From assembly GCA_020847635.1 (NCBI GenBank), contig JADLBQ010000072.1:1-64000 (forward strand): DNA of 64,000 bases, written 5' to 3'. Made by a program: the position numbers and the translations under genes. The notes below the pieces were generated by a model. It saw only the letters and a list, made by a program, of their open reading frames with translations. It was not told the origin of the DNA and did no database searches. Origin of the DNA: Bacteroidia bacterium. GTDB lineage: Bacteria > Bacteroidota > Bacteroidia > AKYH767-A > OLB10. How positions within the stretch are numbered: the stretch's first letter is position 1; each line of letters opens with the position of its first letter. Shown here piece after piece: positions 1 through 64,000 of this stretch.

Positions 1-530
1 GGGAAATCTCGTATAAGTCCCTTCCTTTTCCGAGAAACCAATCCTGCCGGAAAAATTAAAACACACTTCTCAGAGGCGTATAGCTCATCAATAGCGCGGA
101 GACTTTGCCGTGCATTCTTGGCATGTTTATCCACTCCGATGAACAGGGGTGCCAGGTTTTTTATTTGAAGCAGAATATCATTTACAATAAACATGATATC
201 CTGTCTTTTCTGAGAAACCACCTTGATTAAGGCCATCGCATCCAGTCCTCCAAGTGGATGATTCGAGGCGATGATCACTCCTCCTGAAGCTGGGATGTGC
301 TCAGCTCCTGTGAATTGAATCCGGAGTTGAAACAGGTTAATAATGGCATCTGCAAACTCCAGCCCCTCTTTGTGACCCTCCCTTTTTATAAACTCATTAA
401 TTTCATCTTCATGAACAAGTTTTCTGATATAATTCAGTACCCCATCGGGAATGATCCTGTAAAGAGAAGGATTCTTATCCTTAAAAACATGGTGAATATC
501 TATCAGCTTTTTTGCAGAATCTGTTTCCAT
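1..530 (-). CDS. Lysophospholipid/hemolysin-like acyltransferase (partial, C-terminus beyond window edge)
   Basis: Manual reverse-strand translation from ATG at 530: METDSAKKLIDIHHVFKD...GVIIASNHPLGGLDAMALIKVV...CVLIFPAGLVSRKRKG; NHxxxxxD-like and FPAG acyltransferase motifs. Absent from the ORF track because it runs off the edge. Confidence 0.8.
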   Translation of the reverse strand, partial: METDSAKKLIDIHHVFKDKNPSLYRIIPDGVLNYIRKLVHEDEINEFIKREGHKEGLEFADAIINLFQLRIQFTGAEHIPASGGVIIASNHPLGGLDAMALIKVVSQKRQDIMFIVNDILLQIKNLAPLFIGVDKHAKNARQSLRAIDELYASEKCVLIFPAGLVSRKRKGLIRDF

Positions 531-543
531 AATCAAGTCCCAT

Positions 544-1677
544 TCAGGAATTGTGTGTTCTTTCTTTCCAAACATATTTCCTTCTCATTGCAAGTACTGT
601 TATGGTTGTCAGGTAAACAGGGTAAATAAGTACTGTTACAATAAGAGGAAGTACCCCTGTTATGTTCTGATAAAAGCGATTGACCGTTACTAAAAATATA
701 ATATCGGCAGTAGTTTTAAGCAGAAACATAAGAGCGGCAGCTTGAAGCAAAGCTGGCATAAAAATACCAAGAAGAAACCCGAAAAGCATAATGGCATTTA
801 CAAAAAAGAGAAATAATGCTAGTATAATAACCGGGATTGAAAAGTATTCTGTTGTTTTTGATGCCCAGCGAATTCGCTGCTGAATAAATGCTGATAGATT
901 CTTAGAGGCCGGTGTAAATACCATTGCTTCGTTCATTTTAATAAAAGAAACAGCACATGGATTTTGTTTTGCAACATTCAATAAAAAGAACGTATCATCA
1001 CCGGATGGGGAGTGTTCGGAAGGCTCCAGCCTCCCACTATGTATAAATGCTGATTTACTGAACACCATATTCGCAGCGTTGATCAGAATTGGCTTTTGAT
1101 GGGCAATCAACGCGGCAGATGAGGCAGACAGTGACATAAACTCGATTTGCTGAACCTGTTCAAACAAGTCTTTACCCTGCAGTGATACTGGTCCGGCTGA
1201 GATCTTGGCATGAGCAGTCAAATGAACTTCCACCATGGTCTTTAACCACTGATTATTCATCCGGCAATCTGCATCTGTCATGACAATCAGCTCGTTGCTG
1301 GTTGTACTTACTGCTGCAGCAAGAGCAAATTTCTTTCCAGGTTTCTGCTCTTTAGCCGCTTTCAGTATTTTAATGGTTCTTTCAGGATAGCTGACCTTAA
1401 ACTCTTTGACTTTTGAAACCGAATCATCCTCAGAAAAATCATCTGAAATAATGATTTCTACTTTTTCATAAGGGTAATCCTGTTCAATTAAACAATTCAG
1501 AAGGTTCTCAATGGTGTTACTTTCATTCCTCATACACACAACAATGCTGACAGGGACGGATACTCCAGGCTGCTTTTCAGATTTGACCTTGTTCCAGCCT
1601 ACCAGCAGGATGAAAATAAAGACACAATAAAGTAACCCTGCAAAAACAAAAACGAGGTCAGGCAGATTTAGTATCAT
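544..1677 (-). CDS. Glycosyltransferase family 2, membrane-associated
   Basis: 377 aa; SIVVCMRNESNTIENLL, MTDADCRM, QQRIRWASK motifs and C-terminal TM segments typical of processive GT2. Confidence 0.9.
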   Translation of the reverse strand: MILNLPDLVFVFAGLLYCVFIFILLVGWNKVKSEKQPGVSVPVSIVVCMRNESNTIENLLNCLIEQDYPYEKVEIIISDDFSEDDSVSKVKEFKVSYPERTIKILKAAKEQKPGKKFALAAAVSTTSNELIVMTDADCRMNNQWLKTMVEVHLTAHAKISAGPVSLQGKDLFEQVQQIEFMSLSASSAALIAHQKPILINAANMVFSKSAFIHSGRLEPSEHSPSGDDTFFLLNVAKQNPCAVSFIKMNEAMVFTPASKNLSAFIQQRIRWASKTTEYFSIPVIILALFLFFVNAIMLFGFLLGIFMPALLQAAALMFLLKTTADIIFLVTVNRFYQNITGVLPLIVTVLIYPVYLTTITVLAMRRKYVWKERTHNS

Positions 1678-2683
1678 GTTTTGAAACTCTGATTTTCAAT
1701 AACGACAAAGCACCCAGAACCGAGGGGATTGCCAGGTTAATAATCCACAAGAAGAAGGAAGCAGCAATAATAACGGGTTCGGGTGCATTTGAATATTGAG
1801 CCAAAAAGTAAACTGTTACCGAACTACGGGTAATCACTTCTGTAACAGCAAATGTCGGAATAATAGCCAGTACCAGGAAGATCATACTGATTGCAGCAGC
1901 CTCATTGATCCACCCGAAACTGATTCCGAAAACATGAAGTAACAGGATAAATTGAAATGTAAAAACTGCATACCTGATAATTGAAAAGAATGCAACTTTT
2001 AACAAGTCCCTGAAATTAAAAAGGGAAAGAACTTCAATATAAGCATCTGCTTTCTTTAACCATTTAATTTGATGGAGCCACTTGTAAATATTACCGAGAT
2101 TAAAATATAGAACAATTAGCACAATAAGTGCGACCAGTGTAACAGCAGTAATAAATGAAAAATAGGTATTCTCATTTTCCACTGCTGTTTGGGTCATAAA
2201 TACAATCGACAGCCCCCCGGCAATGAGGGTAATAAGTAACTGACTCATGCTTCCAATAACCGATGCAACTGACCCTTTGATTCGTGTTTTAAAAGGGAGA
2301 TGTAAAACGCGGCCAGCAAATTCTCCAACCCGGTTTGGTGTAAAAAAACTCACTGTAATTCCTGTAAAAACCGATAAAACAGAAGCTGAGAATGATACCG
2401 GAGTTATTTTTCCTGCTAGTAATTTCCATTTAACTGCTTCAGTTAACCAGTTTACAAGCATTAAGACGAAAATGAAGGCTATTAACCATTCCGAATTACT
2501 TGTACTCAGGATTTCACTCAACTCTTCAACCGACTGACTGAAGGATTCCTTGTTTCTTACAGAGAGAACAATCATCCATACTGACAGGCCAGCAACAATT
2601 ACTTTTAATAAAAAGATGAAAAACTTTTTTGTACGTATCATTTTATTCCGGCTTAAGTACTGTAACTTTAAATCCCGAAACAA
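1658..2683 (-). CDS. Lysylphosphatidylglycerol synthase TM-region / UPF0104-like flippase family integral membrane protein
   Basis: 341 aa polytopic membrane protein with [12 protein letters not shown] motif; start may be the internal Met at 2641. Confidence 0.75.
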
Positions 2684-2753
2684 TGTTAAGGAAACAGATG
2701 CTAAAAATTACCTGGATTACTTTCAATTTTCACAGGAATATAAACCGAAAGTA

Positions 2754-3299
2754 ATGGTTGAGAGAATCATCATGGGAGTTGATCCGGGCACTAATGTGAT
2801 GGGCTATGGCCTTATCTGCATTGATAATCATCAGTTAAAACTGATAGCAGCAGGAGTGGTAAGAATGGAAAAACTGCATGATCATGCATTGAAGCTCAAA
2901 CGCGTTTTTGAGCGTACTCTGATGTTGATTGACGAATACCATCCGGATGAGATGGCTATAGAAGCTCCATTTTTTGGGAAAAATGTTCAGTCTATGTTAA
3001 AGCTTGGCAGAGCTCAGGGAGTTGCAATTGCCGCTGCTCTCTATCGTTCAGTTCCTGTTGTTGAGTACTCTCCCAAAAAAATCAAACTTAGTATAACCGG
3101 TAATGGCAATGCTTCTAAAGAACAGGTTTCAGCTATGCTTCAGCAAATGATGAAATTTCGTGAGAGTCCGAAATTTCTTGATGCTACGGATGGCCTGGCT
3201 GCTGCGGTTTGTCATTTCTTCCAGGGATTAGCCAAGAAGCAGTGTGACAAAAAGAATTGGTCAGATTATATTAATTCCAATCCCGACAAGGTTTGCTGA
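2754..3299 (+). CDS. ruvC: Crossover junction endodeoxyribonuclease RuvC
   Basis: [55 protein letters not shown]. The track start at 2550 is too far upstream. Confidence 0.95.
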
Positions 3300-3474
3300 A
3301 TTCCTGCTGTACAAAATTTAACACAGTTGCTCATCAAACTATTTCTGCAATCTTAGCAATTTTTTAATTGCATTTATTCTATTCAAGAACATGCTCTGAA
3401 CGCTCCCTTTCAGGGTACGGTTGTTCTATATACTGAAATCAACGGATGGTTTTTAAGCAGTTAAATCTTCAGGG

Positions 3475-3882
3475 TTACAATATTGATGCAGGCAGGAACT
3501 CTCTTATATTATTGCAGATCTGTCTCATTTCATCATCACTGAATTTTTGTTTTGCTTTACTGAAATTAATATCATCAACTGAATTAATTGGAATCAGATG
3601 AATATGAACGTGCGGTACTTCCAGCCCAACGACAGCAATTCCGATTCGGCTGCAGGGAATTGCCTTTTCTATCGCATGAGCCACTACCTTACAAAAAGGC
3701 ATAATTCTTTCCATTAAACTATCCTCCAGGTTGAAAAGGTAATCCGTCTCCTGCCTTGTAACAACCAGCACATGTCCTTTTTTAACAGGATTTATATCCA
3801 GAAACGCAAAGAAGTCCTTATTCTCAGCTATTTTATAACAGGGAATTTCGCCACTGATAATTCTGGAGAACAGGGTTGCCAT
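3475..3882 (-). CDS. HIT family protein
   Basis: 135 aa; IFSRIISGEIPCYKIAE-like N-terminus and HVHIHLIP histidine triad. Confidence 0.95.
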   Translation of the reverse strand: MATLFSRIISGEIPCYKIAENKDFFAFLDINPVKKGHVLVVTRQETDYLFNLEDSLMERIMPFCKVVAHAIEKAIPCSRIGIAVVGLEVPHVHIHLIPINSVDDINFSKAKQKFSDDEMRQICNNIREFLPASIL

Positions 3883-4355
3883 TACCGCGAGATTTCAAGA
3901 ATTTTGAAATTCATTTTACCTGAGGGTACCTCAATCTCTACTGTTTCGCCAATTGTTTTTCCCAGTAATCCTTTAGCAATTGGAGATACGACAGAAATTT
4001 TTCCTGCTTTAATATCGGCCTCCTTCTCAGTAACGAGGGTATAAGTCAGAGTTTTGTTATTGTCAAGATTTAGAATTTTAACCGTACACAGCACAGTAAT
4101 CCTGGAAGTATCAATCTGCGATTCATCCAGAACTCGGGAATTACTCAGCATTGCTTCCAGCTTGGATATTTTAAGCTCAAGTAATCCCTGAGCATCCTTG
4201 GCAGCATCGTATTCAGCATTTTCAGAAAGATCTCCTTTATCTCTGGCCTCAGCAATTTGCCTGGTAATAGCCGGTCTTTCGATATTCTTTAAATGATTCA
4301 ATTCTTCCTGAAGTTTTTTAAGCCCATCGGCAGTGAAATAATGAATGTCAGACAT
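3882..4355 (-). CDS. greA: Transcription elongation factor GreA
   Basis: LKKLQEELNHLKNIERPAITRQIAEARDKGDLSENAEYDAAKDAQ; GLLGKTIGETVEIEVPSG. Confidence 0.96.
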   Translation of the reverse strand: MSDIHYFTADGLKKLQEELNHLKNIERPAITRQIAEARDKGDLSENAEYDAAKDAQGLLELKISKLEAMLSNSRVLDESQIDTSRITVLCTVKILNLDNNKTLTYTLVTEKEADIKAGKISVVSPIAKGLLGKTIGETVEIEVPSGKMNFKILEISR

Positions 4356-4370
4356 AGTACTTAAAATGAA

Positions 4371-4397
4371 AGGAGACCTTGATTAACAAGGTCTCCT
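4371..4397 (-). terminator. Hairpin AGGAGACCTTG-ATTAA-CAAGGTCTCCT between the PorV-like gene and greA
   Basis: Perfect 11-bp inverted repeat with a 5-nt loop just downstream of the minus-strand gene ending at 4417; only a modest T-run follows on the minus strand. Confidence 0.6.
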
Positions 4398-4416
4398 GAA
4401 GTTAAAATCTTGTTTA

Positions 4417-5475
4417 TTAGAGTGAGATTCTAAGGCCGAAACTATGAGTTCCGTCAAAGAAATGAGTTGTGCGGTAAGAATAATCAATTCCCAGCCTTTT
4501 GCCACTCTTTCCAAGTGGAATTTCAACTGTTGCTCCGCCTGAAAGCCCTTTAGAGGCAGTAAAGGTATCTTCTTCGTTTGCAGCATCCTTTTCATAGGCA
4601 TATCCGCCTCTGAGGCTGAAAAGCTTTTTGAATGAATATTCAAGCCCAAAAATAAACTGGTCATTTGTAAATGAGTTTGAATAGAATGCTCCAGCAACTG
4701 TTAAAATATGGTTTTCAGCCAGCTTCCAATCGTAAGCAGCACCAATAGCCATTACAGAAGGTAACTCAAACCGATCTGCCCGTTGTTCTAATGTCATTTG
4801 ATAGTTACTAAGAACAGGGGGATCTCCTCTGAATGAAAGCCCGTCTCCCGAATAATTTAATGTTGAACCAACATTTTTCAAAGTTAATCCAAACCGAAGG
4901 TTATTCTCCTCTTCGTTCCAGCCCGTGATGTATTGAATTCCGGCATCAAAAGAAACACCGGAAGCCTTTGCATCAGCAATTGATTCACTTATTAAACGAA
5001 CGGTTGCACCTCCGTGAATACTTTTTGAAAAAGATTTCGAGTAGGATAATCCCAGATTAAAAAACTGGGGCGTATAATAGCCAATGCCTCCTTCCGGAAT
5101 ATCCACCGTTGTCATTTTAATATCACCGAAATCCATTGCCATCAGAGAAACACCGATTGCACCTGATTCACCGACTCCGGTTGAAAATCCGGCTGCATTA
5201 ATTCTGATATCACTTCCTTTCAGATAATTGGTATGGGTAAAATAGATTTCAGGTCTGCGTGTAAGTGCCATTCCGGCCACATTGAGAAACATTGATTCAA
5301 CTCCTTTTGAACCGGCAATATTCACTCCTCCCCAACCCGAACCTCTTGCCCATGGATTAATCAGCAATTCTGATGCTCCTGCCTGACCTGCCCGGTCGTT
5401 GTTTCCGGCAAATGTTGACATAGCAGTAATCATAATTCCTGCTAATAACAGTGTCGTCTTTTTGATCAGTTTCAT
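4417..5475 (-). CDS. PorV/PorQ family outer-membrane protein (type IX secretion-associated)
   Basis: 352 aa with signal peptide; SELLINPWARGSGWGGVNIAGSKGVESMFLNVAGMA, beta-barrel-like composition, terminal aromatic-rich strand. Confidence 0.75.
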   Translation of the reverse strand: MKLIKKTTLLLAGIMITAMSTFAGNNDRAGQAGASELLINPWARGSGWGGVNIAGSKGVESMFLNVAGMALTRRPEIYFTHTNYLKGSDIRINAAGFSTGVGESGAIGVSLMAMDFGDIKMTTVDIPEGGIGYYTPQFFNLGLSYSKSFSKSIHGGATVRLISESIADAKASGVSFDAGIQYITGWNEEENNLRFGLTLKNVGSTLNYSGDGLSFRGDPPVLSNYQMTLEQRADRFELPSVMAIGAAYDWKLAENHILTVAGAFYSNSFTNDQFIFGLEYSFKKLFSLRGGYAYEKDAANEEDTFTASKGLSGGATVEIPLGKSGKRLGIDYSYRTTHFFDGTHSFGLRISL

Positions 5476-5513
5476 ATCTCTTTTTCTTTATCGGTTTTGT
5501 TAGTTAATAATTA

Positions 5514-8500
5514 TCAGAAGGTGTCAAGGTCAATAGGTCTCATGATTCCAAACCATTTGAAAGTACGTTCGCCCAAGTCAGGTGAACTCACATGAATCAG
5601 ATAAATTCCACTTCCTATTGTAATACCTTTATGATTTTTAAGATCCCAGTCTATAAAGGTGGCTGTATTCGGATTTTTCAAATCTTCTGTTGTGCCGCCT
5701 GCTGAGTTATCACTTGCAACCGAACGGTTGAATTTACGAACCAGCGTTCCATTCAGGTTGAAAATTGTTACTGTACACTTGCTCGGAAGGTTAATAATTC
5801 TAACACGGTTATCTAACTGACCGGCTACACTGGAGGTTCCTTCATAAGCAGAATAGGCATAATAAGGATTGGGAACGATTCCAACCAGATCAAGAGCATT
5901 TTTAGCTGCTTCCAGGTTTCCCTTTGACGGAGCCAAATCACCGGTTGAGAATGTGTAATAAGGATTGAAGCCATTGGCAGGTGCTGTTGCTGTTACCAGT
6001 CCTGCTCCCGTAAATTTAGTTGCCGGGCCAGAAGCAACAAATGATGCTCCAATCTGGCTATATGTTGTTCCATTATAAGTAACTGGTGTGCTGCATACAT
6101 AATATGTACTTCCGATATTCAAGTCATTGTCATTATTTAAAGCAGGACTACCGGCTAAAGGACGATAAGATCGGGCAACGCGTAATCTGATAGTTGCATC
6201 ACTCGCTAATAATTTCTTACCTGCTGCAACTAACGGCAAACTTACCCACATGCAGTCTTTCCAAACATTTCTTCTTATTGTGTTATTATTAAGCGTTGCA
6301 GCCGAGTCAAGCATTTTTGCAATAAATGCACAGCCGTCATATGCTGGAACGTCAGTTTTTCCGGCCACATTATCACCGTTGTGACCAAACACATAGATAT
6401 AATGCATTCCACCGAAAAAGACCGAATCAAGGGAATTGTTATTCTTGAATTTCTGATCTGTTGGATTCCAAATCATATCACCTCCGTTCTGAGCGCCTAA
6501 CATCGAGTTCTCACCATAGGCAATATTCAATCTCTCACCTGTTTCCAGATTTATTGCATAACCCGGGAACCAACCCATTCCTGTTGCCATAACGGATAAA
6601 TCTCCTCCCATTACTCCATCTTTATCAATTGAGGGTGATTTCCTCAGATCAAACTTCTTAGCATTACCAAATGTCTCAGTCATGATATTTCCCATTTCAA
6701 TTACTGCTGCACGGCTCCACTTGCTGCGGTCATTGGTAATAACAAGATCAACACTTGCCAACCCGGTTTTAGCGGTTGCTGTTGGAGACAACTGAACCTG
6801 TGCTTCAGCTACTCCTGTATATTTCGGAGCATAGTACTTATCCTGGTCCTTAGCTGCAAGTTTAAAAGGTGCCCAGGTACCGTCAATAACTGTTTCATAA
6901 ACCTGATCATCATCTATTCCAACATAATCCAGGAAGTTTCCTGAATTTATAGTTCCGCTGCGGATCCAGTTTTCAGGTGTTTCTCCATCTGCATCCTTTA
7001 CTCCTGTCAGCCACCTTTGGGTATTATCTGAGAAAGAAATTGTTCCTTGCAAAAATCCATTATTGATGGCTCCGATTTTACCTGCTTCAACAACATTATT
7101 AATCATTGTTGAAAGGCCCCATGAATAATCTGTTCCATTAAAACGACCTTGCATAATTTCTTCATTCGAATAGCCAATGGCGAAATCTGACTTATCTGTA
7201 ATTCCACTACTCAATTCTTTCATATACCAATAATTGGTATCAGCAACTCCGTCAAATCGGACCTCAAAAGATCCACCCTTAACTAAGGTTGGGTCATATA
7301 CTTTTACTCCGATAGGAGCTGCCGAATTTTTATAAACCGGATTGAATGCTATGTTGTTCGCTAATATTTCATTCACGGTTTCTGTGGTTAAGTCAATAAC
7401 ATTCCCGCCATTTCCTTGTCCTTCAATCCGCTTCACTGATGGACTGCTCCCATAAAGAGCATTAAGCACCATTCCACCTGCTTCAACTTGCTGCGGATGT
7501 GGAATAGCTGAATATATTTTTACATTATTACGACCTGCCTTGTAAGGCTTTTGCTGACCTTCCAGCATAGTTGGATCAAAAGGATTAAACTCAGAATAAT
7601 TGTTGTAAGCATAAGCGATTGCCAAGTAGTAATAAGTCTTAAAATTAACTAAATCATTTGCTCCTTTTGCAAACAAATCTTTGCTCACCTTAATTGTATG
7701 GACGATTCCTTTATCAGCACCGTTTACTTCTTCAACAGGAAGTAAAGCATTCAATGAGGCATCATACGTGAAATTGATTAACCTGCTGACTCCGTCTCGT
7801 ATATCACACTGAAGTAACAATCTTGCTTTGTCTGGATGTTTTAAATCTGCTGTTACAACACTTGCATCCGCAACTTGATAAATCTGATAACCCTGAAATT
7901 TAAAATGTTTATCTTCTTCCGGAACCGGAACACCGTTAACAGTTGATATCGTTGGATCAATTTCATCATAGAGCTCAATCTTATCCGTATAGGTGTTCTC
8001 CAGCGAAATGATTATCTGGCGATCTAATTCACGAATTGCCAGATCCGGAGCATCGGGCCCGTCTAACAGTTTAAAACAATTGTCGAAGAGTGACTGGGCT
8101 TTGTCATCAGCAAGCTTGATTAATTCCACTGAAGCCTGCGGACCTCCCTGATTGGCTTTAGCCCAAACGACTCCGGTAGTAATATAGTTTACAGCTCCGG
8201 GTTGCAGTGTGAATGGTCCTGCTGATTGTAAAAACCTTCTGTCAGCAGGCGCATTGCCGGAGGATGCTTCAGTCCAGTTTGGACATGCCGGATCAGTATC
8301 TCCGCCAAACATATAATTAACAGGCACTGTACCACCATATCCGTTTCCTCCGCAAGTCATAGGTGTACCATCTGTCCAGATCCCTCTCAAATAATTATAA
8401 TAGTGCTCAAGCAGGGACGGGTTTCCGGTAACTGACCAGTCATTTGCATAATAAACAAATTTTGACATAATAATTAACTCCGGCATATCGGTATCCGGCA

Positions 8501-9656
8501 CAGTCGCAACAACTACTCCATTATCATAAATATATGTGCAATCCACGCATCCGTCCTTGTCATTATCAATCCCATCACCAATATCAGCTTTAGGTCCCTG
8601 GAAAAAATCAACTCCAACGGAAGGAGGGTTAATCCCATATCCGGTTGCTCCTTCATCATCTGCATCTCCGTTATAACAGTAGCCTAACCCACGGTTCACA
8701 TCACATCCAACGTAATCATCATTGTAATAACCAAGATCCGGGTCAACCCATTGTCCAAAATAAGTTTCATTCAATGTAGAAAATGACCGGTTAACAATCT
8801 GGTATTTATAGAAGGTCATGTTGTTAATTTCATCATTTGACCGGAAAGCAAATGCCTGTGCCCTGATTTCGAGCCCGATAGCTGGTGATTCTGTTTCAGT
8901 TTTTACTCCTCCAACATCATTAAATACCCACCACATAGTTTGGTCTCCGAATAAAAAATCATCACATGTTACTTTTGTGTGAGTGGTTCCCGGTATAGGT
9001 ACTTCCGGAAAATCACCATCTAGTTTATAGCCTGGATAATCTCCTGCAGTATAATCATACACACCGTCACCGTTCACGTCAATAAAAGGAGCAAGATAGC
9101 GACCTTCAGAGGGGCTGCTTACATTTCCGTTACCAGGCCATTCCTTTATGCCTTTTGTTGCATTAGCCGGAATCGGATCATTTGCAAACTGTTGTACTTC
9201 TTCTTTGGTAACCCGAAAGTGTTTGTCAAAATCAATACAACGCTGAAACGAGATTGACATATTTGTGGTGTCCACCGGGCCAGCCCAAAAGTCATTTCCT
9301 CCGGATTGACGATAAGTTTGTGCAGCTGAAAGTATCTGACCACCCTGGTCAATACCCCCAATCCAAAGAGCACCGGCAAAAATTGAAAATTTATTGCTGT
9401 TTTTGGGTACCTCATATTTTGCATCTGATAAATCCCACCACATGTCTCCACCCACCAAAATTGTCGCTCTGATGTTATTAATATCCAGATCATTTTGTGC
9501 AGTTGTTGGTGCACAATCGGCAGCAGCTGCCTTGGGATTGGGTTTACCTTTTTTATTCGGATTACCCGGAACATTTTCTTTACCAAAGACATTTGCACTA
9601 CCTAATACAGATATCAGTGATAAACAGGCAATAGTGACTCTCGTTACGTTTTTCAT
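5514..9656 (-). CDS. Very large secreted protein with C-terminal FlgD/Ig-like sorting-type domain
   Basis: 1380 aa, signal peptide, C-terminal VGIVPNPYYAYSAYE...VTIFNLNGTLVRKF...GSGIYLIHVSSPDLGERTFKWFGIMRP. Confidence 0.75.
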   Translation of the reverse strand: MKNVTRVTIACLSLISVLGSANVFGKENVPGNPNKKGKPNPKAAAADCAPTTAQNDLDINNIRATILVGGDMWWDLSDAKYEVPKNSNKFSIFAGALWIGGIDQGGQILSAAQTYRQSGGNDFWAGPVDTTNMSISFQRCIDFDKHFRVTKEEVQQFANDPIPANATKGIKEWPGNGNVSSPSEGRYLAPFIDVNGDGVYDYTAGDYPGYKLDGDFPEVPIPGTTHTKVTCDDFLFGDQTMWWVFNDVGGVKTETESPAIGLEIRAQAFAFRSNDEINNMTFYKYQIVNRSFSTLNETYFGQWVDPDLGYYNDDYVGCDVNRGLGYCYNGDADDEGATGYGINPPSVGVDFFQGPKADIGDGIDNDKDGCVDCTYIYDNGVVVATVPDTDMPELIIMSKFVYYANDWSVTGNPSLLEHYYNYLRGIWTDGTPMTCGGNGYGGTVPVNYMFGGDTDPACPNWTEASSGNAPADRRFLQSAGPFTLQPGAVNYITTGVVWAKANQGGPQASVELIKLADDKAQSLFDNCFKLLDGPDAPDLAIRELDRQIIISLENTYTDKIELYDEIDPTISTVNGVPVPEEDKHFKFQGYQIYQVADASVVTADLKHPDKARLLLQCDIRDGVSRLINFTYDASLNALLPVEEVNGADKGIVHTIKVSKDLFAKGANDLVNFKTYYYLAIAYAYNNYSEFNPFDPTMLEGQQKPYKAGRNNVKIYSAIPHPQQVEAGGMVLNALYGSSPSVKRIEGQGNGGNVIDLTTETVNEILANNIAFNPVYKNSAAPIGVKVYDPTLVKGGSFEVRFDGVADTNYWYMKELSSGITDKSDFAIGYSNEEIMQGRFNGTDYSWGLSTMINNVVEAGKIGAINNGFLQGTISFSDNTQRWLTGVKDADGETPENWIRSGTINSGNFLDYVGIDDDQVYETVIDGTWAPFKLAAKDQDKYYAPKYTGVAEAQVQLSPTATAKTGLASVDLVITNDRSKWSRAAVIEMGNIMTETFGNAKKFDLRKSPSIDKDGVMGGDLSVMATGMGWFPGYAINLETGERLNIAYGENSMLGAQNGGDMIWNPTDQKFKNNNSLDSVFFGGMHYIYVFGHNGDNVAGKTDVPAYDGCAFIAKMLDSAATLNNNTIRRNVWKDCMWVSLPLVAAGKKLLASDATIRLRVARSYRPLAGSPALNNDNDLNIGSTYYVCSTPVTYNGTTYSQIGASFVASGPATKFTGAGLVTATAPANGFNPYYTFSTGDLAPSKGNLEAAKNALDLVGIVPNPYYAYSAYEGTSSVAGQLDNRVRIINLPSKCTVTIFNLNGTLVRKFNRSVASDNSAGGTTEDLKNPNTATFIDWDLKNHKGITIGSGIYLIHVSSPDLGERTFKWFGIMRPIDLDTF

Positions 9657-9692
9657 AATTATTACGTTTATTCTTTTTCTTGCTTTTTGATA

Positions 9693-12600
9693 TTAAAAAT
9701 TAATTTCAAGTCCAAGTCTCATTCTTCTTGGCAGACTATAGAAGTTCGGATTTGCTGCTTTCATCCAGTACTGATCAATGAATGCCTGTTGTTGTTCAAC
9801 TGGCAATTGATTAAGTGATTGCTGACCAAGTGCTGAAGCAAGATATCCATCATCATCCGGAACTCCTGTTGCGGCATAAACACCCAAAATATTCTTTGCA
9901 TTTAAGAGATTCTGTACTTGTAAATAGACGTTAATTCCAAGTTCTCTGCTTCCTTCACCCTTCAATTTAATTGCAAATTCCTTGTCCAGTCGCAAATCAA
10001 TCCGGGTTTGCCATGGTAATCTGGAACCGTTAATTGATCCCTTTACCGCTCCGACACCTTCCTGCTGGACTCCCAGATTTGCAATCTGATTTGAAATATC
10101 TGAGTTAGCAGTATAGGGAGTTCCTGAATTTAAACGGAATACCAGATTCGCACCGGCATTGGCAAAAATTTGCTTGCCAAACAGCATCGGGCCATTGTAG
10201 TCTTTCCCACTGGAATAACGATAATCAACAGATGCAACCAATACATGTCGTTGGTCAAAATCAAGCGGAGTCAGTGTCCTCAAATTTGGTAATCCATTAG
10301 CCAACAGCTTGGTAGAGACCTGGTCATTAGATCCGGTTCCTTCTGCAAACTGAAGGGTATAATTCAGGTTCAGCCTGATGTTGCCAACTCTGCGTAAATC
10401 ATACGAAAGGATGACTCCTTTAACCGTCCCAAAATCAAAATTTCCGTAAGTCTGATAGGTTTTGGGATATGCAAAAGGCAATTGAATTAACTGAATCATG
10501 TCTTTTAATTCGCGATAGAATGCGGAAATGCTAAGTGCCGAACTCTTGGTTAATGCTTGCTTAAAACCAAGCTCATAATCAACTGTTCTTTCCGGTTTTA
10601 ATGATGGATTTGAAAACAACGGACCCTGGTCAATTTCCCAATAAAGATAACTTAAAGGATCATTTCTCAGTCTTCCGGATGGACGCTGAGTCAACACATC
10701 ATAATGCGCAAAGAACTGGGCTTCATCAGAAATCGGGAACGAAAAAGCGACACGCGGCATCACTGTGATTTGTGGCTCATAATCTTTAAAGCTACGGTTT
10801 GCGTCAAAGAATTCACCTTCAATTGCCCGGGGCATTGCCAGCCGGGTGTCTTCAAGGTAGGGGTAAATAACAGTTGTAGAGTTAATCTGAGCAAGCAATG
10901 ATGGATCGGTTACAACTGCACCAGAAGCATCGTACCAGGTATTTCCATCGCGATAACCGATAATTTCATTAACTGATGGATTTGAAATATCAACAACATA
11001 AGGTACAAAATCATCACCAATGTTGTCTGGCCTGTTGGGAATATTCAACTGACCCACTGTTTTTGTCGGATAAAGAGTATAGGGGTCAGTTAACACTTTT
11101 TGATTCGCATCAAAGCGGTCAACACGAACTCCAATGATAAAAATTAAGTCATTGATATCAAATTTATCCTGAACATAAAATGCCATGTAATTCGGACGGA
11201 AAGCATCTACCGCCCTTTCTGCCGGTTTGCCGTTACTGCCCCGTTTAAAAAAGGATTCATAAGATGGCTTGCCGCTAAGTTTTTTTCCTGTATAATCAAA
11301 ACCATAATATGAGATCAATGTTGAACCGTTATTGAAAAGTTCATCAGGAGTAAAAAGGCTTAGCGAGAAATTATCACGGTCATAGGAATCAAGATCTACA
11401 TAATCCGTTATCCCCAACCCTAATTGCTTTCTTACATTTTCATAAAATCCGGGAATTCCACTGGTATTCAGATAAGATGGCTGCCAGTAGGCTGTATCGG
11501 GTCCGTAGGTGTAGGTACCGCTGTTTAAAAGCAGATTCGAATTAGCTAACTGCCTCATCTTACCCCATAAACTCCTCGGAGAAACAGCAAAGTATCTTTC
11601 AACCCGTTGCTCATACTCAAAGCCAAGCATGATGTTATGGTTTTTAATATCCGTTGAAAATGCAAACTTACCCGTGTATTGATTCTGCTCAAGGTTAGTA
11701 TATAAATTAAAGACATTTCCAAATGGAATCCAGAGACCGAAAATCAAACCCGGGGCTGAACCATTAATAAGAGCATTGTTATTAATCACATCACTACTGG
11801 TTTTGGGCAGAATTCCTATTGAATTTGCATAATCATAGTAGGCTTGTGTATATGCCTGTGATTCCGGGTTTACATTACCTGGAGTAAAGGTATAATTATA
11901 GTACGAAATACCAGCCTGAGTAACTGTGGTATAATTATTAGAATCCAACGGATCGTAATAGATTGTATCGCCCGTCAGATAAACAGGTCTTTGCTGCTGG
12001 GTGAATTTACCAATATACCCGTAATCAAAGTAGTTATCTTTGAAATCCTTATTCTGCCTGTTCTGGGTAAACTGAGACAGATCGAACTGCAGTGTATAAT
12101 AGGCGTTTTTCAGCAAGGATGATGATTTTTCATCTGAGTTGCTTAGTTTATGAGTAAAACGGATGAATGCATTCGTATTGGACTCAACCCTGTTTTCATT
12201 ATTAGAGGTATTGAATAACATATAATTTAAACTAAATAGATTCACATCCAGCTTATCATAACTTCCTCCAATAGTTACATTCATGTTTTTTGTTGGAGCA
12301 ATATCAATTTTCCCGTTAATCCGGAATGCCTTTGAGTTGTTATTATTCTTGTAATTGATTTTTTCAACATCATTTGCCGTAATACTGACAGCTCTTGGCT
12401 CAAGAGCTGAACCAATAGAATTCAATTTGAGCGGATCTTTCTTTAATTCATCAAGTACACCTTCTTTAAGCTGCCAGGTTCCTACAGCTGACGGATCCCT
12501 GTCTTTATCCTTTTGATATTCAGCTGACAGGAAGAAACCGGCAATTGGTCTTTTCCCGGATTCTGTCTTTTTGCTAAAAATAGGGCCTGAAACATTGGCT

Positions 12601-13358
12601 CCAATCAGATTATAGCCATAATCATCAAAGAGTTCAGAGGTTACTACTTCAATTCCTCCGCTGATTTCTTCAGCCGGTCCTCTTGTAGATACGACAATCA
12701 CACCACCGGTATTATCTCCATATTGAGCTTCAAGACCTCCGGTTTTTACTGTAATCTGTTCAACCGCTGATTGTGGCAGTCGTAAAGCACCCCGAACACG
12801 GATACCATCAACGATAAAATCAGTTGCGTCACTTCGTGAACCGCGAACATTAATCGCCTTATTTTCATCGGTCTGAACAATACCTGCACTGGTTGCAGCA
12901 ATTGCAGTTACACTCCGTGTTGGAGCTTGTTGAATTTGTTCAGTTGTAATGGTTTGCTGGGTTGAAGTCTGCCCTTTGTCAATAATTGGTTGTTTATAGG
13001 TTGATATTTCAACTGCCTGAATATCAACAGCACCTTTGCCTAGTTTGAGATCCTGATAAGTGATCTTATCAGCTGAAACCAGGATATCTTTAACTTCAAA
13101 AGCGGTATATCCAACAAATGAAGCTTTCACATTATAATTACCTGGCGATAACGGTTTAATGGTGTATTTCCCATCCATATCAGTTTGTGCACCTCCTGCC
13201 TGCCTTCCGTTTATTTCAGCTATCACATTAGCAAAAGGTAGTGGTTCGCCTGTTGATTTGTCAAGTACTCGTCCACTAATAGATCCTGTGTTCTGTGAAT
13301 ATGCGTTAATTCCTAAAACGCAAAACATGGCTACCGCCAAATAACATTTTCTTAGCAT
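9693..13358 (-). CDS. TonB-dependent receptor with N-terminal carboxypeptidase-like regulatory domain
   Basis: 1221 aa; GSISGRVLDKSTGEPLPFANV, plug domain (VRGSRSDATDFIVDGIRVRG), RLPQSAVEQITVKTGGLEAQYGDNTGGVI, terminal barrel strand LGLEINF. Confidence 0.9.
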   Translation of the reverse strand: MLRKCYLAVAMFCVLGINAYSQNTGSISGRVLDKSTGEPLPFANVIAEINGRQAGGAQTDMDGKYTIKPLSPGNYNVKASFVGYTAFEVKDILVSADKITYQDLKLGKGAVDIQAVEISTYKQPIIDKGQTSTQQTITTEQIQQAPTRSVTAIAATSAGIVQTDENKAINVRGSRSDATDFIVDGIRVRGALRLPQSAVEQITVKTGGLEAQYGDNTGGVIVVSTRGPAEEISGGIEVVTSELFDDYGYNLIGANVSGPIFSKKTESGKRPIAGFFLSAEYQKDKDRDPSAVGTWQLKEGVLDELKKDPLKLNSIGSALEPRAVSITANDVEKINYKNNNNSKAFRINGKIDIAPTKNMNVTIGGSYDKLDVNLFSLNYMLFNTSNNENRVESNTNAFIRFTHKLSNSDEKSSSLLKNAYYTLQFDLSQFTQNRQNKDFKDNYFDYGYIGKFTQQQRPVYLTGDTIYYDPLDSNNYTTVTQAGISYYNYTFTPGNVNPESQAYTQAYYDYANSIGILPKTSSDVINNNALINGSAPGLIFGLWIPFGNVFNLYTNLEQNQYTGKFAFSTDIKNHNIMLGFEYEQRVERYFAVSPRSLWGKMRQLANSNLLLNSGTYTYGPDTAYWQPSYLNTSGIPGFYENVRKQLGLGITDYVDLDSYDRDNFSLSLFTPDELFNNGSTLISYYGFDYTGKKLSGKPSYESFFKRGSNGKPAERAVDAFRPNYMAFYVQDKFDINDLIFIIGVRVDRFDANQKVLTDPYTLYPTKTVGQLNIPNRPDNIGDDFVPYVVDISNPSVNEIIGYRDGNTWYDASGAVVTDPSLLAQINSTTVIYPYLEDTRLAMPRAIEGEFFDANRSFKDYEPQITVMPRVAFSFPISDEAQFFAHYDVLTQRPSGRLRNDPLSYLYWEIDQGPLFSNPSLKPERTVDYELGFKQALTKSSALSISAFYRELKDMIQLIQLPFAYPKTYQTYGNFDFGTVKGVILSYDLRRVGNIRLNLNYTLQFAEGTGSNDQVSTKLLANGLPNLRTLTPLDFDQRHVLVASVDYRYSSGKDYNGPMLFGKQIFANAGANLVFRLNSGTPYTANSDISNQIANLGVQQEGVGAVKGSINGSRLPWQTRIDLRLDKEFAIKLKGEGSRELGINVYLQVQNLLNAKNILGVYAATGVPDDDGYLASALGQQSLNQLPVEQQQAFIDQYWMKAANPNFYSLPRRMRLGLEINF

Positions 13359-13490
13359 ATTTTTCTCGATTAGTTCAGGTTTAATTGAATTTTAAGGGTG
13401 CGTAAAAATATAAACTTTTATGAAGTGCAAAATTTTTGTTAATTTTTTTTTCTTTTTTACTTTTCTTATATTCTTCGGCTCTGACTGATT

Positions 13491-13919
13491 TCAGTGATAA
13501 GGTCTGTTTATAATTTCTGCATAAATTACTGCTTGCCGAAGATCAAATGAGTCAAGATCAAAATGACTGATCAACTCCTTGCCACTGCTTATTTCATATT
13601 CAGAAGGTACTTCCTCATGGTATAAACCAGCCCGATAATTAAATGAAGATTCTTCTGATGCGGGTGCTGGTTGCCGCACTTCCTTCTGAGTTTTTGATTT
13701 AACGGAAATTGGTTGTTCAGGTAATCCCGGACTTCTCCTTTCAAGCTGAGCAACCGGCTTCTTTACTGGCTTAGGCGGTAATTCAGATTCGATAAATTCC
13801 TGCGAAACAGGTACCTGCTTTTTCTGACCGGGTCTGTTTTGCTGAACTTTTCTGAAATTCTTTGAGACCAACCAGATGATCGCAGCAACAACATAAATGA
13901 TTACCTCAAAATCTTTCAT
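13491..13919 (-). CDS. Small single-TM protein of unknown function
   Basis: 142 aa; N-terminal TM, Pro/Lys-rich linker, C-terminal DLRQAVIYAEIINRPYH block. Confidence 0.65.
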   Translation of the reverse strand: MKDFEVIIYVVAAIIWLVSKNFRKVQQNRPGQKKQVPVSQEFIESELPPKPVKKPVAQLERRSPGLPEQPISVKSKTQKEVRQPAPASEESSFNYRAGLYHEEVPSEYEISSGKELISHFDLDSFDLRQAVIYAEIINRPYH

Positions 13920-14040
13920 GCCTCAAAAGTAGATTTTGATTTTAAATTTCCAACCTCGCCTGATTAGTTAAAGCAATATAATGCAGGAAAATAAACCTGA
14001 AAACAGGTTAGCTTATTAAGTTCTTAGAATAAATGGTTAT

Positions 14041-15006
14041 TTAAAAAATATATTCTGAAGAATCATCCTCCCGGGAAACCGGCAGCTTGTTTTTCTCAAC
14101 TTCATTTACCAAAAATATTGACGCACGATTCTCAAAAATCTCAGAATCTGTTGGTACTACCGGCCTCGTTATGAAGTCAAATGGATTCAATGCATGATAA
14201 TATTTCTCATATCCAAACTCTGTCAGTAGTTCGTCTGCAGTATTTTCGACAAATTGATTTATCAGATTCTGATTCAAACCGGTCAAGGTAACCGGAAGCG
14301 ACTCAGCAATAAAATGCTTTTCATAATCAACTGCTTCTTTAAGGATGTGTAAAACATCATTCCATGCAAGCTTCTCACCAATCATCAGATAAATCTGACA
14401 GATAAAATTACTGTTCAACTGCTTAAAAGTAGAAATCCTTTGATATAGCCCGGTAAGACCCGGCATAAATCCACGTCTTTGCAGCCATGATAAAGCACAA
14501 TGGCTGCCGCTGAAAAAAATTCGATGAGTGACTGCAACTGGTATAAGCCAATTAACTGGTTGCTTACTCCCGGTTTTTCTTTTGACCCAATCTTCCTTAT
14601 TACGAATGCTTTTAATACAGGCCATTGTATCAGCCAGGCTCCTACCTTTCCGGGAATTGCTAACACATAAGGTTAACAATTCAAAAAGCATATCCGACTG
14701 GGCTACACCCATTCTGGATGCGAATTCATTAAAACTTTGAAGCTCATTATTGCCGGCTTCATTCATTAATCTTAATCTGAGTTTCTCATTCAGATGATTA
14801 CTACCGGCAAGACAAGCGATACTGTAGCCGATATAATGTTGTTCATTTTCATTTAATAATTCCCAGTCTTTAACATCAGCACTCCAGTTTATGGCTTCAT
14901 ACGTGCCAAAATCCCGGATAAAGTTTTTATATAAATTCTGAATTTCCAGATTTTGAAAAGAGAGCAGGTTAAGCCATTCTTTGTTTCTGTTAAATAGTAT
15001 TTCCAT
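14041..15006 (-). CDS. Ribonucleotide reductase small-subunit (R2/NrdB)-like protein lacking the metal ligands and radical Tyr (predicted pseudo-enzyme)
   Basis: 321 aa; R2 landmarks HRIFFSGSHCALSWLQRRGFMPGLT, HFIAESLPVTLTGLN, QFVENTADELLTEFGYEKYYHALNPFDF, but canonical VEGIFF is THRIFF and DEGLH is FKQLN. Confidence 0.85.
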   Translation of the reverse strand: MEILFNRNKEWLNLLSFQNLEIQNLYKNFIRDFGTYEAINWSADVKDWELLNENEQHYIGYSIACLAGSNHLNEKLRLRLMNEAGNNELQSFNEFASRMGVAQSDMLFELLTLCVSNSRKGRSLADTMACIKSIRNKEDWVKRKTGSKQPVNWLIPVAVTHRIFFSGSHCALSWLQRRGFMPGLTGLYQRISTFKQLNSNFICQIYLMIGEKLAWNDVLHILKEAVDYEKHFIAESLPVTLTGLNQNLINQFVENTADELLTEFGYEKYYHALNPFDFITRPVVPTDSEIFENRASIFLVNEVEKNKLPVSREDDSSEYIF

Positions 15007-15258
15007 AACGCTTTAATATCTGTTTTAAAAAAGATAAAAACGAACTTCAAACTGATTGATCATTCAAGTAGTTCTCTGCCTGCTCTTTTGAAGAGTAGTA
15101 ATAAAACACATGCTGACCTAATATATTCTTATTTTGGAATAAAATTACCTTGTGGCATCATTATAATTAAAACCGTTCAATTGTTTTTATTAACAAAAGA
15201 ACTGTTTAAGAACTGCCTGCCGGGAGATTTTATTGAATCAGGAGTTTCTGATTCAGTA

Positions 15259-17238
15259 TCATTCAATTCCATTGAGTTTCAAAAAGGCATCAAGCTTTGG
15301 TTCGCGTCCGAGAAAATTCTTAACCAGTTGAGATTCTTCTTCGGTCGCCCCTTTTTCAAGAACCTCACCTAGGTATTTCAAGCCCATCTCCGGATTCAGC
15401 ATTCCTGCCTTTCTAATTTCAAGATACATATCATCGGCATAAACCCGCGCCCACATGTAACTGTAATAGCCAGCGGCATAATCTTTCAGATGACCAAATG
15501 AGGTTTCAAAATGTGTTCCTTCAACAAACGGGAATAAGGTGATAGAATTCTGGAGTTCACGAACCACTTCGGTGGTTGATTGGCTTTTTATATCAAATTG
15601 ATCATGATAAGTCATGTCCAGCGAAGCATAGAAAATCTGTTGAAGCAGAAATATTCCACTGTTGACATTACGGGCATCAATCATTTTTTTGAAAGTCACC
15701 TCCGGCAAGACCTCACCTGTTTTATAATGATGGGCGAATAGTTTAAGTGACTCATAATCCCATGCCCAATTTTCAAATAACTGTGAAGGGACTTCCACAA
15801 AATCAATGGCTGTATTTGTACCTGCAAAATAGTAAACCGGTGACCGGGTAAGCAGGTGATGAGTTAAATGTCCGAACTCATGAAAAAGAGTAACTACCTC
15901 GTTATGCGTGAGCAGAGAAGGTAACTCAGCAGTCGGTTTTGGAAAGTTACAAACTAATGCTGCCGAAGGTGTCTGATAAGTGCCGTCTGCCAGTTGCTTG
16001 CCCCCAGTAATACCAAAACAGGCAGCATGACTGAATTTATTTTTTCTTGGAAACAGGTCAAGATAAAAATGAGCAATTTTGTTCTCTTCCCGGATTACTT
16101 CAAAATAACGTGTATCCTTATGCCAGACAGGTTGGTTTTCTTTTTCGGTTATTTTGACTCCAAAAAGCTTTTCACATATCGCAAAAATCCCTTTCAGTAC
16201 AGAATCAATTGGAAAATATTCTTTCAGTTTTTGCGAATCGAGGTGATAACGGTCCAACAAGAGCTTTTCAGTAAAATAACCACTTTGCCAAGAAAGGATT
16301 GGATCTTCACTCCCGGTTTCTTCTTTTTTAATTTGTATCAGTAAAGCATAATCCTTTCTTGCTTTTGGGGTAATCTTTTGCTGCAATGATTTTTCAAAAT
16401 TCCAAACTGCTTGAGGTGTTTTGGCAACATTATCCGTCAGATTATAATCGGCATAGCTCCGATATCCCAACAATGCAGCCATACGGTTTCTGGCACTAAT
16501 TAGTTTATTAAGTACTTCTTGATTAGCCTTTGCCCGTGTTACGAAAGCGGTATAAAGTTTTTTTCTCGCATCATCACTCTTGCAAAACTTCATGAATGGA
16601 TGGTAATCAGGATAATCAAGGGTTACCAGAATAGAGCCATCTGGTTGTTTTCGTTGTCTGATATAGGATTCGGGTAATCCATCTGCTTCTTCAGCTGTAA
16701 AGCGGAATTCATGGTGGTCTGAATCAATATTATTGCTGAATTCAATACCAAGATCAGAAATTGTATCCTTAATTTTTTTAAGCTCAGTGCGGCTATTTTC
16801 ATCCAGATTACAACCGTTTCGCTCAAAACTGCTAATTATCTTATCCATCAGCCTGGCCTGCCATCCGCCAAGGTGATTCTTTTTATAAACTGGTTTAACT
16901 GCCTCATACAGTTCCGAATCTAACGATATACTGTTAAACATTTTCCCGGTTTCAGCCAATGAGATCATGGCTTGTTTGCGTATTTCTTCAGTAGGGTGGG
17001 TATTACTGATTAAGTCTAACAGATTATGCATCCTCCCCAGCTGGTTATACAAATCATCGATTCTAAGAAACGTATTCTCAAAAGTCTTTTTCGATTTGAG
17101 AGATTTAATTTCGGTTAGGATATCTTCTGAAGAAGAAATCACTGTCTTTGCAGCCTGATCAATTAAACCGGCTTTCAGATCTGTAAAATTAACCGGCAAA
17201 CTGTAATCACCGGTTAGAGCCAACACACTTTGTTTCAT
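15259..17238 (-). CDS. M3 family oligopeptidase (thimet/Dcp/OpdA-like)
   Basis: 659 aa; LFHEFGHLTHHLL zinc motif, YAAGYYSYMWARVYADDMY. Confidence 0.95.
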   Translation of the reverse strand: MKQSVLALTGDYSLPVNFTDLKAGLIDQAAKTVISSSEDILTEIKSLKSKKTFENTFLRIDDLYNQLGRMHNLLDLISNTHPTEEIRKQAMISLAETGKMFNSISLDSELYEAVKPVYKKNHLGGWQARLMDKIISSFERNGCNLDENSRTELKKIKDTISDLGIEFSNNIDSDHHEFRFTAEEADGLPESYIRQRKQPDGSILVTLDYPDYHPFMKFCKSDDARKKLYTAFVTRAKANQEVLNKLISARNRMAALLGYRSYADYNLTDNVAKTPQAVWNFEKSLQQKITPKARKDYALLIQIKKEETGSEDPILSWQSGYFTEKLLLDRYHLDSQKLKEYFPIDSVLKGIFAICEKLFGVKITEKENQPVWHKDTRYFEVIREENKIAHFYLDLFPRKNKFSHAACFGITGGKQLADGTYQTPSAALVCNFPKPTAELPSLLTHNEVVTLFHEFGHLTHHLLTRSPVYYFAGTNTAIDFVEVPSQLFENWAWDYESLKLFAHHYKTGEVLPEVTFKKMIDARNVNSGIFLLQQIFYASLDMTYHDQFDIKSQSTTEVVRELQNSITLFPFVEGTHFETSFGHLKDYAAGYYSYMWARVYADDMYLEIRKAGMLNPEMGLKYLGEVLEKGATEEESQLVKNFLGREPKLDAFLKLNGIE

Positions 17239-17275
17239 TTCTGTACCTAATTAAAGAATCTGACGGCAAGAATAA

Positions 17276-17983
17276 TCATATACCGGTAACTTTACAGTAC
17301 GTTTCAGCAGCCAGTTGTTCTGCTTTCTTCTTTAAAAAATCACTGGCGGCTGCAACTTCATTCCCATCAATTTTCAGAATGACTTTAATGAGTCTGGAAT
17401 TAACAGGATCGTCCATTGATTCAAAGATGACCGAATGTTTGTATCGCTGTGCCCAGTTTAGCAGCCTGCTTTTATAATTCTTTTCTGTGTTTTCAATTTC
17501 ATTTAAGTCCAGATATAATGCTACCATCCGGCCTGTAATAAACTTTCTTGCACTTTGATATCCTTTATCAATATAAACCGCTCCTATGAGGGCTTCTAAT
17601 GCATCACCATACATTGATTTATAGGAACCCGGCTGAGTATCCTTGATAATCAGGGAATCAAGTCCCATTTTGAATGCAATATGTTTAAGATTCTCCCGAC
17701 TTACAATTTTGGCTCTCATTTCAGTAAGAAAGCCTTCATCTCTGAAAGGGAATTTTCTGAAGAGATATTCTGCAATCACAGAACCAAGCACAGCATCACC
17801 CAGATATTCAAGCCGTTCGTTGTTCAGCAGTTTGTTTGCTGCCGAGTGCCTGACCGCTGACACATGGCTTAATGCCAGTTTATACACCGCTATGTTACGC
17901 GGCATAATTCCGGTAAGATTTTTAACGGAAATTATTAGTTTCTTATCGTTACTGAAAACGTACTTAAAATACTCAATAAACAA
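17276..17983 (-). CDS. rnc: Ribonuclease III
   Basis: NNERLEYLGDAVLGSVIAEYLF signature; YGDALEALIGAVYIDKGY; C-terminal dsRBD. Follows acpP-fabF. Confidence 0.95.
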   Translation of the reverse strand: MFIEYFKYVFSNDKKLIISVKNLTGIMPRNIAVYKLALSHVSAVRHSAANKLLNNERLEYLGDAVLGSVIAEYLFRKFPFRDEGFLTEMRAKIVSRENLKHIAFKMGLDSLIIKDTQPGSYKSMYGDALEALIGAVYIDKGYQSARKFITGRMVALYLDLNEIENTEKNYKSRLLNWAQRYKHSVIFESMDDPVNSRLIKVILKIDGNEVAAASDFLKKKAEQLAAETYCKVTGI

Positions 17984-19237
17984 TCAGAAAATGTATTTTT
18001 TAAAAATAAGGGTTGCATTATGTCCTCCGAAACCAAAAGTATTGCTTAAAGCTGTAGTGATATCCTTTTTGACTGCTTTATGAAAACATAGCTGAAAACG
18101 GGGGTCAACTTCAGGGTCATCGGTAAAATGATTAATTGTTGGCGGAACAATGCCATCCCGAATAGCAAGAATTGAGACCATTGCTTCAACAGCACCTGCG
18201 CCACCCAACAGATGACCGGTCATTGACTTTGTAGAACTGATCAGAATGTTCCAGGCATGCTCTCCGAATGTATGCTGAATGGCTTTCAGTTCCTGCGGGT
18301 CTCCGATGGGGGTACTGGTTCCATGGGTATTAATATAATCTATTTCTTCGGGTTTGATCTTAGCATCTCTCAATGCATTTTCCATTACATGATGAGCGCC
18401 TAAGCCTTCCGGGTGCGGGGCTGTCATGTGGTAAGCATCAGCACTCATCCCGCCTCCAATGACTTCAGCATAAATTTTTGCTCCCCGCTTTTTTGCATGT
18501 TCAAGTTCCTCCAAAATGACACAAACCCCGCCTTCGCCAATTACAAATCCGTCACGGTCTTTATCATAAGGCCGTGAAGCAGTAGCCGGATCATCATTAC
18601 GGACACTTAATGCATGCAATGCATTAAAACCTCCAACTCCCGACTCATTGATGGGGGCTTCGCTCCCTCCGCTAATCATGATGTCAGCCTGATCAAGCCG
18701 GATATAATTAAAAGCATCAATTAATGCATTGGTTGAAGAAGCACAGGCTGAAACGGTAGCAAAATTAGGACCTCTAAAACCATACCTCATCGAGATATGA
18801 CCCGGAGCCAGGTCAATAATCATTTTTGGAATATAAAAAGGATTAAACCGTGGAGTTCCATCCCCTCTTGAAAACTGTATGATCTCATCCTGGAATGTCT
18901 TAATTCCACCTACCCCCGATCCCCAAATTACGCCTACCCTGTCAGGATCAATAGCCGGATTATTTTCTAACCCGGCATCAGCGACACCCTGGGCTGAAAC
19001 TGCAATGGCATAATGAGTGAATGGATCCATCTTTCGGATCTCTTTCCTTTCAATATAATCAGCAGGATCAAACCCTTTTACTTCACAGGCAAAACGGGTT
19101 TTGAATTTTGAAGCATCGAATCGTGTTATAGGACCAGCACCACTGACTCCGGCAACCAGGTTTTTCCATGAGTCTTCAACATTGTTGCCTAAAGGCGTTA
19201 GCGCTCCAAGCCCTGTTACGACAACACGTTTCAGCAT
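17984..19237 (-). CDS. fabF: Beta-ketoacyl-ACP synthase II
   Basis: RRVVVTGLG-like start (KRVVVTGLGALTPLGN), TVSACASSTNALIDAF active site, INTHGTSTPIGD, SSTKSMTGHLLGGAG. Confidence 0.97.
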   Translation of the reverse strand: MLKRVVVTGLGALTPLGNNVEDSWKNLVAGVSGAGPITRFDASKFKTRFACEVKGFDPADYIERKEIRKMDPFTHYAIAVSAQGVADAGLENNPAIDPDRVGVIWGSGVGGIKTFQDEIIQFSRGDGTPRFNPFYIPKMIIDLAPGHISMRYGFRGPNFATVSACASSTNALIDAFNYIRLDQADIMISGGSEAPINESGVGGFNALHALSVRNDDPATASRPYDKDRDGFVIGEGGVCVILEELEHAKKRGAKIYAEVIGGGMSADAYHMTAPHPEGLGAHHVMENALRDAKIKPEEIDYINTHGTSTPIGDPQELKAIQHTFGEHAWNILISSTKSMTGHLLGGAGAVEAMVSILAIRDGIVPPTINHFTDDPEVDPRFQLCFHKAVKKDITTALSNTFGFGGHNATLIFKKYIF

Positions 19238-19251
19238 AAAACCGAAAAAAG

Positions 19252-19488
19252 TTACTTAGTGTTTGCCTTGATGTATTCAACGGCCTGACCAACGGTGCTG
19301 ATTTTTTCAGCCTGATCATCAGGAATCGCAATATTAAATTCCTTTTCGAATTCCATGATCAACTCAACTGTATCCAGCGAATCAGCGCCAAGATCGTTGG
19401 TGAAACTTGCTTCATCTGTGACTTCGGCAGCGTCAACGCCCAATTTATCTACGATAATGTCACGTACCTTTGATGAAATGTCAGACAT
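19252..19488 (-). CDS. acpP: Acyl carrier protein
   Basis: [51 protein letters not shown] phosphopantetheine site. Track start at 19539 is too early. Confidence 0.96.
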
Positions 19489-19520
19489 AATGTTTTGTTG
19501 TTTATGGATTAATAAGTTCG

Positions 19521-19528
19521 CAAAGGTA
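19521..19528 (-). promoter_or_regulatory. Candidate Bacteroidetes -7 box (TACCTTTG) upstream of acpP
   Basis: CAAAGGTA on + strand equals TACCTTTG on - strand, 33 bp upstream of the acpP start; no well-spaced -33 TTTG. Confidence 0.4.
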
Positions 19529-20044
19529 TAAAAAAGCAATTTCCAAAAAAGACTATATTGAAAGCTGATTTTTCAAGAGTGTGTAAAAGGTGGTGCATCT
19601 TACTTCCTCTCTCAATTCATCATAAGGACTTGATTTTAAATTTATTTACACTATAAACCGCCTGGTTAACAGCAGCAACTCTCATTAATGTCACTAATAC
19701 ATTGAAATATGTTTTAATTGTTTAGGTTCGGTTCTATTACTCTAAACAAGTATTTAAAAACCTCTATTTTTTTCTTAAAAATTCAATTCGTTTAGATGTG
19801 TTTTGATCTGATTTAAGTTCCTTTATAAACCAGATCTGTTCCGACTGTCAACTTATCTTTCTCCAGAAATCCTGCCAGCATGCGTTTTATAGCTTTTACT
19901 GCCTTGATAACTCATTATTCAGTATTCAGAAAAACAAGAGAACCGCTTCAATAAGCAAACAGAAGCTTTTAAAGACATGCACTTAGGCTCCCTCCATTCA
20001 GGGTTAAAAGTGCCATAACTTCATTCATACATTATATAGTAAAA

Positions 20045-20971
20045 TTAATCTACCAGGGTGATATCAAACTGGACCAGATCCACGAACTCCTGAACTCTGT
20101 CTTCAACTTCTTCCTGGCTGAGGTTTAATATTCTTTCAGTCCCGAACTTCTCAACGCAGAAACTTGCCATAGCAGACCCGTAAATAATTCCACGCTTCAT
20201 ATTATCAAAAGAGATATCCTTTGTTCTGGCTAAATAGCCAATAAAGCCTCCTGCAAACGTATCGCCTGCACCGGTGGGGTCAAAGACATCTTCCAATGGC
20301 AAAGCAGGTGCAAAAAACACCTGTGAGCCATGAAACAGCAAAGCGCCATGTTCACCCTTTTTTATAATCAGAAACCTGGGTCCTAATTTCAGGATTTTTT
20401 GGGCTGCCTTAACAAGGCTATATTCTTTTGTCAACTGGCGTGCTTCGGCATCATTAATTGTCAGAACATCAACTTTAGCAATGGTTGCCATCAAATCATT
20501 CCATGCTGTGTCCATCCAGAAATTCATTGTATCCATTACAACCAGTTTTGGCCTTTCTTTAAGCTGGCTCATCACTTGTTGCTGAATGCGTGGCATCAGA
20601 TTGCCCAACATCAGAAATTCACAGTTCTGGTAGGTATCCGGTACAATAGGATTAAAATCAGCCAATACATTCAGCTGTGTATCAAGCGTATCACGGCTGT
20701 TCATATCGGCATGATAACGTCCTTTCCAGAAGAATGATTTTCGCCCATCTTTAATCTGTAATCCATCTGTATTTACTCCATGCTCATTTAACTGACGGAT
20801 AGCATACATTGGATAATCATCCCCAACTACTGAAACGAGATTTATATTCTTTGTAAAATAGGAAGCCGCCAGAGAGGCATAAGTTGCAGCACCGCCAAAA
20901 ATCCGGTCTGTTTTTCCAAAAGGTGTTTCAATCGCATCAAATGCAACTGTACCCACTACAAGAAGACTCAT
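20045..20971 (-). CDS. PfkB family carbohydrate kinase
   Basis: 308 aa; FGGAATYASLAASYF and DPTGAGDTFAGGFIGYLA signatures. Confidence 0.93.
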   Translation of the reverse strand: MSLLVVGTVAFDAIETPFGKTDRIFGGAATYASLAASYFTKNINLVSVVGDDYPMYAIRQLNEHGVNTDGLQIKDGRKSFFWKGRYHADMNSRDTLDTQLNVLADFNPIVPDTYQNCEFLMLGNLMPRIQQQVMSQLKERPKLVVMDTMNFWMDTAWNDLMATIAKVDVLTINDAEARQLTKEYSLVKAAQKILKLGPRFLIIKKGEHGALLFHGSQVFFAPALPLEDVFDPTGAGDTFAGGFIGYLARTKDISFDNMKRGIIYGSAMASFCVEKFGTERILNLSQEEVEDRVQEFVDLVQFDITLVD

Positions 20972-20995
20972 GTTATCAGGTTTTAATCAGAAATG

Positions 20996-21003
20996 CAAAA
21001 CTA
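20996..21003 (-). promoter_or_regulatory. Candidate -7 box (TAGTTTTG) upstream of the PfkB kinase
   Basis: CAAAACTA on + strand, 25 bp upstream of the 20971 start; TAnnTTTG match only. Confidence 0.4.
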
Positions 21004-21071
21004 CACAACCCTGTCGAGTTACATGTATTCTCAGAATCATAATTCCGAAATTCGCTCGCATTCTTTATTAT

Positions 21072-21569
21072 ATGTCTGAGATTACAATTTCCGGAATCAG
21101 CCAGCTTTCAAAAACTGAGAAATACAAGCTGCTTATTCAGACAGCTGGTACCTTGCTGAACAAAGAATCTGACACCATCGCTAATCTTTCAAACATCTGT
21201 GCCCTCATCAAACAGATTTTTGATTTTCACTGGTGCGGTTTTTACCGTGTGGTAACGGTTAACAATTTTTCTGAACTCATTGTGGGTCCGTTTCAGGGAC
21301 CGGTTGCCTGTTCACGAATCGGGTATGCACAAGGAGTTTGTGGCACTGTATGGAAAGAGAAACGATTGCTGAATGTGGAGAATGTAAGCCGGTTCCCGGG
21401 CCATATTGCATGCAGCCCCGATTCAAAAAGTGAAATTGTTATTCCTGTTTTTTCAAAACAAGAAGTGGTGATGGTCCTGGATATTGACAGCAGTCGTTTA
21501 AATGATTTTGACGATACCGATGAAACGTATCTTAGCAGTCTGGCCGAAATGGTCAGTACCATTCTTTAA
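21072..21569 (+). CDS. GAF-domain free methionine-(R)-sulfoxide reductase (fRMsr/YebR-like)
   Basis: GPFQGPVACSRIGYAQGVCGTVW...RFPGHIACSPDSKSEIVIPV...LDIDS; three conserved Cys positions retained. Confidence 0.9.
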   Translation: MSEITISGISQLSKTEKYKLLIQTAGTLLNKESDTIANLSNICALIKQIFDFHWCGFYRVVTVNNFSELIVGPFQGPVACSRIGYAQGVCGTVWKEKRLLNVENVSRFPGHIACSPDSKSEIVIPVFSKQEVVMVLDIDSSRLNDFDDTDETYLSSLAEMVSTIL

Positions 21570-21573
21570 CCTT

Positions 21574-23190
21574 ATGTCAACTTTTCAACCAGCACCTTTC
21601 ATTGTTTTTCTGGGCATGGCTGCCACATTCGCATCTTGTGCAAATAAAGTTGCTCCCGAAGGCGGGCCAAAAGACCTTGCACCTCCAGAACTTGTATTTT
21701 CATCACCTGATAACTTTTCAACAAAATTCAACAAGAATCAGATTCGGCTTGATTTTGATGAATATATTCAGCTAAAAGAACCCGACAGGCAACTTGTGAT
21801 TTCACCGTTACCTGCTGAAAAGCCCGAAATCAGCTTCAGCAAAAAATCAGTCTATATTAATCTCAAAGAACCACTGCGTTTAAATACTACTTACACATTT
21901 AACTTTGGAAATTCGATTATCGATCTTCACGAATCAAACTCAATAAACAATTTCAGATTTGTGATTTCGACCGGTGATTTTATTGACTCACTTTCAATCA
22001 AAGGAAACATAAAGGATGCTTTCACTTTAAAGCCCGTTAAAGATGCACTGGTGATGTTATATAGCAAAGCGGATGATTCGCTGCCTTTCACCACCCCGCC
22101 TGATTACATTTCACGAAGTGATGAAAACGGGAATTTTGTATTTTACAACCTCAAATCAGCCTCTTTCAAACTGTTTGCACTCTTAGATAAAAATAACAAT
22201 TATCTGTTTGACCAACCTGATGAGTCAATTGCATTTCACAATGAACTTCTGAATGCCGGTGATTCACTTTCTGTTGAATTATTCATGTATAAAGAGCAGC
22301 CTTCAGCTTTAAGATTGCTAAATGCAAGAGTAACCGAACCGGTTAAAGTTGAACTTGCATTCAATAAAGACGTTTCAGAAGTGAAGCTGATTCCAGCTTC
22401 GGGCGACTCCGGCCACTACTTTACCTTTTTTAATCAGAAGAAAGATTCCCTTATTATCTTCCTGGCAGATACACTGGCCGATTCGTTGAATCTCTTCTTT
22501 CAAGAGAACCATGTGATTGTTGATTCGGTGTTTTTATCACTGCGCAAACCTGCATTTTTCAAAGCAAAATCATCTCATTTCCTGGCTCCGTTTATGCTGA
22601 CATCTGCCAATACCAGACTCTTGCCTGGTTTTTCTCCGGAATTCCTGGCATCTCATCCAATCAGTGAGATTGATACTTCACGCATCCAGATCTACGAAGA
22701 TTCTATTCCGGTTATCACCTGTAAATTCAATATTGAAACTGACTCCAGAAGGATTACAATGAGTTTGCCGCTCCAGGCTGGTAAAAATTACAGGATCATC
22801 ATGCTGCCAAATGCTCTGAAAGATTGTTATAACCGCTACAATGACACCCTAACTATTACCTTTCAGTCTCTGACTGAAAAGGAAACCGGTTCACTCGAAA
22901 CTCAGATTAAAAATCCTTCTGCAGCCAGTTTACTGATTTATCTAGTTAATGAACAGGAGCAGATAATACGTGATACACTATTGACCGGTGTAACTCCGGC
23001 TATTAATTTTCGTTATTTAATGCCTGGAACCTATAAACTTAAAGCGGTGAACGATAAAAATCAAAATGGGAAATGGGATACCGGTCACTATCTGAGCAAA
23101 CTTTTTCCTGAATCAGTAGTTTACTTTAAGGAACCAATTACTATCAGGGCCAATTGGGATGTTGAAAACGAATGGCTTATTAAATTCTGA
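21574..23190 (+). CDS. Ig-like domain (SbsA Ig-like/DUF) lipoprotein
   Basis: MSTFQPAPFIVFLGMAATFASCANKVAPEGGPKDLAPPEL: lipobox plus N-terminal signature of a common Bacteroidetes Ig-like lipoprotein. Confidence 0.75.
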   Translation: MSTFQPAPFIVFLGMAATFASCANKVAPEGGPKDLAPPELVFSSPDNFSTKFNKNQIRLDFDEYIQLKEPDRQLVISPLPAEKPEISFSKKSVYINLKEPLRLNTTYTFNFGNSIIDLHESNSINNFRFVISTGDFIDSLSIKGNIKDAFTLKPVKDALVMLYSKADDSLPFTTPPDYISRSDENGNFVFYNLKSASFKLFALLDKNNNYLFDQPDESIAFHNELLNAGDSLSVELFMYKEQPSALRLLNARVTEPVKVELAFNKDVSEVKLIPASGDSGHYFTFFNQKKDSLIIFLADTLADSLNLFFQENHVIVDSVFLSLRKPAFFKAKSSHFLAPFMLTSANTRLLPGFSPEFLASHPISEIDTSRIQIYEDSIPVITCKFNIETDSRRITMSLPLQAGKNYRIIMLPNALKDCYNRYNDTLTITFQSLTEKETGSLETQIKNPSAASLLIYLVNEQEQIIRDTLLTGVTPAINFRYLMPGTYKLKAVNDKNQNGKWDTGHYLSKLFPESVVYFKEPITIRANWDVENEWLIKF

Positions 23191-23834
23191 TGACTTTAAA
23201 AAAGACAGTCCGTTTAATCCTGCTGATTTTTGTACCGGTTATTTTTCTGATTACTGCCTGCAACGTGATCATTACCCGCTTTTCAAAAGGAAAACTTTTT
23301 GATCATATTTCAGAAATCCCAACAAGAAAAACAGGATTGCTGCTCGGCACAAGTAAATATATTTCAAGAGGGAAGTTGAATCCTTACTTCTCAGCACGGA
23401 TCCGGGCTGCAGGCGAATTATACCATCAGGGAAAAATTCATTATCTGATTTTAAGCGGAGACAATCGCCATCAGAACTACAATGAACCCCGTGATATGCG
23501 GAAAGCATTAAATGCAATCGGAGTTCCCGACAGCGTAATCTTTCCTGACTATGCCGGTTTCCGCACCTTTGATTCAGTTATCCGGTCGAAGGAAATTTTC
23601 GGACAGGACAGCATTATAGTCATTTCTCAGCATTTTCACAATATGAGAGCTGTTTTTATTGCGTGGCATTTCGGAATTCATGCTATCGGATTTAATGCCG
23701 GAGATGTTTATGACGGAGCAGGATTTAAAACAAAGTTCAGAGAGGTATTTGCACGAACAAAGGTCTTTCTTGATATTTATATTCTGAAAACAAAGCCCTA
23801 TTTCCTGGGTGACAGAATTAACATCCCCGATTAG
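23190..23834 (+). CDS. SanA/ElyC-like DUF218 (YdcF) family protein
   Basis: LLLGTSKYISRGKLNPYFSARIRAAGELYHQGKIHYLILSGDNRHQNYNEPRDM. Confidence 0.85.
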   Translation: MTLKKTVRLILLIFVPVIFLITACNVIITRFSKGKLFDHISEIPTRKTGLLLGTSKYISRGKLNPYFSARIRAAGELYHQGKIHYLILSGDNRHQNYNEPRDMRKALNAIGVPDSVIFPDYAGFRTFDSVIRSKEIFGQDSIIVISQHFHNMRAVFIAWHFGIHAIGFNAGDVYDGAGFKTKFREVFARTKVFLDIYILKTKPYFLGDRINIPD

Positions 23835-23862
23835 TTCTTCTCGGTATGTTTTAATTTTGAGT

Positions 23863-24207
23863 ATGATTCGTATATTATATAAGTCAACCTGCTCAACCTG
23901 TCGTAATGCAATACATCTGATCAAAGAAAAAACGAAAGAAAACATTGAAATGGTTGAATACCTCAAAGAGGTTCCTTCTGAGGATGACATCCGTTCCATT
24001 CTAAAAATGCTTGGTATCAAAGCTGAAGAACTGGTCAGAAAAAAGGAACAACTGTACAAAGACAAATACAAAAGCTGTAAAATTTCAGAAGAACAATGGA
24101 TTAAAATTCTTCACCGGCATCCTGAACTCATTGAACGGCCTATAGTAATTAAAGGCTCTAGAGCGATCATTGGAAGACCAGTTGAACGGATTGTTGACTT
24201 TATCTGA
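23863..24207 (+). CDS. ArsC/Spx-family arsenate reductase-like protein
   Basis: ILYKSTCSTCRNAIHLI; LIERPIVIKGSRAIIGRP. Start moved to 23863. Confidence 0.9.
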   Translation: MIRILYKSTCSTCRNAIHLIKEKTKENIEMVEYLKEVPSEDDIRSILKMLGIKAEELVRKKEQLYKDKYKSCKISEEQWIKILHRHPELIERPIVIKGSRAIIGRPVERIVDFI

Positions 24208-24237
24208 CAAGAAAGTAACTTTTAGTGAATGCTCCCG

Positions 24238-25365
24238 TCAGACCTCAAACAAAGCGGCTGCAATATGATCAGCAAACAATTTTCCGGAATTAGTCAGTAA
24301 TAATATTCCATCTTCAATTGTGTAATGTCCGGGATTTATCCGAGCAAGTTCGTATCCAAGATATTCAAGCTTAGAGGCACCAAACTGTTCAGCAACAAAT
24401 TGCAGCTCAACACCCCATTTCGTTCTTAATCCAGTCATAACATACTCATTATATTGCTGATTAACCGAAAGAACCTCTGACTGGGCTACTTCTTCGTTCT
24501 TCATCAGCCTGCGGATATACTCACTGTTATTTGCAAGGTTAAACCAGCGGATCTTATTATTATAGGAATGAGCAGACGGTCCTAATCCCAGATAAGGCTC
24601 ACCTGTCCAGTAGTTACTGTTATGAACCGAATAAAATTCTTCTCTTCGGGCAAAATTTGAAATTTCATACTGTTCCCATTGCATTTTTCCGATTTCGTTA
24701 ATCAGAATTTCAAACTGCCTGGCGCTTTGCTCTTCATTTACAGGCTTTGCTTTCATTTTTCTGATCCGGGCAGCAAGTGCTGTTTTTTCTTCTATAGTAA
24801 GCGCATAACAAGAAAGGTGCTGGATGGGAAGGCTAAATGCCCTTTTGATATTTTCAATCCAACGTTCATCAGTTAGTCCGGGAGTTCCATAAATCAGATC
24901 AATAGTTAGGTTAGTAAATCCAGCCTGTGCTGCCCGGTTTACCGATTCAATTGCAGTTTTCGCATTATGAATCCGATTCATATACTCCAGATCCTCATCA
25001 TAAAAAGACTGAATCCCAATACTCAGCCGGTTAATACGTGTTTGACGTAGTTGCAGCAAATACTCAGCTGTTAAATCCTCAGGATTTGCCTCCAGAGTAA
25101 ACTCAATCACATCATCCAGCTTGAAATACCTGTTTAGCTGATTTGTTAACGAGTTGATTTCTTCTGCTGAAAGAACAGACGGGGTTCCACCTCCAAAATA
25201 AAGTGTAGTTATCTTTTCATCTCCGAAGAAATTCCTTTTTTGCTCAATCTCCTTGGTTAAGGCAAGCAGAAAGTTATCCTTATTCTTCAATGATGTTGAA
25301 AAATGAAAGTTACAGTAAAAACAGGCCTGCCGGCAAAACGGAATATGGATATAAATACCTGCCAT
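24238..25365 (-). CDS. hemW: Radical SAM heme chaperone / coproporphyrinogen III oxidase-like HemW
   Basis: MAGIYIHIPFCRQACFYCNFHF (CxxxCxxC), TLYFGGGTPSVLS, LGLGPSAHSY. Confidence 0.94.
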   Translation of the reverse strand: MAGIYIHIPFCRQACFYCNFHFSTSLKNKDNFLLALTKEIEQKRNFFGDEKITTLYFGGGTPSVLSAEEINSLTNQLNRYFKLDDVIEFTLEANPEDLTAEYLLQLRQTRINRLSIGIQSFYDEDLEYMNRIHNAKTAIESVNRAAQAGFTNLTIDLIYGTPGLTDERWIENIKRAFSLPIQHLSCYALTIEEKTALAARIRKMKAKPVNEEQSARQFEILINEIGKMQWEQYEISNFARREEFYSVHNSNYWTGEPYLGLGPSAHSYNNKIRWFNLANNSEYIRRLMKNEEVAQSEVLSVNQQYNEYVMTGLRTKWGVELQFVAEQFGASKLEYLGYELARINPGHYTIEDGILLLTNSGKLFADHIAAALFEV

Positions 25366-25391
25366 ATAATCAGACTGTAATCAACCAGATG

Positions 25392-27314
25392 TCAGTCTCC
25401 TCCTAATTCTTTGTATTTCTGAAGATAGAGTTGTTCATTGAGCTTGTCACCCTTAAACCCATAGGTAATTGATAAAAAGAAATAAGCCTGAGCATATTTG
25501 GGGTCTGATTGTATACATTGATGGAGATATTTCAATGCATTATCATAATCACCCATTGCTCCATAAGTACTTCCAAGATTTGCCAGTGCTTCCGTATAAT
25601 TCGGATCTAATGAAACCGCCTTTTTGAAAGCTTTCAGTGCCTGGTCATAATTTCCCTGTTCAAAATAAATTGTACCCATGTTACTGTGAGAGGGAGGGTC
25701 AGTAGGGTTACAATCTATTGCCTTATTATAATAATCAAATGATGCCCTCATGTTCTTTTTCTTTCCATAGGCAACTCCCAGTTGTTTGTAAACATCACAG
25801 AATCTCGGAAATATTACGATGGCTTTATTCATTTCGGTTATTGCCGAATCCAGGATTACAATGGTGCCAAGGGAATCAGTAACTCCGATATTTTCAGGTT
25901 TAATCATGTAATTACCCCAGTAGTAGTGAGCACGGGTACTGTTAGGAGACAGGTTTACATCATGCGAAAATAACGAATGGTTATTTTTCCAGACAGGGTT
26001 CCTTGTTACCGTTTTTACACTGTAAAGACCTGCAATAACAATTGTAATAAGTAACGGAATTTTAGCAGACCGGATAAAATCCTTAAGCGATGTAGTCTGA
26101 ACATTTTTGCCGATGTTGGTGAATGAGATCAGACCTGCCAGTACCATGCAATAACCCAGTGACGGGATGTATAATAACCGTTCTCCATAGGAAGTTCCGA
26201 TTGTGAAAAAAATATTTGAAAAAATTGACAGTGAAATAAGAAAGAACAGAATCCCGTAAGTAATGACTTCCTTCTTTCTCCATCTTAGAAGAGCAAATGT
26301 CAAAATCCCGGCATAGATTAGAAACGGAATCAGGAACCTGAGACTAGTCAGTCCTACAAGTGGAATCTGATTATATGACGCATCAAAAACCAACAGATAA
26401 GGTACAGCAAGGACCCACAAGTAACGGCCCAGAATTGATACGGCTGTTGCAAATCTTTCTACCGGATTAGAAGCAGCCATCAACAGATTGTCAGCAACCG
26501 AGAAATTTGATTTCAAACTTCCTTCCAGAATTTTAAACCGGATAATTAAGAAAAGAATTCCTACACCAAGCAACACTAACGAGATCCGGCTATTCAATGA
26601 GCTTTTTGCATTCGTAAAAAACCAGATAGTAACCGGGAAGATTGCTATAAAGGTAATTCCTGACTCCTTCGAGAAAAGTGAAAGCAGGTAGGCAAGTGCA
26701 GCTGCCGGTAAATGCCAGATCTTCGGCTCATAAATTCTACGGTAAATAAAAAGGAATACCAGTAATAAAAAAAAGAAACTGAGTATCTCATCTATACTTT
26801 TAATATTAGCTACCACCTCGGTATGTACGGGATGCGTTATAAAGAGCATCGCAGTAACAAATGACAACAACTGGTTTTTAAAATATAATTGAAGAACAAA
26901 AACTAGTAGGAAACCAGTAAGCGCATAAAACAGCACGTTGGTCCAGTGACCGAGTGCAGGCTGATTGGGAGCAATTGCCCACTGAACGGCAAAAAGTGCT
27001 TTCACTACCGGCCGGTAGAGTTCATCATTCAAAAAATAATAGCCATAGCGGTAGCTTTTTGAGATAGCTTCAGGGAAGGCATTCCAACCCTGGCGGGTAA
27101 GCCGGTTGTCTTTAATGACTGAAAAGTCATCCAGTGCATAATCATAATTGACAGTATTGAGATAAAGTAAGAAACCTGCTGCTGCACAGATAACAGAAAG
27201 AATAACTGTCAGCTTCCTAGAAGAAAAAAGCTTCTTTTTTTCAAGTTCCTGTTGTTCCCGAAGTGCATCCTGCCGGGCGAACTTCTCTTTTTTGGTTTGT
27301 TTCTGAATTTTCAT
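25392..27314 (-). CDS. Polytopic membrane protein with C-terminal TPRs (TMTC/GT-C-like)
   Basis: 640 aa; about 10 TM segments after NYDYALDDFSVIKDN, C-terminal TPR arrays (YDQALKAFKKAVSLDPNYTEALANLGSTYGAMGDY). Confidence 0.75.
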   Translation of the reverse strand: MKIQKQTKKEKFARQDALREQQELEKKKLFSSRKLTVILSVICAAAGFLLYLNTVNYDYALDDFSVIKDNRLTRQGWNAFPEAISKSYRYGYYFLNDELYRPVVKALFAVQWAIAPNQPALGHWTNVLFYALTGFLLVFVLQLYFKNQLLSFVTAMLFITHPVHTEVVANIKSIDEILSFFFLLLVFLFIYRRIYEPKIWHLPAAALAYLLSLFSKESGITFIAIFPVTIWFFTNAKSSLNSRISLVLLGVGILFLIIRFKILEGSLKSNFSVADNLLMAASNPVERFATAVSILGRYLWVLAVPYLLVFDASYNQIPLVGLTSLRFLIPFLIYAGILTFALLRWRKKEVITYGILFFLISLSIFSNIFFTIGTSYGERLLYIPSLGYCMVLAGLISFTNIGKNVQTTSLKDFIRSAKIPLLITIVIAGLYSVKTVTRNPVWKNNHSLFSHDVNLSPNSTRAHYYWGNYMIKPENIGVTDSLGTIVILDSAITEMNKAIVIFPRFCDVYKQLGVAYGKKKNMRASFDYYNKAIDCNPTDPPSHSNMGTIYFEQGNYDQALKAFKKAVSLDPNYTEALANLGSTYGAMGDYDNALKYLHQCIQSDPKYAQAYFFLSITYGFKGDKLNEQLYLQKYKELGGD

Positions 27315-27874
27315 CCGGCCAATTCTGTAGAATCGGAAAGATTTTGTTCAAATTGCTTAATCAGTTCTTCTGGCGATTTTCCGAGGTGTTCTAAAGAAAA
27401 ACGGACATCTTTCTCCAACTTATCTCCTGGAAACTTCTGGAGAAATGTTTCATAAATACGCTTGGCATTTCCTGTATCGTCCAGGTAGTTCTCGTAAATA
27501 AATCCCATCAGAAAGAAAGCTACGGAACGCTTTGAATAATATACCTTTTCTGAGCATTGTTTATAAAACTGAATTGCCTGAAAGTAATCTCCTATTCCAC
27601 TTGAAATTTCTCCGGCTCTGAAAAGATACTCAGCTGACAGGGTATCATCCCTGTAGGTATCAGCAAAGCCTGAATACATTCCAATCAGTTCCCTGGCCTT
27701 TCCTTCATTGATGATTGCCAGGCTGTCTGCCCTTAATTCCTGTTCTAGTTCACTGATCTGATCAGCAATTTTATCCCGCTCAGATTTACATGCTATTAAA
27801 AGCACAGCTGTCATTAACAGCAATGAAAACAGACTCCTGCTTCTCAGGAGTTTTATGTTGATGAGAATTGCCAT
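27311..27874 (-). CDS. Small TPR-containing lipoprotein
   Basis: Likely start MAILINIKLLRSRSLFSLLLMTAVLLIAC (lipobox), then TPR-like helices. Confidence 0.65.
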   Translation of the reverse strand: MAILINIKLLRSRSLFSLLLMTAVLLIACKSERDKIADQISELEQELRADSLAIINEGKARELIGMYSGFADTYRDDTLSAEYLFRAGEISSGIGDYFQAIQFYKQCSEKVYYSKRSVAFFLMGFIYENYLDDTGNAKRIYETFLQKFPGDKLEKDVRFSLEHLGKSPEELIKQFEQNLSDSTELAG

Positions 27875-28096
27875 ACTGCAAAACAAGTATTTTTCAGGAT
27901 AATAAAACTTTAAACCTCTTTGCGTCCTGGGTAAGTGAGTGTGGTTATGATAATTATTATCCCCTTCAATCAGCATCCATAGAAGCTGATTCGAACCGGC
28001 AACACCCTCTTTCATCCGTTGTACCTCTATTCAAACCTGCATGGGACCGGAATGGTTAAAAAATAATCTGCCGGCTGCGACTGAAATCATTTGTTG

Positions 28097-29158
28097 CTAT
28101 TGCAGAAAAGCTTTAATTTTTTCAGTAAGCAGATTGTTATCATTCATTTTAAAAGGTGTGAATGCAGATCCGTTTTTCAGAGCTGCTGACAGCGAGAATT
28201 TCCTTTCAGGAACAGAATAAAAATTGCCTTTAGCAAGATGATAAGCAGCCAGATATTCTTGTTCGGTTTGGCCCGGAGTTGGAATGAATACAGCTTTTTT
28301 ATTCAATTTAACCAAATCCATAATGGTAGAATAGCCGCTTCGGCTAACAATCATGTCAGATCGCTTAATCAGCGAGGCAAGTTCTTTACTCCGGCACATA
28401 TCAATAACCTGAACATTTTCAGGATGATTCGTTTCTGAAGGCTTAAGAGATCCCCTTACAAGTACTGCATTGACTGTTGATTTTCTCAGTTCGTCTGAAA
28501 GTTTTTTTTCGAACCGTGTCCGGGCTGGTTCAGGACCCGAACAGATAACAAGTAATGGTATGCTTTTGTCAACCGTCTGATCAGGTAATTCGAGATGACT
28601 TAATAAGCCGATATAACTGGCTGCACTTAGATGATGCCCGTGTGATAACCTGCCTGAGAGATTGCTATCACCCTCAAAGTCGGGTATCCAGCATTCTCTG
28701 AATTTTTGAATCCGTCTTTTATGAAGTAAAAACAACAACGGCTCAGACCATTTCAATCCAGCAGGCCCCCTTAGTGCAATCTGATGAGTAATAAAAGCCG
28801 AATAGACTGATGGATGATAGCAACCGTATCGGTTATCCGATATAATCCTGTTGATCTCGTATTCGGCAATGATCTTTTCTGTAACTAATTTTTCTTTCCG
28901 AATTGTATTAAGAATTTTAGGTAAAGAACGAATCATCTCCAAAACCATACTGGAAGAGGCATACCTTATATTATAGGATGGCAGAACTGCTGCCTGAAGT
29001 TGCGGAAACCGGTTACTCAGAAAAGATAATGCTTCTCCATCAGAGGCAATTATCACCTCAGCCCCCTGGTTCATCAATTCGTTAATTACCGGAATCGAAC
29101 GGGTTGCATGACCCAGTCCCCAGTTTAAAACACAGTATAACACTTTTGTTTTCTGCAC
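28097..29158 (-). CDS. MurG-like (GT28-type) glycosyltransferase
   Basis: VLYCVLNWGLGHATRSIPVINELMNQGAEVIIASDG; SGYSTIMDLVKLNKKAVFIPTPGQTEQEYLA. Confidence 0.85.
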   Translation of the reverse strand: MQKTKVLYCVLNWGLGHATRSIPVINELMNQGAEVIIASDGEALSFLSNRFPQLQAAVLPSYNIRYASSSMVLEMIRSLPKILNTIRKEKLVTEKIIAEYEINRIISDNRYGCYHPSVYSAFITHQIALRGPAGLKWSEPLLFLLHKRRIQKFRECWIPDFEGDSNLSGRLSHGHHLSAASYIGLLSHLELPDQTVDKSIPLLVICSGPEPARTRFEKKLSDELRKSTVNAVLVRGSLKPSETNHPENVQVIDMCRSKELASLIKRSDMIVSRSGYSTIMDLVKLNKKAVFIPTPGQTEQEYLAAYHLAKGNFYSVPERKFSLSAALKNGSAFTPFKMNDNNLLTEKIKAFLQ

Positions 29159-29165
29159 GGCAAGG

Positions 29166-29173
29166 CAAAAATA
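29166..29173 (-). promoter_or_regulatory. Candidate -7 box (TATTTTTG) for the glycosyltransferase
   Basis: CAAAAATA on + strand just upstream of the start at 29158. Confidence 0.4.
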
Positions 29174-29215
29174 GCTTCACCTGTTCAGATTTTACTATTA
29201 AGGTGATTGCTAGCC

Positions 29216-29223
29216 TATTTTTG
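29216..29223 (+). promoter_or_regulatory. Candidate -7 box (TATTTTTG) for trmB
   Basis: TATTTTTG immediately upstream of ATG at 29231 in the divergent intergenic region. Confidence 0.4.
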
Positions 29224-29230
29224 CAACCGG

Positions 29231-29899
29231 ATGGGGAAATACAAACTAAGACGCTGGGAAGATCTGAAAACGATGCTTCATGTATTCCAGCCTGAGATTG
29301 ATTTTTATTCTCCAGACAATGATCTGAAAGGTAAATGGCATGAAGCTATTTTCAGGAACAGAAACCCAATCGTTGTTGAGGCAGGGTGTGGAAAAGGAGA
29401 ATATACCGTTGCTCTGGCTAAGAAATATCCGGAAAAAAATTTTATTGGTATTGATATAAAAGGTGCACGGATATGGAAAGGAGCAAAGACTGTTGCAGAT
29501 GAGAAGATATCGAATGCAGCCTTTCTCCGGTTAAGGCTTGAACTGATAGAAAAAATTTTTTCCTCTAATGAATTAACAGAAATCTGGTTGACTTTTCCAG
29601 ATCCGCAACCCCGGCAAAGCCGTGAGAACAGAAGACTTACTTCGCGGGCTATGCTCAGCCGGTTTAGTAACCTTTTGAAATCAGGAGGGCTGCTTCACTT
29701 AAAAACTGACAGTATTGAACTATTCAACTATACGCTTGAAACACTCAAAGATCAGCCGGGGAAGCTTCTCTTTCATACTTTTGATGTTGATTCAGAACCT
29801 GCTGTTCCTGAAGACCTGAGTATTTGTACAACTTATGAAAAAGTTTTTCGAAGTGAAGGAAAAAAAATTTCGTACCTCTGTTTCCGGTTTGAAAAATGA
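29231..29899 (+). CDS. trmB: tRNA (guanine-N7-)-methyltransferase TrmB
   Basis: VVEAGCGKGEYTVALAKKYPEKNFIGIDIKGARIWKGAKTV; IWLTFPDPQP. Start moved to 29231. Confidence 0.94.
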   Translation: MGKYKLRRWEDLKTMLHVFQPEIDFYSPDNDLKGKWHEAIFRNRNPIVVEAGCGKGEYTVALAKKYPEKNFIGIDIKGARIWKGAKTVADEKISNAAFLRLRLELIEKIFSSNELTEIWLTFPDPQPRQSRENRRLTSRAMLSRFSNLLKSGGLLHLKTDSIELFNYTLETLKDQPGKLLFHTFDVDSEPAVPEDLSICTTYEKVFRSEGKKISYLCFRFEK

Positions 29900-30339
29900 T
29901 AACTTTTGATGATGAATATTTCATGCAGGCTGCACTTACTGAAGCCAGGCAAGCTTTTAAAGAAGATGAAATTCCGGTTGGTGCGGTTGTTGTGTGTAAC
30001 CAGCTCATCATTGCACGGGCACACAATATGACTGAAAAACTGAATGATGTTTCAGCTCATGCAGAAATGATTGTTCTCACTTCTGCCAGCAATTTTCTAA
30101 ATTCAAAATACCTGAATGACTGCACGATTTATGTAACCCTGGAACCCTGCATCATGTGTGCAGGAGCACTGGCCTGGGCACAAATCGGAAGGCTTGTTTA
30201 TGGTAGCAGTGATCCAAAGAAAGGGTTTAGCAAAATAGCATCAGCTGTTTTACAACCGAAAACAATTCTCAGCAGAGGAGTACTTGAAAAAGATTGCAGC
30301 TTGTTACTGACTAATTTTTTTAAGCAGAAACGTGACTAA
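29896..30339 (+). CDS. tadA: tRNA-specific adenosine deaminase TadA
   Basis: HAEMIVL and PCIMCAGALAWAQIGRLVYG zinc motifs; ATGA overlap with trmB. Confidence 0.94.
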   Translation: MITFDDEYFMQAALTEARQAFKEDEIPVGAVVVCNQLIIARAHNMTEKLNDVSAHAEMIVLTSASNFLNSKYLNDCTIYVTLEPCIMCAGALAWAQIGRLVYGSSDPKKGFSKIASAVLQPKTILSRGVLEKDCSLLLTNFFKQKRD

Positions 30340-30774
30340 CTACAGCACAATTGCATCGAGTGCAGCCTGAAGTAAAGGTTTGTTCAAAAATCTGAACACA
30401 AATTTATTTTTATTAGCCCGGTTAAGATCTTTAAAACTTTCGGAAGTTGATAACATTACAATCTTAATCCGCTCATGAATTTCATCAGCAAGCTGGGCAT
30501 AACGGTCCAGGAACTCAAAACCATCCATTCCGGGCATTTTGATATCCAGGAAAATCAGTTCTGGTAATTTCTCTGTTTTCATTTTAGAAATCAACTCCAG
30601 CGCTTCTTCAGCTTCCAGACAGCATTGAATAGAAGCTGCAAAACCGGTTGTTTCAATCAGCTTCTTATTTACAAAATTCTCAATTTCATTATCATCAATC
30701 AGCATAACTCTCTGAAAACGGAAATGATTTCCCTTTGAGTTTCGGGTTAGTGTCCGAACTTGTTCCATAGGCAA
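30340..30774 (-). CDS. Stand-alone response regulator receiver protein
   Basis: VMLIDDNEIENFVNKKLIE, LIFLDIKMPGMDGFEFL, conserved Lys in FLNKPL; no output domain. Confidence 0.9.
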   Translation of the reverse strand: MPMEQVRTLTRNSKGNHFRFQRVMLIDDNEIENFVNKKLIETTGFAASIQCCLEAEEALELISKMKTEKLPELIFLDIKMPGMDGFEFLDRYAQLADEIHERIKIVMLSTSESFKDLNRANKNKFVFRFLNKPLLQAALDAIVL

Positions 30775-30834
30775 TAACGAATTAGTTCCATTGATACGAT
30801 TGCCGGTGATAAAAAGTTATCATAATTATAAAAA

Positions 30835-30866
30835 TTACGCCCTTCCCCAAGGGGGAAGGGACGTAA
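30835..30866. repeat. Strong hairpin TTACG-CCCTTCCCC-AAG-GGGGAAGGG-A-CGTAA
   Basis: 14 paired bases with a 1-nt bulge and 3-nt loop, in the gap between two minus-strand genes. Confidence 0.8.
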
Positions 30867-30894
30867 CCAAACCAAACCATGAAACCTTATTTTT

Positions 30895-31245
30895 TTAGTT
30901 AAGCTTGGTAAGCGTAACTTTCTCTTTTGTTTTTTCGGTGTACTCAATCATATAGGCATAAATACCGATATAGTTTGCCTCAGGAAATGGAACAACCGTA
31001 CATTTAATAGCAGTTCCATCCATTTCAATGCTGATATCCGGCATTGTGTTTTCTTTAATGGCAGTATGAATTTCAGGATATCTTTCAAGGATACTGATAG
31101 GAATCTTACTGTTAACCGAGCAATTCCAGGAACAAAGTAAAGGTTTGCCGGCTTCGTTGGAATCAATCATCCTGAAGTTGTAATCAAGCTTAATAACCGG
31201 GAAAATGGTAGCCTGTTTTTCAGTAGTAACTGTCTGAGTTGTCAT
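30895..31245 (-). CDS. Small hypothetical protein, possible PAS-like fold
   Basis: 116 aa; FPVIKLDYNFRMIDSNEAGKPLLCSW resembles PAS N-terminus (inference). Confidence 0.55.
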   Translation of the reverse strand: MTTQTVTTEKQATIFPVIKLDYNFRMIDSNEAGKPLLCSWNCSVNSKIPISILERYPEIHTAIKENTMPDISIEMDGTAIKCTVVPFPEANYIGIYAYMIEYTEKTKEKVTLTKLN

Positions 31246-31429
31246 TTCAATTGTAGCAATTTCGTGTTCAGCCAGGTTATTTCATTTTTAGTGCCAAGTT
31301 TAAATCTGAAATTTCCGGAAGATGTAAGAAAATTAACCTTTGCATTACTAAACTTAACCCTTTATACCCATTCTAACCACGGAATTCAACAAAATTTCAA
31401 ACTAAACAGAACAAATGTTGTTTTGTAAG

Positions 31430-31437
31430 TAAATTTG
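31430..31437 (+). promoter_or_regulatory. Candidate -7 box (TAAATTTG) upstream of the bacilliredoxin gene
   Basis: TAnnTTTG match 25 bp upstream of ATG at 31463. Confidence 0.4.
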
Positions 31438-31462
31438 CAAACTCATTCAAAATTATAGTACT

Positions 31463-31882
31463 ATGCCATATCCAGAACAATTATGTGCTCCCATGCGGGC
31501 TGAATTAGTAGAAGCTGGTTTTACTGAACTTCATAATAAACAGGACGTAGAATCAGCATTAAGAGATAAAAAAGGAACAGCCCTTTTAGTATTTAACTCT
31601 GTATGCGGATGTGCAGCTGGTGTTGCCCGTCCGGCAATCAAACTATCGCTGAATAAAGGTGGTAAAAAGCCTGACCATCTTCTGACTGTTTTTGCCGGTC
31701 AGGATTTAGAAGCAACCCAGGCAGCACGCCAGTTTACGATGCCATATCCTCCGTCATCTCCCAGTTTTGCATTATTTAAAGACGGCAAACTGGTTCATTT
31801 TGTTGAACGCCACAATATAGAAGGATTTTCGGCTGATATGATTGCAGATAATCTTTCAGCTGCTTATAAAGAATTCTGTTAA
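31463..31882 (+). CDS. BrxA/BrxB (YphP/YqiW) family bacilliredoxin
   Basis: 139 aa; MPYPEQLCAPMRAELVEAGFTEL and SVCGCAAGVARPA CGC motif. Confidence 0.95.
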   Translation: MPYPEQLCAPMRAELVEAGFTELHNKQDVESALRDKKGTALLVFNSVCGCAAGVARPAIKLSLNKGGKKPDHLLTVFAGQDLEATQAARQFTMPYPPSSPSFALFKDGKLVHFVERHNIEGFSADMIADNLSAAYKEFC

Positions 31883-31910
31883 ACCGATTCAATCCCGTAT
31901 AAACAATAAA

Positions 31911-31940
31911 AGCCGGAAATTAACCCCGGCTTTCTATTTT
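31911..31940. terminator. Bidirectional intrinsic terminator between bacilliredoxin gene and rpsU
   Basis: AGCCGG-AAATTAACC-CCGGCT stem with T-rich flank on both strands, between convergent genes. Confidence 0.75.
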
Positions 31941-31959
31941 ACTATTAACCTTTAAAATT

Positions 31960-32157
31960 CTAAATTGAGTTCAGGCCTTCCTGTTGCATTTTGTTTCTGA
32001 AGACGGCACGCTTAATGGTATTTCTACGGGCAACTGATTTCTTCTCATAACCTTGTCTTGCCCTTAACTGGCGAACCATTCCGGTTTTTTCGAATTTCTT
32101 TTTGAATTTACGAAGTGCTTTATCAATTGATTCTTCTTTAACAGGAACTATAATCAT
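31960..32157 (-). CDS. rpsU: 30S ribosomal protein S21
   Basis: 65 aa; MIIVPVKEESIDKALRKFKKKFEKTGMVRQLRARQGYEKKSVARR. Confidence 0.96.
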   Translation of the reverse strand: MIIVPVKEESIDKALRKFKKKFEKTGMVRQLRARQGYEKKSVARRNTIKRAVFRNKMQQEGLNSI

Positions 32158-32213
32158 GCGTTTATTTTATTTAAGCGTGCGAATATAGGAAATTAAGACC
32201 GTTTTAAAATTTC

Positions 32214-32230
32214 ATGCTAAAATTTAGCAT
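32214..32230. promoter_or_regulatory. 17-bp palindrome ATGCTAAA-A-TTTAGCAT
   Basis: Perfect 8-bp arms around a 1-nt centre in the rpsU/32277 divergent region, adjacent to a candidate promoter. Confidence 0.5.
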
Positions 32231-32245
32231 ACAACTTCGGATTTT

Positions 32246-32253
32246 TATTTTTG
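32246..32253 (+). promoter_or_regulatory. Candidate -7 box (TATTTTTG) upstream of 32277 ORF
   Basis: TAnnTTTG match; TTTA at 32223-32226 gives an imperfect -33 element 19 nt upstream. Confidence 0.45.
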
Positions 32254-32276
32254 GAACTTAAACCAAGAATTCGATC

Positions 32277-32702
32277 ATGAAAAGATTTTGCTTTCTGTTA
32301 TTCTCCTTCCCTATGTTATTGGCTCAGGCTCAGCCGGTTAACCCATCAGAAGGATACCCTGATAAGGAACTTTCTGGAAATTATGTTGTCATCCGCATCA
32401 GTTCATTTTGTAATTCAAAAGCAGAGGCGGTTAGCGAAATGATGAAATTCAAAGTATTTTGTGATGAAAACACTTATTTGAAGTTTTATACTCAGAACCT
32501 GGGCTACTGGCAGGTTAAAAGTAGCGATAAAGACAAAGACGGAAAATGGATTGGAGGATATTGTAATGCGAGAAGGCAAAATAAGGAGTTATATGAAATG
32601 GACAGAGATTTTTTAAGGATGTACTGTGAAAATGCAGAAGTATTGCAATTTAAAGATATCCTGATTAACTCGGTATGCCCTCGTGAGAAGTTAGAGAAAT
32701 AA
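32277..32702 (+). CDS. Small secreted protein of unknown function
   Basis: 141 aa with signal peptide MKRFCFLLFSFPMLLAQAQ; SPOR-like GNYVVIRISSFCNSKAEA segment and several Cys. Confidence 0.6.
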   Translation: MKRFCFLLFSFPMLLAQAQPVNPSEGYPDKELSGNYVVIRISSFCNSKAEAVSEMMKFKVFCDENTYLKFYTQNLGYWQVKSSDKDKDGKWIGGYCNARRQNKELYEMDRDFLRMYCENAEVLQFKDILINSVCPREKLEK

Positions 32703-32707
32703 CCTGC

Positions 32708-33715
32708 CTACTGATTCTTCAGATTAAATTCAACGGCCATTGTAACCATTTCGGGAGAGCCGATAAACAATGGAGTTCTTTGATGTAGGGATTCAGGTTT
32801 GATATCCAGGATTCTGTTTCTCCCATCAGAGGCTTGACCTCCAGCCTGCTCTGCAATCCAGGCCAGCGGATTACATTCATAAAGAAGCCGCAGTTTACCA
32901 TTTGGAGCAGTTACTGTTGCCGGATAAATATAAATTCCCCCTTTCAGCAGGTTGCGGTGAAAGTCAGCCACTAAAGAACCAATATACCGTGCTGTGTACG
33001 GACGTTTTGTATCCTTGTCTGATTCTTTACACCATCGCAGGTAGGCTTTCACCCCTTCAGTTAAGTGCATATAGTTTCCTTCATTTACCGAATAAATATT
33101 TCCTGTTTCCGGGGTTTTAATATCCGGATGCGAAAGACAGAATTCTCCGATTGAAGGATCTAACGTAAAACCATTCACCCCTTTTCCGGTTGTATAAACA
33201 AGCATGGTTGATGATCCGTAAATCACATAACCAGCTGCTACCTGTTGAGTACCTTTTTGTAAAAACTCACTTAAGATGCTCGTAGATTCTTCACTTTTTC
33301 TCCGGTATATTGAGAAGATAGTTCCAATGGATACATTCACATCAATGTTTGAAGAGCCGTCAAGCGGATCAATACAAACAAGATACTTGGCATTTTTTGA
33401 AACTAGTGTTTCAATCGGAACCAGGTCTTCATTTTCTTCTGAAGCCACAGCACAGGTTTCACCACCCGATCCCAAAGCAATAATAAATTGCTCATTAGCA
33501 AATACATCCAGTTTTTTAACCTGCTCTCCCTGAATATTAATGTTTCCTGCTTCACCCAGTATATCAACCAACCCTGCTTTATTCACTTCTCGATTTACAA
33601 CCTTGGCTGCAATTCCAATATCGAGTAATAGTCTTGAAAGTTCCCCCTTTGCATAGGGAAAATCTGCCTGGCGTTCAATGATAAACTGGCTGAGCGTGGT
33701 AACCTGTCTTTTCAT
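32708..33715 (-). CDS. fbp: Class 1 fructose-1,6-bisphosphatase
   Basis: [49 protein letters not shown]. Confidence 0.96.
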
Positions 33716-33738
33716 AAGAAATTAAACTGTATAATAAT

Positions 33739-33768
33739 CAAATTTAGCTGAATCTAATTGCTGCCAAA
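33739..33768 (-). promoter_or_regulatory. Bacteroidetes-type promoter for fbp: TTTG-N18-TAAATTTG
   Basis: CAAATTTA at 33739-33746 and CAAA at 33765-33768 on + strand; matches TTTG/TAnnTTTG with 18-nt spacing. Confidence 0.6.
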
Positions 33769-33894
33769 AGAAAACAGAAAAAAACCAGTCAGCATATATT
33801 TACTCAAAATCGTGACTTATGGTCGATTCCTGCCTGATTTTAAAATCAGCTTGTTTCTTTATTTTTAATTATTCAAAATATAATAGCAGATCTG

Positions 33895-36126
33895 TTATGG
33901 TACTAACTCTTTTCGAATTTCCTGATAGCTTTTTTTATTGGCTTCATTGTAAGCGCAATCAAGAACATAGTTTTTTTCTTTATTTGTCAGGTGAAGGCTC
34001 AGCGATACCTTTTCTTCTGTTTTTGGCATTTCAAAGAGAATAAACTTCAAATTGCCTTTAAACCAGGCCTGAGTTTGAATTAACAGTTCATCATTCTGAT
34101 AATCCTGCATCAAAATAAAATTTCCAGTTGCATTTTTTAATGGAGAGGTGAGTTTACTCCAGAACGTATTAGTGGCACTGAAGTCAACCGGGCTGCGTTT
34201 GTAGATATCCCGGATTTGAAGCAGGATAACTCCACTTGTATTTTCAGCAATCCAATCACGGAAACAATATAGAAATCTTACCGAATTAACGATTCCGTAA
34301 TTATCCCTGATTCCTGCATCCATGACTTCAACCGGTGGGTTGGTTGGCAAACTGGCTGCAGGTAATACATACGGAAAAGTCGCATTCAGTCGGAGTGCAC
34401 TGGTAAGTCGCAACTCACCGGGATGCTGGTTTGCAAAAAAGTGATTCAACTCAATACCATCCGGAATCGCTTTAAACTTATTATTTGTAACTGAATAATG
34501 TTGTAACAGGTAAGATACCGGAGTTGAGGAAATCAGAAACACTCTTCCGTCATTAATAATGGTTGGTGAAATAACCATCATAGGAATCATTGCCTGAGCT
34601 TCAGGATAGCTGAAGTCGGACATGCTTCTGTCTAATAGTGAATTGGTATTTTCAATTAACTGCTGCTCAAAAGCATAGGCTCTGTCCTTAACATACCGCC
34701 CGGTACTGTCGCTGAATGTCTGGAGATTCAGGAATAGATCATTAACCACAAAACTAAACGACACGGCATTAAGAATATCTTTTGCTGTATTTTTCCGGTA
34801 TTGGGTTGCTTCCGGATTACGGGCAAATGATTTCTGACCATTTTCCAGATAAAGCGACCGGTAATAGGCAGCTCCGATCAGTCCGCCTGACGAACCTGTA
34901 ATCAAGGTCGTTAATGGCATCAGTTTACCGTTTGAAATGCTATCAATGGCCATCATGACTGAAAACGAAAAAAGTGTTGATCGGATTCCTCCTCCGCTGA
35001 TACTCATCAAAATCATTTTAGGTTTGGCTCCGCCTGGCTGTTGATTGCTGATTTTCCATTTCTCAAGTATTGCCAGCGTTTGTGCTTTGTCCTGATCAAA
35101 AACTTCATCGGTATAAAACTTTTCAATTTCAGGAATTGAATAGACCGGCTTCTCCTTCCGGTAATTCAATCCGTAAGCTTTATTTGAAGGGTTGATAAAA
35201 TCAAATTGCGACAAATAATTCAGCAAGAGGAATACAACCACAATAGCGGTGTTTGCCCAGGCCCGAAGCCAGTAACGGAATACCCCTGACAGCATGATAA
35301 TAACCGTGAACAAAAGAAGAATACTGGCACCTGCCGGAATTCTGAATAATTCATAATCACGAAAAATTCCCAATCCTATAAATAACAGGAAAATCAATAA
35401 TTCAACTACAGCTGCATTGATGTGATTTTGCTTAAGAACAGACTGCAGCATGTAGGGTTTGTAGTGCGATGTATCGCGTACCAGATTAGTCTTAAGGGGG
35501 ATTGTCAGATACGTTTCAACCCGCCACTGACGGGTATCCTTACCTTTCCTTCTCTTGCCAAATGTTGAATTGTCAGAGTAAGCTTTTTTTTCAGAATCCT
35601 CAACTCCGAAAAGCTTATAGATATCCTTATTTGTTATCAGAAAATATTTCCATGTTGAGTAAACAATCACAGCAACACCCAACAGAAAGAAACTAATATT
35701 CAAAATAATCTCACTGGGTGCGATTAATTGATTGTAATACTGAAAACGAAAAATGCAGATGATATAGAACAGCAGAAAGGACGAAGGAATAATAAAATTA
35801 TTCAATACCCATTTCTGAAATGTTTTTGACAGCGATGCGAGAAACGGGAATCTGAAGCTATTAAGGATAAAGCCTGAAATATTAAAAGCCATAATGAAAG
35901 CTCCTGTTGCCAGCCCCATAATCAGGAAAGACTTAGGACCGACCTGACCCATATATTCGGGGTCGAGAAACAGATATTGAATCCCAAATTTATTCGCAAG
36001 CCATCCACCTGTAAATCCGAAAAGGATTAACCAATAGGCCATCAGTACCTGATTCTTCTTCAGGTGCATCACAACCAATTGAAATGCGAATGCATAAATC
36101 CAACGGTCTAAAATCTGTTTTCGCAT
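33895..36126 (-). CDS. Polytopic membrane protein with C-terminal patatin-like phospholipase domain
   Basis: 743 aa; N-terminal TM helices, then SISGGGIRSTLFSF (oxyanion hole), TGSSGGLIGAAYYRS (GxSxG), DAGIRDNYG. Confidence 0.8.
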   Translation of the reverse strand: MRKQILDRWIYAFAFQLVVMHLKKNQVLMAYWLILFGFTGGWLANKFGIQYLFLDPEYMGQVGPKSFLIMGLATGAFIMAFNISGFILNSFRFPFLASLSKTFQKWVLNNFIIPSSFLLFYIICIFRFQYYNQLIAPSEIILNISFFLLGVAVIVYSTWKYFLITNKDIYKLFGVEDSEKKAYSDNSTFGKRRKGKDTRQWRVETYLTIPLKTNLVRDTSHYKPYMLQSVLKQNHINAAVVELLIFLLFIGLGIFRDYELFRIPAGASILLLFTVIIMLSGVFRYWLRAWANTAIVVVFLLLNYLSQFDFINPSNKAYGLNYRKEKPVYSIPEIEKFYTDEVFDQDKAQTLAILEKWKISNQQPGGAKPKMILMSISGGGIRSTLFSFSVMMAIDSISNGKLMPLTTLITGSSGGLIGAAYYRSLYLENGQKSFARNPEATQYRKNTAKDILNAVSFSFVVNDLFLNLQTFSDSTGRYVKDRAYAFEQQLIENTNSLLDRSMSDFSYPEAQAMIPMMVISPTIINDGRVFLISSTPVSYLLQHYSVTNNKFKAIPDGIELNHFFANQHPGELRLTSALRLNATFPYVLPAASLPTNPPVEVMDAGIRDNYGIVNSVRFLYCFRDWIAENTSGVILLQIRDIYKRSPVDFSATNTFWSKLTSPLKNATGNFILMQDYQNDELLIQTQAWFKGNLKFILFEMPKTEEKVSLSLHLTNKEKNYVLDCAYNEANKKSYQEIRKELVP

Positions 36127-36251
36127 AGCTTACCGGTTGTAAAAATAATTACGTATCCACTGAGTAAAGGATTCTTGAGCAGCTTACGAAAGTAAGTTTT
36201 AAAACCCGAATGTGGAAACTCCGCTCTGCTGTCTGGTTTTATATTTGCTTG

Positions 36252-37235
36252 ATGCCTGTTACCTTATATGACATTTTGAAAATCAGCCCGGATGCCACTG
36301 CAGATGAGATTAAGCGGGCATACCGGAAACTGGCATTAATTTATCATCCCGATATCTTAAGCCATAATGATGAATCAACCCGTCTCTTTCTTGAAATCAA
36401 AGATGCCTATGAAACCTTAGCCGATCCGGTCAGGCGAAATGCATACGACAGAAAATCGCCTCTTATTGATCCTCCTGAAGATTTTATCCATTCATTCACA
36501 ATTACATCAGACCAAACTGAAGTGGTATGTTTTTCTGAGTTAAGAATTTCATTCCGATATACCGGTGATGGCCGGTTTTTTAGGAAACCTGACTTCAAGG
36601 ATTTTTTTGTTACCGGTATCCCCTTTGTAAGCTTCCGGAAAGTTGTTTCGGGAGGAATTGAAATCAAAGAAACAACGCTTACCTATATTGTATGCCCTTT
36701 AACAGCAGATTTGTTGGTAATTGGTAAAGCGTCAATCCGTATTGATAATAAAACCTACTTCACTGATGAACTGAAAATTCGGGTAAGAGATAATATGTGT
36801 TTTTACTGTAAGGGTCATAAGGCAGACGGCAAGCCATATCGCTATCCTTTGTATTACAAAGCCTCTTCCGGGGGAGAAAAGATAAGGCTGATGAGAACCT
36901 TAAGCCATACTGTTCTGGTACCTAGAAGTTACTATGCCATGATATATCACCGGATTGGAAAGTGGCTTAAAATTGTCATGATGATCTGGGGGATTGTTCT
37001 TTGTATGATAATTCGGGTTCATCCTCTGATTGGAGCCATAGGTGGTTTGCTTTTTGGTGGAATAATGGCACGGCTGCTTTACCTGATTGCAAGAGTAAAA
37101 CCGGTTTTTCTGTATTCAGCTACCTACCCGCTGATTTCAGAATACACACTTAAAGGCTACCAGAGCGGAACTGATCCGGGTTCAAGGCTTCTTCAGGGTA
37201 AATGGTTTTATTATCTTGAAAGACTGCTTTTCTGA
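36252..37235 (+). CDS. J-domain membrane protein with BatD-like beta domain
   Basis: LYDILKISPDATADEIKRAYRKLALIYHPD (HPD), then RKPDFKDFFVTG...ASIRIDNKTYFTDELKIRV and TM segments. Confidence 0.8.
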   Translation: MPVTLYDILKISPDATADEIKRAYRKLALIYHPDILSHNDESTRLFLEIKDAYETLADPVRRNAYDRKSPLIDPPEDFIHSFTITSDQTEVVCFSELRISFRYTGDGRFFRKPDFKDFFVTGIPFVSFRKVVSGGIEIKETTLTYIVCPLTADLLVIGKASIRIDNKTYFTDELKIRVRDNMCFYCKGHKADGKPYRYPLYYKASSGGEKIRLMRTLSHTVLVPRSYYAMIYHRIGKWLKIVMMIWGIVLCMIIRVHPLIGAIGGLLFGGIMARLLYLIARVKPVFLYSATYPLISEYTLKGYQSGTDPGSRLLQGKWFYYLERLLF

Positions 37236-37284
37236 TTCTAATACCGTTATTAAAAATAATTACGGCCTGATCCATGAATTTCGT

Positions 37285-37292
37285 TATGTTTG
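37285..37292 (+). promoter_or_regulatory. Candidate -7 box (TATGTTTG) for the S9 peptidase gene
   Basis: TAnnTTTG match 21 bp upstream of ATG 37314; supports 37314 over the track start 37290. Confidence 0.4.
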
Positions 37293-37313
37293 AATCATTC
37301 AATTAATAAAATA

Positions 37314-39440
37314 ATGAAACTAAACACCTTTATCCTCCTCCTGTTATTTATTTCTATGCAAACTAACGCTCAGCAACCCAACGGTCAGGCTACTATTCAG
37401 AAGAAATATCAATATCCGCTAGCGCATAAAGACACCATTACAGATCATTACTTTGGTATACCGGTTGAAGACCCATACCGATGGCTTGAAGACGATCGCT
37501 CGGAAGCAACTAAAAAATGGGTCGATCAGGAAAATGCATTTACTGAAAGCATTCTCCGTTCCATACCCGACCGGGAGCAAATCAGATCTAGGCTAACTGA
37601 ACTGTGGAATTATCCGCGCCAGAGTTCACCCTTCCGGATGGGAAAATATTATTTCTTCTACAGTAATGAAGGAATGCAAAATCAGAATGTTTTAAATCTG
37701 ATGACTTCGCTCTCAGCTAAATCTGTCATATTTATTGACCCTAATTCTCTTTCACCGGATGGCACTACTTCACTGACTTCACTTGCAATGCACAAAGACA
37801 GCCGTTATTTTTCCTATGGAATATCCAGAGCCGGAAGTGACTGGAATGATTTTATCATACGCGATATGAGTACAAATAAAGTACTTGATGATACCCTGCA
37901 CTGGGTTAAATTCTCAGGCATGGCCTGGTATAAAGACGGGTTCTATTACAGCCGCTACGACCAACCTTCACTTGGAGATAAGCTTAAAAAGAAAAATGAA
38001 TTCCAGAAAATTTATTACCATAAAGCAGGAACCCCTCAGCATGTGGACAAGCTTATTTATGAAGACACAAAGAATCCTCAGAAAATATTTGGTGCTCAGG
38101 TTACTTATGACGAAACGTATTTAATAATCAGCAGTTCAATCAGTACCAGCGGAAATGAGCTGGTTGTAACAAAACTAACTGACCCTGGCAGCAATTACAT
38201 TCAGTTATTCTCAGGATATGATTTTGACAGAACTGTGATTGATAATGATGGAACTGATTTACTTGTTCTGACCAATGAGGGTGCACCCAATCGGAAATTA
38301 ATCCGGATCAATCCTGAGAATCCACAAATCCAAACAGATCTGATTCCTGAAGATTCTTCATCTGTTCTGGAAAGTGTAACCCTTACCGGGAGAATGCTGG
38401 TTGCCCGCTATATGCACAATGCCACAAACTATCTTGTGGTTTTTAACCGATCCGGAATTAAACAGGATACTATTCATCCCCCTGTTCTGGCTTCGATTGA
38501 AAGTATTACTGGACATCCGGAAGATAATTTTTTCTTTTTCTCAGTTTCCTCTTTCACTTATCCTTCTGTAATTTACCGTTATGATATTGCCAGTAAAAAG
38601 TCAACTGAATTCTACCGGCCAAAATTGAATTTTGATTTCGACCAGTATGAGACTTCGCAAGTCTGGTATAAAAGTTATTGCGGGACATCTGTTCCGATGT
38701 TTTTAGTTTACAAGAAAGGGATTCATCGCAATGGTACGAATCCGGTTTTCTTGTACGGTTATGGCGGATTCAATATCAGCCTGACTCCTAATTTTTCACC
38801 TTGGCGATTGGTTTTGCTTGAGCGTGGATTTATTTATGCAATGCCAAATTTAAGAGGTGGTGGAGAGTTTGGTGAAAAGTGGCATAAAGCCGGAACAAAA
38901 GAAAATAAACAAAATGTATTTAATGATTTTATCAGTGCTGCTGAATTTCTGATTTCAAACCGGTTTACCGATAATAAGTACATTGCCATTCATGGTCGTT
39001 CAAATGGCGGATTACTTGTAGGTGCCTGTATGACTCAGCGGCCTGACTTATTTCAAGTTGCCCTTCCGGGTGTTGGTGTTTTGGATATGCTGCGCTATCA
39101 GAAATTTACCATCGGCTGGGCATGGGCATCCGATTATGGAACAAGTGATGACAGCAAAATGATCAAATACCTGTTAAGCTACTCACCTTATCATAAAATC
39201 AACCAGGGTATCAACTATCCGGCAACATTGATAACTACAGCAGATCATGATGACCGGGTTGTGCCTGCTCATTCATTCAAATTTGCAGCAATGCTTCAGG
39301 CATTGGATGGCGGGAAAAATCCACAGTTAATCCGGATTGAAAAAAGTGCCGGACATGGTGCTGGGAAGTCAACTTCAAAACAAATTGATGAATGGACAGA
39401 CATCATTTCATTTACGACCAGTCAGATCAGAAGAAAATAA
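37314..39440 (+). CDS. Prolyl oligopeptidase family (S9) serine peptidase
   Basis: DPYRWLEDDRSEATKKWVDQEN, AIHGRSNGGLLVGACMTQRPDLF, DHDDRVVPAHSFKF, GHGAGK. Confidence 0.95.
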   Translation: MKLNTFILLLLFISMQTNAQQPNGQATIQKKYQYPLAHKDTITDHYFGIPVEDPYRWLEDDRSEATKKWVDQENAFTESILRSIPDREQIRSRLTELWNYPRQSSPFRMGKYYFFYSNEGMQNQNVLNLMTSLSAKSVIFIDPNSLSPDGTTSLTSLAMHKDSRYFSYGISRAGSDWNDFIIRDMSTNKVLDDTLHWVKFSGMAWYKDGFYYSRYDQPSLGDKLKKKNEFQKIYYHKAGTPQHVDKLIYEDTKNPQKIFGAQVTYDETYLIISSSISTSGNELVVTKLTDPGSNYIQLFSGYDFDRTVIDNDGTDLLVLTNEGAPNRKLIRINPENPQIQTDLIPEDSSSVLESVTLTGRMLVARYMHNATNYLVVFNRSGIKQDTIHPPVLASIESITGHPEDNFFFFSVSSFTYPSVIYRYDIASKKSTEFYRPKLNFDFDQYETSQVWYKSYCGTSVPMFLVYKKGIHRNGTNPVFLYGYGGFNISLTPNFSPWRLVLLERGFIYAMPNLRGGGEFGEKWHKAGTKENKQNVFNDFISAAEFLISNRFTDNKYIAIHGRSNGGLLVGACMTQRPDLFQVALPGVGVLDMLRYQKFTIGWAWASDYGTSDDSKMIKYLLSYSPYHKINQGINYPATLITTADHDDRVVPAHSFKFAAMLQALDGGKNPQLIRIEKSAGHGAGKSTSKQIDEWTDIISFTTSQIRRK

Positions 39441-39456
39441 GATCAACAAATTTATT

Positions 39457-40425
39457 TCAGGTTTCTCTTTGCATGAGCTGAGCAAATAGTTTCTCAATAA
39501 ATTTTGTCTGTCCCGGATCAATTCCGGTTTGCCTAAGGCAATCCAGAGCTTTGCTGTAATATTCCTGCATCAGTAGTTCAGTTTCATGTTTGACTCCTGC
39601 TTTATCAAATAACTTGATTACTTGCTGAACTTTTGCTGTTCCTGCAGAAGGAAGCCTGAATATTGATTTTAATTGATCTGCATCTGGGGCGCTTAGTAAT
39701 TCAATTGATTTCAAGAAGAGAAATGTTTTCTTATTTGCCAGAATATCTCCACCCTGCTGTTTACCAAACTTATGGCTGTCACCATAAGCATCAAGCAAGT
39801 CATCTTTCAGTTGAAAGGCTATCCCGATATTTTTTCCTGTTTCATATAACAGCATGGCTGTTTCATCATCAGCCCCTGCTGCCAGGGCTCCGGCCTGCAT
39901 GCAGGCACCCGGTAAGGCAGCTGTTTTCCGGCTAATCATGTCAAGGTAATCGTGAATTGAAACATCCATTCCGGATTCAAAATCCATATCTAACTGCTGG
40001 CCTTCACACACCAATAGAGCATTCCTCAGAAAGACATCCATGATTTTGTCCTGGTTATTTTCACATTTTCTGACAAACTGAACCGATTTTACGAACAGGG
40101 CATCCCCGGCCAGTATAGCCGTTGGCATATTCCATTTTTCATGGACAGTGGGTTTCCCTCTTCTCAGGGGAGCCTTATCCATGATATCGTCATGCATCAG
40201 AGTAAAATTATGAAACAGTTCAAACCCGATTGCCGGTTCCAGTGCATGTGCAATGTTTCCATTACACATTTCAGTTGTTAATACCATTAGCAGTGGCCGC
40301 ATTCGTTTGCCCCCCATATTTAAAACATAGTGAGCCGGATCGTAGAGTTCCGGTGGATAAACCCCTAGATTCAACTCACCAATCTTTCCTTCAATCAGCT
40401 GCTGCAGTTCAGTTATTGAATTCAT
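39457..40425 (-). CDS. Polyprenyl synthetase family protein
   Basis: GGKRMRPLL, LMHDDIMDKAPLRRGKPTVH (first DDxxD), FQLKDDLLDAYGD. Confidence 0.95.
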   Translation of the reverse strand: MNSITELQQLIEGKIGELNLGVYPPELYDPAHYVLNMGGKRMRPLLMVLTTEMCNGNIAHALEPAIGFELFHNFTLMHDDIMDKAPLRRGKPTVHEKWNMPTAILAGDALFVKSVQFVRKCENNQDKIMDVFLRNALLVCEGQQLDMDFESGMDVSIHDYLDMISRKTAALPGACMQAGALAAGADDETAMLLYETGKNIGIAFQLKDDLLDAYGDSHKFGKQQGGDILANKKTFLFLKSIELLSAPDADQLKSIFRLPSAGTAKVQQVIKLFDKAGVKHETELLMQEYYSKALDCLRQTGIDPGQTKFIEKLFAQLMQRET

Positions 40426-41366
40426 TAAAGTTTTTTTCGGAATTCTTTAACAAGGATTTTTATGCCATCATCAATGCTAACCATTTTACGACCCAGCAGT
40501 TTTTTCATATTCGATACATCCGGACAACGCCTGGTCATATCACCTTCCTTTAAGGGAGGGAGATGAACAATTTTAGATTTTGATCCTGAAATTTTAATAA
40601 TCTTTTTAGCCAGGTTGAGCATTGAAATCTCAAAATCAGTTCCGATATTCACCACGTCATTCACAAATTTATTTTTATAAAAAGCATTCAGGCAGGCATC
40701 TGCATTATCCTCAACAAAGCAGAACGTTCGGGTCTGGCTGCCATCTCCGTAAACAGTCAGGTTTTCATTTTTTACTGCTGCTTTTATAAAACGTGACATT
40801 ACGAAATCTTCACTTTGATTGGGTCCGTATGTGTTGAAAAACCGGAAAATAGTAAAATCCAAATCGTATTCCTGCTTATAAGAACGCAAATAGGCTTCAC
40901 CAACATTTTTTACAATCGCATACGGCAATCGTGAATTCAGTGGAGTTGTATATTCATTCTGAGGAAACTCAACAGGTTCACCATAAACCTCTGAGGAAGA
41001 TGAAAAGAAAACCCGTTTAACAGCTGTATTTTTTGATAACATCAGAATGTTCCTGATTCCTTCCAGGTCGCGTAGCACAGCAACCGGGTTTTCGAGGGTT
41101 CGTTTAACTCCCACCATTGCTGCATAATGAAATACATAATCAATCTTATAAGCATAGAAAATACTCGAAATATCTTTAAAGAAATTTGTGTCTGATTTAA
41201 TATGCTTTATGTTATTATACCTTGATACAGGAAGATTTTTATAGCTTCCGGTCTGCATGTTATCTGCAATTACCACATAATTATCTTCCTTTTCGGCCAG
41301 CTTACGGGCCAGGTTACTGCCGATAAATCCTAACCCACCGGTTACCAGTATATTTTTTCTTGGCAT
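40425..41366 (-). CDS. NAD-dependent epimerase/dehydratase (extended SDR)
   Basis: ILVTGGLGFIGSNLARKL; SSSEVYGEP; YAIVKN (Tyr/Lys). Confidence 0.93.
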   Translation of the reverse strand: MPRKNILVTGGLGFIGSNLARKLAEKEDNYVVIADNMQTGSYKNLPVSRYNNIKHIKSDTNFFKDISSIFYAYKIDYVFHYAAMVGVKRTLENPVAVLRDLEGIRNILMLSKNTAVKRVFFSSSSEVYGEPVEFPQNEYTTPLNSRLPYAIVKNVGEAYLRSYKQEYDLDFTIFRFFNTYGPNQSEDFVMSRFIKAAVKNENLTVYGDGSQTRTFCFVEDNADACLNAFYKNKFVNDVVNIGTDFEISMLNLAKKIIKISGSKSKIVHLPPLKEGDMTRRCPDVSNMKKLLGRKMVSIDDGIKILVKEFRKKL

Positions 41367-41376
41367 AGTATATATT

Positions 41377-42237
41377 TTATTCTGTTATTTTTAATAAGTA
41401 TTCTCCGTATCCGCTTTTTACCAAACCGGTTCCAAGCCGATGCAATTGTTCAAGATTGATAAAGCCCATCCGGTAAGCAACCTCTTCAATACATCCGATT
41501 TTCAATGCTTGTCTTTCCTCAATTACCTGGACAAACTGAGCTGCCTGCATTAGCGAAGTAAAAGTTCCGGTATCAAGCCAGGCAGTCCCGCGTCCCAGAA
41601 TTCCCACTTTCAGCTTTCCCTGTTTGAGATACTCTTTATTTACATCAGTAATTTCATATTCACCCCGGGCACTGGGCTTTAGATTTTTAGCAATTTCTAC
41701 CACACGGTTATCATAAAAGTAAAGTCCGGGAACGGCATAATTGGACTTTGGCTTCATGGGTTTTTCCTCAATTGAAATTACTTTTTTGTTTTTGTCAAAT
41801 TCTACAACACCATACCGTTCAGGGTCAGCAACATGATAGGCAAAAACAACACCCCCGTCAGGATCAATATTTTGTTGCAACAAGAGCTGAATACCGGTTC
41901 CATAAAAAATGTTATCACCCAGAATCAGGCCGGCCTTTTCTTTCCCGATAAACTGCTCACCAATAACAAAAGCCTGTGCAAGTCCGTTTGGAATCGGTTG
42001 CTCAGCAAACTGAAAATGACAACCAAGCTGGCTCCCATCACCCAGTAAACGAATAAACCCGGGCAAATCCTGAGGAGTTGAAATCACCAGAATTTCTCTT
42101 ATTCCAGCCATCATTAAAATACTCAGCGGGTAATAAATCATCGGTTTGTCATAAACCGGCATAAGCTGTTTACTTACGGCAATGGTCAGCGGATGTAATC
42201 TAGTTCCAGAGCCTCCTGCCAGAATGATTCCTTTCAT
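41377..42237 (-). CDS. rfbA: Glucose-1-phosphate thymidylyltransferase
   Basis: [50 protein letters not shown]. Confidence 0.96.
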
Positions 42238-42266
42238 GATTGTAATTGGTTTAATGGCTTTAATGA

Positions 42267-44684
42267 TTAAAGGGTTTTGATACCCGAATTCTTCTGATTA
42301 TTCTGCTGGTTGATATCCAGCTGCTGTAATTCAATATCTTCATCTTCATCCATGAACTGCACCAGCGGTTCTTCCAGGAAAGCACGCGTAGTCATTCTGC
42401 GCTCAAGGGTAACCAAAAATGCCGGTAAGAGAATAAGATTTGAAGACATGGCAACCAATAAAGTGACCGACAGGAGTTTTCCTAGGGCTGCTGTCCCTCC
42501 AAATTCGGACGCATTGAAAATAAAAAATCCGCAAAAGAGAATGGTTGCAGCATAAACAATACTTACGCCTGTTTCTTTAATGGTAATTGATACTGCCTTG
42601 GAGATTGTCATGTATCGCTGCTTCATTTCCTGCCGGTACTTGGTCAGAAAGTAAATGGTCCCATCAGCAGAAATTCCAAACGCAATGCTGAATATCAAAA
42701 TTGTTGATGGCTTTAGCGGTACTCCGGCAAATCCCATTATTCCGGCTGTAATTGTTAAAGGAATGATGCTTGGGAGAATACTCAATGCAATCATTCTGGT
42801 TGACATAAATAAAGAAAACATAACAATTGTAATCAGAAAAATAGCTAATGCAACGCTCTTAATAAGGTGTTTTACCAAGAAACCGTTGCTTTTAAGGAAA
42901 ATCAGGCTGTTACCGGTTAAAACTGTGTTAAAGTCCTTTTGTGGAAATATGGAGTCAATACGAGGTCGAAGTTCATTTAACAGTACGTCCATCTTTTGTG
43001 AGCCAATGTCAGCAACCTGAGCACTAAACCGCGTCACTTGCCGGTTGCTGTCAAGAAATGAACGGAACATTTCAGTCCGCTGGCGTGAATCGCCTATATA
43101 ATTACTGAGGTTACCAAGATCCATTGCGGTTGGTAAAATATAATATTTCGGATTGCCATCATGGTAAGCCTGATTAATGAATTTCATTCCGTCAGCTATA
43201 CTTAATGGTTTTGCAAACTCATCATAAGACTGGAAAAGTTTTGTCAGTTTGCTCAGCTTCTGCAGATTCCTGTGCTTTAATGCTCCTCCTTTAACTTTTG
43301 TATCAATCATAACTTCCATGGGAAGTACTCCATGAAAATGGTGTTCAAAAAACTTCAGGTCAACATATACCGGGTCTTCTTTAGGTAAATCATCAACCAC
43401 ATATCCTACCGTTTTAATTCTTGAGATTCCAATTGCAGCAATAATCAGCAGAACTGTTACAGTCCCAAAAATCAAGCGGGTTTTGGAATGAATAATCCGG
43501 TCAATAGAACTTAAAATGGCTGATATCCTTTTTGCTTCAAGATGTCCTGTATGTTTTGCATCAGGAGCTGCCAGAAAACTGAAAATAACCGGAATCAGAA
43601 TTAGTGAAATAAGGTAGGTTAGCATAATATTCGTTGCAGCTACCAAACCAAACTCCATGAGAATAGTACTGTGAGTAAAGTAAAAAACACCAAAACCAAT
43701 GGTCGTACACAAATTAGCCAGGAACGTGGTAAATCCTATCCGCTGAACCATCTGTTGTAAGGCTTTTATCTTATTCCCGTGCCTGGCATATTCAGTATGA
43801 TATTTATTTAGTTGCAGAATACTGTTAGGAATTCCAATCACAATAATCAATGATGGAATTAAACCCGTCAGAATGGTAATCTTATAACCATACAAAACGA
43901 TAACACCTACTGACCAGATAACAGCCGTTAAGACAACCAGCAATGAAAAAATAACTACTCTGAAACTTCTGAAATAAGCAAATAGAATAGCTGCACAGAC
44001 CAATAATGCCAGAACAAGAAACAGCTTAAGTTCAGAAGCAACTTTAGCTGTAATCACAGTCCGGATATAGGGCAGGCCTGAGATATGAACTTCAGTTTTG
44101 AAGTCATGCCCGTATTGAAAAGCGAGGTCTTTAATTTCCTGCACCATCCCGATCCGACTTCGGGTATTGAGCTTATTCTTATCGAAAGTAACGGCCATCA
44201 GGGTAGCTTGCGTTTCCTTATTTATAATAAAGCCATTGTAAAATGGCAGGTTATTTATGACAGATCGAATGCTGTCTAATTCCTGCTGAGAGGTTACTTC
44301 CTTATTAACCAGCGGCTGGATTTCAAATTTTTTTGCATCTTCATTTTTGTGAATATTATAAACGGCAGCTACACTAATAACTGCTTCAATACCATCAATC
44401 TCTTTAATCCGTTTCCCAAGCCGATACCACTCATTAAAGCGGTCAGGTGTAAAAAATTGGCTATCCTTTATACCAATCACCATAACACTGCCATCTTCTC
44501 CAAAAGTCTTTTTAAACTTTTCATAGGCAATGTAGTCAGGGTCATCTGTTGGTAATGATTTCGCAAACTCATAACTCAGGCTGATATGAGAAGCTTGGTA
44601 TCCGAAAAAAGCCGTTAACAGCACCATGACCACAAGCAGTGCATAACGATTTCGTAAAATGATTCTAGCTATTAAACGAAACAT
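42267..44684 (-). CDS. MMPL/RND-superfamily transporter
   Basis: Start [20 protein letters not shown]; two repeated TM blocks with large periplasmic loops; [16 protein letters not shown]. Confidence 0.9.
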
Positions 44685-44933
44685 TGACTGATAACAGGGG
44701 GTAAAAGTAACTTTTGAAAGCCAAAGATGAAGTAAATGCTTCAAATGCCTGGAGAATTCAGGTATTGAACATTACGGATCAGCCATACAAGTTATTAAGA
44801 TAAAAAATGTTAAACAAGCAATAAAACTTAATCTTAACAGTTTAGCCATTTATGCTATTTTAGCCCCCCTATTAAAACCGGATTTCAACCTTAAAAATCA
44901 GTCAGACCCGTTGTATAAACTTTTCAGATTCCA

Positions 44934-47900
44934 GTGCAGTTAAAAAAGTTTTTTCAATATAGCCTTGCAGCTGGCCTGTCGATTTCAATTCTTAAAATGA
45001 TGGGTGGAAAAAATCATATTGATTTTTCTGATGACTATCTGCATTCCAGTAATAACCAGTCCGGACTGTATTTGGTACCTAAAGATACTCCACGGACCAA
45101 CCTGCCCTATCCGTTTCCTGATCGCCCGGGTGATCCATTCGGAACATATTTACCCGATCACCCTTTGTATATGGGCAACCCGTCCAACATCAATACGACC
45201 ATTGAATTCAATCCGGAAGAGAAACAATATGATATTATGGAACGGATTGGAGATATGTATTACCGGAATCCGTCCTATCTGACTTTTGATGAGTTTCGTG
45301 AACACGAATTCAAGAACTCGACCCGCTCCTACTGGAAACAGCGAGCCGGTGAGGAAGATCAACTGTTAAAAAAGGGATTTAACCCGAAGATCTACGTTGG
45401 CAGTGACGTTTTCGACCGGATTTTTGGCGGAAATACAATTGACATTCGTCCTCAGGGATCAGCTGAACTGATTTTCGGGTTAAATATTCAGCACAATGAA
45501 AACCCAGCTATTCCGGTTAAACAGCGAACCTTTACCACTTTCGACTTTAAGGAGAAAATTCAGATGAGTGTGATTGGCAACATCGGTGAGAAGATGAAGC
45601 TGCAGGTGAATTACAATACCGAAGCCAGTTTTGATTTCGAAAACAAAATGAAACTGGAATACACTGGCAAAGAAGATGAAATCATTCAAAAACTGGAAGC
45701 CGGAAATGTTACTCTCCCCCTTGCCGGAACCCTGATTCAGGGAAGTCAAAGTCTGTTTGGAATTAAATCGCAGCTAAAATTTGGACGAATGAAAGTGACT
45801 ACTGTGCTTTCTCAACAAAAGGGTCAGCGTTCAACGGTGGATGTGCCTCCCGGTGGTGGTCAGATTACCGAATTTGAAGTTCTTGCAGACCAGTATGAAG
45901 CTAACCGTCACTTCTTTCTAGCCCAGTATTTCAGAAACAATTATGATAAAGCTCTCTCTACCCTGCCAACTATAAATTCGAATTATACCATTACTAAACT
46001 GGAAGTCTGGAAAACCAATCGCAGTGCACGAAATGAGTCTAATCGCGATATAGTAGCTTTTCAGGACCTGGGTGAATACAATTATTATGCAAATGGTTTT
46101 ATCGGACAGGGAAGTTCTGTTTATCCTTCCGACAGCCTTTCAAACGACCTGTATCGGAAACTTAATTTACCTCCTTACAATGCAATCCGTGATATTAATC
46201 AGGCTGCTTCGGTATTGACCTCATTAAATAATCCACCCACAAATTTTGTATCTCAGCGTGATTATGTCATTATCCGGAATGCAATTAAACTCTCAGAAAA
46301 TGATTACACATTTGACCCCCGGTTGGGATACCTCTCGCTGAATTCAGCCCTCAATCCCGATGAAGAACTGGCTGTTGCTTTTGAATATACCGTCAGCGGT
46401 GAAGTTTTAAGAGTGGGAGAACTCACAACCGAAGGAATCGACCCGACAAAAAGTTTAATTGTAAAGCTCATTCGAAGCAAAGCAGTTAACCCGCAGATCC
46501 CACTTTGGAAACTCATGATGAAAAATATTTATTCATTGCAGGGATATCAGATTCAGCGGGAAAATTTCAGACTGAATGTGTATTATGCAGATGATGCAGA
46601 TGGCGGAAAGAAAAAACGATTTCTGTCGGCAGGTCCAGCTGAACCCAAGATTAGTGAAACTCCATTAATTCAGCTTCTAAATCTTGATAACCTGAATACC
46701 AATGGTGATCCGGCAAGAAACGGAGACGGAGTATTTGATTTTGTAGAAGGAGTTACCATCAATACCAATAACGGAAGAATTATTTTCCCGGTGCTTGAAC
46801 CTTTCGGAAAAAGCCTTGCAGCCCAGTTTAATGACCCTGCTAATGCCACAAAGTTTACCTATCAGGAGTTATATGACTCTACATTAACCATTGCCCAACA
46901 GTTTGCTTCAAAAAACAAATTCAGCATCTCAGGAAGTTATCAAAGCAGTTCAGGCAGCGAAATCTCACTGAATGCAATCAACATCCCGCCCGGATCGGTC
47001 GTTGTAACAGCTGCCGGTCAGACATTAGTCGAGAATCAGGATTATACCGTTGACTACAATCTGGGACGTGTAAAAATCATTAATGCCGGTTTGCTAGCAT
47101 CCAACACACCTATTCAGGTTTCGGTTGAAAGTCAGTCTCTATTCAGCATTCAGTCGAAAACTCTTATTGGTACACGATTCGATTTTGAAGCTAATAAAGA
47201 CCTGACCATCGGAGGCACATTTCTCCATGTGAATGAACAGCCCTTTACCCGCAAGGTTAACATTGGTGATGAGCCCATCAGTAATGTAATCTGGGGATTA
47301 GATGGAACCTACCGGACGGATTCACGCCTGCTGACCAAATTAATTGACAAGCTCCCCCTGATCGAAACGAAAGAACAATCAAACCTGACTTTCAGTGGTG
47401 AATTTGCACAGTTTATTCCTGGCCATTCAGGTGCTATTGGAAGTACCGGCAACGCTTACATTGATGATTTTGAAGGAAGCCAAAGCACCATTGACCTGCG
47501 TACTCCGGGCAACTGGTTTCTTGCCAGTACTCCTCAGAAACAACCGGCTCTTTTTCCTGAAACACAAGGTCCGTTTATAGACAGTCTTAAATACGGGTTT
47601 AACCGTTCCCGTCTTGCCTGGTACACAATTGATCCATCCGTTTTCTATCGAAATAATAACAGCCTGCTTCCTCCAAATATTACAAATGCTGACTTATCAA
47701 ATAACAATGTTCGTTCAGTTCGAGAAAAAGAGATTTTCCCGAATAAGCAGAATCCCAACAATGTAGATGTTGAACTACCGGTACTAAACCTTGCCTATTA
47801 TCCGGAAGAAAGAGGACCCTATAATTTTGATGTTGAGCCAACTGGTGTTTCAGCAGGAATGAATGTTACCGGCAAACTGAATAATCCAGAGACCCGTTGG

Positions 47901-50900
47901 GCTGGTATGATGCGCAGAATTGAAACCAGTGACTTCGAAGCCTCAAATGTCGAGTTTATCCAGTTCTGGATGATGGATCCTTTTCATAATGAAAACATCA
48001 ACAACAACACCGGTGGTAAACTCTATTTTAATATGGGTACAATTTCAGAAGATATTCTAAGTGATGGTCAGCAATTCTTCGAAAACGGATTACCTACACC
48101 TAACCAGCCTGATCTGGAAGTAGGGTATTCATCGTGGGGTAAATATCCAAAAACAGATGATATAACCAAAGCATTTATAAATGACCCAGCTGATGCAAAT
48201 GCATCCAGAAAAGCGCAGGATGTAGGCCTAGACGGATTAAACAGTACGGAAGAAAACAGCTTCCATCAAAATTACCTGAGCCGGCTGACAACTGCCGGAG
48301 TTGATCCCGGCATCATTGCACAAATTACCAGTGACCCCAGTGCAGACGATTTTAAGTATTTCAGAAGTTCAGAAGCAGATAACCAACAATTGGGAATTCT
48401 GGATCGTTATAAATTTTATAGTAACACTGAAGGAAACTCTAATCCCGATGCTCCCGATGGTTATCCTGTTTCGGCAACAACCATTCCGGATAATGAAGAT
48501 ATCAATCGTGACTATCAGACTGAACAGGATGAAAATTACAACCAATACGAAGTAGACCTCAATCCAGTCCAGCTTTCGAAATATGTTGTTGATCAAATCA
48601 CGGCAACAACTGCTACTCCGGATAATACAACCCGAACAGTAACCTGGTATCAGTTTCGGATTCCGGTGAAAAAACCTGATCAGGTAATTGGCCTTGGAGC
48701 TAATATGAAATCTGTGAATTTCATCAGAATGTATTTTAAGGACTGGTCTAATCCGATTGTGTTACGAATGGCCAAACTCGAACTGCTGCGGGGCGAATGG
48801 CGCAGGTATCCGTTTACGCTTGAGCAGGAAGGGACTCCTGTTGACCTTGAACAGTTTCAGTTTAATGTTTCAGTTGTAAATATTGAAGAAAACGGAAGGC
48901 GTACTCCAATCCCATATGTTCTGCCACCAGGTATTAACCGCGAGATCGCTTTAGGAAGTACCACTCAGCAGCAGTTGAACGAACAGGCACTTTCTGTACG
49001 AGTCTGTAACATGCCTGATGGATCGGAACGGGCAGTATATAAAACAACTCAATTTGATGTACGAAAATACAAAAGACTGAAAATGTTTGTTCATGCGGAA
49101 GACATGAGTCCTGCAGATAACTTACGTGACAATGAACTGGTAGTCTTTATCCGGTTAGGTTCCGATTTCACAAACAACTATTATGAATATGAAATCCCCT
49201 TAAAAGTAACCCGTTGGGGCGCTTCTGTAGATACCGACATCTGGCCCTCTGCCAATGAAATGGATATGCTCATTAATAAGATGACCAATGCCAAATTAGA
49301 ACGGGATAAAAACGGAATTCCCTATTCAGAAAAGTTTTCAGTTTTTGACGGGGAAAAAAGAATTACAATTAAAGGAAATCCTACGCTTGGAAATGTTAAA
49401 TCATTAATGTTAGGAATCAGAAATTATGCGGTTGCTGATAACCCCTTTCTGAGCGATGATGACGGTCAGCCAAAGTGTGCTGAAATCTGGTTTAACGAAC
49501 TTCGGATGAATGACTTTAATGAAGAAGGGGGCTGGGCTGCCAATGCACGAATCCAGGCTAAACTTGCTGATATTGGAAATCTGACTCTGTCAGGAGCAAA
49601 GAGTACCTACGGATTCGGGCAGTTGGAAAGTAAAATTAATGACCGGCAGCAAGACAATAAATCTCAATATGATGTTGCTGCCTCACTTGAACTTGGTAAA
49701 CTGCTTCCTGCCAAAGCCGGAGTCTCCGTACCCATGTATATCAGCTATGGAAAAGAAATTGCCCGACCCGAATACAATCCCCTGAATAATGATATTAAAA
49801 TGGAGGATGCCCTGAATGCACTCCCTACTGAACAGGCCAGAGAGGAACTTAAAAAAATTACAGAGGATTATACCCGTAGAAAGAGTATCAACTTTACGAA
49901 TGTCAGAAAAAACAAGACTGGTGGTGCCAGTACCAAATCAAGACCGTATGATATTGAAAACCTCAATCTCTCCTATGGTTATAATGAAACCTTCAGAAGG
50001 AACGTAAATACAGAATACGAACTGACCAAAGATTACACAGCATCACTTGGTTACAACTATAATACCCAGCCAAAAACTATACAACCCTTTCAGAAATCAA
50101 AAAACTTAAAATCAAAATACACCAGACCCATCAAAGATTTTAACTTTAACCCGTTTCCATCCAACTTTAATTTCAGAACGGATGTGATTCGTCATTACCA
50201 GGAAGTGAAGCTGCGCGATATTTATAATTCAGACTATGCTCCGGCTCCTTATTTTGATAAACAATTTACTGTTGGCCGCCAATATTCTCTGGTCTGGGAT
50301 CTGACCCGCGCGCTTAAGCTTGACTTTAATGCCAATAACCTGGCCCGGATTGACGAACCTGAAGGAGCTCTGGATACCAAAGCAAAACGAGACTCAATGT
50401 GGAGCAACTTCTGGCAGTTAGGAAGGAATACCGATTACAGGCAGGAAGGAAATTTATCCTATAATGTTCCGCTCAATAAATTTCCAATTACTGACTGGAT
50501 TAACATGAATGCACGCTATGGCTTTAGTTATCACTGGACAGCCTCTCCGTTAATTTTCGATCCATTTACAGGAGAACCACGGGTAAATCCTGCTATCGGT
50601 AACACCATTGAAAATTCGAACAGCAGGCAACTGAATACAACCTTCAATTTCACCACACTTTTTAATAAAGTTCCGCTGTTTAAAAAATTACTTGGACCTA
50701 AGCCACCACCCAGTACAAGACCGAAACCGGTTCCGGTACCAACAGATACTTCTTCTAATAAGAAGCCCACTATTCCGAAAGTAAAAAAAGAACGACAATT
50801 TTCTGATTTTGAAAGAGGTATTGCCAGATTTATTCTAAGTATTAAAAACATTAATATTACTTATAGTGAGAATAAAGGTACCTTATTACCGGGATTTACC

Positions 50901-52199
50901 CGTACCTCTGAACTATTCGGAAACAACTTCTATACCGATGCAACCGGGAAAAGCACTTATGCTCCCGGATTGGGCTTTGTATTCGGTGAACAGGATCCTG
51001 ATTTTAAATTCCGTGCTGCTGCAAATGGCTGGATAACCAGAGATTCTACATTGAATAACCAGCTTACCAATACCCTTACAAAAAATCTGACTGCTAGAAG
51101 CAGTCTTGAACCACTCAACGGACTGAAGATTGATCTGAACTGGTCGCGCGTATTCTCAAAAAATCACTCTGAATATTTCCGGACTGGCAGTGATGGTGAG
51201 TTTCGTCCTTTTAATCAGCTTGATGCCGGAAACTTCAGTATTTCGTGGTTAACCATAAACACAGCATTTACTAAAGACAGGAAAGACTATACAAATGAAA
51301 TATTTGATCAGTTTGACCTGAACCGGAAAATTATTTCACAACGTCTGGCTCAGCTGAACTCTTATTCAAACGGCTATGATACTGCAGGATTCAATGACGG
51401 CTATTCAGGCATTTCCCAGGAAGTTCTGACCTATGCCTTCATAGCTGCTTACAGTGGCCAGTCGGCTGATAAAATAAGCCTGGGCAAAGGAGACAGAAGT
51501 TTGTTCCCCTCAATGCCAAAGCCTAACTGGAAGCTAACTTACGATGGGTTGTCCAGAGTTGGAATTTTTAAAAAACTCTTCCAGTCCTTCAGTCTTTCTC
51601 ATGGCTATCGCTCATCACTAAATATTAATAGCTATTCAACCAGTTTGCTTTATAAAAAAGAAGGAACTCCAGCCCGAAATCAATCTGGCAATTTCATCGC
51701 TGAATATGAAATTCAGCAAATCAGCATTACCGAGCAATTCAATCCTCTTTTAGGAATAGATATGCGGCTGAAAAACAACATGTCATTGAGAGTTGAATAC
51801 CGGAAAGACCGTAACCTCTCCTTGTCCTATGCCGGAGTACAGCTAACTGAAACAAAAGGAAATGAAGTAACCGTTGGTGCAGGATATCGTTTTAAACCCA
51901 AATTCCCGCTGAAGTTCGCAGGAAAAAAGCTGAATCTGAATAATGAACTAAACCTGACTGCTGATCTTTCATTTCGCAGAAACAGCACTATTCTCAGGAA
52001 ATTACAAGAGCGAATTAACCAACCAACTGCCGGATTATATGTTATTTCTTATAAACTAGCTGCTGATTATGCAATCAATGAGCGGATGAATGTTAAAGCT
52101 TTTTTTGACCGGACTTCAAATAATCCGCTCATTTCAACCTCCTTTCCGACTACCAGTACCCAGTTTGGAATCAGTATTCGTTTTACTTTGGCTCAGTAA
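44934..52199 (+). CDS. sprA: Type IX secretion system translocon protein SprA (GTG start)
   Basis: 2421 aa; YDIMERIGDMYYRNPSYLTFDEF, RPQGSAELIFG, AYIDDFEGSQSTIDLRTPGNWFLAS, GYRFKPKFPLKFAGKKLNLNNELNLTADLSFR; followed by gcvH and vanZ. Confidence 0.95.
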   Translation: MQLKKFFQYSLAAGLSISILKMMGGKNHIDFSDDYLHSSNNQSGLYLVPKDTPRTNLPYPFPDRPGDPFGTYLPDHPLYMGNPSNINTTIEFNPEEKQYDIMERIGDMYYRNPSYLTFDEFREHEFKNSTRSYWKQRAGEEDQLLKKGFNPKIYVGSDVFDRIFGGNTIDIRPQGSAELIFGLNIQHNENPAIPVKQRTFTTFDFKEKIQMSVIGNIGEKMKLQVNYNTEASFDFENKMKLEYTGKEDEIIQKLEAGNVTLPLAGTLIQGSQSLFGIKSQLKFGRMKVTTVLSQQKGQRSTVDVPPGGGQITEFEVLADQYEANRHFFLAQYFRNNYDKALSTLPTINSNYTITKLEVWKTNRSARNESNRDIVAFQDLGEYNYYANGFIGQGSSVYPSDSLSNDLYRKLNLPPYNAIRDINQAASVLTSLNNPPTNFVSQRDYVIIRNAIKLSENDYTFDPRLGYLSLNSALNPDEELAVAFEYTVSGEVLRVGELTTEGIDPTKSLIVKLIRSKAVNPQIPLWKLMMKNIYSLQGYQIQRENFRLNVYYADDADGGKKKRFLSAGPAEPKISETPLIQLLNLDNLNTNGDPARNGDGVFDFVEGVTINTNNGRIIFPVLEPFGKSLAAQFNDPANATKFTYQELYDSTLTIAQQFASKNKFSISGSYQSSSGSEISLNAINIPPGSVVVTAAGQTLVENQDYTVDYNLGRVKIINAGLLASNTPIQVSVESQSLFSIQSKTLIGTRFDFEANKDLTIGGTFLHVNEQPFTRKVNIGDEPISNVIWGLDGTYRTDSRLLTKLIDKLPLIETKEQSNLTFSGEFAQFIPGHSGAIGSTGNAYIDDFEGSQSTIDLRTPGNWFLASTPQKQPALFPETQGPFIDSLKYGFNRSRLAWYTIDPSVFYRNNNSLLPPNITNADLSNNNVRSVREKEIFPNKQNPNNVDVELPVLNLAYYPEERGPYNFDVEPTGVSAGMNVTGKLNNPETRWAGMMRRIETSDFEASNVEFIQFWMMDPFHNENINNNTGGKLYFNMGTISEDILSDGQQFFENGLPTPNQPDLEVGYSSWGKYPKTDDITKAFINDPADANASRKAQDVGLDGLNSTEENSFHQNYLSRLTTAGVDPGIIAQITSDPSADDFKYFRSSEADNQQLGILDRYKFYSNTEGNSNPDAPDGYPVSATTIPDNEDINRDYQTEQDENYNQYEVDLNPVQLSKYVVDQITATTATPDNTTRTVTWYQFRIPVKKPDQVIGLGANMKSVNFIRMYFKDWSNPIVLRMAKLELLRGEWRRYPFTLEQEGTPVDLEQFQFNVSVVNIEENGRRTPIPYVLPPGINREIALGSTTQQQLNEQALSVRVCNMPDGSERAVYKTTQFDVRKYKRLKMFVHAEDMSPADNLRDNELVVFIRLGSDFTNNYYEYEIPLKVTRWGASVDTDIWPSANEMDMLINKMTNAKLERDKNGIPYSEKFSVFDGEKRITIKGNPTLGNVKSLMLGIRNYAVADNPFLSDDDGQPKCAEIWFNELRMNDFNEEGGWAANARIQAKLADIGNLTLSGAKSTYGFGQLESKINDRQQDNKSQYDVAASLELGKLLPAKAGVSVPMYISYGKEIARPEYNPLNNDIKMEDALNALPTEQAREELKKITEDYTRRKSINFTNVRKNKTGGASTKSRPYDIENLNLSYGYNETFRRNVNTEYELTKDYTASLGYNYNTQPKTIQPFQKSKNLKSKYTRPIKDFNFNPFPSNFNFRTDVIRHYQEVKLRDIYNSDYAPAPYFDKQFTVGRQYSLVWDLTRALKLDFNANNLARIDEPEGALDTKAKRDSMWSNFWQLGRNTDYRQEGNLSYNVPLNKFPITDWINMNARYGFSYHWTASPLIFDPFTGEPRVNPAIGNTIENSNSRQLNTTFNFTTLFNKVPLFKKLLGPKPPPSTRPKPVPVPTDTSSNKKPTIPKVKKERQFSDFERGIARFILSIKNINITYSENKGTLLPGFTRTSELFGNNFYTDATGKSTYAPGLGFVFGEQDPDFKFRAAANGWITRDSTLNNQLTNTLTKNLTARSSLEPLNGLKIDLNWSRVFSKNHSEYFRTGSDGEFRPFNQLDAGNFSISWLTINTAFTKDRKDYTNEIFDQFDLNRKIISQRLAQLNSYSNGYDTAGFNDGYSGISQEVLTYAFIAAYSGQSADKISLGKGDRSLFPSMPKPNWKLTYDGLSRVGIFKKLFQSFSLSHGYRSSLNINSYSTSLLYKKEGTPARNQSGNFIAEYEIQQISITEQFNPLLGIDMRLKNNMSLRVEYRKDRNLSLSYAGVQLTETKGNEVTVGAGYRFKPKFPLKFAGKKLNLNNELNLTADLSFRRNSTILRKLQERINQPTAGLYVISYKLAADYAINERMNVKAFFDRTSNNPLISTSFPTTSTQFGISIRFTLAQ

Positions 52200-52299
52200 T
52201 CCCGATTATATAAAAAGGAATGTAAATTTACCGACTTAAACATCAGGCTAATTTCAATAAAAAATAATTAAACCATTTAAAATTCCAGCCCTGCTATTT

Positions 52300-52674
52300 A
52301 TGAATCTTCCATCCGACCTCCTCTACACCAAAGACCACGAATGGGTAAAAATTGAAGGTACAACAGCCCTAATCGGAATTACTGAACACGCTCAAAGTGA
52401 ACTTGGAGACATTGTCTATGTTGAAGTTGATAAACTCAATGAACCGCTTGAAAAAGGCGTTGTTTTCGGCAGTGTTGAAGCAGTAAAAACCGTTGCCGAT
52501 CTTTTTATCCCCCTTTCAGGAATAATTAATGAAGTGAATCCTGAACTTGAGACTGCTCCAGAGCTAGTTAATCAGGATCCTTACGGAAGAGGCTGGATGA
52601 TTAAAATGACTCTTTCAAATCCATCCGAACAAAGTGAACTTCTAAGTGCTGACAATTACAGGCAACTTATCTGA
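52300..52674 (+). CDS. gcvH: Glycine cleavage system H protein
   Basis: LYTKDHEWVKIEG, GDIVYVEV, FGSVEAVKTVADLFIPLSG lipoyl-Lys motif. Confidence 0.96.
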   Translation: MNLPSDLLYTKDHEWVKIEGTTALIGITEHAQSELGDIVYVEVDKLNEPLEKGVVFGSVEAVKTVADLFIPLSGIINEVNPELETAPELVNQDPYGRGWMIKMTLSNPSEQSELLSADNYRQLI

Positions 52675-52681
52675 GCATAGC

Positions 52682-53068
52682 ATGTTTCTCCGGTATAATA
52701 TTACCGGCATTAGCTGGGCTCTTATTATCATGGCACTTACCCTGGTACCGGGAAGCAGCTTACCTGACCTTTCATTCTGGGAACTGCTGAGTTTTGACAA
52801 AGTTGCCCATTTGATTGTCTTTGCCATTCTCGCTTTCAATTTGGCAGTCGGATTTCGAAAACAGCATCAGTTTCCTGCTTTGCATATACATGCTTTACAG
52901 TATGCATTTGTTATCAGTGTGATTTACGGGCTCACCCTCGAAATCCTACAAGGCGCCTTATTTGCAGACAGATATGCCGATTTGATTGATTTCATTGCTG
53001 ATACAATCGGTGCAGGAACAGGAGTCTTCATATTTCATCTAATATTTAAGAATATCTATCTTCGTTAA
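52682..53068 (+). CDS. VanZ family protein
   Basis: Four TM segments; LSFDKVAHLIVFAILAFNLAVGF, EILQGALFADRYADLIDFIADTIGAGTG. Start moved to 52682. Confidence 0.85.
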   Translation: MFLRYNITGISWALIIMALTLVPGSSLPDLSFWELLSFDKVAHLIVFAILAFNLAVGFRKQHQFPALHIHALQYAFVISVIYGLTLEILQGALFADRYADLIDFIADTIGAGTGVFIFHLIFKNIYLR

Positions 53069-53086
53069 AAAACATCTATCTTCGTT
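53054..53086. repeat. Two direct copies of ATCTATCTTCGTT (20-bp period)
   Basis: 53054-53066 and 53074-53086, spanning the vanZ stop and the tonB leader; each contains TATCTTCG, one mismatch from TAnnTTTG. Confidence 0.6.
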
Positions 53087-53107
53087 GACCGTTTAAATAA
53101 GAAAATT

Positions 53108-53785
53108 ATGGAACCCAAAAAATCAGCATCAGCAGATCTTGAAAAGAAACGAGGTTTGTATTTTCAAATCGGGTTGGTAGTTGCTCTTGTATCTACTCTG
53201 ATTGCATTCCAGTGGAAAAGTTACGAGAAAACTAACTATAGCCTGGGAGAATTAAAAGTGGAGGATATCCCTGAAGAAATTATTCCAATTACCAAACCGG
53301 AAGAAAAACTGCCTCCACCTCCGGTTCCTGTTGTTCAGGTACTAAATATTGTAAAAGATGATGTGGAAATTAAAGAAGAGGCAAAAGTTGAGGATGTCGA
53401 TGTTACAGAGGAAACAACAGTACCCGTTGAAACAATTACCAGAAAAGAGGAAGTAGTGGATGAACCTGAAATCTTTACAATTGTTGAAGAAATGCCGGAA
53501 TTCCCCGGTGGCGGAGAAAAAGCGCTGCTTGCCTACCTGAGTAATAATATCAAATATCCGGCTATTGCCCGTGAAAACGGAATTACAGGCACCGTATATG
53601 TTACTTTTGAAATTGACCAGAACGGGAAGGTAAAAGATGCTAAAGTGTTACGAGGTATCGGAGGGGGTTGTGATGAAGAAGCGCTCAGGGTAGTTAGAAA
53701 TATGCCTTCATGGAAACCGGGGAAACAACGAGGAAAACCAGTTCGGGTTCAGTATAATCTGCCTGTAAGATTTGTATTAAAATAA
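53108..53785 (+). CDS. Energy transducer TonB family protein
   Basis: N-terminal TM, Glu/Pro/Val-rich periplasmic spacer, C-terminal IKYPAIARENGITGTVYVTFEIDQNGKV...VRVQYNLPVRFVLK. Confidence 0.93.
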   Translation: MEPKKSASADLEKKRGLYFQIGLVVALVSTLIAFQWKSYEKTNYSLGELKVEDIPEEIIPITKPEEKLPPPPVPVVQVLNIVKDDVEIKEEAKVEDVDVTEETTVPVETITRKEEVVDEPEIFTIVEEMPEFPGGGEKALLAYLSNNIKYPAIARENGITGTVYVTFEIDQNGKVKDAKVLRGIGGGCDEEALRVVRNMPSWKPGKQRGKPVRVQYNLPVRFVLK

Positions 53786-53807
53786 AAAATTAACTGAAAA
53801 AAATGAA

Positions 53808-53831
53808 GCCGGATCTTGTCCGGCTTTTTTA
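53808..53831 (+). terminator. Intrinsic terminator downstream of tonB
   Basis: AGCCG...CGGCT stem followed by a T-run within 45 bp of the tonB stop. Confidence 0.75.
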
Positions 53832-53942
53832 TGCCTTCCTGCAGATAGCTGAATAACTCTGTCATACTGCTTGTAGTAACCCTTTTAATAACCCTTTCGT
53901 ATTACTCCTCAAATCAAACCGGCACAGACTTTTTCTGCATCT

Positions 53943-56252
53943 GTGTCAAAATTTTTTGAAGTGAGACTGAACTATCTTTTTGCATTGCTATTTGCTGTTT
54001 CCGGATCTGCAGGTTTGGCTCAGCAAGTGACAACTTATGCCGGTATTGCCGGGGTATCGGGGTTCAATGATGGTTCAGCAGCAACTGCAAAATTCAATAG
54101 CCCACATGGGCTCACTGTTGATAAACAAGGAAATATCTAGGGGGCAGACCGGTATAATCACCGGATCCGAAAAATAACTCCTTCGGGCACTGTCAGTACA
54201 TTGGCAGGTTCAGGAATTCCGGGAAGTGCTGATGGAATTGGTACTTCTGCTACCTTTAATGAACCGTGGGCCTTATCAGCAGATTCATCCGGAAATCTTT
54301 ACATTGCTGATACCAAGAACTACAAAATCAGAAAAGTATCACCTGCCGGAGTTGTTACAACCCTTGCCGGTTCAGGCTCATTTGGCAATACAAATGGTCC
54401 TGCTGCAACAGCCCAGTTTGGTTTTCCATCAGGAATTGAGGTAACTCCGGATGGAAGCATTATTTATGTATGCGACCGGATGACTCATACGATCCGTAAG
54501 ATTCAGAACGGCCAGGTTGCTACACTGGCAGGAGCAGCTTTTAACCCAGGTAATACAAATGGAAGTGGAATCTCAGCCAAGTTTGATCATCCTTATTCAA
54601 TCTGTTTGGATAATAGCGGGAATATCATCGTGGCTGATGAATGGAACAACCTGATCCGAAAAGTTACTACAGCCGGAGTTGTCACTACAGTTGCCGGAAA
54701 TGGGAATGCCGGCAGTTCCAATGGCAGTTCAGCTACTGCTTCCTTTAATGCACCCTGGACAGTGGAAGTTGACTCACTCAACAACATTTATGTAGGGGAT
54801 GGAAATAATTTTACCATCAGGAAGATTACACCTTCTGGAGTGGTGAGTGTCTATTCCGGAATTAATGGAATGCCGGGTTTTCTCAACGGATCCGTAAATC
54901 AGGCTTCCTATAGCGGTATTACAGCTTTGGCCTATTTTAAGGCTCAACATAGTTTGTTTGCGGCAGATTCCTACAATCATCTTGTCCGTAAGATTGCTCC
55001 GGTATCTACGGTAAGCTTAAGCCTCACAACCAATTCACCAGGTAACACATTTTGTTCAGGACAGCCAGCAACAATAACAGCTCATCCGGCAGGACTTACC
55101 GACTATACTTTTAAAGAAGGCAATGTGATTCTTGGTACTCCACCTACAAATATCATTATGCTTTCTAACCTTAGCAGTGGTACGCACCTTATCCATTGTA
55201 CGGCTGTTGACGGCCTGGGAAATACAATTATTTCAGATACTATCAGTATTAAAATTCTCACTTCAGTATCAGCAAGTATATCACCGGCCGGACCAATTAG
55301 CATTTGTCAGGGAGATAGTATCATACTGACTGCATCTTCCGGTATAACCTGGCTTTGGAGCACCGGAGATACAACTCAGCATATTGTTGTTAGATCGGCA
55401 GGTTCCTTTTCAGTAACAGTAACCATTTCCGGAAACTGTACTGCCCAATCGTCTCCTGTTTCTGTTAGCCTGAATCAGTATCCGTCAACAGCCACTGTGC
55501 ATAATGACAGTATTTGTAAAGGAGAAACCGCCACTTTAAAAGTAACTTCACAACCTGGGGTTTCCTATTACTGGTTTAATCAGCAGTCAGGTGGTTCGTG
55601 GCTCGGAACCGGTGTTAATTTCACTACTCAGCCGTTAAATCAAACCACTGTCTTTTATGCTGAACTGAGAAGTTCACAAGGATGTATGAATCCAAACCGG
55701 ATTCCGGTTTATGCAATCGTAATTTCACCTCCTCAGCTTTCTTTTACTGCCACAACCAGTTCCGGGAGTTCTGCCGGAATACAAGTCAACTTTATAAATA
55801 CATCATTGAATTCCGTTTCTTATCAATGGAATTTTGGTGACCCTGCTTCAACTGAGAACACTTCAACAGAAATCAATCCGACACATATTTATACATCACC
55901 GGGTAATTATACCGTTACCTTATCGGGGGTAAACTCTTTTGGATGTCGTGACTCCTTAATCAGTACCATTTCAGTTGACAGGAAGAATGAAGTATTTATT
56001 CCAAATGCATTTTCTCCAAATAATGATGGAAGTAATGATGTCTTTCGAGTCAGGGGAACAAATATTGAAACCGTTAACATGAAAATTTTCAATCAGTGGG
56101 GTGAAGTTATTTACCATGCACCCCTTAATTACTGGGATGGCAAGGTTAAAGGTGATTGGGTTCAGATCGGGACTTACATTTATCTTATAGAAGTAATTTT
56201 TAAAAATAACGAGACAGAAACTTATAAAGGATTAATTTCAGTAATCAGGTAA
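53943..56252 (+). pseudogene. NHL-repeat / PKD / type-B C-terminal sorting domain surface protein interrupted by in-frame TAG at 54138-54140
   Basis: ORFs 53943..54140 and 54201..56252 share a frame; NHL repeat reads GNI*GADRYNHRIRKI; C-terminus VFIPNAFSPNNDGSNDVFRVRG...FNQWGEVIY...WDGK...GTYIYLIEV is type-B CTD. Confidence 0.8.
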
Positions 56253-56255
56253 ATC

Positions 56256-58121
56256 ATGAATATGCGGACTCTAATTCTAATATCCTTTGTTTTACCATTA
56301 ACACTTACCCGTGTAAATGGCCAGGATCCGCATTTTTCGCAATACCAGAACCTCCCTCTCTATCTCAACCCTGCTCATACCGGAAACGGAATTCAGCATG
56401 TGCGTGCAGTAATGGCATATAGAAATCAATGGGCAAGTATTTCCAGCCCGTTTACCACTCAGGCTTTCATGCTCGATAAGGCAGTTGGAAGGTTTGGATT
56501 CGGTCTCTCTGCTTTACATAACGGAGCCGGATCTGCCGGATTTAATGAAACTTTCCTTAACGGTAACCTGGCATATCACATTCCTGTAAGTAAATATGCA
56601 AAACTGTCAGCTGGTATTCAGGCCGGGATGTTTAATAAATCCATTAACCTATCTAATTTAACTTTTGACAGCCAGTACATAGAAGATGTCGGGTTTAATG
56701 CAGATCTCCCCAATGGAGAAATTCTTTCAAATACATCCATAACCCGGCCTGATCTTGGATTTGGATTTATGTATCAGCGGGGGTTTAGCAACCCATCTTT
56801 GAAACTAAAGCCTTATGCCGGAGTTTCTTTCCTGCATATCAACCAGCCGAAAGAAACATTCATTACAGAAAAAAACACGTTACCTATCAGACAAACCTAT
56901 CAGCTTGGAGTGAGGATTATGCTTAACGAAAAGACTGAACTGAAACCATCTTCGGTGGTGATGATTCAGGATCATCACCACGAAGTATTTACCGGAGCCC
57001 TGTTGAATTATTTGCTTCCGAATCTGAACAAGCTCCAGTTCGGGCTGATGTTGAGAAACAATGATGCAGTAATCGCTTATGCAGGTTACCAAATCAGCCA
57101 GCTTTTTATTGGAACCAGTTATGATGTTAATTATTCTTCACTGAAAAGGGCAACCGGTGGTAAAGGGGGATTTGAGATTACCTTAAGTTATATTCCAAAA
57201 CGGAAAATCTATAAAGCTGAAGAACAGCCAAAAACCAGAAAGACGAATAAAACGGTCAAACCTGAAAAGGTTGTAAAAGCAGATCTGCAGCACAACATGA
57301 AACTGCTTTCCAATCCTTCACATCCGATGCAGATAGCACTGAGAACAAATCAGCAAGTAGCACAAATTCACCAACCTGTACCTAAGATAGAACCAACATC
57401 TGTTATTGTGACTGCAAAACCTGAGTTAAGAACCGAAAAAGAAATCAATACTTCAGTACCGGCAGCTACGAAAACTCAACAGCCCGAAGTTGTAACAAAT
57501 AATCCGGTTTCACAGGCTAATGACCAATTAAATACCAGTCACCCTGAGCATCATACAACTTCCAGTACAAAACCCAAACAGGCAGTTGATACAGATGGTG
57601 ATGGTATCGCTGATGACCAAGATGACTGTCCGTTTATCAAAGGACCGGAAGCAACCCGCGGATGTCCTGATTCTGATGGTGATAGTCTAATTGACATGAA
57701 AGATAAATGTCCCTTTGAAGCAGGCCCGGCAGAAAATTATGGTTGTCCGATTAAAGTGCCTACACTGGATAAATCAAAAATTATTAAGCAGTTCAGGAAT
57801 ATCGAATTTGAAACCGGGAAAGCCATTGTTCGCACTCCTGATATTTATGACATTATTGAGCATGCCATTGATGTCATGTATCAATATCCTGCAAGTTCAA
57901 TAATCCTTTCAGGACATACCGACAGTGAAGGCGATGCGCTCCATAACATGAGGCTGTCAGAAGCACGGGTTAATACAGTCAGACGCTATCTTATCGGTCA
58001 AGGAATCAATGAAAAGAGAATTAAAACTGTGTATTACGGTGAAACCATGCCATTAATGGATAACAGCACGGATTATGGAAAAGCCCGAAACCGCAGGGTA
58101 GAAATCAATATTTTCAGATAA
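56256..58121 (+). CDS. PorP/SprF family type IX secretion membrane protein fused to TSP3 repeats and OmpA-like domain
   Basis: [23 protein letters not shown]-terminus; [72 protein letters not shown]...NRRVEI. Confidence 0.92.
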
Positions 58122-58126
58122 CAACA

Positions 58127-59218
58127 ATGAAAGATATAATAGTAATTCTGCTTCCCTTTATTTCATCCCTGTTCATCGCAATTCTGATTACGAGGCTATG
58201 GATCAAATCCGGAACAAAATGGCATCTTTTTGAGAAACCAGACGAAAGAAAGCACCATATTTTTTCTACTCCCAATATGGGAGGGATCGGGATTCTGGCT
58301 GCTCTGGTCATTCCGTTTTTTATACTGGGAGGAGTAGCTGATTTTACACAAACCCGTTTCATCATGGCCAGTACTTTCATCATGTTTTTTACCGGATTTT
58401 TTGATGACCTGTTAAATCTGACTCCGTCAAAAAAATTTTTTATGCAGTTAATCGCAGCCTTTATTGTTTGTCTTAACGGAATGGTATTGCATAATCTTCA
58501 TGGGTTGTTTGGAATTCATATCCTGGCAGAACCTTATGCTACTGCAATTACCACGATTATCATTGTCCTTTTTATCAATGCCTTTAATTTTATTGACGGA
58601 GTTGACGGACTTGCAGGCTCCATTGGATCAGTAAGTTCACTCATTTTTGGTATCCTGTTTTTTAAATCAGGACAAGGAGAAATGGCTTTATTGTCATTCT
58701 GCCTTTGCGGGGCTTTACTTGGGTTTTTATATTTTAACCGGTACCCGGCACGTATCTTTATGGGAGACACAGGTTCCCTGTTTGTCGGATTTTTATTAAT
58801 TGTTTCTGGTATCCAGGTCATTAATCAGGGTGTGGTTCAGCATCCTGACAATGAATCTTCAATTATGGCTTTTGTATTTGCCATTTTATTCATCCCGGTT
58901 TATGATCTGATCAGAGTTGTTACCATCAGACTTGTTACCGGCCAATCACCTCTTAAGCCTGACCGAAATCACCTTCATCACATGATTGGCAGACAGAATT
59001 TCGGACATAGCGGAATCACCTTTATAATCCTGGTTTTTAATCTGTCATTAATTTTCTTACAACAACAGATGCGGTTTGTTTCTATAAATTATTTTATTGT
59101 CATTTCAATATTAACTGCAATGCTAACCATGAACACCTATGTTGTTGCACGAATTTCGGTTTTACGGGATAAATTCTTAGGCACTGATAACCGTTTCTCG
59201 CATTTATCTGACCATTAA
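58127..59218 (+). CDS. MraY/WecA-like undecaprenyl-phosphate sugar-1-phosphate transferase
   Basis: [51 protein letters not shown]. Confidence 0.93.
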
Positions 59219-59277
59219 AAAGCCTGTTCCCGGACTTACTACAGATTGTTTTACTTTGTCAGTCTTAAAAATCTGAC

Positions 59278-60651
59278 ATGCGAAAACTTATTCTTATCAT
59301 TTCATTAGTTTTTGGTATTGCTATTCATACTAAGTCCCAGTCACTTGACTCAATCGCTATAAGACGAATATATAACACTACATTAGCTGAACAAAAGTCT
59401 TCTCAATGGCTCGGGCAACTATGCCTTAATATTGGTCACAGGTTAAGTGGCTCCCAACAGGCAGAGCAGGCAGTTAACTGGGCTGATAGCCTCATGAACT
59501 CATTGAGTTTTGATGTTTACAAACAAGAGTGCATGGTTCCGGTATGGGTCAGGGGAGCTGAAGAACAAGCCTGGATCATCTCAGGCAATAATAAAATAGA
59601 AGTTCCGGTTCTGGCTCTTGGAGGCAGCATTTCAACTCCGCCAAATGGAATCAGAGGAAAAATTGTCGAAGTAAAAAACTTTGAAGAACTCGACAAACTT
59701 GCAGATCTCGGTCAGGTTAACGGAAAAATTGTTTTTTATAATACTCCGATGGATCAGACCAAGATAAACACCTTTGAAGCTTATGGTGAAGCAGTCAGAT
59801 ATCGATGGGCAGGTGCTATCCGTGCAGCCGGTTATGGTGCTATTGGTGCTGTGGTACGATCTGTAACAACAGCTCTCGATGATATCCCGCATACAGGTAC
59901 AATGGGTTATTCGGATACAATTAAAAAGATACCGTCTTGTGCTATCAGTAGCAAAGGTGCAGAGACCTTAAGCCGTTTAAGAAGAGGTAATCCCAACCTT
60001 GAGTTTCTTTTTCAGTTCCAGACAAAGACCCATCCGGATGCAAAATCCTATAATGTCATAGGTGAGTTGAAAGGCACTGAGAAACCCGATGAAATCATAG
60101 TTGTCGGAGGGCATTTAGATTCATGGGATGTAGGCCAGGGTGCACATGATGATGGTGCAGGCTGTGTTCAGGCAATAGAAGCATTATATGTTCTCAAATC
60201 ACTGGGTATTCCGCTAAAAAGAACCGTAAGAGCGGTGATGTTTATGAACGAGGAAAATGGAAGCCGGGGTGGTAAAAAATTTGCAGAAGTTGCAAAGCTG
60301 AAAAATGAGAAAATAATTGCAGCCATTGAATCCGATGCCGGTGGGCATGTTCCGCGGGGATTCGGGTTTAAAGGTGATTCGGCCAAAGTGGCTGCTGTTA
60401 TGAAATACAAAGAACTGTTTACTCCTTATATGACAGACTACTGGAAACCCGGATACGGAGGTGAAGATATCCGCCATCTGGAGGATCTTGGGACTCTGCT
60501 TATCGGATTCCATCCGGATTCACAACGTTATTTTGATTACCATCATTCTGCCAATGACACTTTTGACAAAGTCAATTCACGTGAACTGGCATTAGGCTCA
60601 GCAACCATGGCAGCTTTGATTTTTTTAATCAGTCAATACGGAGTTGATTAA
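59278..60651 (+). CDS. M28 family metallopeptidase (secreted)
   Basis: Signal peptide; VVGGHLDSWDVGQGAHDDGAGCVQAIEAL, MFMNEENGSRGG, ESDAGGHVPRGFG. Confidence 0.93.
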   Translation: MRKLILIISLVFGIAIHTKSQSLDSIAIRRIYNTTLAEQKSSQWLGQLCLNIGHRLSGSQQAEQAVNWADSLMNSLSFDVYKQECMVPVWVRGAEEQAWIISGNNKIEVPVLALGGSISTPPNGIRGKIVEVKNFEELDKLADLGQVNGKIVFYNTPMDQTKINTFEAYGEAVRYRWAGAIRAAGYGAIGAVVRSVTTALDDIPHTGTMGYSDTIKKIPSCAISSKGAETLSRLRRGNPNLEFLFQFQTKTHPDAKSYNVIGELKGTEKPDEIIVVGGHLDSWDVGQGAHDDGAGCVQAIEALYVLKSLGIPLKRTVRAVMFMNEENGSRGGKKFAEVAKLKNEKIIAAIESDAGGHVPRGFGFKGDSAKVAAVMKYKELFTPYMTDYWKPGYGGEDIRHLEDLGTLLIGFHPDSQRYFDYHHSANDTFDKVNSRELALGSATMAALIFLISQYGVD

Positions 60652-60760
60652 ATTCAGTCCTCATTTCTGAAAAAGAATTCAGCTTTTCAGAAAATATTCT
60701 TACCTGTTGCCGTTTAAGTACTCATAATATCTCCATGGACCAATTCATTTCTTTGCAAGT

Positions 60761-62587
60761 ATGTCTTTCAAGATAGCAATCACATTTGCAGCTACTGTTC
60801 TGATAGCCTTACTTTCAATTCATAAAATTTCTGCCCAGGCCCAAAACAACCTGGAACTGGCAAACCAATACTATTCTACTGGCGAATATGAAAAAGCAGT
60901 TGTGTACTATGCCAGGCATTATAATTATGATCCCTTTGCAAGCTACCCCGGGTATTTGAAATGCCTCACCCTGCTGCAGGATTTCAAGGAAGCTGAGAAA
61001 CTGGTCAAAAAACAAATGAAAAAACTGCCAAATGAGTTGGCTTTATACATTGACCTTGGAAAGCTATATGCTGCTCAAAATGAGAATGACAAAGCTAATC
61101 AGCAATACGAGAAAGCCATTCGTTTACTCACTCAGGATGTAGGTTCTGCAATCCGGCTGGGTTATGCTTTTGCCGAAGCCGGGCTTACTGGGAAAGCAAT
61201 TGAAACCTATCAAACAGCCCGCAAACTAAATCCCACCTATCCATTCGGATTCGAACTGGCAGAAATGTATGCCCGAGACGGTAAACTACAGGCAATGATT
61301 GAAGAATACCTTAATTTATTAATGGTAAACGAGCAATACTATTCCAATGTTCAGGCAATCATGCAGAATAAAATTGTAAACGATGCAAGCGGAGCTGTCA
61401 GTAGTGAACTCAGGACTGAATTACTTAGAAGAATCCAGAAGCCCTCCAGTCCAATTGTTTACGGAGATATGATTTACTGGCTCTTTATTCAGGAGAAAGA
61501 TTTTGAATCTGCACTGATTCAGGCAAAAGCAATAGATAAAAGACTGGATGAGGGAGGAGCAAGAATTTTGTCACTTGGTAGAATGTGTGTTGCTAATGAA
61601 AAATACGAGACTGCAGAAAAGTGTTTTCGTGCTGTTATTGAGAAAGGTGAGAAAAATTCATATTATAATACTGCTCGAATTGAATTGGTTAATGCTTCAA
61701 CCAAACGACTTACGTCACAGGGCTTACCTTCAGCAGAAGAGCTTGCCACTTTGAATAACGAACATGTTATTGTATTAAATCAGCTTGGAAGAAATTTAAC
61801 TACTGCATCACTACTCTTCAGCTATGCCCACCTGAAAGCATTTTATATGAATCAGGTTGACAGTGCAGTTTCCATTCTGACAGAGTTAATTGATATGCCC
61901 GGTATCTCTCCCTTATTTAAAGCACAATGTAAATTAGAGTTGGGAGATATCTATATATTCAAAGGAGAGGTTTGGGAGGCAGCATTGCTTTATGGCCAGG
62001 TTGATAAAGATTTTAAACAGGAAGCGATCGGGAGAGAAGCAAAATTCAGGAATGCCCGCTTATCTTACTACATGGGTGAATTTGAATGGGCTGCCGCACA
62101 ACTGAATGTATTGAAAGCAGCAACTTCACAGCTGATTGCGAATGATGCCCTCTCACTTTCACTTTTAATCATTGATAATACAGGTCTTGATTCGATTACC
62201 GGGCCTTTAATGCTGTATTCAAAAGCCGACTTACTAACCTTTCAAAACAATTACCGCCAGGCATTAGATACTCTTGATTTATTGCTGAACCGTTTTGCAA
62301 ACCATTCACTGACAGATGAGGCCTGGTTCCTGAAAGCCAGAATTTTTATTCAGCTGAACCAATTCGACACAGCAGCTTATTACTTCAATCAGGTTGTACT
62401 GTGGTATGGAAATGATATTCTAGCAGATGATGCTTTGTATCAGCTTGGTCTCTTATATGAAAACAAACTTCATAATAAAGAAAAAGCAATGGTGGCTTAT
62501 GAAACTCTGCTTATCAAATATCCGGGCAGCCTGCTGGCAAGTGATGCCCGCAGACGGTTCAGAACTTTACGGGGTGATGTTAACTGA
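60761..62587 (+). CDS. Tetratricopeptide repeat protein (secreted)
   Basis: 608 aa; signal peptide and many TPR units (NQQYEKAIRLLTQ, ALDTLDLLLNRFANHSLTDEAWFLKARI). Confidence 0.85.
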   Translation: MSFKIAITFAATVLIALLSIHKISAQAQNNLELANQYYSTGEYEKAVVYYARHYNYDPFASYPGYLKCLTLLQDFKEAEKLVKKQMKKLPNELALYIDLGKLYAAQNENDKANQQYEKAIRLLTQDVGSAIRLGYAFAEAGLTGKAIETYQTARKLNPTYPFGFELAEMYARDGKLQAMIEEYLNLLMVNEQYYSNVQAIMQNKIVNDASGAVSSELRTELLRRIQKPSSPIVYGDMIYWLFIQEKDFESALIQAKAIDKRLDEGGARILSLGRMCVANEKYETAEKCFRAVIEKGEKNSYYNTARIELVNASTKRLTSQGLPSAEELATLNNEHVIVLNQLGRNLTTASLLFSYAHLKAFYMNQVDSAVSILTELIDMPGISPLFKAQCKLELGDIYIFKGEVWEAALLYGQVDKDFKQEAIGREAKFRNARLSYYMGEFEWAAAQLNVLKAATSQLIANDALSLSLLIIDNTGLDSITGPLMLYSKADLLTFQNNYRQALDTLDLLLNRFANHSLTDEAWFLKARIFIQLNQFDTAAYYFNQVVLWYGNDILADDALYQLGLLYENKLHNKEKAMVAYETLLIKYPGSLLASDARRRFRTLRGDVN

Positions 62588-62590
62588 GAA

Positions 62591-62914
62591 ATGGCAAAGA
62601 TCCTTTATAATGTAACAGTGAAAGTTGACCATGACATACATAGTCACTGGCTTGAATGGTTGCAACAACATCATATTCCGGCTGTCTTAGAAACCGGTTG
62701 TTTTACCGGCTACCGGTTAATGAGACTCATCAGCGAACCGGATGATGACGGCTTTACCTACTCAATACAATATACGTGTAAACATCTTTCTGCTTATGAA
62801 CGATACATTAACTTTTTCTCGGAAGGTTTACGTCAACAAAGCGAAAAACTTTATAAAGGAAAAACTGTTATTTTCCGCACCGTTTTAGAATATGTGGATG
62901 AATTTGGTCAATAG
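62591..62914 (+). CDS. DUF4286 family protein
   Basis: ILYNVTVKVDHDIHSHWLEWLQQHHIPAVLETGCFTGYRLMRL. Confidence 0.85.
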   Translation: MAKILYNVTVKVDHDIHSHWLEWLQQHHIPAVLETGCFTGYRLMRLISEPDDDGFTYSIQYTCKHLSAYERYINFFSEGLRQQSEKLYKGKTVIFRTVLEYVDEFGQ

Positions 62915-63755
62915 TATCAGGCCTCTGTTTATTTCTTTGATTTTCATTACCTGTCCTGTTGCAGCTCAAACACTGTCTGCTGATGAACTTTTTGATAAGA
63001 TGCTGGCAGCAATGAAAGAAGTACGGACTGCCAGTTTTGTCCTGGATATTAATGAACGGATCAGGGGTGAAATGAAGCACGATCAGTTTGTTGTGAAATT
63101 AAATGCCAAACCCTTTAAAGTTTATGTTTACAGTGTTACTCCCAATCCGGGGGCAGAGGCATTGATAATTACCGGTGAGAACAATAACAAAGCACTCATC
63201 AATCCCAATATGCGGCTGATTCCATCCTTAAGCCTGAGTCCATATCATCAGCTTCTGAGAAAAAATCATCAATACACACTGCTTCATATTGGTTTCGATT
63301 TTGTATACAGGGTGTGTAGCGGTTATAAGCAAAAATTTGGAAACTCCTTTTCAGATTACCTCGAATCTGAGTCTGAAATCATCTGGAAAGGCCAAAGCTA
63401 TTATCAGTTAGTAATTCAATCGGACAACTTTCACTGGACTGATTATACAGTTCAGCAGGGAGAAAACCTGGTCAGTATTGCTAAAAAACTTCTGGTAAAT
63501 GACTATATGATCCTTGAGCATAATCGCAGAATTAAGAACTTTGATGATGTTAAACCCGGTCAGATTATAAGAGTACCTTCTGTTTTTGGGAAGAAGATAG
63601 TCTTTTATATTGATAAACGAACGTTTCTCCCGCTGGTTCAGATAGTTTATGATGATAAAGGTTTGTATAGCAGAATTGAAATGTCAAGCTATATTCATAA
63701 TCCGTTATTTACAATTGATGATTTCTCACGAAAAAATAAAAAATATGGTTTTTAG
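62892..63755 (+). CDS. LolA/DUF1571-like periplasmic protein with embedded LysM domain
   Basis: Signal peptide; LFDKMLAAMKEVRTASFVLDINERIRGEM; DYTVQQGENLVSIAKKLLVNDYMILEHNRRIKNFDDVKPGQIIRVPS; FYIDKRTFLPLVQIVYDDKGL. Confidence 0.75.
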   Translation: MWMNLVNSIRPLFISLIFITCPVAAQTLSADELFDKMLAAMKEVRTASFVLDINERIRGEMKHDQFVVKLNAKPFKVYVYSVTPNPGAEALIITGENNNKALINPNMRLIPSLSLSPYHQLLRKNHQYTLLHIGFDFVYRVCSGYKQKFGNSFSDYLESESEIIWKGQSYYQLVIQSDNFHWTDYTVQQGENLVSIAKKLLVNDYMILEHNRRIKNFDDVKPGQIIRVPSVFGKKIVFYIDKRTFLPLVQIVYDDKGLYSRIEMSSYIHNPLFTIDDFSRKNKKYGF

Positions 63756-63793
63756 AAGTTTATGATAGCAGTAGAAGTGTCATTTGTTTCTTT

Positions 63794-63801
63794 TAAGTTT
63801 G
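63794..63801 (+). promoter_or_regulatory. Candidate -7 box (TAAGTTTG) for nuoA
   Basis: TAnnTTTG match 17 bp upstream of ATG 63818. Confidence 0.4.
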
Positions 63802-63817
63802 CAAGTACAAAATAACA

Positions 63818-64000
63818 ATGGGTGCAACCTCTGTAATCATATTAATTATCAGTGCTGTATTATTTTCAGCAGGCGGAATTCTGGTTGGAAAATTATTGGT
63901 AAAAAGTAAACCTTCAAAAGTTAAAGGTGAAGCCTACGAATGCGGAGTTCCTACTCAGGGTCAGTCATGGGTTCAGTTCAGTGTCGGATATTATTTGTTT
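63818..64000 (+). CDS. nuoA: NADH-quinone oxidoreductase subunit A (partial, runs off window)
   Basis: Manual translation: MGATSVIILIISAVLFSAGGILVGKLLVKSKPSKVKGEAYECGVPTQGQSWVQFSVGYYLF; YECG motif. Confidence 0.92.
   Translation, partial: MGATSVIILIISAVLFSAGGILVGKLLVKSKPSKVKGEAYECGVPTQGQSWVQFSVGYYLF

Follow-up and report, generated by a model that had tools for sequence, protein, structure and literature searches.

The window, by which we mean the whole 64,000-nucleotide stretch of DNA analyzed (contig JADLBQ010000072.1 of a Bacteroidia bacterium), harbors on its minus strand an R2-like gene (PF00268) at positions 14041 to 15006. The ORF is read from 15006 to 14041, a minus-strand location that the sequence-only reading of this DNA had not stated, and its 321 codons run uninterrupted from an ATG to a stop, encoding a protein of 321 aa. 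The GC3 of the gene is 0.355, compared to 0.359 ± 0.021 across 27 genes of the window.

Synteny with the nrdBA locus

We compared the locus with that of G001, the sole other genome of the genus compared, which carries a canonical class Ia-type Bacteroidota nrdB (C9:15301-16200) in the order phoH, nrdB, nrdA, a 162-aa gene, a TonB receptor gene, and a 1374-aa gene. In the window, the R2-like gene is followed, with no nrdA, by genes for a 142-aa protein (13491 to 13919), a TonB-dependent receptor (9693 to 13358), and a 1380-aa protein (5514 to 9656), all on the minus strand and with the same orientation and relative order as in G001. The last two genes provide synteny anchors, the receptor sharing 77% identity with its counterpart in the G001 nrdBA locus and the 1380-aa protein 77-78% with the 1374-aa one. 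The 142-aa protein has no significant family match but is the ortholog of the G001 162-aa gene, which lies directly downstream of nrdA, and thus delimits the former nrdBA locus on the right. The place of nrdA, which encodes 788 aa in G001, is taken by a 121-bp gap with no strand assignment (13920 to 14040), and a tblastn search of the window with the G001 NrdA returned only chance matches (best E = 2.0) and no nrdA remnant. The synteny with G001 therefore identifies the R2-like gene as the positional ortholog of nrdB, still at its original site, from which the neighboring nrdA is cleanly absent. Neighboring genes other than the 142-aa gene are 70-86% identical between the window and G001, while the R2 proteins are only 34-35% identical. 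We also observed that the 142-aa protein beside the lost nrdA is unusually diverged for this neighborhood, with 37% identity to its G001 ortholog over 162 columns.

The other flank differs between the two genomes. G001 has phoH at this position, whereas the window has an M3-family peptidase gene (15259 to 17238, minus strand), rnc, fabF, and acpP. The G001 ortholog of the peptidase (70%) is located on another contig together with rnc, fabF, and acpP, which places a rearrangement breakpoint between the peptidase gene and the R2-like gene. An assembly chimera at the R2-like gene was not supported, as the gene is inside a 76-kb contig and has syntenic neighbors on one side, and a phage or horizontal origin was ruled out by the nrdBA synteny with G001 and by the lack of a viral match. 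In the R2 tree, the branch of the R2-like protein reached the length limit (10) and its placement is not interpretable; the sisterhood of the gene to the G001 nrdB rests on synteny and taxonomy.

Fold and active site of the R2-like protein

The R2-like protein matched PF00268 over residues 13 to 275, corresponding to profile positions 3 to 281 of 281 (E = 1.2e-42), with a score of 146.7 bits against a cut-off of 33.6. It therefore belongs to the family over the whole domain, and the claim of the sequence-only reading that the R2 scaffold is kept from end to end was borne out. Among proteins of solved structure, phmmer ranked mouse R2 (1h0n, E = 2.4e-42) and further eukaryotic R2s highest, yeast Rnr4 (1jk0_B, E = 1.4e-28) appearing lower among the matches. 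The R2-like protein went unrecognized by NCBI's curated models of functional beta subunits (best score 35 bits, cut-offs 237-355). An AF2 model was obtained with moderate confidence (pLDDT 71.6, pTM 0.72), and a control prediction for the same-genus canonical R2, made with the same sequences, gave a pLDDT of 78.6 and a pTM of 0.77. A Foldseek search with the model of the R2-like protein matched p53R2, RRM2, and mouse R2 with TM values of 0.75-0.77 (prob 1.00), and Rnr4 (1sms) was also among the matches. The R2-like protein is thus predicted to have the R2 helical fold, in a test that is not fully independent of sequence because the AF2 input alignment contained canonical R2s.

Mouse R2 residues D139, E170, H173, Y177, E233, E267, and H270 correspond to N70, G100, Q103, L107, H161, K195, and N198 of the R2-like protein, respectively. 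These equivalences agree in two alignments, one made with phmmer against mouse R2 and one made with MAFFT that includes 29 R2s from related genomes, all 29 of which have D/E/H/Y/E/E/H at the seven positions. None of the six metal ligands is present in the R2-like protein, and L107 occupies the position of the radical tyrosine. The sequence-only reading, which had aligned the protein by eye, had placed these replacements at the same residues, and an alignment with Glu, Asp, and His at the six ligand positions was not obtained. Class Ic R2s have a phenylalanine instead of the radical tyrosine. The radical-transfer residues, which the sequence-only reading did not mention, are also replaced in the R2-like protein, G34 corresponding to mouse W103 and F194 to D266. 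Compared to the same-genus R2, the only internal length change is the deletion of one residue beside N70; all remaining length changes are in the C-terminal tail, which reads REDDSSEYIF, whereas canonical relatives retain a DEDF end that is missing here. Thus, the R2-like protein has in common with the canonical NrdB its locus, length, and predicted fold, and both keep FFSGS, W174-L175, RG, MPGL, NPFDF, and many invariant structural residues, but unlike the canonical protein it is without the ligands, the radical tyrosine, the W103 and D266 equivalents, the DEDF tail, and an adjoining nrdA.

Overall, 41% of 190 otherwise near-invariant R2 positions are retained in the R2-like protein. Retention is 0 of 9 for the catalytic and radical-transfer positions as opposed to 78 of 181 for the other invariants (p = 0.011). 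Erosion of invariants within 4 residues of the ligands in sequence does not clearly exceed that of the others (13/43 versus 65/147 kept, p = 0.11), and the excess of erosion is confined to the nine functional residues themselves.

Reductases of the genome and orphan R2s of the class

The assembly (2.58 Mb, 94 contigs, 99.8% complete) contains one PF00268 gene, which is the R2-like gene, and one large-subunit homolog, an adenosylcobalamin-dependent class II NrdJ (TIGR02504, 484 bits). NrdJ generates its own radical from B12 and does not require an R2. Neither a class I NrdA nor a second R2 was found in this 99.8% complete genome, and a search for the separate canonical nrdA and nrdB that the sequence-only reading had envisaged found neither. 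In its ligands, its radical residues, and its lack of an NrdA partner, the R2-like protein differs from a functional class I NrdB. Elsewhere in the order (44 genomes), R2 accompanies NrdA, except in fragmented or less complete genomes. Three genomes from another genus of the same family (G006, G013, and G017) have neither R2 nor NrdA and only NrdJ-level matches, which is a complete loss of the class I reductase in a sister genus.

We next surveyed 395 genomes of the class by crossing an R2 search with an NrdA search and then checking the candidates. R2 was present in 283 of the 395 genomes. The genome G086, from another family (f48; 99% complete, 30 contigs), harbors a single R2 (C15:122335-123351) with an intact ORF that has lost five of the seven residues (E170M, Y177W, E233Q, E267T, and H270F). 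NrdA was not found in the G086 genome, which gave an NrdJ-level match only; G125, a relative from the same family, contains both NrdA and a canonical R2. Hence, G086 resembles the window genome in having NrdJ without NrdA and a single, intact R2 from which most active-site residues are lost. Unlike the R2-like protein, to which it is 27% identical, the G086 R2 still has a DEDFNP end and the residues equivalent to D139, H173, W103, and D266. The sets of invariants retained in the two proteins overlap with an OR of 3.37, compared to a neutral value of 1.09 (95% 0.60-1.91), and the observed OR was reached in none of 400 simulated pairs of neutral decays. At sites lost in both proteins, the replacement is shared at 6 of 62 (shuffled mean 3.5). 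So few shared replacements and an identity of 27% are as expected for separate events, and from the sequences G086 is apparently a second, independent case. The overlap of kept invariants therefore indicates that on two occasions the chemistry was lost but the same framework survived.

Milder orphans were also evident. The R2 of G050 (C29, L180:7923-8891) carries E233D, E267K, and H270Q and has lost the R1-binding tail, and no NrdA was found above the cut-off in this genome, which is 91% complete. In G170 (96% complete), likewise with no NrdA above the cut-off, the R2 (C115, L181:7282-8220) has intact ligands and a lost R1-binding tail. The R2 of the single-contig genome G329 (C1, L182:7881-8768) also has intact ligands, a lost tail, and no nrdA alongside; this genome carries, in addition, a second R2 and partial NrdA matches. 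It is possible, judging from these sequences, that the tail-less R2s of G170 and G329 represent a first stage of orphaning. The total of five orphan R2s is a rough count, as R2 and NrdA scores guided the choice of orphans and assembly gaps could partly explain the milder ones. Other low-scoring R2s (G117, G203, G238, G272, G364, G383, and others) proved to be other R2 subtypes with their ligands in place, and G144 (masked residues), G223 (poor alignment), and G270 and G022 (contig-end fragments) were set aside as candidates. The survey also revealed an otherwise canonical nrdB with one in-frame TAG in a single-contig genome (G099, C1:3299734-3300645).

Selection, decay, and the role of an orphan R2

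No ortholog of the R2-like protein was found in the 44 genomes of the order, in genome_contigs, or in viral_contigs. In the 44 genomes its matches were at only 30-35% identity, and the 29 that were aligned are all canonical. An ortholog of the degenerate G086 protein was likewise not found. Of the conserved, noncatalytic role proposed by the sequence-only reading, the intact noncatalytic R2 scaffold is supported; in the genomes compared, the degenerate form is restricted to this one.

Simulated neutral decay of a canonical nrdB to 38% identity produced a mean of 11.3 stops and a minimum of 4 (300 runs). In simulations of decay to 45% identity, in which GC, kappa, and the starting gene were varied, about 9-13 stops accumulated, and none of 1200 runs was free of stops. 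The R2-like gene has no stops, its length changes are all in frame, and it shows none of the stops, frameshifts, or truncation of a pseudogene; its open frame is incompatible with neutral decay. In 300 neutral runs constrained to keep an open frame, retention of invariants averaged 35%, and the observed 41% lies at their maximum. Even against the congener G001, synonymous sites have reached saturation, with 4-fold identity of 0.29-0.36 in well-sampled neighboring genes. By codon ML, the branch omega of the R2-like gene was not stable, being 0.50 when 4 neutral substitutions per codon were assumed and 1.0 when 2 were assumed, and fixing omega at 1 on this branch, with the branch length free, was about 16 lnL units worse. 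Given this saturation, and with no ortholog found, selection on the gene was inferred indirectly. These data show that selection acted on the frame during much of its divergence, a conclusion that does not extend to selection today.

The main rival to a retained scaffold is that the gene keeps some residual role and is slowly being lost. The gene would then be a decaying relic, an nrdB left jobless by the loss of nrdA, on its way out and maybe dead now, and we regard this as possible but doubtful. That nrdA is gone beside the R2-like gene and that no ortholog was found are consistent with a relic, as is the modest cost of omega = 1 (only about 16 lnL units). The NrdA-less genomes, moreover, span stages of loss, from the tail only (G170 and G329) through three ligands (G050) to five of the seven residues (G086). 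Under neutral decay, however, some 10 stops or more and numerous indels would be expected, of which none were seen, the retained sites coincide with those of the G086 R2 beyond neutral expectation, and the retention of invariants tops the open-frame neutral runs. A variant in which a residual role, or selection against a misfolded product, gave temporary protection is perhaps conceivable. The decaying duplicate that the sequence-only reading had set against its own proposal thus agrees with the restriction of the gene to one genome, but in the form of simple neutral decay it conflicts with the open frame and with the parallel case in G086.

The sequence-only reading had proposed a partner of a true NrdB, or an NrdA-binding decoy or regulator, with REDDSSEYIF as a mimic of the R1-binding peptide. 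Yeast Rnr4 (beta-prime), an R2 paralog without the residues needed for the diiron center (PMC3824934), offers a precedent, being likewise ligand-deficient and matching the R2-like protein both by sequence (1jk0_B) and by fold (1sms). Rnr4 operates beside Rnr2 and R1, though, and neither is present here: the only PF00268 protein is the R2-like one, the only large-subunit homolog is the class II NrdJ, and the tail is without the DEDF end of canonical relatives. With no NrdA and no second R2, an NrdA/NrdB partner or an NrdA decoy is therefore very unlikely, and a mimic of the R1-binding peptide would have no R1 to bind. The ligand-poor apicomplexan R2_e2 (PfR4), in which the five iron ligands tested across clades are conserved with few exceptions (PMC3824934), also differs in its setting, as Apicomplexa have an orthodox R2 and R1 and the window genome has neither. 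It is scarcely credible that the protein is a metal-free radical R2 of the class Ie kind or that its former cavity now houses a new cofactor site. Both the R2-like protein and the G050 R2 have a lysine at the E267 position, which we take to be the position of the class Ie lysine. Class Ie R2s (VPK and QSK variants) have three glutamates substituted, with a lysine among the replacements, retain the tyrosine, and contain no metal (PMC11846895). Substituted ligands are therefore common to both, but the class Ie tyrosine becomes DOPA and carries the radical, and the class Ie protein works with NrdI and R1, whereas the R2-like protein has lost all six ligands, including both histidines, has a leucine for the tyrosine, has lost the radical-transfer Trp and Asp, and has no R1 in its genome to receive a radical. 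With neither the tyrosine nor an R1, it is not a class Ie R2.

That the protein is an accessory or regulatory subunit of the class II NrdJ is improbable. NrdJ is the sole reductase large subunit found in both the window genome (G000) and G086, which favors such a role, but its radical is derived from B12 without the help of an R2, and the NrdJ-only relatives G006, G013, and G017 manage without any R2. R2lox proteins are characterized by the ligands of a Mn/Fe site and a Tyr-Val cross-link. The Sulfolobus NrdB-like protein SSO2498, an R2lox and an R2 homolog in a setting where the only large subunit is class II, is thought not to be an RNR subunit, and a physical interaction with NrdJ was not detected (PMC5134839). 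SSO2498 keeps its Mn/Fe site and belongs to another clade; the R2-like protein lacks the Mn/Fe ligands of an R2lox, its metal site is gone, and it descends in place from nrdB.

We therefore consider it probable, though by no means certain, that the R2-like protein is a pseudoenzyme, a descendant of nrdB kept for its R2 scaffold after loss of the class I reductase and serving as a noncatalytic scaffold or adaptor. The lineage would have lost nrdA and come to rely on the B12-dependent class II NrdJ, leaving the original nrdB behind. Freed from catalysis, nrdB would have lost the six ligands, the radical tyrosine, the radical-transfer Trp and Asp, and the R1-binding tail, while selection would have maintained its open frame and a large part of the helical framework. 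The product is most likely a noncatalytic helical, probably dimeric, scaffold or adaptor that binds another protein or a small molecule; its expression, dimerization, and binding role are what we infer from this history. The parallel loss in the distant relative G086 suggests that the protein shell is kept for something other than its original chemistry. A broader reading, which we put forward tentatively, is that R2 has an R1-independent function that outlasts nrdA and that, in bacteria turning to class II reductase, nrdB has repeatedly been retained and remodeled as a metal-free scaffold, which would make it a recurring new type of R2 pseudoenzyme in bacteria. Against a retained scaffold, the milder orphans G050, G170, and G329 could alternatively represent decay still in progress.

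Ligand-deficient R2s are already known (Rnr4, R2_e2, and class Ie), all with an R1 present in the literature found. A bacterial R2 lacking both an R1 and the ligands was not described in that literature, in a search that reached few subscription papers. An R2 shell without R1 at the old nrdB locus, apparently arisen more than once, would, if true, mean that the R2 fold has a role beyond ribonucleotide reduction. Alternatively, G170 and G329, G050, G086, and the window may form a natural series that records the order in which a metalloenzyme loses its partner tail, its metal site, and its radical path.
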